Shown here: positions 1-64,000 of the stretch, in pieces
Layout of the letters: each line of letters begins with the position of its first letter
Position numbering within the stretch: the stretch's first letter is position 1
Source of the DNA: Mesonia sp. K7
Lineage (GTDB): Bacteria; Bacteroidota; Bacteroidia; Flavobacteriales; Flavobacteriaceae
Assembly: GCF_003233725.1 (NCBI RefSeq)
Contig: NZ_QKQV01000010.1
Coordinates: 1 to 64,000 of the forward strand
Length of the DNA: 64,000 nt
Reading direction: 5' to 3'
Notes under the pieces: generated by a model
Seen by the model: the letters and a program-made list of their open reading frames with translations, nothing else
What the model was told of the DNA's origin: nothing
Databases searched by the model: none
Program-made: the position numbers and the translations under genes

Positions 1-287
1 TGGACTACCCGGCGTTCTTCACTCCGAACAACGATGGCTACAACGACACCTGGAACATCTACGGACTGGCGGAGAGCAACCCATCGGCCAAGATCTATAT
101 TTTTGACAGGTACGGCAAGCTCCTGAAGCAGATCAGCCCAATAGGTGAAGGTTGGGATGGAAGCTACAACGGCACGCAGATGCCAAGTGGCGACTACTGG
201 TTCAAGGTGGAATACCAGGAACTGGATGTAAACACCGGACAATTGGTGAGAAAGGAACTGGTGGACAACATCACCCTGAAGCGATAA
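1..287 (+). CDS. C-terminal end of a type IX-secreted protein (type B sorting domain), 5' partial
   Basis: The open frame begins at base 3 and runs off the left edge; 94 residues are visible, ending in ITLKR. The motif FFTPNNDGYNDTW, then IYIFDRYGKLL and GWDGSYNGTQMPSGDYWF, is the signature of the gliding-motility-associated type B C-terminal domain. That domain directs large secreted or surface proteins through the type IX secretion system. The passenger part lies outside the window, so the protein's function is unknown. By eye the segment is clearly GC-richer than everything around it and prefers C/G-ending codons (AAC, GAC, CTG, ACC). A strong terminator follows. Confidence 0.88.
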   Translation, partial: DYPAFFTPNNDGYNDTWNIYGLAESNPSAKIYIFDRYGKLLKQISPIGEGWDGSYNGTQMPSGDYWFKVEYQELDVNTGQLVRKELVDNITLKR

Positions 288-313
288 CGAATGATTTGAT
301 AATTTAGATAGAC

Positions 314-343
314 AAAACCCCACTTGAAAGAGTGGGGTTTTTA
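314..343 (+). terminator. Intrinsic terminator of the type B sorting-domain gene
   Basis: An 11-base-pair perfect stem (AAAACCCCACT at 314-324 against AGTGGGGTTTT at 331-341) closes a six-base loop and runs into a T-tract. It lies 27 bases after the stop codon. Confidence 0.9.
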
Positions 344-781
344 TTTAATTAAAGTAGAAGAGAAAACATACAGAACTTTTGAGTAAAACATCCGAAGCTT
401 TTACCAAGATATGCGGAATTTTTAATCATTTAATCTGGAGGAAATTATTATTGGTCAGCATGTATTTGGATTATAAAGAAAATTCGATGGAATAAAGAGA
501 TAAGCTCAATTAAAAATTTATCGCTAAACAAAAAAACTTAATTAGTAATGCAAATTTTGGTATAGATTTTAATACTGTAATTTCATAACAACATCTGATA
601 TAACAAAAATAAGAGCAACAAGTGTAATTCAAAAGTAGATAATTCAAGAATAAAAAATGTGATTTTATAATTTATTAATCATACATGGTTTAACCATAGA
701 AATGATTATGGAATATAATCCATATTAGTGTTGAGTTTTCTAGTATAAAGAGAAGTTTAGATAGGTGATTTTGAAAACAAA
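344..781. other. Gene-free AT-rich stretch
   Basis: About 438 very AT-rich bases lie between the terminator and the end of rarA. I see no open frame with coding character, no strong hairpin beyond a short ATGGTT/AACCAT palindrome near 688-700, and no clear promoter. It may be a decayed gene remnant, but nothing recognisable is left. Confidence 0.5.
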
Positions 782-2059
782 TCAATAACTATATTTATTT
801 TTCCATCTGTTTTTTAAAAAATTCTTAATCGATTCTTCGCGACTATTATTTCCTGGGGTATAAAGTTGTTTTCCGTTAATTTCTTCAGGAAGGAAGTTGG
901 TTTTCACAAAATTATTTTCATAATTGTGCGCATATTTATAATCGTTTCCATAGCCAATTTCTTTCATCAATTTGGTAGGGGCATTTCTTAAGGAAAGAGG
1001 TACAGGTAAGTCTCCAGTCTGCTTTACAAGAGCTATCGCGTCATTTATCGCCATATAACTGGAGTTACTTTTTGGTGAAGTCGCTAGGTAGATTACACAC
1101 TGGCTTAAAATGATTCGAGATTCGGGGTTTCCAATCTTAGTTACCGCATCAAAGGTATTGTTGGCCAGTATAAGTGCGGTAGGGTTAGCATTTCCAATAT
1201 CTTCACTAGCTAAAATAATAAGCCTACGCGCAATAAACTTGATGTCTTCACCACCTTCGAGCATTCTGGCAAGCCAATAAATGGCAGCATTAGGGTCGCT
1301 TCCGCGGATAGATTTGATAAAAGCCGAAATGATGTCATAATGTTGTTCTCCTGTTTTGTCATAGCGGACTATTTTGGTCTGAATTTTTTGTTCGACCAAA
1401 TCATTAGTGATGATGATTTTATTAGAAGTTTCTGAATTGACTATGAGTTCAAAAATATTGAGCAGCTTTCTGGCATCACCACCGCTATAGCGAATTAACG
1501 ATTCTGTTTCTTTTAGCTGAATATTTTTTGAACGGATAACTGTATCTTCCTTTAAAGCTTTTTGTAATATTTTCTTCAAATCTTCTTTCGAAAAAGAATT
1601 TAAAATATAAACCTGACATCTTGATAAAAGTGCTGGAATAACTTCAAAACTCGGGTTTTCTGTGGTTGCACCAATCAATGTTACCCAGCCTTTCTCTACC
1701 GCTCCCAAAAGCGAATCTTGTTGAGATTTACTAAATCGATGAATTTCATCAATAAAAAGGATGGGGTTTTTTGCAGTAAACAGACCTTGATCTTTTTTAG
1801 CTTTTTCTATCACCTCACGTACATCTTTTACGCCACTATTGATGGCACTTAGAATATAAAAAGGGCGTTTAGAAGTTTCAGCAATGATCTGTGCTAAAGT
1901 TGTTTTTCCCACGCCAGGAGGACCCCAAAAAATAAGTGAAGGAATAATTCCTTCTTTAATTTGGTGATATAAGACACCTTTTTTACCCACCAAGTGTTCT
2001 TGGCTCACATATTCTTCTATGGTTTTGGGTCGTAATCTTTCTGCAAGTGGAGTATTCAT
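782..2059 (-). CDS. rarA: Replication-associated recombination protein A (AAA+ ATPase RarA/MgsA)
   Basis: At 425 aa this is a typical RarA, a clamp-loader-like AAA+ ATPase that acts at stalled replication forks and DNA ends. Walker A is GPPGVGKTT at residues 46-54 and Walker B LFIDEIH at about 101-107. A sensor-type GATTENPSF motif follows near residue 130. The C-terminal half carries the family's helical tetramerisation region (for example [20 protein letters not shown]). The gene is divergent from the rhomboid gene, with 75 bases between the two starts. A TAnnTTTG box sits only six bases before the ATG, so its mRNA leader must be extremely short. Confidence 0.95.
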
Positions 2060-2064
2060 AATTA

Positions 2065-2072
2065 CAAAAATA
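2065..2072 (-). promoter_or_regulatory. Putative -7 box for rarA (TATTTTTG)
   Basis: On the minus strand, TATTTTTG matches the Bacteroidota -7 consensus TAnnTTTG. It ends six bases before the rarA ATG, implying a leader of about 0-3 nt. No TTTG -33 box is present at the 19-base spacing, so the assignment rests on the -7 box alone. Confidence 0.5.
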
Positions 2073-2134
2073 CTTATAAAACTGACAATTTTGCATTAGT
2101 TCCATTTTGGTTTTTTATTTGCTATCTTATTGGT

Positions 2135-2896
2135 ATGAAAAATAAATCGGCTTCAAATTTTCAGTTTTCTATCTATACAGTTTTGCTGCCAATAGTTTTT
2201 GTTTTGATGATGTGGTTGGTCTATTGGGTAGAAGTACGATTTCACGTAAGTTTAAATAAATACGGATTGCAACCCAAAAAACTTATCGGGTTAAGAGGAA
2301 TTTTCTTTTCACCCTTTTTACACGGGAGTTTAAAACATTTGTTTAGCAACACTTTACCGATGTTAATTTTGTTTTCTGGCCTAAAATATTTCTATACACA
2401 GCTGAGCAATAAAGTTTTTATCATTGGTTTTATTCTTTCGGGTGTTTTCACATGGTTGTTAGGAGAGAAGGGAAGTTTACATATTGGGGCAAGCGGAATG
2501 GTCTATTTCCTCACTAGTTTTCTTTTTTTTATGGGTATTTGGTCTAGACATTACCGGATGATTGCTTTATCGTTGGCTGTTGTTTTTGTATACGGAAGTT
2601 TGATTTGGGGTGTTTTCCCTGGTGAAGAAGGGATTAGTTGGGAAGGCCATCTCGCAGGTTTTATTGCTGGTTTTATCATCGCTTTTGTGTATCGAAAAAA
2701 CACCATCGAAAAAGAAAGTTTTGAATGGCAAAAGGAAACCTATCAGGAAGAAGAAGATGATTTCCTCAAACATTTTGATGAGAATGGAAATTTTATTCCT
2801 TCCTCTGAATTAGAAAAGCGTCAACTTCTCGATAGAGAGGTTTTTGATGAAATCGAAATTAAATACCATTTTAAAGACGATAAACAGAACTTATAA
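2135..2896 (+). CDS. Rhomboid-family intramembrane serine protease
   Basis: This 253-aa polytopic membrane protein has the rhomboid catalytic dyad. The serine is Ser120 in HIGASGMVYF (GxSG) and the histidine is His172 in WEGHLAGFIAGF, in a later transmembrane helix. His68 and Asn72 of KHLFSN fit the oxyanion-hole region. Five or six hydrophobic segments are visible. After about residue 190 there is a soluble, acidic, Glu/Asp-rich tail of about 60 residues that is not part of the protease fold. Substrates cannot be inferred. Its stop codon overlaps the end of the convergent rlmB gene by six bases. Confidence 0.9.
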   Translation: MKNKSASNFQFSIYTVLLPIVFVLMMWLVYWVEVRFHVSLNKYGLQPKKLIGLRGIFFSPFLHGSLKHLFSNTLPMLILFSGLKYFYTQLSNKVFIIGFILSGVFTWLLGEKGSLHIGASGMVYFLTSFLFFMGIWSRHYRMIALSLAVVFVYGSLIWGVFPGEEGISWEGHLAGFIAGFIIAFVYRKNTIEKESFEWQKETYQEEEDDFLKHFDENGNFIPSSELEKRQLLDREVFDEIEIKYHFKDDKQNL

Positions 2897-3622
2897 CCTT
2901 TGTCTTATCACTTCGTATAAAATAGCACCGCAAGCTACAGAAACGTTTAGAGAGGAAGTTTTTCCTAACATAGGTAACTTTGCCTTTTCGTCCACCATTT
3001 TTAATAGACCTTGTGAGACACCATTGCCTTCACTTCCCATAATAATGGCAAGCGGTTTTTTGAGGTCAAGATCATAAATCATATGTTGTGTTTTTTCTGT
3101 TGCGGCAATCGTAGAAATACCATAGCTTTTAAGGTAAAATAAAGCATCTTTTAGATGACTTACTTTACAGATAGGAATATGAAAAACCGCTCCTGTTGAA
3201 GTCTTAACAGTTTGTTCGTTTATTGGAGCGCTTCCCTGCTGGGGGACAATAATTCCGTTAACGTTAAGTGACTCTGCGGTTCTAATAATAGCTCCAAAAT
3301 TTCTGACATCAGTTATTTCATCTAACAATAAAAAAAGTGGGGTAGAAGAGTTGTTTTCCATATTTTCTAATAAGCTTTCTAAACTTATATAGGAAATAGG
3401 TGAGCTATAAGCAAAAACACCTTGGTGATTACTGTTTTTAGAAAGTTTGTTTAGTTTTTCTACAGGTACATAAGAAATAGCAATATTTTCTTTTTTAACC
3501 AAAGATTCTATATGACTGACTTGAGGGTTTTTAATACCTTTCTGAATATATACTTTTTCTAAATTTTGTTTCGCTTCAAGCGCTTCTATTACTGGGTGAA
3601 TTCCAAAAATTGAATTTGACAT
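2891..3622 (-). CDS. rlmB: TrmH/SpoU-family RNA 2'-O-methyltransferase (RlmB type)
   Basis: The 243-aa product has an N-terminal substrate-binding domain (FGIHPVIEALEA) and a SPOUT methyltransferase domain. The SPOUT motifs are NFGAIIRTAE (motif 1), IIMGSEGNGVS (motif 2) and LNVSVACGAILYE (motif 3, SAM-binding knot). The family methylates the 2'-hydroxyl of a guanosine in 23S rRNA (G2251 in E. coli). I place the start at MSNSIFG (3622) rather than the in-frame ATG at 3643, because that upstream codon lies inside the preceding gene's terminator and a TAnnTTTG box. Confidence 0.9.
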   Translation of the reverse strand: MSNSIFGIHPVIEALEAKQNLEKVYIQKGIKNPQVSHIESLVKKENIAISYVPVEKLNKLSKNSNHQGVFAYSSPISYISLESLLENMENNSSTPLFLLLDEITDVRNFGAIIRTAESLNVNGIIVPQQGSAPINEQTVKTSTGAVFHIPICKVSHLKDALFYLKSYGISTIAATEKTQHMIYDLDLKKPLAIIMGSEGNGVSQGLLKMVDEKAKLPMLGKTSSLNVSVACGAILYEVIRQRL

Positions 3623-3640
3623 AGTTGATGTTATGATAAA

Positions 3641-3673
3641 CAAAAATAGGGTTTGAAAACTTCAAACCCTATT
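3641..3673 (-). terminator. Intrinsic terminator of the S8 protease gene, overlapping a -7 box for rlmB
   Basis: A 13-base-pair perfect stem (AATAGGGTTTGAA at 3645-3657, TTCAAACCCTATT at 3661-3673) has a three-base loop. The T-tract is on the minus strand, so it ends the subtilase transcript. Its last bases on that strand, TATTTTTG (3648 to 3641), match the TAnnTTTG -7 consensus and are positioned to start rlmB about 15 bases before its ATG. Confidence 0.85.
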
Positions 3674-3694
3674 GAATTTTAAAAATAATATGAT

Positions 3695-5632
3695 TTATTC
3701 CTTTATAATCTTTTTCTGAATAGAATCTTCTCCATCAGTTATATTTAAAATATACATACCAGATTGTAAACTTCTAGTATCTATACTAATTTGAGTATTA
3801 ACATTGTTATAAGAACTAGAAATAACTTTTCTACCTTGAATATCTATTAATGATATTTCAATATTTGAGGCATTTAATTCTTTTAAATCAACATTTAGTA
3901 TACCGTCTTTTTTAACAGGATTTGGCCAAATAGAGATACTTTTGTTATTAAATGTTTCTGTAGAAACAGTGCCTTCAAGACCTGTAACAATTAGACTATA
4001 ATTTTGGGTGCCACCACTAAGAGTTCCTTTATGTGATACGATAATGGTATAAGCTCCTGCTGATGGAAATTCTATTTCTACTTGTTCTACGTTATCAACA
4101 TTATTATCCGCACGAGTTGCGGCAGATGCTACATTCGATAAATTTAAACGATATGGCATATGCGTTTCGTTGTCAGCATTTTCGATAATTCTAATATCTA
4201 AATTGTTTACTAATGCAGGGCTTGGAGAATTTAACTGTCCGTTTCTAGGTGTTCCTACAGGATCTGTCCAAGATATTGTCGCTTTTAATGGCTCAGAACC
4301 ATCTGTTTGCACCTGTATGTTATAGGTCTGTCCTTGAGATAAAGAACGCTCGTCTATGATAGATCGGTTTATATCTGTGTTTTGAATAGTTTCTATAGCG
4401 TACTTTGAGTTTAAAAGCCCCCACCCAAAAATGGCATCTGGGCCATTATTTCCTGCGTCATCAGCAGTATGACATGCTAAGCCTTTAAGGGTTGCAGCTA
4501 AAAGGTAGTTACTGTTAACTTGATTGTAATATTGTTGAATTAAAAGTAATGAACCTGCAACATTAGGTGCTGCCATAGAGGTTCCAGTTAAGCTAGCGTA
4601 TGAAGTATTTGCAGCATCAGAGGTTGAAAATACATTTGTTCCATTGCCTGTAATATCAGGCTTTATTCTTCCGTCATCTGAAGGACCTTGGCTACTACTA
4701 GAATTGATAAATAAAGAACCTAAAAGCTCACCACTTCCGTTTGGGTTTATCAAAGCATCTTGAGCATTAGCAACCACTAAATTATTTTTTGAATTTTTAT
4801 TCCCAGTTAATTTGTCATAACCATTCTTAAGACCACCCGTATAGGAAACATCTCCGTCATTCCCAGCAGAGACCACTGCTAAAAAATAAGGTGCAGAGAC
4901 ATATACTTGATCCCAAGCTGCTGAGTCAGAGCTGTAACACCCCGGAAGCCATGTGGGTACCTGAAAATTCCCATTACTATCTGCAATAGGAATACCATAC
5001 GAATGATTAGAAATCAATAAACCGTTTGTAGTTGCTTCAGCGAGTACTTCTTGTTCATCATTATCCCAGTCGTATGATGTTAATAAGCATTCTGGTGCCA
5101 TCCCTTTAGCTTGAGGACTTAATCCTGCGGCTGCGATAGTTCCGGATACGTGTGTAGAGTGCATACTTTGGTCGTTAGAAGCAGAAGCATCAGGAGTTGT
5201 AATTCTGGAGTTTCCGTTGTCTTGGAACTCGATATGTGTTTTTAGAGTTGGACCACCGTCCCAAGTAGCAATGTGCATGTTTTCCCCATTCACATTTACA
5301 CCTAAACTTCCGCCTGTGTGCAAAAAGTTAGTTCTTGTAGATTCAGCAGCGTCAGTATTATCTACTTTATAATATAAAGGGATTGTATCTGAAATTACTT
5401 TTTTTAAGTATGCATAGGTATCGTCGTTATATTTAATTTTTTCAGGATAACCCTTTACATTAATTAAATAATCAACTAGTAGGTTGTTTTTCTCAGATTT
5501 TTTTTGCAGTTCACTTTTTAGGGAATTTATTTTTCCAGTATTATAATTTGATATAATCTCTGTTTTTTCAGCATTATTTTGAGAAAAAACAATAATAGGG
5601 AAAAATAAAATGAATAGGATTATTTGTTTCAT
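3695..5632 (-). CDS. Secreted subtilisin-like (S8) serine protease with type A sorting domain
   Basis: This 645-aa preprotein begins with a Sec signal peptide (about residues 1-17, ending VFSQ). The catalytic triad fits Asp125 (TWDGG), His161 (HSTHVSGTIAA) and Ser352 (GTSMAAPNVAG), with the oxyanion Asn in SAGNDGD near 258. A beta-sandwich (P-domain/PPC-like) region follows at about 425-550. The last 75 residues are a type A type IX secretion sorting domain (SIWPNPVKKDG, GMYILNI, ending IIKE). The product should therefore be exported and attached to or released from the cell surface. It lies just downstream of the SusC/SusD operon in the same orientation, but a terminator separates them. Confidence 0.93.
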   Translation of the reverse strand: MKQIILFILFFPIIVFSQNNAEKTEIISNYNTGKINSLKSELQKKSEKNNLLVDYLINVKGYPEKIKYNDDTYAYLKKVISDTIPLYYKVDNTDAAESTRTNFLHTGGSLGVNVNGENMHIATWDGGPTLKTHIEFQDNGNSRITTPDASASNDQSMHSTHVSGTIAAAGLSPQAKGMAPECLLTSYDWDNDEQEVLAEATTNGLLISNHSYGIPIADSNGNFQVPTWLPGCYSSDSAAWDQVYVSAPYFLAVVSAGNDGDVSYTGGLKNGYDKLTGNKNSKNNLVVANAQDALINPNGSGELLGSLFINSSSSQGPSDDGRIKPDITGNGTNVFSTSDAANTSYASLTGTSMAAPNVAGSLLLIQQYYNQVNSNYLLAATLKGLACHTADDAGNNGPDAIFGWGLLNSKYAIETIQNTDINRSIIDERSLSQGQTYNIQVQTDGSEPLKATISWTDPVGTPRNGQLNSPSPALVNNLDIRIIENADNETHMPYRLNLSNVASAATRADNNVDNVEQVEIEFPSAGAYTIIVSHKGTLSGGTQNYSLIVTGLEGTVSTETFNNKSISIWPNPVKKDGILNVDLKELNASNIEISLIDIQGRKVISSSYNNVNTQISIDTRSLQSGMYILNITDGEDSIQKKIIKE

Positions 5633-5677
5633 TTCTTTATAAATTTTTTAACAATATTACTGCTTTTTTTTGAAATA

Positions 5678-5703
5678 AAAAAGCCAGCATATGCTGGCTT
5701 TTT
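5678..5703 (-). terminator. Terminator at the end of the SusC/SusD-lipoprotein operon
   Basis: A perfect 26-base palindrome (AAAAAGCCAGCAT followed by its complement) has A/T-tracts on both sides. It lies 37 bases after the last lipoprotein gene and 45 bases before the S8 protease start, so it separates the two transcription units. Confidence 0.85.
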
Positions 5704-5739
5704 AAAAATAACTAATATTAATCAGTTCTGAACTTACTA

Positions 5740-6585
5740 CTATTGAACTTTTGTAAGTTGAACAGTAGTTTGTTGTGGTTCACCGCATCCAGAAGTTGAA
5801 TCTTCTGTAAAAGTGATTGTAAACGTGCTGTCGTCAGTCTCGTCAAATGTCGCATTGGTATCTGGAGAGCCTATGTTTAAAGCAGCTCCACTACAAGCAA
5901 GGTTAGAGTTTTGGTCGTCTGGAACCTTTACTTCCCCGCAATCAAGTTCAAACATTACGGTAGCAGCTGGTTGACCTATCCCTAAATCAGGATAGAAAAC
6001 AGTTTCAAACTGTCTTCCAAATTCAGAAGTTTCCGTTAATTCTAATACAGTGCCGTCACCAAATGTTGGTACACCTCCAGCAGCTTCTAAACCAGGGGTT
6101 AGTTGTGTTACCGTATATTCCCCTAAGAAAGTACCTTCTGCTAAAGGACAACCATACTTAATTAACAAGGTAAACTTATTTCTAAAATTAGCTATTCTAC
6201 CGTCTTCTAAACTCACTAGATTTAAAATTAATTCTTTACCTGCAGTTGTTGCGGCATCAACATCACCTTGTACTTGAATAGAGGCTCTTGTTTTGCCACT
6301 TTCAACAAAATACGAGGTGTTCAAAATCTCAAAATCAACTCCTTCCATAGCTGAAGAGCTTGGGTCTATTTCTACCTCATAACTAAGATTTTTGCTAGGA
6401 GCATCAGATATAATTAAATTTACATCATAAATATTCTCATCGCCTTCAGCAACAAAGAATGTACCTGAGTTTGCAGAAAAGAATAGACTAGGATCATTTT
6501 GTTGTATATCATCCACTTTATCAGGGTCACAAGAAACAAAGAACCCTAAGGTAAGAATGATCATTAAAGTTTTATATAATTTCAT
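5740..6585 (-). CDS. Lipoprotein with Calx-beta-like domain, SusD-associated
   Basis: The 281-aa product has a lipoprotein signal peptide with lipobox GFFVSC (Cys at about residue 19). Residues of about 35-130 resemble a Calx-beta repeat (AEGDENIYDV, then EGVDFEI and KTRASIQV). From the CPLAEGTFLGEYTV motif onward a second beta-rich domain follows. The layout matches the upstream neighbour, suggesting paralogy. I chose the ATG at 6585 because the longer in-frame start at 6624 would overlap that neighbour and bury the signal peptide. It is probably a surface-exposed accessory lipoprotein of the adjacent SusC/SusD transporter. Its ligand is unknown. Confidence 0.75.
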   Translation of the reverse strand: MKLYKTLMIILTLGFFVSCDPDKVDDIQQNDPSLFFSANSGTFFVAEGDENIYDVNLIISDAPSKNLSYEVEIDPSSSAMEGVDFEILNTSYFVESGKTRASIQVQGDVDAATTAGKELILNLVSLEDGRIANFRNKFTLLIKYGCPLAEGTFLGEYTVTQLTPGLEAAGGVPTFGDGTVLELTETSEFGRQFETVFYPDLGIGQPAATVMFELDCGEVKVPDDQNSNLACSGAALNIGSPDTNATFDETDDSTFTITFTEDSTSGCGEPQQTTVQLTKVQ

Positions 6586-6596
6586 AGTTTTAAAGA

Positions 6597-7421
6597 TTAA
6601 TTTGTTTGTAATACTTCTGGCCAACCGTTAGGGTTAGTAATTGTTGCTCTACCTCCATCACCATAGGTATTGGACCAATCAATAACCATTTCAGTCTCAC
6701 TTACTGAAACTATAGTATAAGTGTATGAATCACCATATTGGTCGGTTGTATTTGGGTCAACAGTGATTTCAGCGCAATTGTGAGTAAACTGTATTCCAGT
6801 GGCTGGACCATCATTCCAGCAAGATCCAAATTGTCCGAAGCTAGCATCAGATGTAGAATATCTACCTTCTTCAACTTCTGTCCAAGTAACTTCACCTGTT
6901 GCATCAGGACAGCTGTCTCCAGATTGTCCTTGAACTAAATTAGTAGAAGTGTAAGAATAAGTTCCTGATAATTCAGAAGTACAGCTTTTTGATAAAATCA
7001 TCATATAATTATACCTAAAATCTGCCACGTCAGCTCCTGAAATACTAAAAGCTAAAGTGTCTTTTACTTCTGTAGAAAGTTCATCAAAATTTAAAGTTAC
7101 AGGGATGTTTCCTATATGACTATCAGCAGGAATTGTTACTGAAGCTGGCATAGTGTATTGAATACCTGCTTCAACTGTACTTACTTCTTCATTGATAGTA
7201 ATACTGTATGATCTATCCGATGAAGTTTTATCAGTCGAACCGATAGCTACATTTATAACATTATCGTCTTGAACACCCAATGCAACTGTTTGTATAGTAT
7301 CTTGTTCTGCAAAATAGGTTAGACTATCGCCATTGTAGTTATGTCTGTCTAAATTGTTATCTACTTCACAAGAAGTAACAATTGCACTAAGTGCTAAAAG
7401 ACCTAAAAATATTTTTTTCAT
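6597..7421 (-). CDS. Lipoprotein, SusD-associated, paralogous to the next gene
   Basis: The 274-aa product has a signal peptide and lipobox (AIVTSC, Cys at about residue 18). An N-terminal beta-sandwich region (about 30-145) is followed by a second domain opening with CTSELSGTYSYTS, the same plan as the downstream lipoprotein. I recognise no enzyme motif. It lies 28 bases after susD and 11 bases before the next lipoprotein start, so it belongs to the SusC-SusD operon. A role as a surface ligand-binding component is inferred from position only. Confidence 0.72.
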   Translation of the reverse strand: MKKIFLGLLALSAIVTSCEVDNNLDRHNYNGDSLTYFAEQDTIQTVALGVQDDNVINVAIGSTDKTSSDRSYSITINEEVSTVEAGIQYTMPASVTIPADSHIGNIPVTLNFDELSTEVKDTLAFSISGADVADFRYNYMMILSKSCTSELSGTYSYTSTNLVQGQSGDSCPDATGEVTWTEVEEGRYSTSDASFGQFGSCWNDGPATGIQFTHNCAEITVDPNTTDQYGDSYTYTIVSVSETEMVIDWSNTYGDGGRATITNPNGWPEVLQTN

Positions 7422-7449
7422 AGTTAAATAATTTTAATATTTTAAATTA

Positions 7450-8883
7450 TTAATAGTCAGGATTTTGTTGTAATTCTGGATATACGTTAATCTCTCCTAA
7501 TGGTATAGGTAACTCCCATTTATGACTGCTTTCTGGTAAGTTAGTAAAGGTCGTTGGAGTTCCAGTTCCATCAAAAAACTCTCCTTCTGATGCTGATCTA
7601 GTAACGGGAAGATTCCATCTTTTTAGGTCAAAGAAACGGTGCCCTTCGAAAGCTAACTCTAATCTCCTCTCAAGCATAATAGCATCCATTAAAGATTGAC
7701 CGGTTTCACCCGGACTTGTAAAGCCAGCATACCTGTTTGAACGGACTTCATCTAAAGCAATTAAAGCTTGAGCATCATTTTGTAATCTAGCATAAGCTTC
7801 TGCTTTGTTTAAATATACTTCTGCAGCTCTAATTATTTTAGGGTCAACAATACCATTGTTTTGACCAGCCTCTCCAAGATATTTGATGATAAAATTATAA
7901 ATATTCCCTGCAGCATCTTGTTCTACAGACAAATAGGCATCTTTTCTGATGTCTGCATCTTCAAACTTTTCGAAAAACTCATAAGTAATTACATATTCAG
8001 GAACTACTCCAGTAGGAGTGGTTTGGCTATATTCAACGCCAATCGCTATTCCGTCTAAATTTCTATCTTGGTCTATTTTAAAGATTACTCCGTCGTCGTT
8101 GGAATCTGTCCATACACCAGGGAAAACGTCTCTAGCTGCAACTTCAGTAGTTACTGCATCTGCATTGTCAATTGCTTTTTGATATTCTCCATTGTAAAGG
8201 TAAACTCTAGAAAGCATTGCATAAACAGTATTTCTACTGATATTGTTTCCTACTGCTCCATTTTCTAAAAGTAAATCTTTAGCCTCTTCTAATTCATCAA
8301 TAACAAATTGCATAGATTCTTGAACGCTAGGTCTAACGGCAGTAAAAGTAGGGTCTGTAGTAGTGTTTATAGGCATGCCTAAAGCACCGTTTGCTTCAGC
8401 TCCTTCTTGAGGAATTACGGAATATACTCTTAACATATCAAACATAGCTATTGCTCTTGCAGCTTTTGCTTGACCAAGAAAGTTATCTTTTTCAGCCCCA
8501 TCAGGCAAGTTATCGATATTTTCTATAATTCGATTAGCTCTATTGGTAATTAAATATGGGGATACCATAATATTCCAAGTAATTTGAGGGTTGTACCTCC
8601 ATTCATAAAAAAACTGATTAGTTCTTCTACCTTGCTGAGCCAATATTAAGTTATCAGTCATAATATCAGGTCTGCTTATGTATGATCCTCCATAATAACC
8701 AGCACCTAAGAAACCTGAGTAAACACCTCTCATTGCGTTTTGAAAGTCATCACTAGTTTGATAATAGGTGTCAGGAACAAAAGAATTATTTGGTAATTGT
8801 TCTAACTCGTCTTCACAAGAAGAAAATAAACCTGTAATAATAGTTATTACAAATAATTTATAAAATATTTTTTTCATTTTCAT
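7450..8883 (-). CDS. SusD/RagB-family outer-membrane nutrient-binding lipoprotein
   Basis: The 477-aa product has a lipoprotein signal (lipobox LFSSC, Cys at about 23). It shows the SusD architecture: an alpha-helical TPR-like scaffold (QAKAARAIAMFDMLRVY near 138, then NTVYAMLSRVYLYNGEY) and the conserved C-terminal LERRLELAFEGHRFFDLKRW. It forms the lid over the SusC barrel and captures ligand at the cell surface. SusC ends six bases upstream, so the two are translated from one mRNA. The alternative ATG two codons downstream is equally possible. The ligand class is not evident. Confidence 0.95.
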   Translation of the reverse strand: MKMKKIFYKLFVITIITGLFSSCEDELEQLPNNSFVPDTYYQTSDDFQNAMRGVYSGFLGAGYYGGSYISRPDIMTDNLILAQQGRRTNQFFYEWRYNPQITWNIMVSPYLITNRANRIIENIDNLPDGAEKDNFLGQAKAARAIAMFDMLRVYSVIPQEGAEANGALGMPINTTTDPTFTAVRPSVQESMQFVIDELEEAKDLLLENGAVGNNISRNTVYAMLSRVYLYNGEYQKAIDNADAVTTEVAARDVFPGVWTDSNDDGVIFKIDQDRNLDGIAIGVEYSQTTPTGVVPEYVITYEFFEKFEDADIRKDAYLSVEQDAAGNIYNFIIKYLGEAGQNNGIVDPKIIRAAEVYLNKAEAYARLQNDAQALIALDEVRSNRYAGFTSPGETGQSLMDAIMLERRLELAFEGHRFFDLKRWNLPVTRSASEGEFFDGTGTPTTFTNLPESSHKWELPIPLGEINVYPELQQNPDY

Positions 8884-8889
8884 TAATTT

Positions 8890-11800
8890 TTAAAATTTAA
8901 TATCTACTCCGACAGAAACCGATTGTGTAGTTGGGTAACTATATAGACTATAAGCACCAAAAGTGTCAAAGTTTGTTGTTTCTCCACTACCAATACCAAT
9001 TTCTGGATCACCTTTATATTCTGGAGCAAATACCCATAAGTTTTGTCCTTGAACAAATAGTTTAACTCCATTAAAGAACGAATCTTTTAACCATCTTTCT
9101 GGTAGATTATACCCAAATGTTAAGTTTCTTAAACGGATGTAGTCACCTTTTTGAAGGAATCTATCTGAAGTTTGATTTGATTCATTTCCATAGATAGGGT
9201 TAGGTAATACATTGGTTTGACCAGGTGTAGTCCAGTAATTAAAGGCGTCGAGCCTTTGATTAGAGTCTACTGAGGTACCATCACTTAACATGTTTTGCTC
9301 CATAATGTTATAAACATAATGTCCAACTTTAAAATAGAAATCTGTGGTTAATTCCCATCCTTTATAAGAAGCATAAAGATTGAATCCACCATCAAAATCT
9401 GCTGTCGGAGATTTTCCTGAGAGTAATTCGTTAGCATCTGCATCATATTCAGAAGTTATATTGCCATCAGAATCATAAAATAACGGTGCTCCGTTGGCAG
9501 GGTTAACTCCAGCCCATCTTGGGATGTAAAAAGTATTGATTTCTTCACCTACAGCTATTCTTGTGTAAGAACCATCGATAGGAGCTCCATCAGGATATTC
9601 TACTGTTGATACTAATTTAGTTACTTCATTATCTAAGAAGGCGATATTGGCTCCTAAGCGTACTCTCCAGTCTTCATTTCTTACTACATCTCCGTTTAAT
9701 GAAATCTCAATACCTTTATTTACCATCTCTCCGATGTTACTAAAAATAACGCCATCAGGCTCACCTCCAATAGATGATAGAGGTCTGTTTAATAATAAAT
9801 CAGAAGTAGTTCTCTCGTAATAATCTATAGTACCTCTCAATCTGTTTTTAAGCATAGCAAATTCTACACCGATATCCCAAATGCGGTTTTTTTCAAAACC
9901 TAAATCTTCATTTCCATTATCAGTAGGGACTGCAGTAGTCAATCCTCCTAAACTTCCAAAGCCTATAGTAGCAACAGCTGGATAAAAACCTATACCAGCT
10001 CTGTTTCCTGAAGTACCTATAGAAGCTCTAAGCTTTAACGCATTAAAGAAAGAATCTTGCATAAAGTCTTCTTTGTGAATATTCCATGCAGCACTTGTAG
10101 ACCAAAAAACACCATACCTGTTATTTCTTCCGAACACAGAACTTTCATCCCGTCTTATTGAAGCGGTAAAGAGGTATTTTTCCATATAGTCATAATTAGC
10201 AAAGGCGCCAATACCTAATAAAGAAGACTCTGAATAGTTTGTGCTTACTGCAGTAGGTTCTGCTGAAATAGATTGTACTGACAAATCTTCAGAAGCAAAA
10301 CCAATACTAGATAAAGCATAGGTTCTAAAAGTATTTCTGTTAAATTCGAATAAACCAGAAATAGAGTAATTGTGCTTTTCATTAATTTGATCAGCCCAAG
10401 TTAAACGATTAGTAATGGTATAGTCAAAATTATATGATCCGTTGTCAGTTTTTGAACCAGGATTAGTAGCGTCTCCCACGATGTCGTCTAGTATAGAGCC
10501 TGGTTTTACAAAATATTCTCTTCTGAAATTGTTATTTGTAGCACCAACTTGAAAGAAGTTAGATAAGTTTTCAGTAAGATCTATATTTGCAAACATTCTT
10601 CCAGTAATGGTATTATTTTGATTCATTTCAGGGTTATTTAAGATCGCTTCAGAAATAGAGAAACCTTGACGAGTTGGGTTAAATTGTTTTTCACCGTTTT
10701 CGTCTAATAAGAAATCTCCGTTTGCATCCAATAAAAACTCTGGTTCGTATGGGTTGTAATCGTAAATAGCTCTAAAAGGGTTTTGTACGTTATTTCTATC
10801 ACGAGGTTCGTCACTTTTAGAATAAGTGTAACTCATGTTAGCCCCTACTTGTAACCAGTCTTTTGCTTGGTATGTAGCGTTAAGACGTGCGGTCATTCTC
10901 TCAAAACCGGATAAGTGGTCTATAATACCAGAATTCCTATCATGACCAACACTAGAAAAATAAGTGAAATCTTTAGAACCTCCTTGAATAGAGAGCTGAT
11001 TTGACTGAACAACACCTCTTCTTAATAAAGTTTCAAACCAATCATGACCATTATTTACCAAGTAGTCGTAATCTTCTTGAGTTGCAGTATTGGCTCCTGG
11101 CAGTCCTTGAGCATTGGTTACTCCTAAAGCTGCAAGCTCAGCTTCATATTGAAGCTTTTGAGCTGCATTCATCATTTCATATGGGTTTTCAACCATTTGA
11201 GTCAAACCGTATCTTGAGTTGAAATTGATGATTGCATCTTGTCCTTTAGTACCTTGCTTAGTTGTAATTACGATTACACCGTTTGCTGCTCTAGAACCAT
11301 ATAAAGAAGCTGTAGCAGCATCTTTTAAAATAGAAATACTTTCGATTTCATTAGGATTCACAGAATTCATATTTGGTGCAACAACCCCATCAATCACATA
11401 CAATGGAGCACTACTTGCATTGATAGAGCCAACACCCCTGATTCTTACAAATGCAGTTTGCCCTGGTTTACCATTACCTGCGGTAACATTGACACCAGCA
11501 GCCTTACCTTGAAGTAATTGGTCTACTGAAGTAGTAGGAGACATTTCTGTTAACTCTTCTCCTGTAACCACTGATACTGCTGACGTTAACTTGTCTCTTT
11601 CGGTCGTACCATAAGCTGTAACAACTACCTCGTCGAGTTCATTATCTGGAACCATACTGATAGAGTATGAGTTTTGAACTCCAACTGTGATTTCTTGTGT
11701 AGCAAAGCCAACATAGCTAAAGACTAACACGTCGCCACTTGCAGCCATCAACGAATAATTTCCGTCAAAATCTGTCTGTGTACCAACCGTGGTTCCTTTA

Positions 11801-11937
11801 ATAACAATGTTAACTCCTGGTAACGGCATGCCCTGATCATCAGTAACAGTACCGGAAACAGTTTTTTGTTGTGCAAAAGTGAGTTGCACCATAAACGCTA
11901 GGAATAGCGTTAAAATTCCACTAAACTTTGTTCTCAT
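8890..11937 (-). CDS. SusC/RagA-family TonB-linked outer-membrane transporter
   Basis: The 1015-aa product has a signal peptide (ending LTFAQQ) and a carboxypeptidase-regulatory-like beta-sandwich (about 25-100: TVSGTVTDDQGMPLPGVNI, DFDGNYSL). A TonB box-like stretch (DELDEVVVTAYGT) leads into the plug (about 110-225, with YVIDGVVAPNMN and AATASLYGSRAANGVIVITT) and a 22-strand-type barrel to the C-terminus (SVGVDIKF). It imports ligands captured by the SusD partner, using TonB energy. The operon is susC-susD-lipoprotein-lipoprotein. No glycoside hydrolase or polysaccharide lyase is nearby, so the substrate may not be a glycan. Confidence 0.96.
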   Translation of the reverse strand: MRTKFSGILTLFLAFMVQLTFAQQKTVSGTVTDDQGMPLPGVNIVIKGTTVGTQTDFDGNYSLMAASGDVLVFSYVGFATQEITVGVQNSYSISMVPDNELDEVVVTAYGTTERDKLTSAVSVVTGEELTEMSPTTSVDQLLQGKAAGVNVTAGNGKPGQTAFVRIRGVGSINASSAPLYVIDGVVAPNMNSVNPNEIESISILKDAATASLYGSRAANGVIVITTKQGTKGQDAIINFNSRYGLTQMVENPYEMMNAAQKLQYEAELAALGVTNAQGLPGANTATQEDYDYLVNNGHDWFETLLRRGVVQSNQLSIQGGSKDFTYFSSVGHDRNSGIIDHLSGFERMTARLNATYQAKDWLQVGANMSYTYSKSDEPRDRNNVQNPFRAIYDYNPYEPEFLLDANGDFLLDENGEKQFNPTRQGFSISEAILNNPEMNQNNTITGRMFANIDLTENLSNFFQVGATNNNFRREYFVKPGSILDDIVGDATNPGSKTDNGSYNFDYTITNRLTWADQINEKHNYSISGLFEFNRNTFRTYALSSIGFASEDLSVQSISAEPTAVSTNYSESSLLGIGAFANYDYMEKYLFTASIRRDESSVFGRNNRYGVFWSTSAAWNIHKEDFMQDSFFNALKLRASIGTSGNRAGIGFYPAVATIGFGSLGGLTTAVPTDNGNEDLGFEKNRIWDIGVEFAMLKNRLRGTIDYYERTTSDLLLNRPLSSIGGEPDGVIFSNIGEMVNKGIEISLNGDVVRNEDWRVRLGANIAFLDNEVTKLVSTVEYPDGAPIDGSYTRIAVGEEINTFYIPRWAGVNPANGAPLFYDSDGNITSEYDADANELLSGKSPTADFDGGFNLYASYKGWELTTDFYFKVGHYVYNIMEQNMLSDGTSVDSNQRLDAFNYWTTPGQTNVLPNPIYGNESNQTSDRFLQKGDYIRLRNLTFGYNLPERWLKDSFFNGVKLFVQGQNLWVFAPEYKGDPEIGIGSGETTNFDTFGAYSLYSYPTTQSVSVGVDIKF

Positions 11938-12008
11938 TTTATAATTTATTTGAATTAGCCAATGTCAAAAATCTTAATAAAAACTTAAATAAACAAAAAA
12001 AACTAAGG

Positions 12009-12023
12009 GAATTTTAAAAATTC
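12009..12023. promoter_or_regulatory. AT-rich palindrome upstream of susC
   Basis: GAATTTT and AAAATTC flank one central base, forming a perfect 15-base palindrome about 70 bases before the susC start. It could be an operator for the SusC/SusD operon, but short AT palindromes arise easily by chance. Confidence 0.25.
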
Positions 12024-12049
12024 TGTTAATCTAAATTCATTTTTGGTTA

Positions 12050-13750
12050 TTAAAATGTTACGGTGTAAACAATATGAACTTTAGTACTATTGAATTGAAA
12101 GTTCTGATTTTCAGTCTTTCCATTGGCAAACATTAGGTGTAATATGCCAGAATTGGTCATGAGTTTTAAGCCAAAACCTATAGATGTTAAAGTTTCAGAT
12201 GTAGTATCGATGTTGTTTTTGAAATAGGCGAAATCAGTTATGCTGTGCAAAACTAAATTGCTGGAAGCTAAATATTGATACTCCAACTGTGTTATGGTGT
12301 ATAAATTTGCGGGAATACTGTTTTCTTGGAAACCTCTGATGGTGTTTATTCCGCCAAAACGTGGTAACTCATTTAGGAGGTAGTTATCCGAGATCAAATA
12401 AAAGTTGTGGTTGTTAAGGTAAATAAAGTTTCTGTCGTTTAGCGGAAACTGAAACTGGTAATTCCCTATTAGGTCTATTTGGTCGGTCTTAAGGTCGCCG
12501 ACATCTCTGCTTCCAAAGCCTATCTCGGTGTAAAGTCGGTTTGGTTCTCGGGTTAAATTATTTTCAATTTGATTTAAAATAAGATTAGCGCCCACATAAA
12601 CTTTGTTGCTTTTAAAATCTTGAACTGCATTAATGAGATTTTCGTTAGCCAGATTGGTTGAACTTGTAAACCTGTATTTTGTAAAAAAAGTGCTAGTTGA
12701 ATTGAGAATGTAGTTGAGTCCGATTTTTTGTTGTGTATTGTTGAAGGTGGAATCTTTTCTGAAAATATTCAATCCGGCTTCAAGACCAAAAGGAGTTTTA
12801 AAAATGTAAGGAAAATTCATGTCGAGGTTAAACTCAATCTGTCCTTCACCGTCGTTTCGGTATAAGAGTTTAAGGCTTTCACCGAAATTCAAATTGTTCA
12901 ATAAATTCAAATCTACCAAACCATTTAGTTGAAGGCTGTTGTCAACTTCGTTAGTGGCAAAGCCCAAATAACCATTAAAATTGTTCTGATTTCTTTTTTT
13001 GAGGTAAACATACAAGATCGTCGAATCCTTTTCGAAAAGAATTTCGGCGGGTTTTGCGATTTCGACAAAGTTTAGTGTTTTTAGCGAATTTATTTTTTTG
13101 TCGATAATACTTTTGTTGAATTTCTGATTGGCTTTTATTTTCAGAAAATGCTTGAGATAGCCTTTCGGGAATTTCTCGTAACCGAGAATTTTAATCCCGT
13201 CAATTTTTCTGTCTTCCGAATAGTAAAAAACCAAATTCCCAAAAAGTAAATTTTCTCGTTTAAAAATGTCCTTTATATATAGGAGAGAAAATGGCTTTCC
13301 GGAATTGGAGATCTTCTGGTTCAGATTCTGTAAATAAATTTCCGTTTCCGAAAAAGAAATTTTTAAGGTGTCTTTGAGTGGGATTTGCAATTCTTGCTCA
13401 AGAAAATCACGATCTTCTTGCGAGGTTAAAAGATGTATGGTTTCAATTTTATTACCGGCTATATATATAAAGGTGTAAATATTTTCATTTTTATTGAAAT
13501 CTTTCCTTGTGATTTTCGCGTCGATATAACCCATTTTCTGAAGGTTGTTCAGGAGTAAATTCACTTCGCTTTCAGCGGAATTTAAATCTTGATGGTTTTT
13601 TTGGTAAGAAATGTTTTCCAGAAGCTTTTTGTCGTATTCTTTTTCACCAATTATTTGCAACGTGATGTTTTGTGCTTCCGCGAAAAACGAAATGAAAAAA
13701 AAGAGAGTGAAAATGTATCGAAAAATATTCAAAGAAGTAATTTTAAGCAA
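12050..13750 (-). CDS. Omp85/BamA-like outer-membrane protein with POTRA-like N-terminus
   Basis: This protein of about 566 aa has a signal peptide (TLFFFISFFAEAQ), a POTRA-like periplasmic part (about 25-250; LLNNLQKMGYIDAKI, GYEKFPKGYLKHFLKIKA, SLKTLNFVE) and a C-terminal barrel. GGINTIRGFQENS is the conserved RGF motif of Omp85 L6 loops, and the protein ends in the aromatic VYTVTF. It is shorter than BamA and is more like the extra Omp85 members of Bacteroidota. No in-frame ATG is available: translation must use TTG at 13750 or 13732. The gene is divergent from rpsL. Its substrate, protein or lipid, is unknown. Confidence 0.75.
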   Translation of the reverse strand: MLKITSLNIFRYIFTLFFFISFFAEAQNITLQIIGEKEYDKKLLENISYQKNHQDLNSAESEVNLLLNNLQKMGYIDAKITRKDFNKNENIYTFIYIAGNKIETIHLLTSQEDRDFLEQELQIPLKDTLKISFSETEIYLQNLNQKISNSGKPFSLLYIKDIFKRENLLFGNLVFYYSEDRKIDGIKILGYEKFPKGYLKHFLKIKANQKFNKSIIDKKINSLKTLNFVEIAKPAEILFEKDSTILYVYLKKRNQNNFNGYLGFATNEVDNSLQLNGLVDLNLLNNLNFGESLKLLYRNDGEGQIEFNLDMNFPYIFKTPFGLEAGLNIFRKDSTFNNTQQKIGLNYILNSTSTFFTKYRFTSSTNLANENLINAVQDFKSNKVYVGANLILNQIENNLTREPNRLYTEIGFGSRDVGDLKTDQIDLIGNYQFQFPLNDRNFIYLNNHNFYLISDNYLLNELPRFGGINTIRGFQENSIPANLYTITQLEYQYLASSNLVLHSITDFAYFKNNIDTTSETLTSIGFGLKLMTNSGILHLMFANGKTENQNFQFNSTKVHIVYTVTF

Positions 13751-13822
13751 GAACGAAATTATGTTTTATTTAGCGTTCTAATTTCCGAAAAAATAATCTT
13801 ATTGAAAATTAATATGTTATTG

Positions 13823-13853
13823 TTTGATTAATAAAAAAATATATATACATTTG
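13823..13853 (+). promoter_or_regulatory. Consensus promoter of the ribosomal superoperon
   Basis: TTTG at 13823-13826 is followed by exactly 19 bases and TACATTTG at 13846-13853. This is a perfect match to the Bacteroidota -33/-7 promoter (TTTG-N19-TAnnTTTG). It lies 53 bases before the rpsL start. Confidence 0.9.
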
Positions 13854-13906
13854 CAAACCCAAAAAATGGGTATTATATAAATTAAAATTAGTGTAATTAA
13901 GAATTT

Positions 13907-14281
13907 ATGCCAACAATTCAACAATTAGTAAGAAAAGGAAGAGCCAAAATAACCAAGAAGAGTAAATCGGCTGCTTTAGATTCTTGCCCTCAAAGAAGAG
14001 GAGTTTGTACGCGTGTTTATACTACTACACCTAAAAAACCTAACTCGGCTATGCGTAAAGTAGCAAGGGTTAGATTAACCAATGGTAAGGAAGTAAACGC
14101 ATACATTCCTGGAGAGGGTCACAATCTACAAGAGCACTCGATAGTATTGGTTAGAGGTGGAAGGGTAAAAGATTTGCCTGGTGTTAGATATCACATCGTG
14201 CGTGGTGCATTAGATACTGCCGGTGTTGAAGGAAGAACTCAACGTAGATCTAAGTACGGAGCAAAACGCCCTAAAAAGTAA
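13907..14281 (+). CDS. rpsL: 30S ribosomal protein S12
   Basis: The 124-aa product is S12 of the decoding centre. The conserved loop [17 protein letters not shown] carries the wild-type lysine at the streptomycin-resistance position, and [13 protein letters not shown] contains the aspartate that is methylthiolated in other bacteria. It is the first gene of the superoperon, with rpsG starting 24 bases on. Confidence 0.98.
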
Positions 14282-14305
14282 TTTAAAAACTTTTAAAGAG
14301 AAGAA

Positions 14306-14782
14306 ATGAGAAAAAGACAGGCAAAAAAGAGACCACTATTACCGGATCCAAAATTTAATGATCAGTTGGTGACACGTTTCGTTAATATGATGATGTGGGA
14401 TGGTAAGAAATCGGTTGCTTTCAAAATATTTTACGATGCAATTGCTATCGTAGAGGAAAAAAATCAAGACGAAGAAAAAACTGCTTTAGAGTTGTGGAAG
14501 GATGCATTATCTAATGTAATGCCACATGTGGAAGTAAGAAGTAGAAGAGTTGGTGGTGCTACCTTCCAAATTCCGATGCAAATTAGACCAGATCGTAAGG
14601 TTTCTACCGCGATGAAATGGTTAATTTCTTTTTCGCGTAAGCGTAATGAAAAAGGGATGGCTGCAAAATTAGCTGCAGAAATATTAGCTGCTGCGAAAGA
14701 AGAAGGAGCTGCGGTGAAGAAAAGAGTAGATACGCACAAAATGGCAGAAGCAAATAAAGCATTCTCACACTTTAGATTCTAA
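14306..14782 (+). CDS. rpsG: 30S ribosomal protein S7
   Basis: The 158-aa product nucleates assembly of the 30S head by binding the 3' domain of 16S rRNA. The N-terminal [17 protein letters not shown] and the [17 protein letters not shown] signature (residue about 78) are diagnostic. It sits in the standard rpsL-rpsG-fusA order and ends six bases before fusA. Confidence 0.98.
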
Positions 14783-14788
14783 TAAAAA

Positions 14789-16918
14789 ATGGCACAAAGA
14801 GATTTAAAATTTACAAGAAATATTGGTATTGCAGCGCATATTGATGCGGGTAAAACAACTACTACCGAACGTATTTTGTTCTATACTGGTGTTTCTCACA
14901 AAATAGGAGAGGTTCACGACGGAGCTGCAACAATGGACTGGATGGAGCAAGAGCAAGAAAGAGGTATTACTATTACTTCTGCTGCAACCACTTGTACATG
15001 GAAGTTCCCAATGGAAAACGCGCAACCGCTTCCAGAAACTAAAGATTATCACTTTAACATCATCGATACTCCTGGTCACGTTGATTTTACCGTAGAGGTG
15101 AACCGCTCGTTGAGAGTATTAGATGGTTTAGTGTTCTTGTTTAGTGCTGTAGATGGTGTTGAGCCACAATCAGAAACTAACTGGAGACTTGCAGATAACT
15201 ACGGTGTTCCAAGAATTGGTTTCGTTAATAAAATGGACCGTCAAGGTTCTAACTTCTTAGCGGTTTGTAACCAAGTAAAAGAAATGTTAGGTTCTAATGC
15301 AGTGCCTATCGTTTTGCCAATTGGTTCTGAGGCTGATTTTAGAGGAATCGTAGATTTAGCAAAAAATAGAGCGATTGTATGGCACGACGATAACTTTGGT
15401 TCTACTTTCGACGTAGTAGATATTCCTGCAGATATGCAAGAAGAAGTGCGTGAGTACCGTGCAAAACTTATCGAAGAAGTTGCAGAGTATGATGAGAATT
15501 TGATGGAGAAGTTCTTCGAAGACGAAGACTCTATTACAGAAGAAGAAGTACACGCGGCTTTAAGAGCGGCGGTTATGGATAGAGCTATCATTCCTATGGT
15601 TTGTGGTTCTTCATTCAAAAATAAAGGAGTTCAGTTTTTATTAGATGCGGTTTGTCGTTATTTGCCTTCACCGGTAGACAAAGAAGCTATTGTGGGAACT
15701 AATCCAGATACAGGTGCTGAAGAAAAAAGAAAGCCAGATGTAACTGCGCCTTTTTCAGCTTTAGCATTCAAAATTGCTACCGATCCTTTCGTAGGTCGTT
15801 TGGCATTCTTTAGAGCATATTCAGGAAGATTAGATGCAGGATCATACGTGTTGAACAATAGGTCTGGTAAAAAAGAAAGAATTTCTAGAATTTACCAAAT
15901 GCACTCTAACAAACAAAATGCAATAGAATATATTGAGGCTGGAGATATTGGAGCTGCTGTAGGGTTTAAAGATATTAAAACGGGTGATACTTTATCAGAC
16001 GAAAAAGCGCCAATCGTTTTAGAGTCTATGGATTTCCCAGATCCGGTAATTGGTATCGCTGTTGAGCCAAAAACAAAAGCAGATGTAGATAAAATGGGTA
16101 TGGCTTTAGCTAAATTAGCAGAAGAAGATCCAACTTTTACAGCTAAGACAGATGAGGCTTCAGGTCAGACGATCATCTCAGGAATGGGTGAGCTTCATTT
16201 AGATATTATTATCGATCGTTTACGAAGAGAGTTTAAAGTAGAAGTAAATCAAGGTCAACCTAGAGTTGAATATAAAGAAGCAATTACCAGAAAAGCAGAT
16301 CACAGAGAGGTTTACAAAAAACAATCGGGTGGTCGTGGTAAATTTGCTGATATCGTATTTACGCTTGAGCCTGCAGAAGAAGGCAAGTCAGGTTTAGAGT
16401 TTATTTCTGAGATTAAAGGTGGTAACGTTCCTAAGGAATTTATCCCTTCAATCGAAAAAGGATTTAAAATGGCAATGATTAACGGTCCTTTGGCAGGTTA
16501 CGAAGTAGATGCTATGAAAGTAACCTTGACAGATGGTTCTTACCACGATGTAGATTCTGATCAATTATCGTTCGAGCTTGCTGCGAAATTAGGTTTCAAG
16601 GCTGCGGCAAAGGCTGCAAAAGCTGTAATTATGGAGCCAATTATGAAGTTGGAAGTATTAACTCCGGAAGAAAGTATGGGTGATATCGTTGGTGACTTAA
16701 ACCGTCGTCGTGGCCAAGTGAACAATATGAGCGATAGAGCAGGTTCTAAAGTAATCAAGGCTCACGTTCCGTTATCAGAAATGTTTGGGTATGTAACGGC
16801 TTTACGTACATTATCTTCTGGTAGAGCAACCTCTACAATGGAATTTTCTCACTATGCAGAAACTCCATCGAATATTTCGGAAGAAGTGATTAAAGAAGCA
16901 AAAGGTGGTAACGATTAA
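14789..16918 (+). CDS. fusA: Elongation factor G
   Basis: This 709-aa translocase GTPase drives tRNA-mRNA movement on the ribosome. The G-domain motifs are all present: [16 protein letters not shown] (P-loop), RGITI (switch), [12 protein letters not shown] and NKMDR. Domains II-V follow, including [14 protein letters not shown] and the domain IV tip region ([20 protein letters not shown]). No tuf gene follows; rpsJ starts 11 bases after the stop. Confidence 0.98.
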
Positions 16919-16929
16919 AAGCTAAGAAA

Positions 16930-17235
16930 ATGAGTCAAAAAATTAGAATAAAATTAAAGTCTTACGATCATAACTTAGTTGATAAATCAGCTGAAAAGAT
17001 TGTAAAAACTGTAAAAACAACAGGTGCTGCGGTAACGGGTCCAATTCCATTGCCAACACACAAGAAAATTTTCACAGTATTGCGTTCGCCGCACGTGAAC
17101 AAGAAATCAAGAGAGCAATTTCAATTAAGTTCTTACAAAAGACTTTTAGATATTTATAGCTCATCATCAAAAACGATTGATGCTTTAATGAAACTTGAAT
17201 TGCCGAGTGGAGTTGAAGTAGAGATCAAAGTCTGA
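16930..17235 (+). CDS. rpsJ: 30S ribosomal protein S10 (NusE)
   Basis: The 101-aa S10 has the signature [20 protein letters not shown]. Besides its place in the 30S head it is the NusE subunit of transcription antitermination complexes. It is followed by a 149-base gap, the longest in the S10 gene block, that holds a probable attenuator. Confidence 0.98.
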
Positions 17236-17245
17236 TGATTTGAAT

Positions 17246-17346
17246 ACTGAACTTTGGTTTCAGTTACATGTCCTGAGCTGCGGGCGAGGGAAAAACGGAA
17301 GAAAATACATTCAGGATTGAACGTGTTTTCAATCCTGAAGTTTTTT
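17246..17346 (+). promoter_or_regulatory. Putative attenuator (antiterminator/terminator) in the rpsJ-rplC gap
   Basis: A strong terminator-like hairpin has 11 perfect base pairs (TCAGGATTGAA 17311-17321, TTCAATCCTGA 17328-17338) and then AGTTTTTT. Upstream, TCCTGA at 17271-17276 repeats the 3' arm, so it can pair with TCAGGA at 17311-17316 and stop the terminator from forming. A small hairpin (ACTGAA 17246-17251, TTCAGT 17259-17264) and a GC- and purine-rich unpaired block (GCGGGCGAGGGAAAAACGG) precede it. The layout fits ribosomal-protein feedback on L3 and downstream genes. The controlling protein is unknown. Confidence 0.6.
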
Positions 17347-17384
17347 AAATAATAAATAAAATAGTAATTAATAATTAAATTTTT

Positions 17385-18002
17385 ATGTCTGGGTTAATAG
17401 GAAAAAAAATCGGCATGACTAGCGTTTTTGATGAAAACGGGAAAAACATTCCTTGTACAGTAATTCAAGCTGGTCCATGTGTTGTTACCCAAGTCAGAAC
17501 CACAGAGGTTGACGGGTATGAAGCGCTTCAACTTGGTTTCGATGACAAGGCAGAGAAAAGTACTACAAAAGCGACTCAAGGTCACTTTAAAAAAGCGGGT
17601 ACTTCAGCGAAGCGTAAAGTTGTCGAATTCAAAGGATTTGAAGGTGAGTTTAAATTAGGTGACGAGATCACTGTAGAGCATTTTGTTGAAGGAGAGTTTG
17701 TAGATGTAGCTGGTACTTCAAAAGGTAAAGGTTTCCAAGGTGTTGTAAAAAGACACGGTTTTGGTGGTGTGGGGCAAGCGACTCACGGTCAGCATAACCG
17801 TTTAAGAGCTCCAGGTTCTATTGGTGCGGCATCTTATCCTGCAAGAGTTTTCAAAGGAATGAGAATGGCGGGACAAATGGGTAACGAGAGAGTAAAAGTT
17901 GAAAACTTAAGAGTATTGAAGGTAGTACCAGAAAAAAATCTTTTAGTATTAAAAGGTTGTGTTCCTGGTCACAAAAATGCTTACGTAACAATTGAAAAGT
18001 AA
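17385..18002 (+). CDS. rplC: 50S ribosomal protein L3
   Basis: The 205-aa L3 starts [19 protein letters not shown]. Its central loop reaching towards the peptidyl-transferase centre includes [17 protein letters not shown] and [11 protein letters not shown], the glutamine of which is methylated in E. coli. Its stop codon shares one base with the rplD start (TAATG), indicating translational coupling. Confidence 0.98.
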
Positions 18003-18631
18003 TGAAAGTAGCAGTTTTAGATATAAAAGGAAAGAAGACAAGCAAAGAGGTAACTCTTTCTGACGATATTTTCGGAATCGAGCCAAACAACCATGCTATT
18101 TATTTAGATGTAAAGCAATTCTTGGCAAATCAACGTCAAGGTACTCACAAAGCTAAAGAAAGAGCAGAGATTACGGGTTCTACCAGAAAAATTAAGAAGC
18201 AAAAAGGTACAGGTACAGCTAGAGCTGGAAGTATAAAATCTGGAGTTTTTAAAGGTGGTGGTCGTATGTTCGGTCCAAGACCAAGAAACTATGGTTTTAA
18301 ACTGAATAAAAACCTTAAGCGCTTAGCGCGTAAATCGGTGTTAAGCCAAAAAGCTAAAAACAATGAATTATTAGTGGTGGAAGATTTTAATTTTGATACG
18401 CCAAAAACAAAAAATCTTATCGATGTATTGAAAGGTTTAGGTATCGAAAATAAAAAATCACTGATAGTGTTGGGAGAGTCAAATAAAAACCTATATTTGT
18501 CATCTCGTAATTTGAAGACTTCTAAAGTTGTAAACCATACAGAATTAAGCACTTACGATATTTTAAATGCTAATAATTTGGTTCTTTTAGAAGGTTCATT
18601 AGAAGGAATTGAGTCGAATTTGATTAAATAA
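18002..18631 (+). CDS. rplD: 50S ribosomal protein L4
   Basis: The 209-aa L4 contributes to the exit-tunnel constriction. The extended loop [19 protein letters not shown] and [18 protein letters not shown] are diagnostic. In E. coli L4 represses its own operon at the leader, so it is one candidate effector for the upstream attenuator. Confidence 0.97.
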
Positions 18632-18638
18632 GAACGTT

Positions 18639-18929
18639 ATGAGTATCTTAATAAAACCTATTATTACAGAAAAAGCTACAAACGATAGCGAGTTAAACAA
18701 CCGTTTCGCTTTTGTAGTAAATAATAAGGCGAACAAGATTGAAATCAAGCAAGCAATTGAGTCTGCTTATGGCGTTTCTGTTTTGAAAGTTCGCACAATA
18801 AATGTACGTCCCGATAGAAAAACTCGATACACTAAAACAGGTATCGTAACTGGTAAAACAAGTGCTTTCAAAAAAGCAATTGTACAGGTGGCTGAGGGTG
18901 ATACAATAGATTTATATGCTAATCTTTAA
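18639..18929 (+). CDS. rplW: 50S ribosomal protein L23
   Basis: The 96-aa L23 lies at the tunnel exit, where trigger factor and SRP dock. The N-terminal LIKPIITEKATNDSE and VNVRP-like TINVRPDRKTRYTKTG motifs identify it. It lies seven bases after rplD and 12 before rplB. Confidence 0.97.
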   Translation: MSILIKPIITEKATNDSELNNRFAFVVNNKANKIEIKQAIESAYGVSVLKVRTINVRPDRKTRYTKTGIVTGKTSAFKKAIVQVAEGDTIDLYANL

Positions 18930-18941
18930 GAGATTTAAAAA

Positions 18942-19766
18942 ATGTCAGTAAAAAAATTAAAGCCAATCACACCAGGGCAGCGTTTTAGAGTAGTAAATGG
19001 TTTTGACGCCATTACTACTGATAAGCCGGAGAAAAGTTTATTAGCTCCGAACAAAAGGTCTGGTGGTAGAAACAGTCAAGGAAAAATGACCATGCGCTAT
19101 ATTGGTGGGGGTCATAAGAAAAAGTATCGTATCGTCGATTTTAAAAGAGACAAAGCGGGAGTTCCTGCAACAGTTGCTTCTATCGAGTACGATCCAAACA
19201 GAACAGCATTTATCGCTTTGTTAAATTACCAAGATGGTGAGAAGCGATACATTATTGCTCCAAACGGATTGCAAGTAAATCAAAATGTTGTTTCTGGTAG
19301 CAATATTGCTACAGAAATTGGTAATGCAATGCCTTTAAGCGAGATACCTTTAGGTACAATTATTTCTTGTATTGAGTTACGTCCTGGTCAAGGAGCGGTA
19401 ATGGCGAGAAGTGCAGGTGCTTTTGCTCAGTTAATGGCGAGAGAAGGTAAGTATGCAACCATTAAACTACCATCGGGAGAAACTCGCATGGTTTTAGCAG
19501 ATTGTATGGCAACTATCGGTGCTGTTTCTAACAGTGATCACCAGTTGTTAGTCTCTGGTAAAGCAGGTAGAAGTAGATGGTTGGGTAGAAGACCAAGAAC
19601 TAGAGCGGTGGTAATGAACCCAGTAGATCACCCAATGGGTGGTGGTGAAGGTCGTGCTTCTGGAGGTCATCCGAGATCAAGAAAAGGATTGCCTGCAAAA
19701 GGGTATAGAACTCGTTCTAAGACCAAATCAAGTAATAAATACATCATCGAACGTAGAAAGAAATAA
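18942..19766 (+). CDS. rplB: 50S ribosomal protein L2
   Basis: The 274-aa L2 is needed for subunit joining and peptidyl-transferase activity. The signature [19 protein letters not shown] near residue 220 contains the conserved histidine. The basic, disordered C-terminus ([18 protein letters not shown]) is typical. Confidence 0.98.
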
Positions 19767-19772
19767 TAAGTT

Positions 19773-20051
19773 ATGGCAAGATCATTAAAAAAAGGACCTT
19801 ACGTTCACTATAAATTAGAAAAGAAAGTTGCTCAAAATGTAGAGTCAGGAAAGAAGTCGGTTATCAAAACTTGGTCAAGAGCTTCTATGATTACTCCAGA
19901 TTTCGTTGGGCAAACTATAGGAGTTCATAACGGAAAACAATTTGTGCCGGTTTATGTAACAGAGAATATGGTAGGTCACAAATTAGGAGAATTTTCACCA
20001 ACGCGTTCTTTTAGAGGTCACGCAGGTGCAAAAAATAAAGGTAAAAAATAA
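19773..20051 (+). CDS. rpsS: 30S ribosomal protein S19
   Basis: The 92-aa S19, from the 30S head, has N-terminal [10 protein letters not shown] and the signature [16 protein letters not shown]. It starts six bases after rplB and keeps the canonical order before rplV. Confidence 0.98.
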
Positions 20052-20059
20052 TTGAAGCT

Positions 20060-20467
20060 ATGGGAGTTCGTAAAAGAGAAAGAGCAGAGCAAATAAAAGA
20101 AGCTAATAAGCAGTTGGCATTTGCAAAACTAAATAACTGCCCAACTTCGCCTCGTAAAATGCGATTGGTTGCAGATTTAGTAAGAGGTGAAGGTGTAGAA
20201 AAAGCACTTCAAATATTAAAATTTAGTAATAAAGAAGCATCAATAAGATTAGAAAAGCTATTGTTATCTGCGATTGCCAACTGGCAAGCAAAAAACGAAG
20301 ATGCTACTATCGAAGATGCAGACTTATTTATTAAAGAAATTCGTGTAGACGGAGGAAGTATGTTAAAAAGACTTCGTCCTGCTCCACAAGGAAGAGCACA
20401 TAGAATAAGAAAGAGATCTAATCACGTTACGTTGATTTTAGATGCTAAAAATAATACACAAAGCTAA
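20060..20467 (+). CDS. rplV: 50S ribosomal protein L22
   Basis: The 135-aa L22 has a long beta-hairpin lining the exit tunnel at about residues 90-115 ([19 protein letters not shown]), the usual site of macrolide-resistance changes in other species. The C-terminal [13 protein letters not shown] is conserved. Confidence 0.97.
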
Positions 20468-20475
20468 GATATAGT

Positions 20476-21198
20476 ATGGGACAAAAAACAAATCCAATAG
20501 GGAACAGACTTGGTATCATTAGAGGATGGGAATCTAACTGGTACGGTGGGAACGACTATGGAGATAAATTAGCTGAAGATGACAAAATCAGAAAGTATAT
20601 CCATGCTCGTCTTTCTAAAGCTAGTGTATCTCGTGTAATTATCGAAAGAACTTTAAAACTTGTAACCGTTACTATCACTACGGCTAGACCTGGTATTATT
20701 ATCGGAAAAGGCGGTCAAGAGGTAGACAAGTTAAAAGAAGAACTTAAGAAAATTACAGGAAAAGAAGTTCAGGTTAATATTTTTGAAATCAAAAGACCGG
20801 AACTTGACGCGCATTTAGTTGCTGCAAGTATAGCAAGACAAATCGAAAACAGAATTTCTTACCGTCGTGCTATCAAAATGGCTATTGCTGCTGCAATGCG
20901 TATGAATGCTGAAGGTATCAAAGTTCAAATTTCTGGTCGTTTAAACGGAGCGGAAATGGCAAGATCTGAAGCATACAAAGACGGAAGAATTCCATTATCT
21001 ACATTTAGAGCAGATATTGATTATGCTCTAGTTGAATCTCACACTACCTATGGTAGATTGGGAGTAAAAGTTTGGATAATGAAAGGTGAAGTTTATGGAA
21101 AAAGAGAACTTTCTCCTTTGGTAGGTTTATCAAAAAAACAATCAGGTGCTAATAAAGCGGCTTCTGGAGGTAGAGGTAAACAACGTAGAAGAAAGTAA
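20476..21198 (+). CDS. rpsC: 30S ribosomal protein S3
   Basis: The 240-aa S3 forms part of the mRNA entry tunnel. The type II KH domain motif is [16 protein letters not shown] (about residue 73). The C-terminal domain carries [13 protein letters not shown] lysine- and arginine-rich tail ends the protein ([10 protein letters not shown]). Confidence 0.98.
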
Positions 21199-21217
21199 AT
21201 TTTTTAAAAAGTAAGAA

Positions 21218-21637
21218 ATGTTACAGCCTAAAAGAACAAAATATCGCAAGCAACAAAAAGGACGTATGAAAGGTGTAGCCGGAAGAGGTCACAGACTTTC
21301 AAACGGTACTTTCGGAATCAAGTCTTTAGATTCTAATTTTGTGACTGCTCGACAAATAGAAGCAGCTCGTATTGCCGCAACACGTTATATGAAAAGGGAA
21401 GGATCTATATGGATTAAAATTTTCCCAGACAAGCCAATTACTAAAAAGCCTCTTGAGGTTCGTATGGGTAAAGGTAAGGGTAACGTAGAGTATTGGGCAG
21501 CCGTTGTAAAACCAGGAAGAATGCTTTTCGAAATCGGTGGTGTACCACACGATGTCGCTAAAGAAGCCTTGAGGTTAGCTGCTCAAAAATTACCAGTAAG
21601 AACAAAATTTGTAGTTGCTAGAGACTATCAAGAATAA
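21218..21637 (+). CDS. rplP: 50S ribosomal protein L16
   Basis: The 139-aa L16, near the A-site tRNA elbow, has N-terminal [16 protein letters not shown] and the motifs [21 protein letters not shown] and [14 protein letters not shown]. It follows rpsC by 19 bases. Confidence 0.98.
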
Positions 21638-21647
21638 TTTTTGAATT

Positions 21648-21851
21648 ATGAAACAATCAGAAATAAAAGAATTATCAACTGAAGAATTGCAAGAGAAAAT
21701 AGTTTCCTCTAAGCAATCTTACAGAGACTTGAAAATGGCGCACACCATTACTCCTATCGAAAACCCATCTCAAATTAGGGGTTTAAGAAGAAGTATCGCG
21801 CGTATGGAAACAGAAATCACCAATAGAGAATTAAATAATTCTGCTGAGTAA
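21648..21851 (+). CDS. rpmC: 50S ribosomal protein L29
   Basis: The 67-aa two-helix L29 at the tunnel exit starts [18 protein letters not shown] and has the conserved [15 protein letters not shown] helix. It ends one base before rpsQ. Confidence 0.96.
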
Positions 21852-21852
21852 G

Positions 21853-22110
21853 ATGGAAAAAAGAAATTTAAGAAAAGAGCGTATCGGTGTTGTAACCAGT
21901 AACAAAATGCAGAAATCTATCGTGGTTTCTGAGGTTAAAAAAGTAAAACACCCTATGTATGGAAAATTCGTTTTGAAAACGAAAAAATACGTAGCACACG
22001 ACGAAAAAAATGACTGCAACGAAGGAGATACTGTAAGAATCATGGAAACTAGACCTTTAAGTAAATCTAAATGTTGGAGATTAGTAGAAATCATTGAAAG
22101 AGCTAAATAA
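21853..22110 (+). CDS. rpsQ: 30S ribosomal protein S17
   Basis: The 85-aa S17 (OB fold, early 30S assembly) carries [19 protein letters not shown] and the signature [19 protein letters not shown]. It is tightly packed, with two bases before rplN. Confidence 0.97.
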
Positions 22111-22112
22111 TT

Positions 22113-22481
22113 ATGGTACAACAAGAATCAAGATTAAGGGTAGCAGACAACACCGGAGCTAAAGAAGTTTTAGCCATTAGAGTGTTGGGGGGAACTAAAA
22201 GACGTTATGCTTCTGTTGGTGACAAAATTGTTGTAAGTGTAAAAGAAGCAACTCCTAATGGAAACATTAAAAAAGGAGCGGTTTCTACAGCAGTTGTAGT
22301 TCGTACCAAAAAAGAAGTAAGAAGACCAGACGGATCTTACATTCGTTTTGATGATAATGCTTGCGTATTGTTAAACCCTGCAGGAGAAATGAGAGGAACT
22401 CGTGTTTTTGGTCCTGTAGCGAGAGAATTACGTGATAAGCAATTTTTAAAGATTGTTTCATTAGCACCAGAAGTGCTTTAA
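22113..22481 (+). CDS. rplN: 50S ribosomal protein L14
   Basis: The 122-aa L14 forms bridges to 16S rRNA and is the docking site of RsfS in other bacteria. [18 protein letters not shown] and [15 protein letters not shown] are diagnostic ends. Confidence 0.98.
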
Positions 22482-22491
22482 TACACAAACA

Positions 22492-22803
22492 ATGACAAAG
22501 ATTAAAATAAAATCAGGAGATACCGTACGAGTAATTGCCGGAGAACACAAAGGCAAAGAAGGAAAAGTACAAAAAGTATTTATTGATAAGAACAAAGCCA
22601 TTGTAGAAGGAGTAAATTTAGTTTCTAAACACCAAAAGCCAAGTGCTACAAATCCGCAAGGAGGTATTAAAGAAGTAGAAGCTCCAATTCATATTTCAAA
22701 TTTATCTTTGTTAGATAAAGACGGAAACACTACAAGAGTAGGTTATAGAATAGAAGGGGATAAAAAAGTGAGATTTTCAAAAAAATCTAACGAAGTAATT
22801 TAA
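22492..22803 (+). CDS. rplX: 50S ribosomal protein L24
   Basis: The 103-aa L24 has an N-terminal KOW motif ([17 protein letters not shown]) and initiates 50S assembly. It starts 10 bases after rplN and stops seven bases before rplE. Confidence 0.97.
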
Positions 22804-22810
22804 GAAGGTT

Positions 22811-23362
22811 ATGAGTTACGTACCAAGACTTAAACAAGAGTATAAAGAGCGCGTTATCGATGCGCTTACAAAAGAATTTAGTTATAACAATGTGATGGAA
22901 GTTCCTAAACTTTCTAAGATTGTTTTAAGTAGAGGAGTAGGTGCAGCTGTTGCTGATAAAAAACTTATTGACTATGCGGTTGACGAATTAACAGCTATCT
23001 CTGGTCAAAAAGCAATTTCAACAATATCTAAAAAAGATGTTGCATCTTTCAAATTAAGAAAAGGAATGCCAATCGGGGCTAAAGTTACTTTGAGAGGTGA
23101 TAAAATGTACGAGTTTTTAGATCGTCTTATCACTGCTTCATTACCACGAGTAAGAGACTTTAACGGTATCAAAGCAACTGGTTTTGATGGTAGAGGAAAC
23201 TATAACTTAGGTATTACAGAACAAATTATTTTTCCTGAGATTAATATCGATAAGGTAAACAAAGTATCAGGTATGGACATCACTTTTGTGACCACAGCCA
23301 ATACCGATAAAGAAGCCAAATCATTATTAAGTGAATTAGGATTACCATTTAAAAAGAACTAA
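22811..23362 (+). CDS. rplE: 50S ribosomal protein L5
   Basis: The 183-aa L5 binds 5S rRNA and contacts P-site tRNA. It has the conserved [28 protein letters not shown] and [18 protein letters not shown]. It ends two bases before rpsN. Confidence 0.98.
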
Positions 23363-23364
23363 TT

Positions 23365-23634
23365 ATGGCAAAAGAATCAATGAAAGCCCGTGAGGTAAAA
23401 AGGGAAAAATTGGTAGAAAAGTATGCTGAAAAAAGAAAAGCTTTAAAAGAAGCTGGTGATTACGAAGCATTACAAAAATTACCAAAAAACGCTTCTCCGG
23501 TAAGATTACATAACCGTTGTAAGTTAACTGGAAGACCTAGAGGCTATATGAGAACTTTTGGAATCTCTCGTGTAATGTTTAGAGAGATGGCTAACCAAGG
23601 CCTAATTCCAGGAGTTACAAAAGCAAGTTGGTAA
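23365..23634 (+). CDS. rpsN: 30S ribosomal protein S14, long zinc-independent form
   Basis: The 89-aa product has the signature [19 protein letters not shown] and a C-terminal GVTKASW. Only one of the four zinc-ligand cysteines of the short form is present, so this is the zinc-free C-minus type. A 64-base gap before rpsH shows no convincing structure beyond a weak bulged hairpin. Confidence 0.97.
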
Positions 23635-23698
23635 AAGAATATTAACAGGTTGAAGGTTTAGGTATAAAACTAAAAACCACAATCGTAAATTTAAATAA

Positions 23699-24097
23699 AT
23701 GAATACAGATCCTATTGCAGATTATTTGACAAGAATTAGGAATGCGGTCGCAGCAAACCACAGAGTTGTTGAGATACCAGCGTCTAATCTTAAAAAGCAG
23801 ATCACAAAAATCTTGTTTGATCAAGGTTATATTTTAAGCTACAAATTTGAAGACGATGCTACACAAGGCAAAATCAAGATAGCTTTAAAGTATGATAAAG
23901 AAACAAAAGAACCTGTAATTAAAAAATTACAGAGAATTAGTACGCCAGGTTTAAGACAATATGCTGGAGCTAAAGAGCTACCAAGAATTTTAAATGGTTT
24001 AGGAGTTGCTATCGTTTCTACTTCTCACGGAGTAATGACAGGTAAGCAAGCTAAACGCGAAAATGTAGGAGGAGAAATTCTTTGTTACGTTTACTAA
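23699..24097 (+). CDS. rpsH: 30S ribosomal protein S8
   Basis: The 132-aa S8, a primary 16S binder, has MNTDPIADYLTRIRNA and the C-terminal signature STSHGVMTGKQAKRENVGG. In E. coli it represses the spc genes. It is preceded by one of the longer gaps in this block. Confidence 0.98.
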   Translation: MNTDPIADYLTRIRNAVAANHRVVEIPASNLKKQITKILFDQGYILSYKFEDDATQGKIKIALKYDKETKEPVIKKLQRISTPGLRQYAGAKELPRILNGLGVAIVSTSHGVMTGKQAKRENVGGEILCYVY

Positions 24098-24118
24098 TCT
24101 TATAAAAGGTATTAAGTT

Positions 24119-24661
24119 ATGTCAAGAATAGGAAAAAGCCCAGTTTCAATCCCAGAAGGAGTTGATGTAAAGATAGAAGACGGAGTTGTAACGGTAAAAG
24201 GAAAATTAGGAGAGTTAACACAGAATTTTTCTGATGTTGATATCAAACTAGAAGAAAACGAAGTAATCCTTGAAAGAGGTTCAGATCATAAAGACCATAG
24301 AGCAAAACACGGTTTGTATAGAGCCTTGATTCAAAATATGGTTGAAGGAGTTTCTCAAGGATTTACGAAAGAATTAGAGTTGGTAGGGGTTGGTTATAGA
24401 GCTTCAAACCAAGGTCAAAAATTAGATATAGCAGTTGGTTTTTCACACAACATCGTTATCGATTTAGCACCAGAAGTAAAAGTAGAAACGGTTTCTGAAA
24501 AAGGAAAGAACCCAATCATCAAGCTAACTTCACATGACAAACAGTTAGTAGGTCAAGTTGCTGCTAAGATAAGATCATTCCGTAAGCCAGAGCCTTACAA
24601 AGGAAAAGGTATTAAGTTTGTAGGAGAACAAATCAGAAGAAAAGCTGGTAAATCAGCTTAA
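24119..24661 (+). CDS. rplF: 50S ribosomal protein L6
   Basis: The 180-aa two-domain L6 near the factor-binding centre has N-terminal SRIGKSPVSIPEGV and the C-terminal signature RKPEPYKGKGIKF. Confidence 0.98.
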   Translation: MSRIGKSPVSIPEGVDVKIEDGVVTVKGKLGELTQNFSDVDIKLEENEVILERGSDHKDHRAKHGLYRALIQNMVEGVSQGFTKELELVGVGYRASNQGQKLDIAVGFSHNIVIDLAPEVKVETVSEKGKNPIIKLTSHDKQLVGQVAAKIRSFRKPEPYKGKGIKFVGEQIRRKAGKSA

Positions 24662-24676
24662 TAAACAAGTTTAGTT

Positions 24677-25030
24677 ATGGCATTTTCAAAAGAAAATAGA
24701 AGAAATAAAATCAGAAGAAGAATACGTCAGAGTATTGTAGGTACTGCACAAAAACCTAGATTGTCTGTTTTTAGAAGTAATAAAGAAATTTATGCTCAAA
24801 TTATAGATGATGTAAATGGTAAAACTATTGCAGCAGCTTCTTCTAGAGATAAGCAAATAGATGCAAAAGGAACTAAATCTGAGGTTTCTCAAGCAGTAGG
24901 AAAATTAATTGCTGAAAAAGCAAAAGACGCAGGTGTAGAAACCATCACATTTGATAGAGGAGGTTATTTATACCACGGAAGAGTTAAATCATTGGCAGAA
25001 GGTGCACGCGAAGCAGGACTAAAATTCTAA
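24677..25030 (+). CDS. rplR: 50S ribosomal protein L18
   Basis: The 117-aa 5S-rRNA-binding L18 has [19 protein letters not shown] and the C-terminal [21 protein letters not shown]. It starts 15 bases after rplF and ends six bases before rpsE. Confidence 0.98.
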
Positions 25031-25036
25031 AAAGAT

Positions 25037-25561
25037 ATGTATCAAGATTATAAAAATGTAGAGCTTGTTAAACCAAGCGGATTAGATTTAAAAGACCGTT
25101 TAGTAGGAGTTCAACGTGTTACTAAAGTAACCAAAGGAGGTAGAGCTTTCGGATTTTCGGCTATCGTTGTTGTAGGTGACGAAAATGGTGTTGTAGGACA
25201 CGGTTTAGGAAAATCTAAAGAAGTAGCAGAAGCAATCTCTAAAGCGGTTGAAGATGCTAAGAAGAATTTAGTTCGTATCCCTTTACATAAAGGTACTTTG
25301 CCACACGAGCAAAAAGGAAAGTACGGTGGAGCTAGAGTGTTGTTATTACCAGCTGCAACGGGTACCGGAGTTATCGCAGGTGGAGCAATCCGTGCGGTAT
25401 TAGAAGCTGTTGGTGTACACGATGTATTATCAAAAAACCAAGGTTCTTCAAACCCTCACAACGTGGTAAAAGCTACTTTTGATGCTTTATTACAACTGAG
25501 AAGTGCAGAAACGGTAGCGAAGCAACGTGGTATTTCTTTAGATAAAGTTTTTAACGGATAA
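25037..25561 (+). CDS. rpsE: 30S ribosomal protein S5
   Basis: The 174-aa S5, important for fidelity and helicase activity at mRNA entry, has the dsRNA-binding-like fold motif [18 protein letters not shown] and the C-terminal domain [19 protein letters not shown]. The next gene, rpmD, starts 11 bases on. Confidence 0.98.
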
Positions 25562-25572
25562 TAATTTTAGGG

Positions 25573-25752
25573 ATGGGAAAGATCAAAGTAACAAAAGTAA
25601 AAAGTGCTATTAATCGTACCAAAAACCAAAAGCAAACCTTAGAAGCTTTAGGATTAAGAAAAATGGGACAAACAGTAGAGCACGAAGATTCTCCAAATAT
25701 ACTTGGAATGGTAAATAAAGTAAAACACTTAGTTTCTGTAGAAGAAGCTTAA
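25573..25752 (+). CDS. rpmD: 50S ribosomal protein L30
   Basis: This 59-aa gene is below common length cut-offs. The protein begins MGKIKVTKVKSAINR and contains LEALGLRKMGQTVEHEDSP, the L30 signature. It fills the gap between rpsE and rplO exactly, in the standard spc order. A GGG-containing stretch precedes the ATG. Confidence 0.96.
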   Translation: MGKIKVTKVKSAINRTKNQKQTLEALGLRKMGQTVEHEDSPNILGMVNKVKHLVSVEEA

Positions 25753-25763
25753 TGATAAAAACT

Positions 25764-26216
25764 ATGGAATTAAATAACTTACAACCTGCAGAAGGTTCAG
25801 TTAAATCAAACGGAAAGCGAGTTGGTCGTGGTGAAGGTTCTGGTAAAGGCGGAACAGCTACCAGAGGTCACAAAGGGGCTAAGTCTCGTTCTGGTTATTC
25901 TAAAAAGATTGGTTTTGAAGGTGGTCAGATGCCGCTACAAAGAAGAGTGCCAAAATTTGGTTTTAAAAACATCAACAGAGTAGAATATCAAGGTGTAAAC
26001 TTAGATGTTTTACAACAAATGGTTGATGATGGTAAAATCAAAGATACAGTAGATATGACTTCTTATATCGAAAACAGATTGGCTACCAAAAACGAACTTG
26101 TAAAGATTTTAGGTAGAGGTGAGTTAAAAGCAAAACTTAAAGTTTCTGCTCATAAATTTACCAAATCTGCGCAAGAAGCGATTGAAAAAGCTGGCGGAGA
26201 AGTAATTACTCTTTAA
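25764..26216 (+). CDS. rplO: 50S ribosomal protein L15
   Basis: The L15 protein is 150 aa from the start MELNNLQPAEGS, the usual N-terminus in this family. A longer in-frame ATG at 25752 overlaps the rpmD stop by one base and adds only MIKT. The motifs KRVGRGEGSGKGGTATRGHK and GGQMPLQRRVPKFGF are conserved. L15 is a late 50S assembly protein. Confidence 0.96.
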   Translation: MELNNLQPAEGSVKSNGKRVGRGEGSGKGGTATRGHKGAKSRSGYSKKIGFEGGQMPLQRRVPKFGFKNINRVEYQGVNLDVLQQMVDDGKIKDTVDMTSYIENRLATKNELVKILGRGELKAKLKVSAHKFTKSAQEAIEKAGGEVITL

Positions 26217-26235
26217 AAAAAACCAATCAATTAAG

Positions 26236-27570
26236 ATGAAATTTATTGAAACAATAAAAAATATCTGGAAGATTGAAGAGCTCAAGAATAGAATATTAGT
26301 TACTCTTGGGCTTTTACTTGTTTACCGTTTTGGTACACAAGTTCCTCTGCCAGGTATCGATGTATCTCAACTAGCAAACCTCGCCAACCAAACCGATGGC
26401 GGTTTATTAGGTCTTTTAAATTCCTTTACAGGAGGAGCGTTTTCTAATGCTTCTGTTTTTGCTTTAGGAATTATGCCTTATATCTCTGCTTCTATTGTAG
26501 TGCAATTAATGGGAATTGCAATTCCTTATCTGCAAAAACTACAGAAAGAAGGAGAAAGCGGTAGAAGAAGAATCAACCAAATCACAAGATGGTTAACCAT
26601 TGCTATTACGTTAGTACAAGGTCCAGGTTATATATATAACTTGTATGCAACCTTACCTGAAGGTGCGTTTTTGTTAGAAAACTCAACTACGTTTGTGGTT
26701 TCTTCTGTAATCCTACTTACCACGGGTTGTATTTTTGCCATGTGGCTAGGAGAGAGAATTACCGATAAAGGAATTGGTAACGGTATCTCGTTATTAATTA
26801 TGGTTGGTATTATTGCTACTTTACCACAATCATTTGTACAAGAAGTATCATCAAGAATGACTTCAAACGGTGGTTTAATTATGATCTTAATTGAGCTTGC
26901 TATTTGGTTTATTATTATTCTTGCTTCGGTGATGTTGGTCATGGCAGTAAGAAAAATACCAGTACAGTATGCAAGAAGAAATGCTACAGGAGGTTACGAG
27001 AAAAATATTTTTGGTGGGGCAAGACAATTTATTCCTTTAAAGTTAAACGCTTCTGGGGTAATGCCAATCATTTTTGCACAAGCGATTATGTTTATTCCTG
27101 CAGCTGTGGCTGGATTATCAGAATCTGAAACCGCACAAAGCATTACAACAACCTTTAACGATATGTTTGGCTTTTGGTATAATTTAGTATTCGCTTTATT
27201 AATTATTGTATTTACATATTTCTATACAGCGATCACAGTACCAACCAACAAAATGGCAGACGATTTAAAGCGTAACGGAGGTTTTATTCCAGGAATAAGA
27301 CCAGGAACAGAAACCGCAGAATATTTAGACAGAATTATGTCTCAAATCACCTTACCGGGATCTATTTTCTTAGCATTAATTGCGATTTTTCCTGCAATTA
27401 TTGTTTCAATAGGTGTACAACAAGGGTTTGCGTTATTCTTTGGAGGAACTTCACTACTTATTATGGTAGGTGTAGCGATAGATACAATTCAACAAGTAAA
27501 TAGCTATTTATTAAATAGACATTACGACGGATTGATGAAAACAGGTAAAAATAGAAAAGCAGTAGCATAA
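26236..27570 (+). CDS. secY: Protein translocase subunit SecY
   Basis: The 444-aa product is the ten-helix channel of the Sec translocon. Signature 1, [11 protein letters not shown], follows the first helix, and [15 protein letters not shown] is in helix 2. The cytoplasmic loop motif AGGxxPGIRPG-like appears as [18 protein letters not shown]. The gene is embedded in the spc block between rplO and infA, two bases before infA. Confidence 0.98.
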
Positions 27571-27572
27571 GT

Positions 27573-27788
27573 ATGGCAAAACAACCAGCAATAGAACAAG
27601 ACGGAACAATTGTAGAAGCATTATCTAATGCAATGTTTAGAGTAGAATTAGAAAATGGTCACATTGTCACAGCACATATTTCTGGAAAAATGCGTATGCA
27701 TTATATCAAGTTATTACCAGGCGATAAAGTAAAACTAGAGATGAGTCCGTATGACTTATCAAAAGCAAGAATTACATATCGTTATTAA
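27573..27788 (+). CDS. infA: Translation initiation factor IF-1
   Basis: The 71-aa single OB-fold factor binds the 30S A site. The conserved motifs are [33 protein letters not shown] and SKARITYRY. It is placed between secY and rpmJ as in most Bacteroidota. Confidence 0.97.
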
Positions 27789-27815
27789 AAATAATGCTAT
27801 TTGTAATTTTTTTAT

Positions 27816-27823
27816 TACTTTTG
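27816..27823 (+). promoter_or_regulatory. Putative internal -7 box (TACTTTTG) before rpmJ
   Basis: TACTTTTG matches TAnnTTTG in the 94-base infA-rpmJ gap, 59 bases before rpmJ. The nearest TTTG (27800-27803) is only 12 bases upstream, so the -33 spacing is wrong. This may be an internal promoter for the alpha block. Confidence 0.45.
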
Positions 27824-27882
27824 CAACCTGAAAATTAGAAAATTAAATATAGATAGTAAAACTATCCGTAAAAATAAATAAG

Positions 27883-27999
27883 ATGAAAGTAAGAGCATCG
27901 ATAAAGAAGAGAAGCGCCGAGTGCAAAATTGTACGTCGTAAAGGCAGACTTTATGTAATTAACAAAAAGAATCCTAGATTCAAACAAAGACAAGGCTAA
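27883..27999 (+). CDS. rpmJ: 50S ribosomal protein L36, zinc-independent form
   Basis: This 38-aa gene begins [15 protein letters not shown] and ends NPRFKQRQG. It is the smallest ribosomal protein. Only one cysteine remains of the usual three-Cys/one-His zinc site, so it should not need zinc, like the S14 in this operon. It sits two bases before rpsM. Confidence 0.95.
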
Positions 28000-28001
28000 T
28001 T

Positions 28002-28376
28002 ATGGCAAGAATAGCAGGGGTTGATATACCAAAACAAAAAAGAGGGGTTATTGCATTAACCTACATTTTCGGAATTGGCAAGAGCAGAGCTCAAGAAATT
28101 CTTAAGAATGCCAATGTAGATGAGAGCAAGAAAGTTTCTGATTGGAACGATGACGAAATTGGAAACATTCGTGAACAAGTTGGTAAATTCACTATCGAAG
28201 GTGAACTACGTTCTGAAACACAATTAAACATCAAGCGTTTGATGGATATTGGTTGTTACAGAGGTATCAGACACAGAGTTGGTTTGCCATTAAGAGGTCA
28301 ACGTACGAAGAATAACTCTAGAACGAGAAAAGGTAAGAGAAAAACAGTTGCAAACAAGAAAAAAGCAACTAAATAA
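28002..28376 (+). CDS. rpsM: 30S ribosomal protein S13
   Basis: The 124-aa S13, in contact with P-site tRNA and 23S bridge B1, has [14 protein letters not shown] and the C-terminal signature [20 protein letters not shown]. It is followed by an unusual 107-base spacer. Confidence 0.98.
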
Positions 28377-28390
28377 TAATTTTTGACACG

Positions 28391-28480
28391 TTAGTCATTA
28401 GTATTTAGAAGTTAGACGAATCTGCTTGAAATAGAAATGTTTAGGATTCTAACAACTATAACTGACAACTAAAAGCTAAA
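28391..28480. repeat. Imperfect inverted repeat in the rpsM-rpsK spacer
   Basis: The left half is rich in TTAG words (TTAGTCATTAGTATTTAG, then AAGTTAG). The right half mirrors it with CTAA words (CTAACAACTATAACTGACAA, then CTAAAAGCTAAA). The core GTTAG and GAATC at 28411-28422 pairs with GATTC and TAAC at 28446-28452, with small bulges. It could be a leader hairpin for rpsK-rpsD-rpoA or a decayed dispersed inverted-repeat element. Confidence 0.45.
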
Positions 28481-28483
28481 AGT

Positions 28484-28885
28484 ATGGCGAAAACAGCAAA
28501 ATCATCAAAAACAACTACAAAAAAGCGTAAAGTTAATGTAGAGTCTATTGGAGAAGCTCATATCAATGCTTCTTTCAATAACATTATTGTATCATTAACC
28601 AATAAAAAAGGAGACGTTATTTCTTGGTCATCTGCCGGGAAAATGGGCTTTAGAGGAAGCAAGAAAAACACTCCTTATGCTGCTCAATTAGCTGCAGAAG
28701 ATGCAACAAAAGTTGCGCACGAAGCAGGTTTGAGAAAAGTAAAAGTTTTTGTAAAAGGTCCTGGAAACGGTAGAGAATCTGCTATCAGATCCATTCACAA
28801 TGGTGGTGTAGAAGTAACTGAAATTATCGATGTTACTCCAATTCCACACAACGGATGTAGACCTCCAAAAAGACGTAGAGTATAA
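28484..28885 (+). CDS. rpsK: 30S ribosomal protein S11
   Basis: The 133-aa platform protein S11 has [19 protein letters not shown] and the C-terminal signature [18 protein letters not shown]. It starts after the inverted-repeat spacer. Confidence 0.98.
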
Positions 28886-28973
28886 TTATAAATATTTATA
28901 ACTAAGGGAAAAACGATTATCGAAGGATAAATTTTAGCCTTAATTCATAATCACCCTTAATAATTCAATTAGA

Positions 28974-29579
28974 ATGGCAAGATATACAGGTCCAAAAACT
29001 AAAATAGCTCGTAAGTTTGGTGAAGCTATTTACGGAGAAGACAAATCTTTCGAGAAAAGAAACTACCCTCCAGGTCAGCACGGTAACAACAGACGCCGTG
29101 GTAAAAAATCTGAATACGCTATCCAGTTAATGGAAAAGCAAAAAGCAAAATATACTTACGGTATATTAGAGCGTCAGTTTAGAAACATGTTTAAGAAAGC
29201 AACCAGTGCACCAGGAATTACGGGTGAGGTGTTGTTACAACTTTGTGAGTCACGTCTAGATAACGTTGTTTACAGAATGGGAATTTCTCCTTCTAGAAGC
29301 GGTGCAAGACAATTGGTTTCTCACAGACATATTACTGTTAATGGTGAGTTAGTAAACATTCCATCATATCAGTTAAAAGCAGGTGATGTTGTTGGTGTAA
29401 GAGAAAAATCAAAATCATTGACTGCTATTCAAGATTCTTTAGAGAATTCATCGACAGTTTACGAGTGGATTTCTTGGAACAGCGAAAAGAAAGAAGGTAC
29501 TTATGTTGCACTTCCTTCTAGAATCCAAATTCCTGAGAACATCAACGAGCAGTTTATTGTCGAATTATATTCAAAATAA
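28974..29579 (+). CDS. rpsD: 30S ribosomal protein S4
   Basis: The 201-aa primary 16S rRNA binder S4 has N-terminal [17 protein letters not shown] and an S4 domain ([31 protein letters not shown]). The N-terminal zinc cysteines are absent. In E. coli S4 represses the alpha operon, so the 88-base leader could be a control site. Confidence 0.98.
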
Positions 29580-29602
29580 TTTTAATTAACAGAAATCATA
29601 AT

Positions 29603-30595
29603 ATGGCCATATTAAATTTTCAAAAGCCCGATAAAGTTATCTTAATAGACTCTACTGAGTTTGAAGGTAAATTTGAATTCAGACCCTTAGAACCAGGTTA
29701 CGGACTAACTGTTGGTAACGCATTAAGAAGAGTACTGTTATCATCGCTTGAAGGTTTTGCCATTACATCTGTACGTATCGAAGGTATCGACCACGAGTTT
29801 TCAACCATTTCTGGTGTTGTAGAAGACGTTACTGAGATTATCCTAAATCTAAAACAAGTTCGTTTCAAACAACAAATCGAAGACATCGATAACGAAACCG
29901 TAACCGTACAAGTTTCTGGTAAAGAGCAGTTGACTGCTGGAGATTTCCAAAAGTTCATTTCAGGTTTCCAAGTTTTAAATCCAGATTTAGTGATTTGTAA
30001 CATGGAAAAGAATGTTAACCTTAATATCGAATTAACGATAGACAAAGGAAGAGGTTATGTTCCTGCAGAAGAAAACAAAAAAGGAAATGCTCCTTTAGGA
30101 ACTATTTTTACAGACTCTATTTATACCCCAATAAAGAATGTAAAGTATAGCATAGAAAACTATCGTGTAGAGCAAAAAACAGATTACGAAAAATTAGTTT
30201 TCGAAATCATTACCGATGGTTCTATTCATCCACAAGAAGCATTAACAGAAGCTGCAAAAATCCTAATTCACCACTTTATGTTATTCTCTGATGAGAGAAT
30301 CACGCTAGAAGCGGATGAAATTGCACAAACAGAAACGTATGACGAAGAGTCATTACATATGCGTCAGTTACTAAAGACCAAGTTAGTAGATTTAGATCTT
30401 TCGGTAAGAGCATTAAACTGTTTAAAAGCAGCAGAAGTAGATACTTTAGGTGACTTAGTATCATACAACAAAAACGATTTAATGAAGTTCCGTAACTTCG
30501 GTAAAAAATCTTTAACAGAGCTAGAAGAATTAGTAAACGTTAAAGGTTTGAATTTCGGAATGGATTTATCAAAATATAAATTAGATAAAGATTAA
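29603..30595 (+). CDS. rpoA: DNA-directed RNA polymerase subunit alpha
   Basis: The 330-aa alpha subunit has an N-terminal assembly domain (about 1-235, [20 protein letters not shown]). A C-terminal domain (about 255-325, [30 protein letters not shown]) contacts UP elements and regulators. A 67-base gap precedes rplQ. Confidence 0.98.
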
Positions 30596-30662
30596 TACAT
30601 CATATTTTGCTCTCTCGTAATTACGGGATTTGGAAGCAAGATGGTGATTAAATGAAAACGTC

Positions 30663-31172
30663 ATGAGACACGGAAAAAAAGTAAACCACTTAGGTAGAAA
30701 AACAGCTCACAGGAAGGCAATGCTTGCGAATATGGCAGGTTCTTTAATCGAGCACAAAAGAATCAACACTACGTTGGCAAAAGCAAAAGCTTTAAAGCAA
30801 TTTGTTGAGCCTTTAGTAACAAAGTCTAAAGAAGACACTACGCACAACAGAAGATTGGTTTTTTCAAAATTAAGAAGCAAGTATGCGGTTGGTGAATTGT
30901 TTAGAGAAGTAGCTCCAAAAGTGGGTGATCGTCCAGGAGGTTACACTAGAATTATCAAATTAGGTAATCGTTTAGGTGATAATGCAGAAATGGCAATGAT
31001 CGAGTTAGTAGATTTCAACGAATTATACAACGCTGGAGAAACTAAGAAGAAATCTACTCGTCGTAGTAGAAGATCAAAAAAATCTAACGTAGCTGAAACT
31101 ACTGCTGCTGAAAAACCAGCAAAAGAAGAAGCTGCTAAAAAAGAAGAAAAATCATCTAATGAAGAAGAATAA
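30663..31172 (+). CDS. rplQ: 50S ribosomal protein L17
   Basis: The 169-aa product has a core ([20 protein letters not shown]) that ends near residue 125. A basic then Lys/Glu-rich low-complexity tail of about 45 residues follows, the kind of extension seen in Bacteroidota L17. It is the last gene of the ribosomal block, with the terminator 29 bases later. Confidence 0.97.
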
Positions 31173-31200
31173 TAAGATGATAATTTATTCAAAATAAATT

Positions 31201-31238
31201 AAAAGGGATAAGCTATTTATAGTTTATCCCTTTTTTTT
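31201..31238 (+). terminator. Terminator of the ribosomal superoperon
   Basis: A 15-base-pair stem (31201-31215 with 31220-31234, one G-U pair) has a TTTA loop and is followed by eight T residues. It closes the transcript that started before rpsL. The carA ATG is only about 14 bases further on. Confidence 0.92.
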
Positions 31239-31252
31239 AAACTTAAAAATAC

Positions 31253-33668
<2,416 letters not shown>

Positions 33669-33775
33669 ATATTTCGCGAAAGCGCTAAAAACAATAGTCG
33701 ATTTAATGTTAAATTAACACGATTTTTCGTAAATTAGCGACTCTTGAAAATTAACGATAAAAACAAAATAAATAC

Positions 33776-35062
33776 ATGTCAAAAACAGCTATACTAGAAT
33801 TTGATGGGAAAAAATATGAATTTCCCGTTACTGAAGGAACAGAAGGAGAAGTTGCCGTAAAAATAGATAAATTGCGTGGCGAAACAGGAGGTTTGATCAC
33901 TTTAGATCCGGGTTATAAAAACACGGGTTCTTGTGAGAGCGCAATTACTTTTTTAGATGGTGAAAAAGGAATTCTGAGGTATAGAGGTTACACCATCGAA
34001 GAATTGGCAGAAAAAGCAAGCTTCTTGGAAGTTGCTTATTTGTTGATTTTTGGAGAACTACCGACACAAGAAAAATTAGATAGATTCTATAAAGACATCA
34101 AAGGACAATCGCACGTAGATGAAGAGATGAAAAAAATCTTAGACGGTTTTCCTAAATCGGCTCACCCAATGGGTGTTTTATCTTCGCTGACGAATGCATT
34201 AATTGCTTTTAATCCAAGCTCTGTAAACGTAGACTCAGAAGAAGATATGTACAAAGCTATTGTAAAGCTATTAGCAAAATTTCCAGTTTTAGTAGCTTGG
34301 ACACTTAGAAAAAGGCAAGGTCAACCATTAGATTATGGTGATGGTTCTTTAGGTTATGTAGAGAACATCTTAAAAATGATGTTTAAACAACCGCATGAAA
34401 CCTATGAAGTTGATCCAGTAGTAGCGGCAGCATTAAATAAACTTTTGATTTTACATGCCGATCATGAGCAAAATTGCTCTACTTCTACGGTAAGAATGGT
34501 AGGCTCTTCACATGCAGGTTTATTTGCTTCTATTTCTGCGGGTATCTCAGCTTTGTGGGGTCCTTTACACGGAGGTGCTAACCAAGCAGTGATCGAGATG
34601 CTGGAAGGTATCAAAAATGACGGAGGTGATACCCATAAATATATGGAAAAGGCGAAAGATAAAAATGATCCATTCCGTTTAATGGGCTTTGGCCATAGAG
34701 TATACAAAAACTTTGACCCAAGGGCAAGAATCATCAAAAAAGCAGCAGATGATGTTTTAGGAAAGTTGGGTGTAGAAGACCCTGTGCTTGATATTGCTAA
34801 AGGATTAGAAAAAGAAGCATTGGAAGATAGCTACTTTGTAGATAGAAAATTATATCCAAACGTAGATTTCTATTCAGGAATTATTTACCGAGCTCTCGGA
34901 ATTCCAACAGAAATGTTTACTGTAATGTTTGCGCTTGGTAGATTACCAGGTTGGATTTCACAATGGAGAGAAATGCGTTTACGCAAAGAGCCAATAGGTC
35001 GTCCGAGACAGGTATATATTGGAGAAAACCAAAGGGCTTATGTGCCGATGGACCAACGATAA
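33776..35062 (+). CDS. gltA: Citrate synthase
   Basis: The 428-aa hexameric-type citrate synthase condenses acetyl-CoA and oxaloacetate. The catalytic histidines are in LLILHADHEQNCSTSTVRM and GPLHGGANQAVIEML, and MGFGHRVYKNFDPRA binds oxaloacetate. The N-terminal FDGKKYEFPVTEGTEG is the beta extension of the Gram-negative type. A 107-base gap separates it from eno, and a terminator follows. Confidence 0.98.
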   Translation: MSKTAILEFDGKKYEFPVTEGTEGEVAVKIDKLRGETGGLITLDPGYKNTGSCESAITFLDGEKGILRYRGYTIEELAEKASFLEVAYLLIFGELPTQEKLDRFYKDIKGQSHVDEEMKKILDGFPKSAHPMGVLSSLTNALIAFNPSSVNVDSEEDMYKAIVKLLAKFPVLVAWTLRKRQGQPLDYGDGSLGYVENILKMMFKQPHETYEVDPVVAAALNKLLILHADHEQNCSTSTVRMVGSSHAGLFASISAGISALWGPLHGGANQAVIEMLEGIKNDGGDTHKYMEKAKDKNDPFRLMGFGHRVYKNFDPRARIIKKAADDVLGKLGVEDPVLDIAKGLEKEALEDSYFVDRKLYPNVDFYSGIIYRALGIPTEMFTVMFALGRLPGWISQWREMRLRKEPIGRPRQVYIGENQRAYVPMDQR

Positions 35063-35074
35063 AATTTTAAAACC

Positions 35075-35108
35075 AAAGAGCTTCATAGAAATATGAAGCT
35101 TTTTTTTT
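35075..35108 (+). terminator. Intrinsic terminator of gltA
   Basis: AGCTTCATA (35079-35087) pairs perfectly with TATGAAGCT (35092-35100) around a GAAA loop, followed by a run of eight T. Confidence 0.9.
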
Positions 35109-35132
35109 ATTTTTGGGTTATAAATTAAAAGG

Positions 35133-36047
35133 ATGATACAACCCAAGATAGCAGACGAAACCTCGAGACTCAAAGCCGTAATTTTAGGAACAGCCCAAAG
35201 TAACGGGCCAACACCTACAGTAGAAGAGGCTTATGACCCAAAATCTTTAGAACATATTATTGCAGGAACTTACCCGTTAGAAGAAGATATGGTAAAGGAA
35301 ATGACTGCTTTCGAAAAAGTGCTTAAAAAGTATGATGTAAAAGTTTATCGCCCCGAAGTTATCAATGATTACAACCAGATTTTTTCTCGGGATATTGGTT
35401 TTGTGGTAGAAGATATCTTTTTTAAGGCCAATATTTTACCCGATCGTGAGCGTGAGATAGAGGCGATTCAATACGTAATCGACCAAATTCCTGCAGCGAA
35501 CGTAAAACGCTTTCCTGAAGATTGCCATATCGAAGGAGGAGATGTGATCCCTCATCACGATTATATCTTTATCGGAACTTATCGTGAAGACGATTATAGT
35601 AATTACATCACTGCACGAACAAACATGAAAGCAGTACGGCAAATGCAAGAAATGTTTCCGCAGAAAAAAGTCGTCTCTTTTAACCTTAGAAAATCAAAAG
35701 TCAACCCAAGGCTTAATGCCTTGCACCTCGATTGTTGTTTTCAGCCTATTGGCGAAAATAAAGCAATTATTCACCCCAACGGATTTTTAGAAGAAGAAGA
35801 GTACCATTGGTTGCTCAATTTCTTTGGAAAAGAAAATGTCTTTGAAATCAGTAAAGACGAAATGTACCATATGAACAGTAATATTTTCTCGATCGATAAA
35901 AATGTTGTAGTTTCCGAAAAGAATTTCACGCGTTTAAATACTTGGTTGAGAACAAAAGGCTTTACCGTAGAAGAAATCCCTTATGGAGAAATCGCCAAGC
36001 AAGAAGGTCTATTACGTTGTTCTACTTTACCCCTAATCAGAGCCTAA
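35133..36047 (+). CDS. DDAH/amidinotransferase-family guanidino-modifying hydrolase
   Basis: The 304-aa protein has the guanidino-modifying-enzyme fold. The catalytic set is visible as the acidic pair in FPEDCHIEGGDV, the histidine in LNALHLDCCFQP and the cysteine near the C-terminus in LLRCSTLPL. Family members hydrolyse methylated arginines to citrulline or act on arginine-like guanidines; the exact substrate is not evident. It lies directly upstream of ctlX (12-base gap), which handles a related substrate, so the two probably work in one arginine/citrulline catabolic step. Confidence 0.85.
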   Translation: MIQPKIADETSRLKAVILGTAQSNGPTPTVEEAYDPKSLEHIIAGTYPLEEDMVKEMTAFEKVLKKYDVKVYRPEVINDYNQIFSRDIGFVVEDIFFKANILPDREREIEAIQYVIDQIPAANVKRFPEDCHIEGGDVIPHHDYIFIGTYREDDYSNYITARTNMKAVRQMQEMFPQKKVVSFNLRKSKVNPRLNALHLDCCFQPIGENKAIIHPNGFLEEEEYHWLLNFFGKENVFEISKDEMYHMNSNIFSIDKNVVVSEKNFTRLNTWLRTKGFTVEEIPYGEIAKQEGLLRCSTLPLIRA

Positions 36048-36059
36048 GCTCATATAATT

Positions 36060-36995
36060 ATGAAACAAATCACCAATAACATATTAATGATTCGTCCAGT
36101 AAATTTCAGGATGAATGAGCAAACCGCAGTCAATAACTATTTTCAAAAAGAAACAAGTGTTTCCACGGAAGTGATTACGCAAAAAGCGCAGCAGGAGTTC
36201 GATGCTTTTGTCGAAAAACTTAAAAGTGTAGGTGTAAATGTGGTTGTGGTTGACGATATTTTAGAAAACGACACCCCAGATTCTATTTTCCCTAACAATT
36301 GGATATCGTTTCACCAAAACGGAAATATAGCTTTATATCCGATGTTTGCCGAAAACAGAAGACGAGAACGTCGAGCAGATATTTTAGAGGTTTTGGAAGA
36401 AAAAGGTTTCGAAATTAAGGATATTGTAGATTATACTTTAGCGGAAGAAGAAGAAGTTTTTCTAGAAGGAACCGGAAGCTTAATCCTAGATCGTCAAAAC
36501 GAAAAAGCTTATTGTGCACTCTCAGATCGAGCAGACGAAGATTTGGTTATCGAGTTTTGTGAAGATTTTGAATATTCACCTATTATTTTTCACGCCTACC
36601 AAACTGTAGATGATAAAAGGTTACCCATATATCACACCAATGTGATGATGTGTGTTGCCGATAAGTTTGCAGTGATTTGTCTGGACACTATCGACGATAA
36701 AAAAGAGCGTAAAGCCGTGGTCAATAGCTTACAAGAAGACGATAAAGAAATTATTACCATCACCGAAGAGCAAATGCATCAGTTTGCCGGAAATATGTTA
36801 CAAGTAGAAGGAAGAGATGATAAAAAATATTTGGTGATGAGTGCCAAAGCACACCAAAGTTTATCACAAGAGCAGATCAATAAGATTACTGCTCATTGTG
36901 AGATTTTGAGTAGCGATCTCAACTTGATAGAAACACTCGGTGGGGGAAGTGCTAGATGTATGATGGCAGAAGTATTTTTACCGAAAAAACTATAA
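36060..36995 (+). CDS. ctlX: CtlX-type citrulline-utilisation hydrolase
   Basis: The 311-aa second guanidino-modifying-fold protein has DSIFPNNWISFH, the acidic motif FLEGTGSLILDR, a catalytic His in YHTNVMMCVADKFAV and Cys in GGGSARCMMAEVFLP. These match the CtlX group linked to citrulline use in Bacteroidota. It is coupled to the DDAH-like gene upstream and to a small membrane-protein gene that begins one base after its stop codon. Confidence 0.85.
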   Translation: MKQITNNILMIRPVNFRMNEQTAVNNYFQKETSVSTEVITQKAQQEFDAFVEKLKSVGVNVVVVDDILENDTPDSIFPNNWISFHQNGNIALYPMFAENRRRERRADILEVLEEKGFEIKDIVDYTLAEEEEVFLEGTGSLILDRQNEKAYCALSDRADEDLVIEFCEDFEYSPIIFHAYQTVDDKRLPIYHTNVMMCVADKFAVICLDTIDDKKERKAVVNSLQEDDKEIITITEEQMHQFAGNMLQVEGRDDKKYLVMSAKAHQSLSQEQINKITAHCEILSSDLNLIETLGGGSARCMMAEVFLPKKL

Positions 36996-36996
36996 G

Positions 36997-37173
36997 ATGA
37001 AAAATACACTAAAATTAGCGCTTTTGCTTATTGGTTTTTTTCTGATAGGTTTTGGATTGACCAAAATTTTATTTTCAGAAAACATCATCGACGAAGCCAA
37101 TACGCAAAATTATGCGATGGTGATCGTGGGCGTTTTATTTGCTTTGGTAGGCTGGGCTTTTAAAAAGCGGTAA
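36997..37173 (+). CDS. Small two-helix membrane protein
   Basis: A 58-aa frame starts one base after the ctlX stop. It has two hydrophobic helices (about residues 5-26 and 40-54: LALLLIGFFLIGFGLTKIL; MVIVGVLFALVGWAF), a short acidic loop and a basic end (KKR). I recognise no family. Tight spacing argues that it is real and cotranscribed with ctlX. It converges on marC with only three bases between stops. Confidence 0.7.
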   Translation: MKNTLKLALLLIGFFLIGFGLTKILFSENIIDEANTQNYAMVIVGVLFALVGWAFKKR

Positions 37174-37176
37174 ATA

Positions 37177-37797
37177 TTACTCAAAAAGTTTTACCACAGA
37201 CGAAGTAATATATTCGATACCTATGGCAATTACAATAAATCCGATAATTCTCGAAATGGCATTAATTCCTGAAGCACCAAGTTTTTTCACAATAAAATGA
37301 CCGCTTTTCAAAATCAAAAATGTAGCTAAACAAACCGCAGCTACAGCACCTACGATAATACCTTTATCTAAAAAAAGTTGATGTTCGTCATTTAGGGCAA
37401 TCAATAAAGAAATAGAGCCTGGTCCAGCAAGCATTGGGATGGCAAGTGGCGTTAGAGAAACACTTTCACGTTCTTCGATGTCAGCTTGTACTTTCTCTTT
37501 GTGCATCCCTTTGTGTTTTTTAAAGTTTCCGGTAAGCAAGGCAAAACCTGAAGATACAATAATCAAACCGCCAGCAATGCGCAGCGAATCGATACTAATA
37601 CCAAAAAACGCTAAAATATAATTTCCTGCAAAGAACGAAAGTAACAGAATGACAAAGATGTTAAGTGCTGTTTTTACTGAAGTTTTTGACTGTTCAGCTT
37701 TGGTGTCTTCTTGCGTCAATCCTACAAAAACAGGTACAGTTCCCAACGGATTAATGACCGAGAAAAGGGCTGCGAAAACATATACAAATAAGTCCAT
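37177..37797 (-). CDS. MarC-family integral membrane protein
   Basis: The 206-aa product has six predicted helices. The N-terminal MDLFVYVFAALFSVINPLG and TPLAIPMLAGPGSISLLI are the MarC/NAAT signatures. Some relatives transport neutral amino acids, but most are uncharacterised. I use the ATG at 37797. The longer in-frame start at 37830 adds 11 polar residues before the first helix and is not conserved in the family. Confidence 0.9.
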   Translation of the reverse strand: MDLFVYVFAALFSVINPLGTVPVFVGLTQEDTKAEQSKTSVKTALNIFVILLLSFFAGNYILAFFGISIDSLRIAGGLIIVSSGFALLTGNFKKHKGMHKEKVQADIEERESVSLTPLAIPMLAGPGSISLLIALNDEHQLFLDKGIIVGAVAAVCLATFLILKSGHFIVKKLGASGINAISRIIGFIVIAIGIEYITSSVVKLFE

Positions 37798-37930
37798 GGT
37801 TTTTTTCGCAAAAGTCTCTGCATTTGTCAAATTTCAGATAAAGTTTAGGTTAATTGTAGGTTAATGAAAAGCAAAATTTTAGGTCTATAAATTCATCAAA
37901 ATCCATAAAGCTTAAAAAATTTCATTTAGC

Positions 37931-37938
37931 TATCTTTG
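37931..37938 (+). promoter_or_regulatory. Putative -7 box for argS (TATCTTTG)
   Basis: TATCTTTG matches TAnnTTTG, 21 bases before the argS ATG at 37960. It overlaps an alternative upstream start at 37936, which rules that start out. No -33 TTTG is at the expected spacing. Confidence 0.6.
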
Positions 37939-37959
37939 CCTTTTCAAAACAAAGACAGG

Positions 37960-39729
37960 ATGCAAGCAGTAATCGAAAACCAGGTCAAACAGTTCGTTAA
38001 AGAAAAATTTGATGTCCAAATAGAAAATGTTGAATTTCAAGCTACTCGTAAGGAGTTTGAAGGCGATGTGACCATGGTGGTTTTTCCGTTGCTCAAGCAC
38101 ATCAAAACCAACCCTGTTGTTTTAGGAAACGAAATAGGTCAAAACTTGGTCGAAAATATTGTAGGAATAGAAAGGTTTAATGTAGTGAGTGGTTTTCTGA
38201 ACATTGTTCTAAGTCAGGATTATTTTGTCAAAAAATTCAACGAAATACAAGATACCACCAATTTTGGTTTTGAACACCCTACAGAAGTTTCGCCAACGTT
38301 GATGGTAGAATATTCTTCGCCCAACACCAACAAACCTTTACACTTAGGTCATATTAGAAATAACTTGTTGGGTTACGCTGTCGCGGAAATTTTAGGCGCT
38401 TCAGGAAATCATGTCGTAAAAACACAAATCATTAACGATCGAGGGATACATATTTGTAAGAGTATGCTCGCTTGGCAAAAATTTGGCAAGGGCGAAACCA
38501 CAGAAACCACAGGTTTAAAAGGCGATAAATTGGTGGGGAATTACTACGTTAAATTCGATCAAGAATATAAAAAGGAAATAGAAACCTTGGTTGCACAAGG
38601 AAAAACTCAAGAAGAGGCTAAAAAGGAAGCTCCGTCGTTATTAGAAGCCCAAAATATGCTAAAAAAATGGGAAAGTGGTGACGAAGAAGTAGTTGCTTTA
38701 TGGAAAAAAATGAATGCTTGGGTTTATGAGGGTTTTGAGAAAACTTATAAGGAGCTTGGGGTAGATTTCGATAAAAACTATTATGAAAGCGATACCTACT
38801 TGCTCGGGAAAGATATCGTACAAGAAGGTTTAGATAAAGGAGTTTTCTATAAAAAAGAAGACGGTAGTGTTTGGATAGATTTAACTGACGAAGGGCTAGA
38901 CGAAAAACTGGTTTTACGTGCCGACGGAACGGCGGTTTACATGACACAAGATATTGGTACGGCGATACAACGTGTAAAAGATTATAATATCGACGGAATG
39001 GTTTATACCGTTGGTAATGAACAAGATTACCACTTTAAGGTCTTATTTCTTATCTTAAAAAAACTAGGCTATTCATGGGCAAACAATCTATACCATCTTA
39101 GTTACGGAATGGTAGATTTACCCAGCGGTAAAATGAAGAGTAGAGAAGGAACCGTTGTCGATGCTGACGATTTGATGCAAGAAATGACGCAAACGGCAAA
39201 AAACATTTCCGAGGAGTTGGGTAAACTCGACGGTTATACCGAGGCCGAAAAAGATGAATTGTATAAGACTATTGGTTTAGGTGCTTTAAAATATTACATT
39301 TTAAAAGTCGATCCGCGAAAGAGAATTTTATTTAATCCAGAAGAATCGGTAGATTTTCAAGGAAATACCGGGCCATTTATTCAGTATACCTATGCTAGAA
39401 TCCAATCGATTTTGAGAAAAGCCAATATCAATTTCGATCAACGTATAGAAAATTTCGCTTTAAGTGAAAAGGAAACCGCTGTTATCAAACAATTGTTGCA
39501 ATACCCAGAAGTGATTCAGCAAGCGGCAGCACAACACAGTCCGGCTCTCATTGCCAATTATATATATGATTTGGTGAAAGAGTTTAACTCCTTCTACCAA
39601 AATATACCGATTTTAGCTGCTGATACGGAAAACGAAATTATTTTTAGAGTTCAATTATCTAACGAAGTGGCAAAAGTAATCAAGTCTGGCTTTGGCCTGT
39701 TGGGAATTGGAGTTCCTGAAAGAATGTAG
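37960..39729 (+). CDS. argS: Arginyl-tRNA synthetase
   Basis: The 589-aa class I synthetase charges tRNA-Arg. The HIGH-type motif is SSPNTNKPLHLGHIRNN. The KMSKS-type motif appears as GKMKSREGTVVDADDL. The N-terminal Add-1 domain (about 1-85) and the C-terminal DALR anticodon domain (RKANINFDQRI to GVPERM) are both present. The start MQAVIENQ is preferred because the longer frame would begin inside the -7 box. It converges with the YitT gene with no gap. Confidence 0.97.
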   Translation: MQAVIENQVKQFVKEKFDVQIENVEFQATRKEFEGDVTMVVFPLLKHIKTNPVVLGNEIGQNLVENIVGIERFNVVSGFLNIVLSQDYFVKKFNEIQDTTNFGFEHPTEVSPTLMVEYSSPNTNKPLHLGHIRNNLLGYAVAEILGASGNHVVKTQIINDRGIHICKSMLAWQKFGKGETTETTGLKGDKLVGNYYVKFDQEYKKEIETLVAQGKTQEEAKKEAPSLLEAQNMLKKWESGDEEVVALWKKMNAWVYEGFEKTYKELGVDFDKNYYESDTYLLGKDIVQEGLDKGVFYKKEDGSVWIDLTDEGLDEKLVLRADGTAVYMTQDIGTAIQRVKDYNIDGMVYTVGNEQDYHFKVLFLILKKLGYSWANNLYHLSYGMVDLPSGKMKSREGTVVDADDLMQEMTQTAKNISEELGKLDGYTEAEKDELYKTIGLGALKYYILKVDPRKRILFNPEESVDFQGNTGPFIQYTYARIQSILRKANINFDQRIENFALSEKETAVIKQLLQYPEVIQQAAAQHSPALIANYIYDLVKEFNSFYQNIPILAADTENEIIFRVQLSNEVAKVIKSGFGLLGIGVPERM

Positions 39730-40698
39730 TTAGTGTAATGGGCGACGTTTGATCATTCCACCTTTGATGTCTTTTACAGGGGTCATCACGACAAATGCAT
39801 TACTATCTATTTTCATGATTTCACGTTTCAGTTTGTTGAGTTCTAAACGCGTTAAAACAGTATAAAGAATATCAAGTTCATCGTTCCCGCCTTCGTGTTT
39901 TACACCTCTTTCGCCTTTGTAAATGGTTACACCACGACGAAGTTTATTTAGAATCATTTCTCTTATTTCTTCGCTGTGTACCGAAACGATATTCACAGAA
40001 ATGTACTCTTCAATACCTTCAATCACAAAATCTAAGGTTTTGGAAGCTGCAAAATAGGTTATCATCGAGTATAGAGCAGCTTCGATAGAAAGCACCATCG
40101 CAGCTACAGAGAAAATAATGATATTGATAATGATAATCACATCGCCAATTGTGACGCTTAATTTTCTACTCAAAAAAATTGCCAATACTTCAGTGCCATC
40201 TATGACGGCGCCACCACGAACGGAAAACCCAATTCCGGCACCTAAAAAGAAACCACCAAATACAGCAACCAAAAGCTTATCATGTGTAATTTCCGGAAAA
40301 TGCACTGTTGCGATGATAAGCGCTAGAAGTGAAATAGCAATGGTAGTTTTTATCGCAAATTGTTTGCCGACAATTTTAGTTCCTAGAAGGATAAAAGGTA
40401 AATTCACCAATAAGATAAACCAGTGAAACGGTATGTTGGTAATCTGGGCTATTAACAAGGCAATTCCAGTTGCGCCACCATCGATAAAATAATTGGGAAG
40501 AATAAAACTTTCTAGACCAAAAGCAGCCGAAAAAATACCGCAAATAATAAAAATGGCTTCTTTTGCAAATTGTTTAATGGCAGTTCTAAAACGGCGATAG
40601 GCTTTGGCTTGCTTATACTCAGAAAGATTTTCGTAATCGGGAAGATTTTCTTCGATACGAATAAACCGATGTAAAAGTTTTTTCCAAAAATCACTCAT
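39730..40698 (-). CDS. YitT-family membrane protein with DUF2179 domain
   Basis: The 322-aa product has five or six transmembrane helices (about 47-215; IICGIFSAAFGLESFILP, GIGFSVRGGAVIDGTEVLA). The C-terminal cytoplasmic DUF2179 domain of about 80 residues carries RRGVTIYKGERGV and DILYTVLTRLEL. The DUF2179 fold resembles PII-like sensors, but no transport substrate is established. A polar N-terminal extension of about 40 residues precedes the first helix. Confidence 0.88.
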   Translation of the reverse strand: MSDFWKKLLHRFIRIEENLPDYENLSEYKQAKAYRRFRTAIKQFAKEAIFIICGIFSAAFGLESFILPNYFIDGGATGIALLIAQITNIPFHWFILLVNLPFILLGTKIVGKQFAIKTTIAISLLALIIATVHFPEITHDKLLVAVFGGFFLGAGIGFSVRGGAVIDGTEVLAIFLSRKLSVTIGDVIIIINIIIFSVAAMVLSIEAALYSMITYFAASKTLDFVIEGIEEYISVNIVSVHSEEIREMILNKLRRGVTIYKGERGVKHEGGNDELDILYTVLTRLELNKLKREIMKIDSNAFVVMTPVKDIKGGMIKRRPLH

Positions 40699-40752
40699 TC
40701 CGCTTTTTTTTGGAAAAATAGTCGATTATTATCAAATACAAGTTAATTCTAC

Positions 40753-43047
40753 TTAAAAAATAAGTCTGAAAACTAAATTTGGCGTGATTCCCAAACCTTC
40801 TTGTTCTATAAAAACAATTTCATTGTCGATTTGCTCGTAATAAGCGTTTACCGTATTTTTTCGGTTAAGGAGATTCCAGACCGAAATTCCTGCGTAAGCT
40901 TTTATATTTTCGTGAATTTCGAAAGCCTTACTTGCCGAAAAATCCAAACGTAAATAAGGGTTTAAATCTTCACTATTCGGCGATAAATAATCAAATTGAT
41001 TGTTAGCTAAACCTTCTTGACTAATAGGAGTGTAGTGTCTTCCCGATCGCCATTTGAGACCAGTTGCAAGCTTTAAGTCATTATAATCATAAGAAGCAAT
41101 TACCGAAAGCGAATTGACAATCTCTAAGTTACTAGGAATAGGTTCTTCTGAAATCGCATCAAACTGATAATCGTTATTGGTAAGTGAATAATTGATAGAA
41201 GTTTGAAATTTTTTAAACCTTCGGTTAATTATAAAATCGATACCGCGGATAAACGTTTCGCCAACAAGCGAAACCAACTCGTATTGATCTTGAAAACCCT
41301 GGCTTTGTGTATTGACGTTATTTACTTTTTTGGTATAAGCCTCCAAACTTGCCAACCAATTTTTTCTTTTATAATTGATACCAATGGAAAGTTGTAAACT
41401 CTCCTGAATTGGTCTGTCAAGGTTGTTGGACAACACCCAGCGTTGGTTTTCGACACCTAGAAAATCTTTCTGAAAATCGATGTATTGAGAAATATATTGG
41501 CTTTTGGTTTCACCAAGAAACTCAAACGAGATTTCGTCGGTCAGCACTTGATTGAAACTAAATCTTGGCTCGACTAAAAACTTTTCCTGTACATCAAAAT
41601 AATTAAAACGTAAACCAAAATTAGCATAAGTTCTTTTGTCTAAACTTTTGAAATGGATATTTGAAAAGAAAGCTGGAGAAAACATTTTCTCTTCACTTTC
41701 TGAAAGGTTATTATCATTTTCTTGTTGGTTGATAATTTCAGTTTGAAGTAACTCAGCTCCGTTTTCTAACTGAATTTTATCGTTGAGTTGGTAATTGGTT
41801 TGTAACTTAAAGCTCGTCTCGGCAACTTCATTGTTTTGGGTTAATTCGGTAATCGTATTTTCATCAAAATTTTGAGCGTTTAGCTTGTAGTTGCTATAAT
41901 AAACTTGGGCGTTTGTAGAAAATTTATCGCTCCAGTTGCGTCGGTAATTAAGGCCTAAACCTAAATTGTTTTGCTCCAAATTACTTCTTTTGGAAGTAAG
42001 AGTGTCAGCTAATATCTGGTTTTCGCTAAAATCTAACTGATTGGAAAGATACATAAAGTTAAACCGTAACTTATCTTTAGCTGAAGCTTGAAAAAGTCCA
42101 CGTAAACTGAGATCATAAAAAGAAAAATCTTCATTACGTTGAATAATATCTTCGTTTACGTTGGTAATATCTGTATTCTGAAATGCTCTATCGAAATATT
42201 GATTATAAGTAGGTGTTACAAAAACACTGTTGATAGAAGTTCGTGCCGCAGTGATAACCGAAAAGTTTTTACTTACCGGGACATCAGCTAGACCGTAAAT
42301 ACTTAAGTAATTTACACCTGTTTCTGCAGAAAAACCTTGATTAATTTCATCTTCGGTATTCAGAAGGATAACACTCGAAACGCTGTTTCCGTAAGTAGGA
42401 TTGGTGCCGTTTTTGATGAGCATCGTATTTTTAGTTAAATACGGATTGATCGCTGAAATCAATCCCAAAAAATGACCGTATTGGTACATTCTTATGCCGT
42501 CCCAAATAAGCATATTTTGGTCAGAAGAACCACCACGAATGTTGAGGTCGCTAATCTTTTCGTTCACACTTTCTACACCTGGTAAAGCTTGTAGAGACTG
42601 CAAGGCATCGGGTTCTATTAAGCCGGGAAGAATACCAAAGTTCTTATAGTTAATCTCAAAAACACCTCGATCTTTTTTAGAAATACCACGCGCAAGATAA
42701 TTGGTAATAACAATTTCGTTAAGCTTTTCGACGGGTATTTCTGTTTTTTGCTCTCGGTTTGAAGTGATGGCAATATTTCGCTCACCAATAAAGCGAAATT
42801 CCAACGAAGTCTGACGCTCAATTAAGTTGATAGAAGCATTAAAAGGTTTCGAAATATCGAAACCGATTATTTTGATGTCGTTCACATCCGCATCAGCGTA
42901 CGTAAAATAATAACCAAATTTTTCTTCTAACTGTTGTAAAGCCTGAGGTAAAGCAATAGAGTCTGTGGCTTTCTGTGCAAGTGTTTTTGCAGAAAACAGC
43001 GTAAAAAAACAGCAAAAAAGAAATAAGAGTTTATAGTTTTTTGGCAC
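40753..43047 (-). CDS. TonB-dependent outer-membrane signal receptor with STN domain
   Basis: The 764-aa product has a signal peptide (ending LAQK), an STN secretin/TonB N-terminal signalling domain (about 30-95, LPQALQQLEEKFGYYFTYAD), a plug (about 130-235, LNIRGGSSDQNMLIWDGIRMY) and a barrel ending VFRLIF. The STN domain marks it as a transducer that reports ligand binding to FecR. It overlaps the fecR end by 17 bases, so the two are translationally coupled. The imported ligand (siderophore, iron complex or other) cannot be read from the sequence. No carboxypeptidase-like SusC domain is present. Confidence 0.93.
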   Translation of the reverse strand: MPKNYKLLFLFCCFFTLFSAKTLAQKATDSIALPQALQQLEEKFGYYFTYADADVNDIKIIGFDISKPFNASINLIERQTSLEFRFIGERNIAITSNREQKTEIPVEKLNEIVITNYLARGISKKDRGVFEINYKNFGILPGLIEPDALQSLQALPGVESVNEKISDLNIRGGSSDQNMLIWDGIRMYQYGHFLGLISAINPYLTKNTMLIKNGTNPTYGNSVSSVILLNTEDEINQGFSAETGVNYLSIYGLADVPVSKNFSVITAARTSINSVFVTPTYNQYFDRAFQNTDITNVNEDIIQRNEDFSFYDLSLRGLFQASAKDKLRFNFMYLSNQLDFSENQILADTLTSKRSNLEQNNLGLGLNYRRNWSDKFSTNAQVYYSNYKLNAQNFDENTITELTQNNEVAETSFKLQTNYQLNDKIQLENGAELLQTEIINQQENDNNLSESEEKMFSPAFFSNIHFKSLDKRTYANFGLRFNYFDVQEKFLVEPRFSFNQVLTDEISFEFLGETKSQYISQYIDFQKDFLGVENQRWVLSNNLDRPIQESLQLSIGINYKRKNWLASLEAYTKKVNNVNTQSQGFQDQYELVSLVGETFIRGIDFIINRRFKKFQTSINYSLTNNDYQFDAISEEPIPSNLEIVNSLSVIASYDYNDLKLATGLKWRSGRHYTPISQEGLANNQFDYLSPNSEDLNPYLRLDFSASKAFEIHENIKAYAGISVWNLLNRKNTVNAYYEQIDNEIVFIEQEGLGITPNLVFRLIF

Positions 43048-43930
43048 TTATGACAACGCTATTGTTGCTTACTTGGTAAGTGTAACCAAAAGGTATTGTC
43101 ACTGATTTTAAAGCAGTTTCAAGGTTTTTGTGGGTTATGTTACCGGTAAACAATTGTTGGTTATCAAATTTAATGTTTTTAAGCGTAATCTCAATATTAT
43201 ATTGGCGCTCTAATTCTTCTATCACTTCCTTTACAGGAATACTCTTGAAGATACTGTAGCCGTTTATCCAAGCGGAAGTGGCTTCTTTGGTGTTGTATTC
43301 GATAAGCTTTCCATTGGCAAACGTCAAGCCTTCTTGTGGCTCAAGCTGTATTTTTTTATTGTTGAAACGTACTTCTACTAGACCTTCATAACATTCTACA
43401 CTCAAAAAACCATTTCTTTGATGAACGTTAAATTCGGTTCCTAGCACTTCTATTTCTCCCATTTTGGTCAAAACGGTAAACTTTTTTCCTTTTTCGACAT
43501 CAAAAAAAGCTTCTCCTTGAAGTTGTAACTTTCTTTTATCGTCCCAATTCTTTTTTTCGTAGCTTAAAGCGGATTCTGCGTTCATTAGCACAACGGAATT
43601 GTCGGGTAACCTAATTTCTTTTGTCTGTTGTGCTAATGTGTTGTATTGTTGAGGTTGCGCAAAGAAAAAGGCAAAATAACAACCTACTACAACTACGATG
43701 ACCGCAGCAATTTTATAGAGCACACTCCAATCGAAAGATTTTTGGTGTGCTTTTTCTTTTATTCTATTATAGCTTTTTACCTGATCAAAAACTGGAGCTT
43801 TAAAAACAGTAGCCTTATCAACGATTTTTTTATAATCTTGATATTCTACCAAGCTCTCCAAAAAGTAAGTTTCTTCTTGTGTGAGCGGCTCATGGTTTAG
43901 CCATTTGATAATGATTTCTTCTTTTTTCAT
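43031..43930 (-). CDS. FecR-family anti-sigma factor
   Basis: The 299-aa product has a short cytoplasmic part (about 1-75), one transmembrane helix (IAAVIVVVVGCYFAFFF), a periplasmic FecR domain (about 105-210, KEIRLPDNSVVLMNAES, VLGTEFNVHQRNG) and a C-terminal STN-like DUF4974 domain (KSVTIPFGYTYQVS). It relays the receptor signal and controls the ECF sigma factor. I use the ATG at 43930: the in-frame ATG at 43939 is only four bases past the promoter-like element and probably upstream of the transcript start. Confidence 0.92.
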   Translation of the reverse strand: MKKEEIIIKWLNHEPLTQEETYFLESLVEYQDYKKIVDKATVFKAPVFDQVKSYNRIKEKAHQKSFDWSVLYKIAAVIVVVVGCYFAFFFAQPQQYNTLAQQTKEIRLPDNSVVLMNAESALSYEKKNWDDKRKLQLQGEAFFDVEKGKKFTVLTKMGEIEVLGTEFNVHQRNGFLSVECYEGLVEVRFNNKKIQLEPQEGLTFANGKLIEYNTKEATSAWINGYSIFKSIPVKEVIEELERQYNIEITLKNIKFDNQQLFTGNITHKNLETALKSVTIPFGYTYQVSNNSVVISAKKL

Positions 43931-43943
43931 AACCTTCATTCTG

Positions 43944-43979
43944 CCTATATAACAACTAAGTGGTAAAAACTCCTACCTT
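43944..43979 (-). promoter_or_regulatory. 36-base ECF-promoter-like element, copy facing fecR
   Basis: On the minus strand, AAGGTAGGAGTTTTT (43979-43965), seven variable bases and AGTTGTTATATAGG (43957-43944) match exactly the 15-base and 14-base blocks of a second copy upstream of the sigma gene. This copy begins at the sigma stop codon and ends 14 bases before the fecR ATG. It lacks a TAnnTTTG box, so it is best read as the promoter recognised by the adjacent ECF sigma factor. Confidence 0.65.
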
Positions 43980-44493
43980 AAATTTCTTTTATATGTTCTC
44001 TTAATTTTTCTAACGCACTGTATATACGTTTTTCTACTGCTTTTTGGGAGATACCCAAAAGGTCTGCAATCTCTTTGTGTTTTTTGCCTTCAGTCTTATT
44101 CATCAAAAAAGCTACTCGTTGAGCTTCGCTAAGTTTTGCAATTGCTTTTTCGTATTTTTTCAGGTATTCTTTCTCTTCTAAAACAAATTGTGGGTCTTGT
44201 ATGTTGTCTTGGTTACCGACTCTATTGTGATGTTTGAGAACTACTTTTTTATGTTTCGCTTCATTAAGCATGAGATTGTTGGCCGTCGTAAACAAGAAAC
44301 TTTTGGCTTTATCTGGGGTCACTTTTTTGCAATTTTGCCAAAGCTTTACAAAAGCTTCCTGCATTTTGTCTTCGGGTTGTAGGCTTTCTCCAAACTTATA
44401 AAACAAAAAGTCGTGTATATCTTTCGCATACTTGTTGTATATCGAGGAGAAGATATGTTCTTCACAGACATTTTTAAATAGTTTTTTAGCCAT
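43978..44493 (-). CDS. RNA polymerase ECF sigma-70 factor
   Basis: The 171-aa product has sigma region 2 (about 10-80: HIFSSIYNKYAKDIHDFLF, QEAFVKLWQN) and region 4 with a helix-turn-helix (AKLSEAQRVAFLMN, KKHKEIADLLGISQKAVEKR). Gene order sigma-fecR-TonB receptor makes it the regulator of a cell-surface signalling system. I use the ATG at 44493; the longer frame to 44577 would run through the promoter region. A TAnnTTTG box 41 bases upstream should give basal expression. Confidence 0.93.
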   Translation of the reverse strand: MAKKLFKNVCEEHIFSSIYNKYAKDIHDFLFYKFGESLQPEDKMQEAFVKLWQNCKKVTPDKAKSFLFTTANNLMLNEAKHKKVVLKHHNRVGNQDNIQDPQFVLEEKEYLKKYEKAIAKLSEAQRVAFLMNKTEGKKHKEIADLLGISQKAVEKRIYSALEKLREHIKEI

Positions 44494-44534
44494 AAATAAA
44501 TTTTCGTTAAAAATATAAAGAAGAAAATTCAAAT

Positions 44535-44542
44535 CAAAGGTA
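44535..44542 (-). promoter_or_regulatory. Putative housekeeping -7 box of the ECF sigma gene (TACCTTTG)
   Basis: On the minus strand, TACCTTTG matches TAnnTTTG and lies 41 bases before the sigma ATG. Its TACC is the complement of the GGTA in the divergent 36-base element, so the two polymerase sites overlap physically. The -33 box is not recognisable. Confidence 0.5.
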
Positions 44543-44572
44543 GGAGTTTTTTGGTTTGAGTTGTTATATAGG
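44537..44572 (+). promoter_or_regulatory. 36-base ECF-promoter-like element, copy facing away from the sigma gene
   Basis: AAGGTAGGAGTTTTT (44537-44551), seven bases, then AGTTGTTATATAGG (44559-44572). Its two blocks are identical to those of the fecR-facing copy, and the spacing is the same. It points rightward into a region with no ATG reading frame that ends in an intrinsic terminator, not into ffh, which has its own -7 box further on. Confidence 0.65.
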
Positions 44573-44577
44573 TACAA

Positions 44578-44683
44578 AAACCATGTGAAAAAGGGGTGTT
44601 TATGCTATAAACATCTTATCGAAAGCAAAGTTTTTGTTGTTTGGTTAAGAGAGCCACTCTATTATTTTAGAGTGGTTTTTTTT
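44578..44683 (+). ncRNA. Candidate ECF-sigma-dependent small RNA (about 100 nt)
   Basis: The proposed transcript runs from just after the 36-base element to a perfect terminator (CCACTCTA 44654-44661, TAGAGTGG 44668-44675, then a T-tract). Inside is a 7-base-pair hairpin (TGTTTAT 44597-44603, ATAAACA 44607-44613) and a U/G-rich single-stranded stretch (AAAGTTTTTGTTGTTTGG) that could pair with mRNAs. Both ATGs in it are followed within two codons by stops (ATG-TGA, ATG-CTA-TAA), so it does not look like a peptide gene. The ends are estimates. Confidence 0.55.
44654..44683 (+). terminator. Intrinsic terminator of the candidate small RNA
   Basis: An eight-base-pair perfect stem (CCACTCTA with TAGAGTGG) has a six-base loop and is followed by eight T. 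No annotated gene ends upstream on this strand, which is why a separate small transcript is proposed. Confidence 0.85.
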
Positions 44684-44730
44684 ATTTCAAAACTTGATAA
44701 AACCTCTTTTTTACTTCTGCGGCAAATTTG

Positions 44731-44738
44731 TATCTTTG
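44731..44738 (+). promoter_or_regulatory. Putative -7 box for ffh (TATCTTTG)
   Basis: TATCTTTG matches TAnnTTTG, 24 bases before the ffh ATG. At the -33 position only a T-run (44707-44712) is seen. It lies after the small-RNA terminator, so ffh is a separate unit. Confidence 0.55.
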
Positions 44739-44762
44739 AACTCTTAAAAATGTAGGAAATTT

Positions 44763-46091
44763 ATGTTTGATAATTTAAGTGATAAGTTAGATAAAGCCTT
44801 ACACGTTCTCAAAGGGCATGGGCAAATTACTGAAGTAAACGTTGCAGAAACGCTTAAAGAAGTAAGAAGAGCCTTGGTAGATGCCGATGTAAACTATAAA
44901 ATCGCTAAAGATTTTACCAGTACCGTAAAAGAAAAAGCTTTGGGTCAAGACGTTCTTACGACGTTAAAACCAGGCCAATTGATGGTAAAACTGGTAAAAG
45001 ATGAGTTGACAGAGTTAATGGGTGGCGATGCTGCAGGAGTCAACCTTTCGGGGAATCCGAGTGTGATTTTGATGTCTGGTTTACAAGGTAGTGGTAAAAC
45101 AACATTTTCCGGAAAACTAGCCAATTACCTCAAAAATAAGAAAAGTAAAAAACCACTTTTAGTAGCTTGTGATGTTTACCGTCCTGCGGCGATCGATCAG
45201 TTGCATGTGGTTGGTGAACAAATAAATGTTGAGGTTTATTCGAATCGAGAGATTAATGACCCTGTAAAAATTTCGCAGGATGCTATCGCTTACGCGAAAC
45301 AAAATGGACACAATGTGGTGATTATCGATACCGCTGGTCGTTTAGCAGTTGATGAAGCGATGATGACCGAAATCTCCAACATTCATAAAGCGATACAACC
45401 ACAAGAAACTTTATTTGTTGTCGATTCGATGACAGGGCAAGATGCGGTAAATACGGCAAAAGCCTTTAATGACGTTTTAAATTTCGATGGTGTTATTCTT
45501 ACCAAATTAGACGGTGATACCAGAGGTGGAGCTGCGATTTCGATTAAATCGGTGGTGAACAAGCCTATTAAGTTTATTGGTACAGGAGAGAAGATGGAAG
45601 CGATTGATGTTTTCTATCCTGCTCGTATGGCCGACCGTATTTTGGGAATGGGAGACGTAGTTTCTTTAGTAGAAAGAGCTCAAGAGCAATACGACGAAGA
45701 TGAAGCGAGAAAACTGCAGAAGAAAATTGCAAAAAACCAATTTGGTTTCGACGATTTTCTAAAGCAAATCCAGCAAGTGAAGAAGATGGGGAATATGAAA
45801 GACTTGATGGGGATGATTCCCGGAGCCGGTAAAATGGTGAAAAATCTAGATATCGATGACGATGCATTTAAGCATATCGAAGCGATTATTCACTCGATGA
45901 CCCCAGAAGAGAGAAGTACACCTTCTATCATCAACGGAAGTAGAAAGAAAAGAATTGGAAAAGGTTCTGGTACTTCGGTAACGCAAGTCAATCAGTTGTT
46001 AAAACAGTTTGACCAAATGAGCAAAATGATGAAAATGATGCAAGGTGGTGGCGGAAAACGTATGATGCAAATGATGAAAGGAATGCGATAA
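44763..46091 (+). CDS. ffh: Signal recognition particle protein Ffh (SRP54)
   Basis: The 442-aa GTPase targets nascent membrane proteins to FtsY/SecY. The N domain is followed by the G domain with GLQGSGKTTFSGKLANYL (P-loop), DTAGRLAVDEAM and TKLDGDTRGGAA. The M domain is methionine-rich at the C-terminus (QMSKMMKMMQGGGGKRMMQM) and binds 4.5S RNA and signal sequences. Confidence 0.98.
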   Translation: MFDNLSDKLDKALHVLKGHGQITEVNVAETLKEVRRALVDADVNYKIAKDFTSTVKEKALGQDVLTTLKPGQLMVKLVKDELTELMGGDAAGVNLSGNPSVILMSGLQGSGKTTFSGKLANYLKNKKSKKPLLVACDVYRPAAIDQLHVVGEQINVEVYSNREINDPVKISQDAIAYAKQNGHNVVIIDTAGRLAVDEAMMTEISNIHKAIQPQETLFVVDSMTGQDAVNTAKAFNDVLNFDGVILTKLDGDTRGGAAISIKSVVNKPIKFIGTGEKMEAIDVFYPARMADRILGMGDVVSLVERAQEQYDEDEARKLQKKIAKNQFGFDDFLKQIQQVKKMGNMKDLMGMIPGAGKMVKNLDIDDDAFKHIEAIIHSMTPEERSTPSIINGSRKKRIGKGSGTSVTQVNQLLKQFDQMSKMMKMMQGGGGKRMMQMMKGMR

Positions 46092-46166
46092 TCAAAATGA
46101 AACAATATCATTCTTTATCAGAATTTTGGTAAGAATTTCATAATACTTAATAATCATAATTATAAG

Positions 46167-46187
46167 ATTCCGCATCAAGTGCGGAAT
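46167..46187 (+). repeat. Perfect hairpin just before folD
   Basis: ATTCCGCA, a five-base loop, then TGCGGAAT. The GC-containing 8-base-pair stem ends ten bases before the folD ATG used here and covers the alternative ATG at 46186. It has no T-tract, so it is not a terminator. It may control translation or be a dispersed repeat. Confidence 0.5.
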
Positions 46188-46197
46188 GATAAATCAG

Positions 46198-47091
46198 ATG
46201 GCACAGATTCTAGACGGAAAAAAGGTAAGCAACGACATTAAAAACGAAATCACCGCTGAAGTTGCAAAAATGAAAGAAAACGGTGAAAAGGTTCCGCATT
46301 TAGCGGCAATTATTGTTGGAAATGACGGTGCGAGTATGACCTATGTCAACAGCAAGGTAAAAGCCTGTGAGCGCGTAGGCTTTGAGTCTACTTTGGTACG
46401 AATGTCTAGCACCACCAGCGAAGTAGAATTACTAGACAAAATTGAAGAACTCAACCAAGACGATACCATCGATGGTTTTATTGTGCAATTGCCTTTGCCA
46501 AAACAAATCAATACCCAAAAGGTTTTGATGGCGGTAGATCCAGATAAAGATGTAGATGGTTTTCACCCGACCAATTTTGGGAAAATGTCTTTAGATATGA
46601 GTTCGTTTATTCCTGCGACACCGTTTGGGATTTTAGAATTGTTAGAGCGTTATGATATTCCGACACAAGGAAAACATACCGTGGTTATAGGAAGAAGCCA
46701 TATTGTAGGAAGGCCCATGAGTATTTTGATGGGAAGAAGTGGTTTCCCTGGAAACTCTACCGTAACGCTTACGCACAAATACACTAAAAATATTACGCAA
46801 ATCACTTCGCAAGCCGATATCATTATCATAGCGGTAGGAATACCAGATTTCTTAAAAGTAGAAATGATTAAAGACGATGCGGTCATAATAGATGTCGGCA
46901 TCACACGAGTTCCTGACGAAAGTAACGAAAGAGGTTACGTGATTAAAGGAGATGTCGATTTTGAAAATGTTCAAAAAAGAGCTTCGCATATTACGCCAGT
47001 TCCTGGAGGTGTTGGTCCCATGACCATTGCGATGTTGCTCAAAAATACGCTGCTTGCTAGAGAAAGACACCGTTTAGAGGGAAGAAGGTAA
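46198..47091 (+). CDS. folD: Bifunctional methylenetetrahydrofolate dehydrogenase/cyclohydrolase
   Basis: The 297-aa enzyme makes 10-formyl-THF from methylene-THF in one-carbon metabolism. The conserved motifs are YVNSKVKACERVG (catalytic Lys), FIVQLPLPKQI, PDKDVDGFHPTN and GRSHIVGRPMSILM, with PVPGGVGPMTIAML at the end. I start at MAQILDGKKV; the in-frame ATG at 46186 adds MINQ and overlaps the hairpin. Confidence 0.97.
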   Translation: MAQILDGKKVSNDIKNEITAEVAKMKENGEKVPHLAAIIVGNDGASMTYVNSKVKACERVGFESTLVRMSSTTSEVELLDKIEELNQDDTIDGFIVQLPLPKQINTQKVLMAVDPDKDVDGFHPTNFGKMSLDMSSFIPATPFGILELLERYDIPTQGKHTVVIGRSHIVGRPMSILMGRSGFPGNSTVTLTHKYTKNITQITSQADIIIIAVGIPDFLKVEMIKDDAVIIDVGITRVPDESNERGYVIKGDVDFENVQKRASHITPVPGGVGPMTIAMLLKNTLLARERHRLEGRR

Positions 47092-47094
47092 AAA

Positions 47095-47128
47095 TAAAAA
47101 AGCAACTCAGTTGAGTTGCTTTTTTATT
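47095..47128. terminator. Bidirectional terminator between folD and the converging lipoprotein gene
   Basis: AGCAACTCA and TGAGTTGCT flank a two-base centre, with an A-run before and a T-run after. The symmetric layout can terminate both folD (plus) and the minus-strand operon, whose last codon it touches. Confidence 0.85.
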
Positions 47129-47810
47129 AGTGTTTTTCTGGCGGTGGAGGTGGCGGAATTGGAACAGGTTCAAAGTAATCTATAAAAGATAAATGACCTA
47201 CAAATTCTTCGTTCAATTCTAACAATTCTTTGCTTGATAATTCTGAAATATGTTTTTTATAAATTTTCAAAGATTGTTCATCTGCATACTCGTATATTCC
47301 TTCTAAAATTTCATAAAACCTTTGTTTAATTTGAACTGAGTCTAATCCATTTTTCCAAGTAATTAAATAGACTAATGACTTTCGGTCTTTCCCATTAATT
47401 AATTCTTTTGTTTCTCTAACTATTTCATTTTTAATGTCGTTGCTTATTTTTTTTGAAAAAATAATGACACTATCATTTTCAATAATATTGATGTGTATTA
47501 CACCAGTATCTATATCGTAATCTTTTTGGCAATTTTTTAAAACAAATATGGGTAATTTAAATTCAGTATTTTTTAAATGGAACTTTCCGGTTAAAGTTGG
47601 GCTTTTACATAAATCTACTTTTATCTTTTCTTCAATGTCATTTACAAATAATAATGAATCAGATAAAGAAAAGTCTAATTCTGCTACTAGGTTGTCTTTA
47701 TGAATATGGGAATTAAAGTATTTAGCAATTTTTTCAGCTTTATGGTCTTGTTTTTCACAACTGTAGAGTGAAAATATGATAAGAAGCGTTAGGTTAAATA
47801 TAGATTTCAA
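47127..47810 (-). CDS. Lipoprotein resembling an ExbD periplasmic domain, proline-rich tail
   Basis: The 227-aa product has a lipoprotein signal (lipobox SLYSC, Cys at about 18). From about residue 100 on, DTGVIHINIIENDSVII, then KNEIVRETKELIN, SLVYLITWKNGLD and the helix QRFYEILEGIYEYADEQSL, followed by ELSSKELLELNEEF, follow the plan of the C-terminal domain of flavobacterial ExbD/TolR proteins. The ExbD transmembrane helix is replaced by a lipid anchor. It ends in a run of seven prolines then EKH. This homology is my reading by eye. It is the last gene of a minus-strand run. Confidence 0.6.
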   Translation of the reverse strand: MKSIFNLTLLIIFSLYSCEKQDHKAEKIAKYFNSHIHKDNLVAELDFSLSDSLLFVNDIEEKIKVDLCKSPTLTGKFHLKNTEFKLPIFVLKNCQKDYDIDTGVIHINIIENDSVIIFSKKISNDIKNEIVRETKELINGKDRKSLVYLITWKNGLDSVQIKQRFYEILEGIYEYADEQSLKIYKKHISELSSKELLELNEEFVGHLSFIDYFEPVPIPPPPPPEKH

Positions 47811-47824
47811 TATATAATATTTTC

Positions 47825-48223
47825 TTACTCACCATCCAACTTCCAGTCAAGGTAGTTATGGATATCGGTTTCGATAAACTTAAGGGCAAAACCTAATACC
47901 GTCACATCATCGATATAACCTAAAACAGGAATAAAATCGGGAACAATATCGAGTGGGTTTAAAATGTATAAAAGTGAAAAAACCACAGCGCCAATCGTAA
48001 ACCAAGGCACTTTCTTATAAAAACCATTTTTATAGTCACGCAACATCGAAATCATCACTTTTACAATTTCAACATATTTGTCTAATACACTAGAACTGCT
48101 TATTTTTTCTTCAATCACATCAGCTTCTTGTACGGTTGTGTCAAGGTCTGTCGATTTCACTTGTTGTGATTTTTCTTTGACAAAATCTTCGGTAATATGC
48201 TTTAGTTTTTCGAGGAAATTCAT
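47825..48223 (-). CDS. YkvA/DUF1232-family membrane protein
   Basis: The 132-aa product has a charged N-terminal half (about 1-65) and then the DUF1232 signature: a hydrophobic helix and LNPLDIVPDFIPVLGYIDDV. Function is unknown; members are small membrane-associated proteins. It lies 10 bases after the AI-2E gene and 14 bases before the lipoprotein gene, so all three are probably in one transcript. Confidence 0.88.
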   Translation of the reverse strand: MNFLEKLKHITEDFVKEKSQQVKSTDLDTTVQEADVIEEKISSSSVLDKYVEIVKVMISMLRDYKNGFYKKVPWFTIGAVVFSLLYILNPLDIVPDFIPVLGYIDDVTVLGFALKFIETDIHNYLDWKLDGE

Positions 48224-48233
48224 ATTTAAAATT

Positions 48234-49262
48234 TTATTCTAAGTTAGGATTTATCGTGGAGTCTCCGTACTCTTTTTTGTAAATTTTAATAATTAATAAA
48301 AACAACGAAATCAATAAAGGTCCAAAAATGAGGCCTATAAAACCAAATAATGGTACACCAACTACAACTCCAATTAAAGTGATTAACGGATGCACGTTAG
48401 ATAACCTTTTAAGCACATACAATCTTACAAGGTTGTCGGTAGACCCCACAACGATCATTCCGTAAAGCAAGACGGCAATCGCATTAAAGTTTTCTCCTTG
48501 AGCCATCAGTAAAATAGTGACAGGAATAAAACCAATAGCTGTTCCTATAAAAGGAATCATCGACCCAATGGTAGTAATGACAAACCAGAAAAACGGATTT
48601 TCTACACCAAAAATAAGGTAACCAATCAAAGCAATAACTCCTTGGAAAAAGGCAACCAAAGGTATACCGATAGCGTTAGAGCGAACCATGTCGGTACTTT
48701 CTTTACCTATAATATGAATGTTTTCATCGCTAAGTGGTATATAATGATAAAGCTTTACTCTTAAAGAGTCTTGATGAATAAGCATATAATAAAGTAGAAA
48801 GTACATAATACCAACCGCGATGATGGCATTAAAAGTTCCTCCAGCTAAATTTTGGAGGTTTTCGGATATCCATACTCCAATTTCGCTTGTGTTTATTTGA
48901 GAACTGATATCGTAATTAAAATAATGCTCCCATTCGTCTATTTGAGACTTTAGCGCAGTCACTACTGCTTCAGAATTTTTTGCGGCTTTACTTATTTTGT
49001 TTGTAAGCATTAGAATAATTCCTGAAATAGGTGCTAAAATTGCTATAAACGAAAAGACCATGAGTAAAGCTGCCGCTAAGGATTTGTTCCATTTTCGGGC
49101 AACGAGTTTTTTCATCCAACCTTTAAGTAAAACATACAAAGTAATGGCACCTAAAATGCCCGACAAAAAAGGTAATAATTCTGTAAAAATAAGAAACCCA
49201 ATGAGCAATATGAGCAATAATACAAAGAGTTGTCTAACTAAAGGAGCCGAAAGATGTTTCAT
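48234..49262 (-). CDS. AI-2E-family transporter (PerM-like permease)
   Basis: The 342-aa product has about eight transmembrane helices. The conserved C-terminal pattern VGSTDNLVRLYVLKRLSNVHP and GVVVGVPLFGFIGLIFGPLL is typical of the AI-2E/UPF0118 family. Members export quorum signals or sodium ions; which applies here cannot be told. It starts two bases before the VOC gene stop on the same strand, indicating close coupling. Confidence 0.9.
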   Translation of the reverse strand: MKHLSAPLVRQLFVLLLILLIGFLIFTELLPFLSGILGAITLYVLLKGWMKKLVARKWNKSLAAALLMVFSFIAILAPISGIILMLTNKISKAAKNSEAVVTALKSQIDEWEHYFNYDISSQINTSEIGVWISENLQNLAGGTFNAIIAVGIMYFLLYYMLIHQDSLRVKLYHYIPLSDENIHIIGKESTDMVRSNAIGIPLVAFFQGVIALIGYLIFGVENPFFWFVITTIGSMIPFIGTAIGFIPVTILLMAQGENFNAIAVLLYGMIVVGSTDNLVRLYVLKRLSNVHPLITLIGVVVGVPLFGFIGLIFGPLLISLFLLIIKIYKKEYGDSTINPNLE

Positions 49263-49264
49263 AC

Positions 49265-49684
49265 TTATTTGCTAAAAAGATTTCGGATGTCCTTAAAAGC
49301 TTTGAACTCTAGCGCATTACCACAACAATCATAAAAAAACATGGTGGCTTGCTCGCCAACTTCTCCTTTAAATCTGATGTAAGGTTCAATCTCAAAAGTA
49401 ATGCCCTTGCTTTTTAGCTTTTCAGCGAAAGCGTAAAACTCATCCCAATCTAAAACTACCCCAAAATGCGGAATCGGTACTTCTTTAAGGTCGACCACAT
49501 TAGTTGGTTTGGTAATTTGGTGCTGATGCGATTGGTGAATCACCAATTGATGCCCAAAAAAATTATAATCTATCCAGTGTTCACTAGACCTGCCTTCTTC
49601 AAGTTCTAGCGTGTTGGTATAAAAGTTTCTAGCACTTTTTAGATCCTTCACGGGAATAGCCAGATGAAAAGGTTGTATTTTCAT
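49265..49684 (-). CDS. VOC-family (glyoxalase/bleomycin-resistance fold) protein
   Basis: The 139-aa product has two beta-alpha-beta-beta-beta halves. Likely metal ligands are His in QPFHLAIPVKDL, His in PIPHFGVVLDW and Glu in GNALEFKAF. The reaction is unknown; the family includes dioxygenases, glyoxalases and resistance proteins. It lies between rluF and the AI-2E gene in one orientation. Confidence 0.88.
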   Translation of the reverse strand: MKIQPFHLAIPVKDLKSARNFYTNTLELEEGRSSEHWIDYNFFGHQLVIHQSHQHQITKPTNVVDLKEVPIPHFGVVLDWDEFYAFAEKLKSKGITFEIEPYIRFKGEVGEQATMFFYDCCGNALEFKAFKDIRNLFSK

Positions 49685-49748
49685 AAACGTAAGTTTTACT
49701 TGAATTATAAAGTTACTAACTTAAGTGATGAAAATACTTAAAAAAATG

Positions 49749-50540
49749 TTAGTTTTTACGTCGGTTTTTTCCTGAAAATTTTCTGGTGGGTTTTTTAGAA
49801 GCTTTTGCTTGTGGTTCGTTTGTTTTGTTGGAACCTTTGAGTAATTCTTTCATGGTGCTCAATTCACTGGCAGTAAGATCGCGGTATTTTCCAACAGGTA
49901 AATCCAACTGAATATTTAGTACCCTAATGCGTTTGAGCTTGACGACTTCATAGCCTAAGGCTTCACACATCCGTCTAATTTGTCTATTGAGGCCTTGTGT
50001 GAGCACAATTCTAAAGTCGTAATCGGTTACTTTTTCTACTTCACATTTTTTGGTAATGGTGTCGAGAATTTTTATTCCGTTTGCCATACGATTTACAAAA
50101 TCATCAGTCACCGGTCGGTTTACTTTTACCAAATATTCTTTACCGTGATTGTTACGCGAGCGTAATATTTTGTTGACAATATCACCGTCATTTGTCAAGA
50201 GAATTAAGCCTTCACTCGCTTTGTCTAATCTTCCGATAGGGAAAATACGTGTAGGATAATTGATGTAATCGATAATGTTGTCTTTTTCGACTTTGGTGTC
50301 GGTTGTGCAAACAATACCGACAGGTTTGTTAAAGGCAATGTAAACGGGTTTTTCTTTGGCTTCGATGAGTTTTCCGTCTACATGAACTTCATCGTTTGGG
50401 AAAATTTTAGTGCCCATTTCGGGGATTTTCCCGTTGATGGTCACTCGTTTTTGCTCGATAAGTTCGTCGGCTTTTCTACGGGAACAGAAACCAGCTTCGC
50501 TGAGGTATTTGTTAATTCTTATGCCTTTGTTTTCTTCCAA
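49749..50540 (-). CDS. rluF: 23S rRNA pseudouridine synthase, RluF/RsuA family
   Basis: The 263-aa product has an N-terminal S4 domain (IRINKYLSEAGFCSRRKADE) and the pseudouridine-synthase catalytic Asp in FPIGRLDKASEGLILLTND. TQGLNRQIRRMCEALGYEV is the RluF/RsuA signature. The C-terminal basic tail (ASKKPTRKFSGKNRRKN) is an add-on. RluF converts U2604 of 23S rRNA in E. coli; the exact target here is inferred. Confidence 0.9.
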   Translation of the reverse strand: MEENKGIRINKYLSEAGFCSRRKADELIEQKRVTINGKIPEMGTKIFPNDEVHVDGKLIEAKEKPVYIAFNKPVGIVCTTDTKVEKDNIIDYINYPTRIFPIGRLDKASEGLILLTNDGDIVNKILRSRNNHGKEYLVKVNRPVTDDFVNRMANGIKILDTITKKCEVEKVTDYDFRIVLTQGLNRQIRRMCEALGYEVVKLKRIRVLNIQLDLPVGKYRDLTASELSTMKELLKGSNKTNEPQAKASKKPTRKFSGKNRRKN

Positions 50541-50544
50541 AACT

Positions 50545-51381
50545 TTAGTTTTCTATAAATTGGATAATCTTCTCGTTAATCGCATCGTTGTATAGTGAAT
50601 GTCCTGCACCTTCGGTAAGCATAAGCTCAGCGTTTTTCCAGTTTTTGTGGATGAGTTCTGCGTTGTTTACAGTTACAATTTTGTCTAGCTTATCATGAAT
50701 AATGAGTCCTTTTTCTTTGATATTCTTTACAAAAATAGCTGACGAAAATTCGTGAAAATTATATCCAAATCTTTCTTTGAAATAGTTTTCTAAAGCTTTC
50801 ATCAATCTTGGTTTTAAACCTAGAAGATGTTGGTAATCGTTCATAATTTCTGTTAACTCAGAAGGAGCTCCCAGCGAAACAATTTTGATATCTTTTATGG
50901 GTTGTTTGGCTTGCTGATATAAAACCGTCATTCCGCCAACGCTGTGGCCAATCATGACTTCGGGATGATATTTTTCGATAAGTTTTTCCAAAACTGAAGC
51001 GTACTCGGGCACGACAAACTTTAAACCTGAAGAATTTCCGTGTGCAGGAGCATCTAAAGCGATGATGTTATAATTCTTTGCTTGTAGTTTTTCGATGAGC
51101 GATTTCCAGCGATGTGCATTGCTTTCCCAACCGTGAACCAATAAAACGGTTTTTTTATTACCTTTCCAATGATAGGTTTGTATTTCTGAGTTGTTTACGG
51201 TAATTTTTTCGCGTAAAGCAGAATCTAAAAAGACTTGTTGTTCTGGAGTGATTTTGCCATTTCTGGGTGAACAAAACAAGTAAAAAGCTCTTTTGACAGC
51301 ATTTTTAGGCCGAAAAGAAAAAAGAGAATTGAGATGAAAACCAACTAGTTTTGGGGTAATCTTCTTGATCGTTTTTTTCAT
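50545..51381 (-). CDS. Alpha/beta hydrolase
   Basis: The 278-aa hydrolase has the oxyanion motif VHGWESNAHRW, the nucleophile elbow GHSVGGMTVL (Ser), the acid in IHDKLDKIV and the His in EGAGHSLYNDA. The N-terminus is basic and lacks a clear signal peptide. The substrate is unknown. It lies four bases before rluF in the same direction. Confidence 0.88.
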   Translation of the reverse strand: MKKTIKKITPKLVGFHLNSLFSFRPKNAVKRAFYLFCSPRNGKITPEQQVFLDSALREKITVNNSEIQTYHWKGNKKTVLLVHGWESNAHRWKSLIEKLQAKNYNIIALDAPAHGNSSGLKFVVPEYASVLEKLIEKYHPEVMIGHSVGGMTVLYQQAKQPIKDIKIVSLGAPSELTEIMNDYQHLLGLKPRLMKALENYFKERFGYNFHEFSSAIFVKNIKEKGLIIHDKLDKIVTVNNAELIHKNWKNAELMLTEGAGHSLYNDAINEKIIQFIEN

Positions 51382-51401
51382 ACCCCAAAACTAAGGTATT
51401 G

Positions 51402-51590
51402 TTAGTTAATTTCGTCGGTATCTTTTTTATTTTTAATAATGCCAATTCCAGAAAGAAAGAAAATAACACCTACAATGGCAACTGCCCAAGGGCTAACCCC
51501 AATATTCATATCGCCAAAGATTCCAAAAACGCCCATAACTAAACCAATCATTCCTACCACGGTAAGAATTATTCCTAAAATTTTAATCAT
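51402..51590 (-). CDS. Small two-helix membrane protein
   Basis: The 62-aa product has glycine-rich helices (about 4-27 and 33-52: ILGIILTVVGMIGLVMGVFG; WAVAIVGVIFFLSGIGII) and a polar KKDTDEIN tail. The repeated GxxxG-like spacing suggests helix packing. No family is recognised with confidence. It lies 20 bases before the hydrolase gene in the same direction. Confidence 0.7.
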   Translation of the reverse strand: MIKILGIILTVVGMIGLVMGVFGIFGDMNIGVSPWAVAIVGVIFFLSGIGIIKNKKDTDEIN

Positions 51591-51672
51591 TTTAATAAAT
51601 TTATTAGTTAATTGATTTACTAAGCTATAAAAGATATTTCAAAAACGTAATTAATTAACATTTTTTGTTAAG

Positions 51673-52317
51673 CTATTTTAGCCATTTTTTGATGATGCTA
51701 TCAGCAGTCTTTTCGCCATACCAGCCTTTTACTAAAACTTGGTCGTTGTTTTTATTGTAGTTAGAAAACCAAGCATTGATGATTTTTCTGATTTCGGGAT
51801 AATTCAATACAAAGTCTTCAAAATTATCGGCATCAATAATTCTAAGTTTTTTATCTGCTGGAATTGCGATAATTTTATCATCTTCCTCACCTTCGTCTAT
51901 AAGCCTTAACACACCAATAGGGATCACTTTGCTAATGCTTCCTGTTTTTTGGTTTTCTGAAATCACCAAAATATCTAAAGCATCGCCATCGCCGCCTTTA
52001 TTTTTGTCGGAAAGGGTAGAAGGAATAAACCCGTAATTGCCTGGGTAGGGTAAAAAATTGATGGTGCGTTCTTTTCCGTTAAGACTGTCGGGAAAAAATT
52101 GATTGGTTTCTGTGTTGTATTCTATTTTTTTGTTGGTTCCTGCAGGAATTTCCACCACCATTTGTAAAGTGTCGTTAACGTAGGCAGGTACTTCATAGAA
52201 GTTGATTTCTTTTTTGGTTATCGCTTGTTTTTTTTCTTTACAGGAAAAAAAGGAAATGATAAAAAAGATGATGAGTATTTTACTTCCAACCAATCCAGAA
52301 ATGTTTGATTTTTGCAT
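51673..52317 (-). CDS. Inorganic pyrophosphatase-like lipoprotein
   Basis: The 214-aa product is a family I soluble pyrophosphatase fold preceded by a lipoprotein signal (hydrophobic run and lipobox SFFSC, Cys at about 26). Active-site elements are kept: EIPAGTNKKIEYN (Glu, Lys, Glu), PGNYGFIPST (Tyr) and GDGDALDILV, where the usual DxDPxD has Ala instead of Pro. IDEGEEDDKIIA supplies further Asp and Lys. The arginine normally before the NYG motif seems to be missing (TINFLPYPGNYG). It should face the periplasm or the cell surface, an unusual place for this enzyme. It overlaps the upstream gene by 38 bases. Confidence 0.85.
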   Translation of the reverse strand: MQKSNISGLVGSKILIIFFIISFFSCKEKKQAITKKEINFYEVPAYVNDTLQMVVEIPAGTNKKIEYNTETNQFFPDSLNGKERTINFLPYPGNYGFIPSTLSDKNKGGDGDALDILVISENQKTGSISKVIPIGVLRLIDEGEEDDKIIAIPADKKLRIIDADNFEDFVLNYPEIRKIINAWFSNYNKNNDQVLVKGWYGEKTADSIIKKWLK

Positions 52318-52831
52318 TATCGGGAATTTGTGTAGGTTCTATTGCAATGTCTGTGTTGTATTTGGCTTCGCCGTCTATAAAAGCTTTGTCGATGGTCACG
52401 TAAATGTTTATTTCATCAATAAAAATAACTATTGCATTTAGGGTGTTTTCGATACGTGAAATTTTATAATTGGTGGTGATGTCTTTAAAAGTGCTGTTGA
52501 TGTTTAAGCCTTTTTTTGTGTGGTAAACACTGTCTTTTACTTGTATGTTTCCAATCTCACTGGTGCTGTCAAACTCAATGTGTGGATTTAGAATGAGCTT
52601 TTCGTTACCATTATTATTGTAAACCACAATTTGACTGCTTTGTTTGTACAAATAGTCTGTTTTTTTACGGGCTACAGAATCGGCTGAAAAAATAGAATCC
52701 AGCTGAAATACCTTTGCGGTTTTAGTAAGAGGGCCAATTTTATCTGCGGTAATCAAGTTGCCATCATCTTTTTCGTCATTTTGGCAACTGCAAAGGGATA
52801 CTATGATAAGTAATAAAAGTATTCTGTTCAT
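52280..52831 (-). CDS. Hypothetical lipoprotein
   Basis: The 183-aa product has a clear lipobox (VSLCSC, Cys at about 16) and then a beta-rich region without recognised motifs. It ends KIKHFWIGWK. The gene overlaps the pyrophosphatase-like gene by 38 bases, which suggests translational coupling and a shared extracytoplasmic role. It is divergent from queE. Confidence 0.7.
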   Translation of the reverse strand: MNRILLLLIIVSLCSCQNDEKDDGNLITADKIGPLTKTAKVFQLDSIFSADSVARKKTDYLYKQSSQIVVYNNNGNEKLILNPHIEFDSTSEIGNIQVKDSVYHTKKGLNINSTFKDITTNYKISRIENTLNAIVIFIDEINIYVTIDKAFIDGEAKYNTDIAIEPTQIPDNAKIKHFWIGWK

Positions 52832-52905
52832 AATTTTTCTTTAGAAAAAGTAAAAATATAAATACTTCAACAGCCTGTAAAATATATTTTCAAAAATCTA
52901 TTGTG

Positions 52906-52913
52906 TATCTTTG
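52906..52913 (+). promoter_or_regulatory. Putative -7 box for queE (TATCTTTG)
   Basis: TATCTTTG matches TAnnTTTG and ends six bases before the queE ATG at 52920. A TTG at 52911 lies inside the box and so cannot be the start. The expected leader is only 0-4 nt. Confidence 0.55.
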
Positions 52914-52919
52914 CCAACT

Positions 52920-53552
52920 ATGGATAAAAAGCTGGTCGAAACTTTAGTAAATCAAGGTAAAATGTTACCTTTAATGGAGGAATTCTACACCATTCAGGGC
53001 GAAGGTTTTCATAAAGGTACAGCAGCCTATTTTATTAGAGTTGGAGGTTGTGATGTGGGCTGTCATTGGTGTGATGTAAAAGAAAGTTGGGATGCAGAAA
53101 AACATCCGCCAACGGTGACGGAAAAAATTGTAGAAAACGCCACAAAATATAGCGATACTATTGTGGTTACTGGCGGTGAGCCACTTACGTGGAATATGAG
53201 TCCGCTCACAACGATGCTGAAACAAAAAGGTGTGCAAACGCACATTGAGACTTCGGGTGCTTATGAATTAACTGGTGAATGGGACTGGATTTGCCTCTCG
53301 CCAAAAAAACTTAAGTTGCCTACCGAAGAAGTTTATCAAAAAGCCAACGAATTAAAAGTGATTGTGTACAACAATAACGATTTTAAATTTGCCGAAGAAC
53401 AAGCCGCAAAAGTTTCTGGCAATTGTGTTTTATACTTACAGCCCGAATGGAGCGTTAGAGAAAAAGTGATTCCTAAAATTGTGGATTATGTGATGCGAAA
53501 CCCGAAATGGAAAGTATCCTTGCAGACCCATAAATATTTAAATATTCCGTAA
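52920..53552 (+). CDS. queE: 7-carboxy-7-deazaguanine synthase (radical SAM)
   Basis: The 210-aa enzyme converts 6-carboxytetrahydropterin to 7-carboxy-7-deazaguanine for queuosine (and archaeosine-type) synthesis. The radical-SAM cluster motif is CDVGCHWCDVKESW (CxxxCxxC), near residue 45. The N-terminal EEFYTIQGEGFHKGTAAYF and the glycine-rich VVTGGEPLTW bind SAM. I use the ATG at 52920; MLPLMEEF at codon 15 is a possible later start. No other queuosine gene is in the window. Confidence 0.95.
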   Translation: MDKKLVETLVNQGKMLPLMEEFYTIQGEGFHKGTAAYFIRVGGCDVGCHWCDVKESWDAEKHPPTVTEKIVENATKYSDTIVVTGGEPLTWNMSPLTTMLKQKGVQTHIETSGAYELTGEWDWICLSPKKLKLPTEEVYQKANELKVIVYNNNDFKFAEEQAAKVSGNCVLYLQPEWSVREKVIPKIVDYVMRNPKWKVSLQTHKYLNIP

Positions 53553-53650
53553 AAAGTGGTTTTGTTGGAAAAACACATTTTTATCATCAAATTGTTAATA
53601 ACTTTAAAGACCAATTGGTATAAGGGTTTTCATTAAAAAACACCTTTTTC

Positions 53651-53658
53651 TATATTTG
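53651..53658 (+). promoter_or_regulatory. Putative -7 box for gyrB (TATATTTG)
   Basis: TATATTTG matches TAnnTTTG, 28 bases before the gyrB ATG. A T-run ending in TTTC sits at about the -33 position. Confidence 0.55.
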
Positions 53659-53677
53659 TTTTTGGTATAAAAATTAG

Positions 53678-55624
<1,947 letters not shown>

Positions 55625-55653
55625 AAAATGAAAAACTAACCACTTTATTAATC

Positions 55654-55684
55654 GCCCTCATTTTGATGAATGGGGGCATTTTTA
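55654..55684 (+). terminator. Intrinsic terminator of gyrB
   Basis: GCCCTCATT (55654-55662) pairs with AATGGGGGC (55669-55677), with one G-U pair, followed by a T-tract. It lies before the ATG chosen for the next gene and supports that start. Confidence 0.85.
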
Positions 55685-55695
55685 TTTCAATTAAA

Positions 55696-56688
55696 ATGAA
55701 AAAACTACTATTTACTCTTGTACTAATTTCCACATTTGCCCAAGCACAAAACGAGTTAACAACTTTTATTGAGGAAACCTATGCAGATGCTCAAAAATTT
55801 GGAAAAGCTTATATCGATCCTGCGGTTATTGGTGTGATGTATAATGTAAATAGCGGTTGGTATCATTCCGCGAAAGCAAAAGATTTTTTAGAATTTGACA
55901 TCGCCATTACTGGTAATGTGACTTTGATCAAACGTGATCGAGCGACTTTCAATATGAATGTAAACGACTACAACAACATTAGATTTTCTGATGGAAGCAC
56001 CCAAAAGCAGGTAGCGACTATTTTCGGAATTAATAATCCAGATGTTGTGGTCTTATTGGATTACGATGGTGAAACCACAGAAATACAACTTCCGCAGGGA
56101 ATTGAAGACGAAAGTGTGAACAACGCGCCGAATATGATGTTACAAGGTTCTGTGGGGGTTTTTAAAGCTACGGAATTGAAATTGCGATTTTCACCAAAAA
56201 TAAAATTTGATAATGTAACGAAAGAACTTTATGGGTTTGGGTTGCAGCACGAAGTGACACGCTGGTTTGATACAGAAAACTTTCCTTTGGATGTTTCTGC
56301 TTTAATTGGTTTTACGAATGTAAAAGGGTTTTATGAAGCGGGAATCAGCGACGAAAGTCAATTAGAACAAGGGCTGGATATCGATATGCAAACATGGAAT
56401 TTTGCGGCCATCACTTCTACCAAATGGGAAAAATTTAATCTTTATGGCGGGGTTTCTTACCTAACAGCAACTTCAGAGAACAAGTTTAGGGGGTTGTATG
56501 ATGTGTTGGGTAATAATGAGTTAATACAGGAATTGCTTAACGAATTTACCGTAGAAAACAAATCGAATGGGATAAGCGGTACACTTGGGGTTAGTTACGA
56601 AGCGTTGAAAAACTTGAAAATAAATGTAGGAGGTTACCTGCAGGAGTTTCCAAATTTTGAGGTGATTGTCACCTATCGAATAAAATAA
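55696..56688 (+). CDS. DUF6588-like outer-membrane protein, paralogue 1
   Basis: The 330-aa product has a signal peptide (ending FAQAQ). Motifs shared with the next gene are AYIDPAVIGVMYNVNSGWY, FDIAITGN, NPDVVVLLDYDGE and FPLDVSALIGFTNVKG. The C-terminal third is beta-rich and ends EVIVTYRIK, as expected for a barrel. Function is unknown. The start at 55696 is chosen because the longer frame at 55663 falls in the gyrB terminator and would mask the signal peptide. Confidence 0.75.
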   Translation: MKKLLFTLVLISTFAQAQNELTTFIEETYADAQKFGKAYIDPAVIGVMYNVNSGWYHSAKAKDFLEFDIAITGNVTLIKRDRATFNMNVNDYNNIRFSDGSTQKQVATIFGINNPDVVVLLDYDGETTEIQLPQGIEDESVNNAPNMMLQGSVGVFKATELKLRFSPKIKFDNVTKELYGFGLQHEVTRWFDTENFPLDVSALIGFTNVKGFYEAGISDESQLEQGLDIDMQTWNFAAITSTKWEKFNLYGGVSYLTATSENKFRGLYDVLGNNELIQELLNEFTVENKSNGISGTLGVSYEALKNLKINVGGYLQEFPNFEVIVTYRIK

Positions 56689-56729
56689 TTCCTATCTTTA
56701 GCTAACCAAAAAATCTAAATCTTAAAAAC

Positions 56730-57743
56730 ATGAAAAAGCTAATATCTATTATCTTATTGCTTGCTGTTGGAGTAATACAGGCGCAGAACAACATAGGTCA
56801 GTTATTAAACTCAGGTATAGAAGATGCAAAAACATTTACAGAAGATTATCTAATGCCTGCTACAGATGGTGTGGTAAATGCATTGAGTAATGGTTGGTAC
56901 AATACCGCAGAAGGTAAAAGCTGGGGTAAATTCGAAATTAGCATTATTGGTAACGCTTCGTTTATTCAGGATGAGAATAAATCGTTTACTTTAAATGTTG
57001 ATGATTATGAAAACTTGAGATTTCAAAATCCAAGTCAAACAATGGGTACAGTAGCTACTGTATTTGGAGAAAATAACCCAGATGTAGTGATGGTAGTAGA
57101 ATACCAAGATGAATTTGGAATGACACAAGAGCTTGATATTACCCTGCCCCAAGGTTTGGGAACTGCAGGGGTAGATATTATCCCTTCTGCCTATCTGCAG
57201 GCAAGTGTAGGTGTTTTACCAGGTACCGAGATTAAAGGTCGTTTTATTCCAAAAGTAGATGTAGATCAAGGTTATGGTCAACTTTATGGGGCGGCAATTC
57301 AACACGAAGTGACCAATTGGCTTCCCCTGGCAGAAAATTTTCCAATACATATTTCTGCTTTGGTAGGTTATACCAATCTTCAAGGTGGTTATGATCTAGA
57401 TGAAGCGAGTGATATAGAAGGCGAAAACCAACGAGTAGAAACAGAGGTCGATTCTTGGTTATTTACGGCCATTCTTTCTACCAAATTGCCTGTCATCAAT
57501 TTTTATGGAGGTTTAGGTTACTATACAGGAAAATCAACTACAGATTTATTGGGAACCTACGAAATACAAACAGGTTTGGTTAGTACAGCTACAGTTACCG
57601 ATCCTTTTAGTGTTACCCAAGAAGCAAGCGGAATGAAAGCAACCATAGGTGCCAAACTAAAATTGGCTTTTTTTAGGCTTCATGCAGATTATAGCTTTCA
57701 GCAATACAATAACTTCTCCGTTGGTCTTAACTTCGGGATATAA
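56730..57743 (+). CDS. DUF6588-like outer-membrane protein, paralogue 2
   Basis: The 337-aa product has a signal peptide (LLAVGVIQAQ) and the same plan as the upstream gene: DGVVNALSNGWYNTAEGK, FEISIIGNASF, NPDVVMVVEYQDEFG, FPIHISALVGYTNLQGG, ending FSVGLNFGI. The pair forms a tandem duplication with about 40 bases between genes. It is probably a beta-barrel outer-membrane protein of unknown function. Confidence 0.75.
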   Translation: MKKLISIILLLAVGVIQAQNNIGQLLNSGIEDAKTFTEDYLMPATDGVVNALSNGWYNTAEGKSWGKFEISIIGNASFIQDENKSFTLNVDDYENLRFQNPSQTMGTVATVFGENNPDVVMVVEYQDEFGMTQELDITLPQGLGTAGVDIIPSAYLQASVGVLPGTEIKGRFIPKVDVDQGYGQLYGAAIQHEVTNWLPLAENFPIHISALVGYTNLQGGYDLDEASDIEGENQRVETEVDSWLFTAILSTKLPVINFYGGLGYYTGKSTTDLLGTYEIQTGLVSTATVTDPFSVTQEASGMKATIGAKLKLAFFRLHADYSFQQYNNFSVGLNFGI

Positions 57744-57791
57744 AATTCTTAGGCTATAAGAAATTCAAAAAAAAAAGTAAAATGTTTTTCG

Positions 57792-57799
57792 TACTTTTG
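57792..57799 (+). promoter_or_regulatory. Putative -7 box for mdh (TACTTTTG)
   Basis: TACTTTTG matches TAnnTTTG, 36 bases before the mdh ATG. No TTTG lies at the -33 spacing. Confidence 0.5.
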
Positions 57800-57835
57800 C
57801 AACCTAATTTATTAATCTTAAAAAACTTAAAATAA

Positions 57836-58762
57836 ATGAAAGTTACAGTTGTAGGTGCAGGAGCCGTCGGTGCAAGTTGTGCCGAATATATTGCTATTAA
57901 GAATTTTGCTTCAGAAGTGGTTTTGGTAGATATCAAACAGGATTTTGCCGAAGGTAAAGCGATGGATTTGATGCAAACCGCTTCCTTAAATGGTTTTGAC
58001 ACCAAAATAACAGGAAGTACCAACGATTATTCAAAAACTGCCAATAGTGATATTGCTGTAATTACAAGTGGAATTCCCAGAAAACCAGGGATGACGCGTG
58101 AGGAACTTATCGGAATTAATGCCGGTATCGTAAAAGAGGTTTCTTCAAACATTATCAAACATTCACCAAATGTGATTATCATTGTGGTAAGTAACCCAAT
58201 GGATACCATGACTTATTTGGTTCACAAATCTACAGGTTTGCCAAAAAATAGAATCATCGGAATGGGTGGAGCTTTAGATAGCGCGCGTTTCAAATACCGT
58301 CTAGCGGAAGCTTTAGAAGCACCAATTTCTGATGTCGACGGAATGGTAATTGGTGGTCACAGTGATGTCGGAATGGTGCCATTAACAAGATTGGCGACAA
58401 GAAACAGCGTTCCTGTTTCAGAATTTATATCAGAAGAAAGGTTAAATCAAGTTTTGGAAGACACCAAAGTTGGTGGAGCAACCTTGACTAAAATGTTAGG
58501 AACTTCGGCATGGTATGCTCCAGGAGCAGCAGTTTCTGGCTTGGTTCAGGCAATTGCTTGTGATCAAAAGAAAATTTTCCCGTGTTCGGTTTTATTGGAA
58601 GGAGAATACGATTTGAATGATATTTGTATCGGAGCTCCAGTAGTTTTAGGTAGAAATGGTATCGAGAAAATTGTAGAAATTAAGCTTTCTAATGACGAAA
58701 AAGAACAACTTCAAACGAGTGCTGAAGGTGTAAGAAAAACCAACGGACTTCTAGAAGTATAG
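57836..58762 (+). CDS. mdh: Malate dehydrogenase (LDH-like, NAD-dependent)
   Basis: The 308-aa TCA-cycle enzyme oxidises malate to oxaloacetate, which citrate synthase (gltA, same window) then uses. The Rossmann motif is VVGAGAVGASCAEY. The substrate-binding arginines are in SGIPRKPGMTREEL, and the catalytic His in VIGGHSDVGMVPL. VSNPMDTMTYL and MGGALDSARFKY complete the fingerprint of the LDH-like MDH group. Confidence 0.97.
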   Translation: MKVTVVGAGAVGASCAEYIAIKNFASEVVLVDIKQDFAEGKAMDLMQTASLNGFDTKITGSTNDYSKTANSDIAVITSGIPRKPGMTREELIGINAGIVKEVSSNIIKHSPNVIIIVVSNPMDTMTYLVHKSTGLPKNRIIGMGGALDSARFKYRLAEALEAPISDVDGMVIGGHSDVGMVPLTRLATRNSVPVSEFISEERLNQVLEDTKVGGATLTKMLGTSAWYAPGAAVSGLVQAIACDQKKIFPCSVLLEGEYDLNDICIGAPVVLGRNGIEKIVEIKLSNDEKEQLQTSAEGVRKTNGLLEV

Positions 58763-58784
58763 TTAAAAAATAGATGAAATATTC

Positions 58785-58820
58785 AAAGGCCTGCATTGTA
58801 AAAAATGTGGGCTTTTATTT
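58785..58820 (+). terminator. Terminator of mdh
   Basis: AAAGGCCTGCATT pairs with AATGTGGGCTTTT (some G-U pairs) around a short A-rich loop, followed by ATTTTATT. It lies 22 bases after the mdh stop. Confidence 0.75.
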
Positions 58821-58845
58821 TATTAAATATATCTTAAAAAAAATA

Positions 58846-58876
58846 TTGGCATTTCATATTTGAAAGCCTATATTTG
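58846..58876 (+). promoter_or_regulatory. Promoter of secDF
   Basis: TTG at 58846-58848, 20 bases, then TATATTTG at 58869-58876. This is close to the TTG-N19-TAnnTTTG consensus and 41 bases before the ATG. Confidence 0.65.
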
Positions 58877-58916
58877 TCCGTTTTTAATTAAAGAATCAAA
58901 TTAATTTTAATTTACA

Positions 58917-61900
58917 ATGCAAAATAAAGGAGTTATAAAGCTGTTTGCAATTTTGTTTGGGTTGGTAAGTATTTACCAATTGTCATTTACTTTTATGACC
59001 AACAAAGTTGAAAATGAGGCAGAAGAGTTTGCCATTCAGAAAATAAGCAGCGATGTAGAAGACTATTCAAAACTTCGTGAGGCAGAAGAGAGCAGGTATT
59101 TAGACTCGATAGGGAACGAGAACATCATTGCGGGCGTGACCTATAACACTGCTAAAGAAAAAGAACTCAACAAAGGTCTCGATTTAAAAGGAGGTATCAA
59201 CGTGATTCTTCAGATTTCTGTAAAAGATATTTTGATAGAATTGGCAAATAAAAGTACTGATCCTGCTTTTAATCAAGCTTTAGCCAAAGCAGACGAAATG
59301 CAAGCTTCTAGCCAAGATGCTTATATCGATTTATTTTTTGATGCTTTCGATGATATTCCTAATGCAAAATTGGCTTCTCCTGATATTTACTTTAATAGAA
59401 GTTTACAAGATGAGGTTGAATCATCTGAAATGAGTAATGATGAGGTAAAACCTATCATTAGAAGAAAAGTCAATGAAAGTATTGTTTCTGCTTTTGAAGT
59501 TTTAAGAAAGCGTATTGATAAATTTGGGGTTACTCAGCCTAACATCCAACGTTTGGGTGAGTCGGGTAGAATCTTGGTAGAATTGCCAGGAGCAAAGGAT
59601 ATCGAACGTGTAAAAGGACTTTTACAAAGTACAGCTCAATTAGAGTTTTGGCATGTTTTCAGAGGTCAAGAGTTGGGAGGTTTCTTAGTTCAAGCCGATG
59701 CTAAAATAAAAGAATTACAAGCGCCTGTAAAAGAAGAGGTGCAAGATACGGTTGCTCAAGACTCAACAGCGGTAGATCAGGAAGCAGACATCGAAGATTT
59801 AATTGCGGAAGCAGATGATTCTAGTGAAGAAGCAACTGGAGGAGAAGAAAGTCCGCTTTTAAGTTTAGTGCAAGGAGCTGGTTACCAAGGTGGGCCAGTA
59901 ATTGCTACCTTTAAGTTGGCCGATACGGCTAAAGTAGGGAATTACTTAAGAATGCCGCAAGTTCGCTCATTGCTTTCAGCAGAACAGCGTTATGCAAAAT
60001 TTGTTTGGGGTAAAGCTACCGACGACGAAATGGTAGATTTATATGCTCTAAAAGCCAATAAACAAAACGAACCAGATTTAAGCGGAAGCGTAATTACAAA
60101 TGCAGTTCAAACTTATGATCAGATGAGTAGAGTTGCGGTTTCTATGGAAATGAACGGAAAAGGAGCGAAGAAGTGGGAAGAAATGACGACGCAAGCTTAT
60201 AACGATCGTACTCAAATAGCTATTGTTTTAGACGACGTGGTCTATTCTGCTCCTGGTATTTCAAGTGGGCCAATTTCTGGAGGAAGAAGTGAGATTACCG
60301 GAGATTTTACGGTTAACGAAGGCCAGGATTTAGCAAACGTATTAAGAGCAGGTAAATTACCAGCTTCCGCAGATATTGTGCAAAGTGAAGTTGTTGGGCC
60401 ATCTCTAGGTCAAGAAGCAATCGATAGCGGGATTATGTCTTTTGTCATTGCTTTAGCATTTGTATTGGTGTGGATGATTTTATATTATGGGAGAGCAGGT
60501 TTTTATGCTGATATCGCTCTTGCGGTAAACATTCTTTTCATTTTTGGTATTTTAGCAGGAATAGGAGCTGTGCTTACCTTACCAGGTATCGCCGGTATCG
60601 TTTTAACGATTGGTATGTCGGTAGATGCGAACGTTCTTATTTTCGAAAGGATTCGTGAAGAGTTATATAAAGGAAAATCGCAAGTTGATGCGATAAAAGA
60701 CGGTTTCAATAATGCGTTATCTTCTATTTTAGATGCAAACATTACCACTGGTCTTACGGGTATTATCTTATTGGTTTTCGGAACAGGACCTATCAAAGGT
60801 TTTGCAACTACTTTATTGATCGGTATTTGTACATCATTATTTACTGCTATTTTCATCACGCGTCTATTTATCGATCGTTATGGTAAAAACGGTAAAGAAT
60901 TGCCATTTGCAACAGGATTTAGTAAAAACTTGTTTAAAAATGTGAACATCGATTTTATCGGAAAAAGAAAAGTTGCTTATATGATTTCCGCTATAGCGAT
61001 TGTAGCTTCTTTAGGTTTCTTGTTTACTTCAGGATTAAATCAAGGAGTTGATTTTGTTGGAGGTAGAACCTATACAGTTAGATTTGATAAAGATGTAAAT
61101 GCTACAGATGTTCAGGCTAATTTAGCGCAAGCTTTTGGTAGTGCTGAAGCGAAAACTTTTGGAGCCGATAACCAGTTGAAAATTACAACCAAGTATAAAG
61201 TAAACGAAGAAGGTGAAGAAGTAGATAGAGAAATCACTCAAAAACTTTTTACATCGCTACAAAGCGAATTGCCACAAGGAATGACTTACGATGATTTTAT
61301 GATATCTGACGAAAACAGTAAAGTGGGTATCATGTCTTCGATGAAAGTTGGGCCGACAATTGCAGATGATATCAAGAAAGCATCGGTTTGGGCGGTTCTT
61401 GGCTCGTTAATTGTCGTTTTCTTGTATATCTTATTCAGGTTTAGAAGATGGCAGTTTAGTTTAGGTGCCGTTGCGGCGGTTTTCCACGATGTACTCATCA
61501 TTTTAGGAGTCTTTTCTATCTTCAAAAATATTATGCCATTTAATATGGAAATAGACCAAGCATTTATCGCAGCGATTCTTACTGTAGTAGGTTACTCGCT
61601 TAACGATACGGTGGTTGTTTTTGATAGAATCAGAGAATACTTCAACGAGTACGAAAAATGGCCGTTTAAGAAAACTATTAATGCAGCTTTAAATAGTACC
61701 ATCAGTAGGACGGTAAATACATCGTTAACCACTTTAATTGTATTGTTGGCTATCTTTACTTTTGGAGGAGAAGGCATCAGAGGGTTTATGTTTGCTTTGA
61801 TTATTGGAGTCTTGGTTGGTACCTATTCTTCATTGTTTATCGCAACACCAATTATGTATGATACAGCTAAAAATAAGAGTGAAGACTTATTAAAGAAAAA

Positions 61901-61943
61901 AGAAGAAGTGATTGAAGAAGAAAACAATGAAGCGCTAGCTTAA
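58917..61943 (+). CDS. secDF: Fused protein translocase subunits SecD-SecF
   Basis: The 1008-aa fusion has a SecD half (about 1-640) with GLDLKGGINVILQI, the P1 domain (PNIQRLGESGRILVELPG) and six helices including GMSVDANVLIFERIREEL. The SecF half (about 670-990) has GVDFVGGRTYTVRFD and YSLNDTVVVFDRIREYF. It uses proton motive force to help SecYEG release exported proteins, matching the heavy outer-membrane cargo of this genome. A Glu/Asp-rich insert (about 280-310) lies in the SecD periplasmic region. A terminator follows. Confidence 0.97.
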   Translation: MQNKGVIKLFAILFGLVSIYQLSFTFMTNKVENEAEEFAIQKISSDVEDYSKLREAEESRYLDSIGNENIIAGVTYNTAKEKELNKGLDLKGGINVILQISVKDILIELANKSTDPAFNQALAKADEMQASSQDAYIDLFFDAFDDIPNAKLASPDIYFNRSLQDEVESSEMSNDEVKPIIRRKVNESIVSAFEVLRKRIDKFGVTQPNIQRLGESGRILVELPGAKDIERVKGLLQSTAQLEFWHVFRGQELGGFLVQADAKIKELQAPVKEEVQDTVAQDSTAVDQEADIEDLIAEADDSSEEATGGEESPLLSLVQGAGYQGGPVIATFKLADTAKVGNYLRMPQVRSLLSAEQRYAKFVWGKATDDEMVDLYALKANKQNEPDLSGSVITNAVQTYDQMSRVAVSMEMNGKGAKKWEEMTTQAYNDRTQIAIVLDDVVYSAPGISSGPISGGRSEITGDFTVNEGQDLANVLRAGKLPASADIVQSEVVGPSLGQEAIDSGIMSFVIALAFVLVWMILYYGRAGFYADIALAVNILFIFGILAGIGAVLTLPGIAGIVLTIGMSVDANVLIFERIREELYKGKSQVDAIKDGFNNALSSILDANITTGLTGIILLVFGTGPIKGFATTLLIGICTSLFTAIFITRLFIDRYGKNGKELPFATGFSKNLFKNVNIDFIGKRKVAYMISAIAIVASLGFLFTSGLNQGVDFVGGRTYTVRFDKDVNATDVQANLAQAFGSAEAKTFGADNQLKITTKYKVNEEGEEVDREITQKLFTSLQSELPQGMTYDDFMISDENSKVGIMSSMKVGPTIADDIKKASVWAVLGSLIVVFLYILFRFRRWQFSLGAVAAVFHDVLIILGVFSIFKNIMPFNMEIDQAFIAAILTVVGYSLNDTVVVFDRIREYFNEYEKWPFKKTINAALNSTISRTVNTSLTTLIVLLAIFTFGGEGIRGFMFALIIGVLVGTYSSLFIATPIMYDTAKNKSEDLLKKKEEVIEEENNEALA

Positions 61944-61964
61944 GTCCTCACTTCATAAAGAAAT

Positions 61965-61997
61965 AAAAAAGCCACCAATTTTTTGGTGGCTTTTTTT
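61965..61997 (+). terminator. Intrinsic terminator of secDF
   Basis: GCCACCAA (61971-61978) pairs with TTGGTGGC (61983-61990), flanked by an A-run and a run of seven T. Confidence 0.92.
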
Positions 61998-62012
61998 ATG
62001 TGTAAATTTTAG

Positions 62013-62043
62013 TTTGATAATTAAATTTATTTTAATATATTTA
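62013..62043 (+). promoter_or_regulatory. Promoter of the SPFH-domain gene
   Basis: TTTG (62013-62016), exactly 19 bases, then TATATTTA (62036-62043). This matches TTTG-N19-TAnnTTTG except for the final base. It is 32 bases before the ATG. Confidence 0.65.
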
Positions 62044-62075
62044 TGATATCAAATTAATATCAAAAAATTTACATT

Positions 62076-62936
62076 ATGGAAAATGAAAAAATAGTTCATC
62101 CAATCAATGGTTATGTAATGCTTGCTCTAACATTGATTATTTTAGCAGTGATTATTGCAGGAACTGCAGTGACTAACAATCCTTGGTTTATGGCGTTAAT
62201 TCCTATCTTTTTAATTTTAACTATAGGTTTTGTCATGGTTCAGCCAAATGGTTCTAGGGTGTTTATCCTTTTCGGAAAATACATGGGAACCGTCAAAAAG
62301 AATGGCTTTTATTGGGTTAACCCTTTCTATATCAAAAAGAAAATATCCTTACGAGCGAGGAACTTCGATAGCGAACGCTTAAAAGTAAATGATAAGTTAG
62401 GAAACCCAGTGATGATTAGCACTATTTTGGTTTGGCGTGTTAAGGATACCTATAAGGCTGCTTTTGATGTCGATTTTTATGAAAATTTTGTAAAAGTGCA
62501 AACCGATGCAGCCGTAAGAAAATTAGCAAGTATGTATCCGTATGATAATTTTGCTGATGAGGGTTTAGACGAAGATATCACGCTTCGCTCTAGCGTAAAC
62601 GAAGTAAGCCATGCGCTCGAAAAAGAAATAGAAGAACGACTTTCGATAGCGGGAATTGAAGTGTTAGAAGCAAGAATAGGTTATTTAGCTTATGCACAAG
62701 AAATAGCCAATGCGATGCTCAAACGTCAACAGGCGACCGCAATTGTAGCAGCAAGACATAAGATTGTAGAAGGTGCGGTAAGTATGGTGGAAATGGCCTT
62801 AGACGAATTGGGTAAAAAGCAAATTGTCGATCTTGATGGAGAACGAAAAGCGGCGATGGTGAGTAACTTGATGGTGATTTTGTGTGGAGATAAAGATGCC
62901 TCACCTATAGTAAATGCAGGAACTCTAAATCATTAA
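62076..62936 (+). CDS. SPFH/Band 7-domain membrane protein
   Basis: The 286-aa product has two N-terminal hydrophobic helices (about 12-31 and 35-52), then an SPFH domain (about 65-230: RVFILFGKYMGTVKKNGFYW, KVNDKLGNPVMISTILVWRV, VKVQTDAAVRKLA). The helical end (NAMLKRQQATAIVAARHKIV) is typical of stomatin-like proteins that form membrane scaffolds. A 51-aa ribbon-helix-helix protein gene follows after 33 bases, a pairing that suggests linked roles. Confidence 0.9.
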   Translation: MENEKIVHPINGYVMLALTLIILAVIIAGTAVTNNPWFMALIPIFLILTIGFVMVQPNGSRVFILFGKYMGTVKKNGFYWVNPFYIKKKISLRARNFDSERLKVNDKLGNPVMISTILVWRVKDTYKAAFDVDFYENFVKVQTDAAVRKLASMYPYDNFADEGLDEDITLRSSVNEVSHALEKEIEERLSIAGIEVLEARIGYLAYAQEIANAMLKRQQATAIVAARHKIVEGAVSMVEMALDELGKKQIVDLDGERKAAMVSNLMVILCGDKDASPIVNAGTLNH

Positions 62937-62939
62937 AAG

Positions 62940-62947
62940 TATATTTG
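62940..62947 (+). promoter_or_regulatory. Putative -7 box for the ribbon-helix-helix gene (TATATTTG)
   Basis: TATATTTG lies 22 bases before the small gene's ATG, overlapping the start of the 33-base spacer. It may give this gene its own transcript. No -33 box is seen. Confidence 0.4.
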
Positions 62948-62969
62948 CGGCTTGTAAATAGATAGAAAA

Positions 62970-63125
62970 ATGTCGAAGAAAAAAGGATTTGCTTTGCGGA
63001 TAAATGAAGATATGCTAAAAGCTATCGAAAAATGGGCTTCTGATGAGTTTAGAAGCACCAATGGGCAAATCGAGTGGATACTTAAAGAGTATTTAAAAAA
63101 ACATAATCGTTTACCAAAAAAATAA
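62970..63125 (+). CDS. Arc/ribbon-helix-helix small DNA-binding protein
   Basis: This 51-aa gene, below usual length limits, begins MSKKKGFALRINEDMLKAIE and continues KWASDEFRSTNGQIEWILKE. The first strand (FALRI) and two helices match the Arc/MetJ ribbon-helix-helix fold, and the tail is basic (KKHNRLPKK). It probably binds DNA as a dimer. It follows the SPFH gene and precedes a secreted hydrolase by three bases; which gene it controls is unknown. A role as an antitoxin is possible, but no toxin-like neighbour is seen. Confidence 0.8.
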   Translation: MSKKKGFALRINEDMLKAIEKWASDEFRSTNGQIEWILKEYLKKHNRLPKK

Positions 63126-63128
63126 AAA

Positions 63129-64000
63129 ATGCTTAAAAAAATTATTCCGTTCTGCTTAACGATAGCTTTCGTTTTGAACATTTCAGCCCAAGAAAAAACA
63201 ACAAATGCAATCGAAGGAGATTGGAAAGGGACACTCGATGCGATGGGTGCAAAATTACGTTTAGTTTTTCATATCTCTAAAGCTGATGATGTCTATAAAG
63301 TATCGATGGATAGTCCAGACCAAGGAGTCAAAGATTTTCCTTTACAGCAAATTAGTTACGCAAATGATACTTTAAAAATTGCTCATCCTGCGATGATGAT
63401 GACCTATACAGGTATTCTTAAAGCAGATAAAATAGAAGGTGATTACGCTCAAGGCGGAATGACTTTTCCGATGAATTTAGAGCGAGGAACGGTAGAATTA
63501 AAAAGACCACAAACTCCCAAAAAACCATATCCGTACAACGAAGAAGAAGTAAGCATTCTCAATCATAAAGATCAAGTCATACTTGCAGGAACTTATACGA
63601 CTCCAAGAGATAAAAAAGATTTTCCGGTGGCAATTTTAATCTCTGGAAGTGGCCCGCAAGATCGTGATGAAACTCTTTTTGAACACCGCCCTTTTCTAGT
63701 ATTAGCAGACCATTTAACCAAAAACGGCATCGCTGTGTTACGTTATGATGATCGTGGTATTGCCCAATCGACAGGTGATTTTGCAAAAGCGACGAGTTAT
63801 GATTTTGCCAACGATGTTAAAGCAATTATTTCTTTTTTAAAAGTAACTAAAGATATCCCATCAAACAAAATATACCTTGTAGGTCATAGTGAAGGTGGGA
63901 TGATTGCTCCAATCGTTAATGCTTCCGAAAAAAACTTAGGTGGATTGGTTTTAATGGCTGCACCTGGAGTTGCTATCGAACAATTATTTGTTAAACAACA
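63129..64000 (+). CDS. Secreted alpha/beta hydrolase, 3' partial
   Basis: The first 290 residues are visible before the right edge. A signal peptide (LTIAFVLNISAQ) is followed by a beta-rich N-terminal domain (about 25-120, AIEGDWKGTLDAMGAKLRL). The hydrolase domain then starts, with the oxyanion-type ILISGSGPQDRDE, LRYDDRGIAQSTG and the nucleophile elbow LVGHSEGGMIAPI (Ser). This layout is seen in exported esterases/peptidases of Bacteroidota. The substrate is unknown. Confidence 0.88.
   Translation, partial: MLKKIIPFCLTIAFVLNISAQEKTTNAIEGDWKGTLDAMGAKLRLVFHISKADDVYKVSMDSPDQGVKDFPLQQISYANDTLKIAHPAMMMTYTGILKADKIEGDYAQGGMTFPMNLERGTVELKRPQTPKKPYPYNEEEVSILNHKDQVILAGTYTTPRDKKDFPVAILISGSGPQDRDETLFEHRPFLVLADHLTKNGIAVLRYDDRGIAQSTGDFAKATSYDFANDVKAIISFLKVTKDIPSNKIYLVGHSEGGMIAPIVNASEKNLGGLVLMAAPGVAIEQLFVKQ

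Follow-up and report, generated by a model that had tools for sequence, protein, structure and literature searches.

We analysed a window of 64,000 nucleotides from Mesonia sp. K7 (NCBI RefSeq assembly GCF_003233725.1, contig NZ_QKQV01000010.1, positions 1 to 64,000), in which genes for an ECF sigma factor, a FecR-type protein and a TonB-dependent receptor follow one another on the minus strand in the order sigma–fecR–receptor. The sigma factor gene (43978–44493, 171 aa) matches Pfam Sigma70_r2 and Sigma70_r4_2, corresponding to regions 2 and 4, and has orthologues family-wide; against TIGR02985 (Bacteroidetes sigma-70) it scores 109.5 bits, which is under the cut-off of 126.4. The adjoining fecR gene (43031–43939, 302 aa; Pfam FecR and FecR_C) encodes the anti-sigma factor or sensor, and the receptor gene (40753–43047 in the ORF list, 764 aa) has a GTG start that overlaps the end of fecR. 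The receptor matches Pfam Plug with 25.1 bits, barely over the cut-off of 23.9; its first ~100 residues are STN-like by eye only, no STN match being listed by the Pfam search, and a search of the PDB gave no sequence match for it. Thus, two features of FecI/FecR/TonB-receptor signalling are present at this locus, an ECF sigma factor with regions 2 and 4 and a FecR-type anti-sigma factor adjoining the sigma gene.

The sigma gene is flanked by two copies of a 36-base element (15-N7-14) that lie in opposite orientations, point outwards and are free of mismatches in their fixed blocks, as first described; 100 shuffles gave 0 exact elements of this form. Copy 1 (43944–43979, minus strand) faces fecR and the receptor, has the same position in relatives and lies directly upstream of fecR, 4 nt from the start codon (ATG 43939). 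Copy 2 (44537–44572, plus strand) faces away from the sigma gene into 111 nt (44573–44683) beyond which lies ffh. Because the element pairs with the sigma gene in 73 of 80 named Flavobacteriaceae loci, as scored by a regular expression for the divergent copy, we infer that it is bound by the adjacent FecI-like ECF sigma factor and would serve as its promoter. For a genome scan, we relaxed the pattern to GGTAGGA-N-TTT-N12-TGTT-N-TA and used the reversed pattern as a control. The relaxed pattern occurs, with 0 mismatches, at six sites in the genome of Mesonia sp. K7 compared to 0 for the reversed control, so that there are more copies than the two first noted. The four further copies precede genes for a DUF4168 protein, a carboxypeptidase-regulatory-domain lipoprotein, a secreted protein and a spermidine-synthase-like protein (the last 130 nt away). 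Relaxed-pattern sites are present in 13 of the 16 genus genomes, and across the genus nearly all of them precede fecR, secreted or lipoprotein genes. Judged by this distribution, the element is a promoter family with the pattern of an envelope regulon; together with its family-wide presence on both sides of the sigma gene, the location of the other copies before envelope genes supports the original assignment of the element to this sigma factor.

We note that the distance between element and fecR is very short in relatives too, and that in the window (43930–43944) the fecR mRNA may be nearly leaderless or may begin at the second ATG (43930). In two species, short tandem repeats with GTGTTCA and ACTAACT units lengthen the stretch that separates the sigma gene from the fecR promoter (L019 and L032). 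No element copy faces the sigma gene itself (44494–44540, minus strand) and a TATATTTT box upstream of it resembles a primary sigma −7 box, suggesting that the sigma factor may not autoregulate its own gene.

The region facing copy 2 lacks a usable ATG frame: the ATG at 44582 has TGA as the next codon, the ATG at 44602 gives a dipeptide, and the longest closed frame between 44573 and 44683 is 9 aa. By contrast with shuffled sequence, 0 of 200 shuffles being as good, the proposed small RNA (44573–44683, plus strand, ends inferred) has a predicted fold of −36.2 kcal/mol with a z of about −5.3 to −5.8. Its 5' domain (44574–44637, plus strand) has a closing stem (44574–44581 with 44630–44637) enclosing an internal hairpin (44593–44617), and the MFE and centroid structures are the same. 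A U/G-rich stretch containing TTTGTTGTTT (44630–44648, plus strand) lies just before an intrinsic terminator (44647–44684, plus strand) made of a 15-pair stem (44647–44682) and a T run; a simple terminator scan of the window did not list this terminator, but both its stem and its T run are readily seen in the sequence and in the fold. Rfam gave no match at the gathering score for the RNA in the window (best Qrr, 24.3 versus 50). The absence of a usable frame, the internal hairpin and the terminator are thus all as first described, and copy 2 faces what appears to be a non-coding, structured and terminated RNA that would be transcribed from it.

The next gene on the plus strand is ffh (44763–46091; TIGR00959 ffh, 609 bits), which encodes the signal recognition particle protein and forms a separate unit. 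Downstream of the terminator lies TATCTTTG (44731–44738, plus strand), a −7 box of the TAnnTTTG type that is conserved in family loci. TAnnTTTG is the primary sigma consensus (PMC7366714, PMC9723704); 57 of 60 loci have it in the 75 nt ahead of ffh, at about 30–36 nt from the start, compared to 6% in shuffles. Based on this conservation, ffh appears to have its own promoter box, independent of the RNA unit.

Among the 14 genus genomes that bear the sigma gene, eight keep promoter, U/G-rich stretch and terminator in an RNA-only layout, in one, G007 (apparently M. aquimarina), the U/G stretch and the terminator come after a remnant ORF, and in five the promoter and terminator are lost or decayed. 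The original prediction had expected close relatives that keep the sigma–fecR pair to keep the second copy and the terminator as well; these five keep sigma and fecR but have lost both features, which counts against the prediction, and the RNA would therefore be dispensable in some lineages. Six of the eight RNA-only genomes have an exact TTTGTTGTTT at an equivalent position, compared to 0.1–2.4% in shuffles of single sequences. Other exact matches to TTTGTTGTTTNNGTTTA were set aside as chance, one being inside a coding gene and one in an unrelated intergenic region (L043 and L044). Stem sequences vary among species while the folded layout recurs. Over its whole length, the RNA in the window is 0.48–0.64 identical to that of some congeners against a null of 0.50–0.53, which is no better than shuffles; between M. 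sp. and R32 the identity is 0.72 with a null mean of 0.53 (maximum 0.71). The case for conservation in Mesonia therefore rests on the layout and the U/G stretch.

In Flavobacteriaceae as a whole, the gene normally driven by this divergent promoter encodes a lipoprotein of ~590 aa that has no Pfam family; 60 family loci have an ORF of 140 aa or more after the element. The original prediction of a small RNA paired with the receptor operon thus stands in part: the non-coding, structured and terminated RNA is found in eight of 14 genomes, but in genera other than Mesonia and Psychroserpens a lipoprotein mRNA takes the divergent position. The 3'UTR of this mRNA carries a large-loop hairpin containing GGUUARUUA and then a terminator, usually just before ffh. 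GGUUARUUA lies ahead of a T run in 39 loci and in a hairpin loop in 37 of these by per-sequence constrained folding, which assumes the motif to be unpaired. The loop is the most conserved part of the 3'UTR, and the invariant positions are in the loop and not in the stem. The hairpin arms change compensatorily (AAAGGAA/TTCCTTT, AAAAGCAAA/TTTGCTTTT, GGTTGAAAGC/GCTTTCACC), and the terminator stem shows double changes in nine of 11 pairs; MAFFT/RNAalifold on the 3'UTR set recovered the terminator hairpin only, the arms of the first hairpin being misaligned. For eight family loci searched, Rfam holds no family for the hairpin and terminator. When 149 family genomes were searched with a covariance model of the 3'UTR, 18 gave a single strong match (E below 1e-8), the weaker matches being of doubtful meaning; the model did not detect the RNA in the window. 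In the family at large, this module shares its terminator with the upstream coding gene; in the window, no coding gene is left between promoter and terminator.

In addition to Mesonia, the RNA-only layout is found in five Psychroserpens-like loci, in which promoter and 3' RNA lie directly together and CGTTAGTTTTAGTTTTTAGTTGGTTA is nearly invariant. These RNAs are 73–94% identical, and fourfold sites of ffh are saturated (36–52% identity, compared to 53–56% for shuffled alignments). On the sequences compared, conservation is moderate in Mesonia and strong in Psychroserpens. In a sigma tree, which is a quick tree with many weak branches, the Psychroserpens-like loci branch next to Winogradskyella within the clade that bears the ORF, away from Mesonia, suggesting that the RNA-only state has at least two origins. 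Psychroserpens retains the lipoprotein family at a second, paralogous locus that has a fecR and a receptor of its own (L176 and L177), and the coding loss there would therefore be local; in these paralogous stretches the regular expression found no element copy. The genome of Mesonia sp. K7 has no lipoprotein homologue at E 0.001. The M. aquimarina locus holds an ORF of 150 aa with weak similarity to part of the lipoprotein (E 7.7e-5), and its 3'UTR shares 15 nt with the 3'UTR of a full-length gene, which was matched by 0 of 200 shuffles. By these similarities, M. aquimarina forms a bridge between the full-mRNA and RNA-only states. The Mesonia RNA would most simply be the 3'UTR of the lipoprotein mRNA after loss of the coding sequence; for Mesonia, the suggested homology is based on position, promoter, terminator and this one intermediate.

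Searches for targets and partners of the RNA were negative. The exact complement of the U/G stretch has 11 matches in the own genome, one of which is the RNA itself, compared to 21 for the reversed control, and is thus not enriched; one match lies 17 nt before a start codon, and A-rich leaders are common in this genome. A pairing of the 3'UTR loop with fecR around +38 seemed consistent at first but was rejected, since permuted loops reach minima of equal depth. Searches of the own genome for Hfq and RRM_1 found no protein, and control genomes gave matches.

Our working hypothesis, which we hold with modest confidence, is that the RNA is the non-coding arm of a FecI/FecR-type envelope regulon and evolved from an mRNA 3'UTR after loss of the ORF. 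Specifically, FecR would release the sigma factor, which would then transcribe in both directions: fecR and the receptor from copy 1, and from copy 2 a non-coding RNA of ~111 nt with a 5' hairpin domain, a partly unpaired U/G-rich stretch and a terminator. This RNA would descend from the 3'UTR of the divergent lipoprotein mRNA that is still present in most relatives; the coding part would have been lost here, and the promoter and 3' RNA would have stayed. It would most likely act in trans as a non-coding arm of the regulon, either by antisense pairing through the U/G-rich stretch or by binding a protein.

We also considered that the locus may be a relic, in which deletion of the lipoprotein ORF left a promoter and a terminator that together make a short RNA without function. 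The loss or decay of element and terminator in five congeners, the likeness of the whole RNA to that of some congeners at no more than shuffled level and the lack of a target signal in the U/G-complement and fecR-pairing tests are all as expected of a relic. A relic does not readily account for the identity of the Psychroserpens RNAs in the face of saturated fourfold sites, for the identity of 0.72 between M. sp. and R32, for a folded layout that recurs with different stem sequences or for the same end state having arisen in two lineages; we regard it as unlikely, though it deserves to be taken seriously. If the conserved hairpin and terminator were instead a cis-acting 3'UTR element that only stabilises or terminates the lipoprotein mRNA, this would fit most of the family, in which the module closes a coding mRNA, but the invariant positions are in the loop and not in the stem, and the RNA end persists where no coding sequence remains to protect. 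This makes a purely cis-acting role improbable.

A leader or attenuator of ffh, by which envelope stress would tune the signal recognition particle, is suggested by the position of ffh, which is next in the window on the same strand and 79 nt past the terminator. Yet in 57 of 60 loci a conserved TAnnTTTG box that belongs to ffh lies past the terminator, and in M. mobilis, M. oceanica and others the terminator is followed by a different gene; we consider this role very unlikely. It is harder still to credit that the region encodes a very short or non-ATG peptide: one TTG/GTG frame of up to 64 codons is open in the window, but it passes through the terminator and is unconvincing, and the longest closed frames, which reach 9 aa in the window and no more than 25 aa in relatives, are unrelated in sequence.

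The enteric sigma-E envelope response has a non-coding arm consisting of MicA, RybB and MicL. FoxI and FoxJ are small RNAs of an ECF-sigma envelope response in Fusobacterium (PMC11005410). As in these systems, an ECF sigma factor with an envelope regulon would here drive a small RNA; unlike in them, the sigma factor is FecI/FecR-like and accompanied by a TonB receptor, Hfq is not detected and the RNA adjoins the sigma gene. CpxQ is the 3'UTR-derived sRNA of cpxP (PMC9438474) and likewise involves an envelope-response gene with a conserved RNA module in its 3'UTR. However, CpxQ is cut from an intact mRNA, whereas here the coding sequence is absent in two lineages, and the former mRNA promoter would therefore produce the RNA directly, as a primary transcript. 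The closest precedent we found is Rfp11 of Flavobacterium psychrophilum, a putative regulatory RNA from the SM6 promoter (PMC9723704) and thus a flavobacterial putative RNA behind an ECF-type promoter. By its description, SM6 is set apart by a CGT −10 box and T9SS genes, compared to GGTAGGA-N16-TGTTNTA beside a FecI/FecR-like pair here. The Bacteroides sRNAs GibS and FopS, the latter associated with an RRM protein, resemble the RNA in having a single-stranded seed and a terminator; the parts of these reports available to us describe no ECF control for them (PMC7366714, PMC11697453), and an RRM protein was not found in the genome here. The block of sigma factor, FecR and TonB receptor resembles FecI/FecR/FecA-type cell-surface signalling, but the classical system is without a divergent lipoprotein mRNA or RNA unit, and here other genes also carry the same promoter. 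A literature search combining FecI, FecR, small RNA and Bacteroidetes, with subscription papers outside its reach, returned only an unrelated metatranscriptome, and in the literature searched no RNA arm is described for an ECF sigma factor with a FecR partner.

Pairs of an ECF sigma factor and a FecR protein abound in Bacteroidota. Should the RNA have a function, receptors of this kind could repress as well as activate genes, and this in cells without detected Hfq. The family shows a series of states, from a complete mRNA with an RNA tail through a remnant ORF that still has the tail to the RNA by itself and finally nothing, that makes the origin of stand-alone sRNAs, an old question, directly testable. 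That a sigma-controlled mRNA twice, in separate flavobacterial lineages, lost its coding sequence at this locus, retained the promoter together with the structured 3' end and was thereby turned into a regulatory RNA standing on its own, giving a 3'UTR-to-sRNA route traceable through intermediates in living species, is a conceivable outcome that we stop a little short of calling probable.

In one family locus (L106), an element-like site precedes a non-coding stretch with a terminator, beyond which lies a receptor-like gene whose product has a carboxypeptidase-type domain; the 3'UTR model matches this locus weakly (E 0.025). In a Mesonia oceanica-like genome (G002), two genes for leucine-rich-repeat secreted proteins lie near the sigma locus (L156 and L158), each behind its own slightly degenerate element copy, suggesting that the promoter may have spread by gene duplication.
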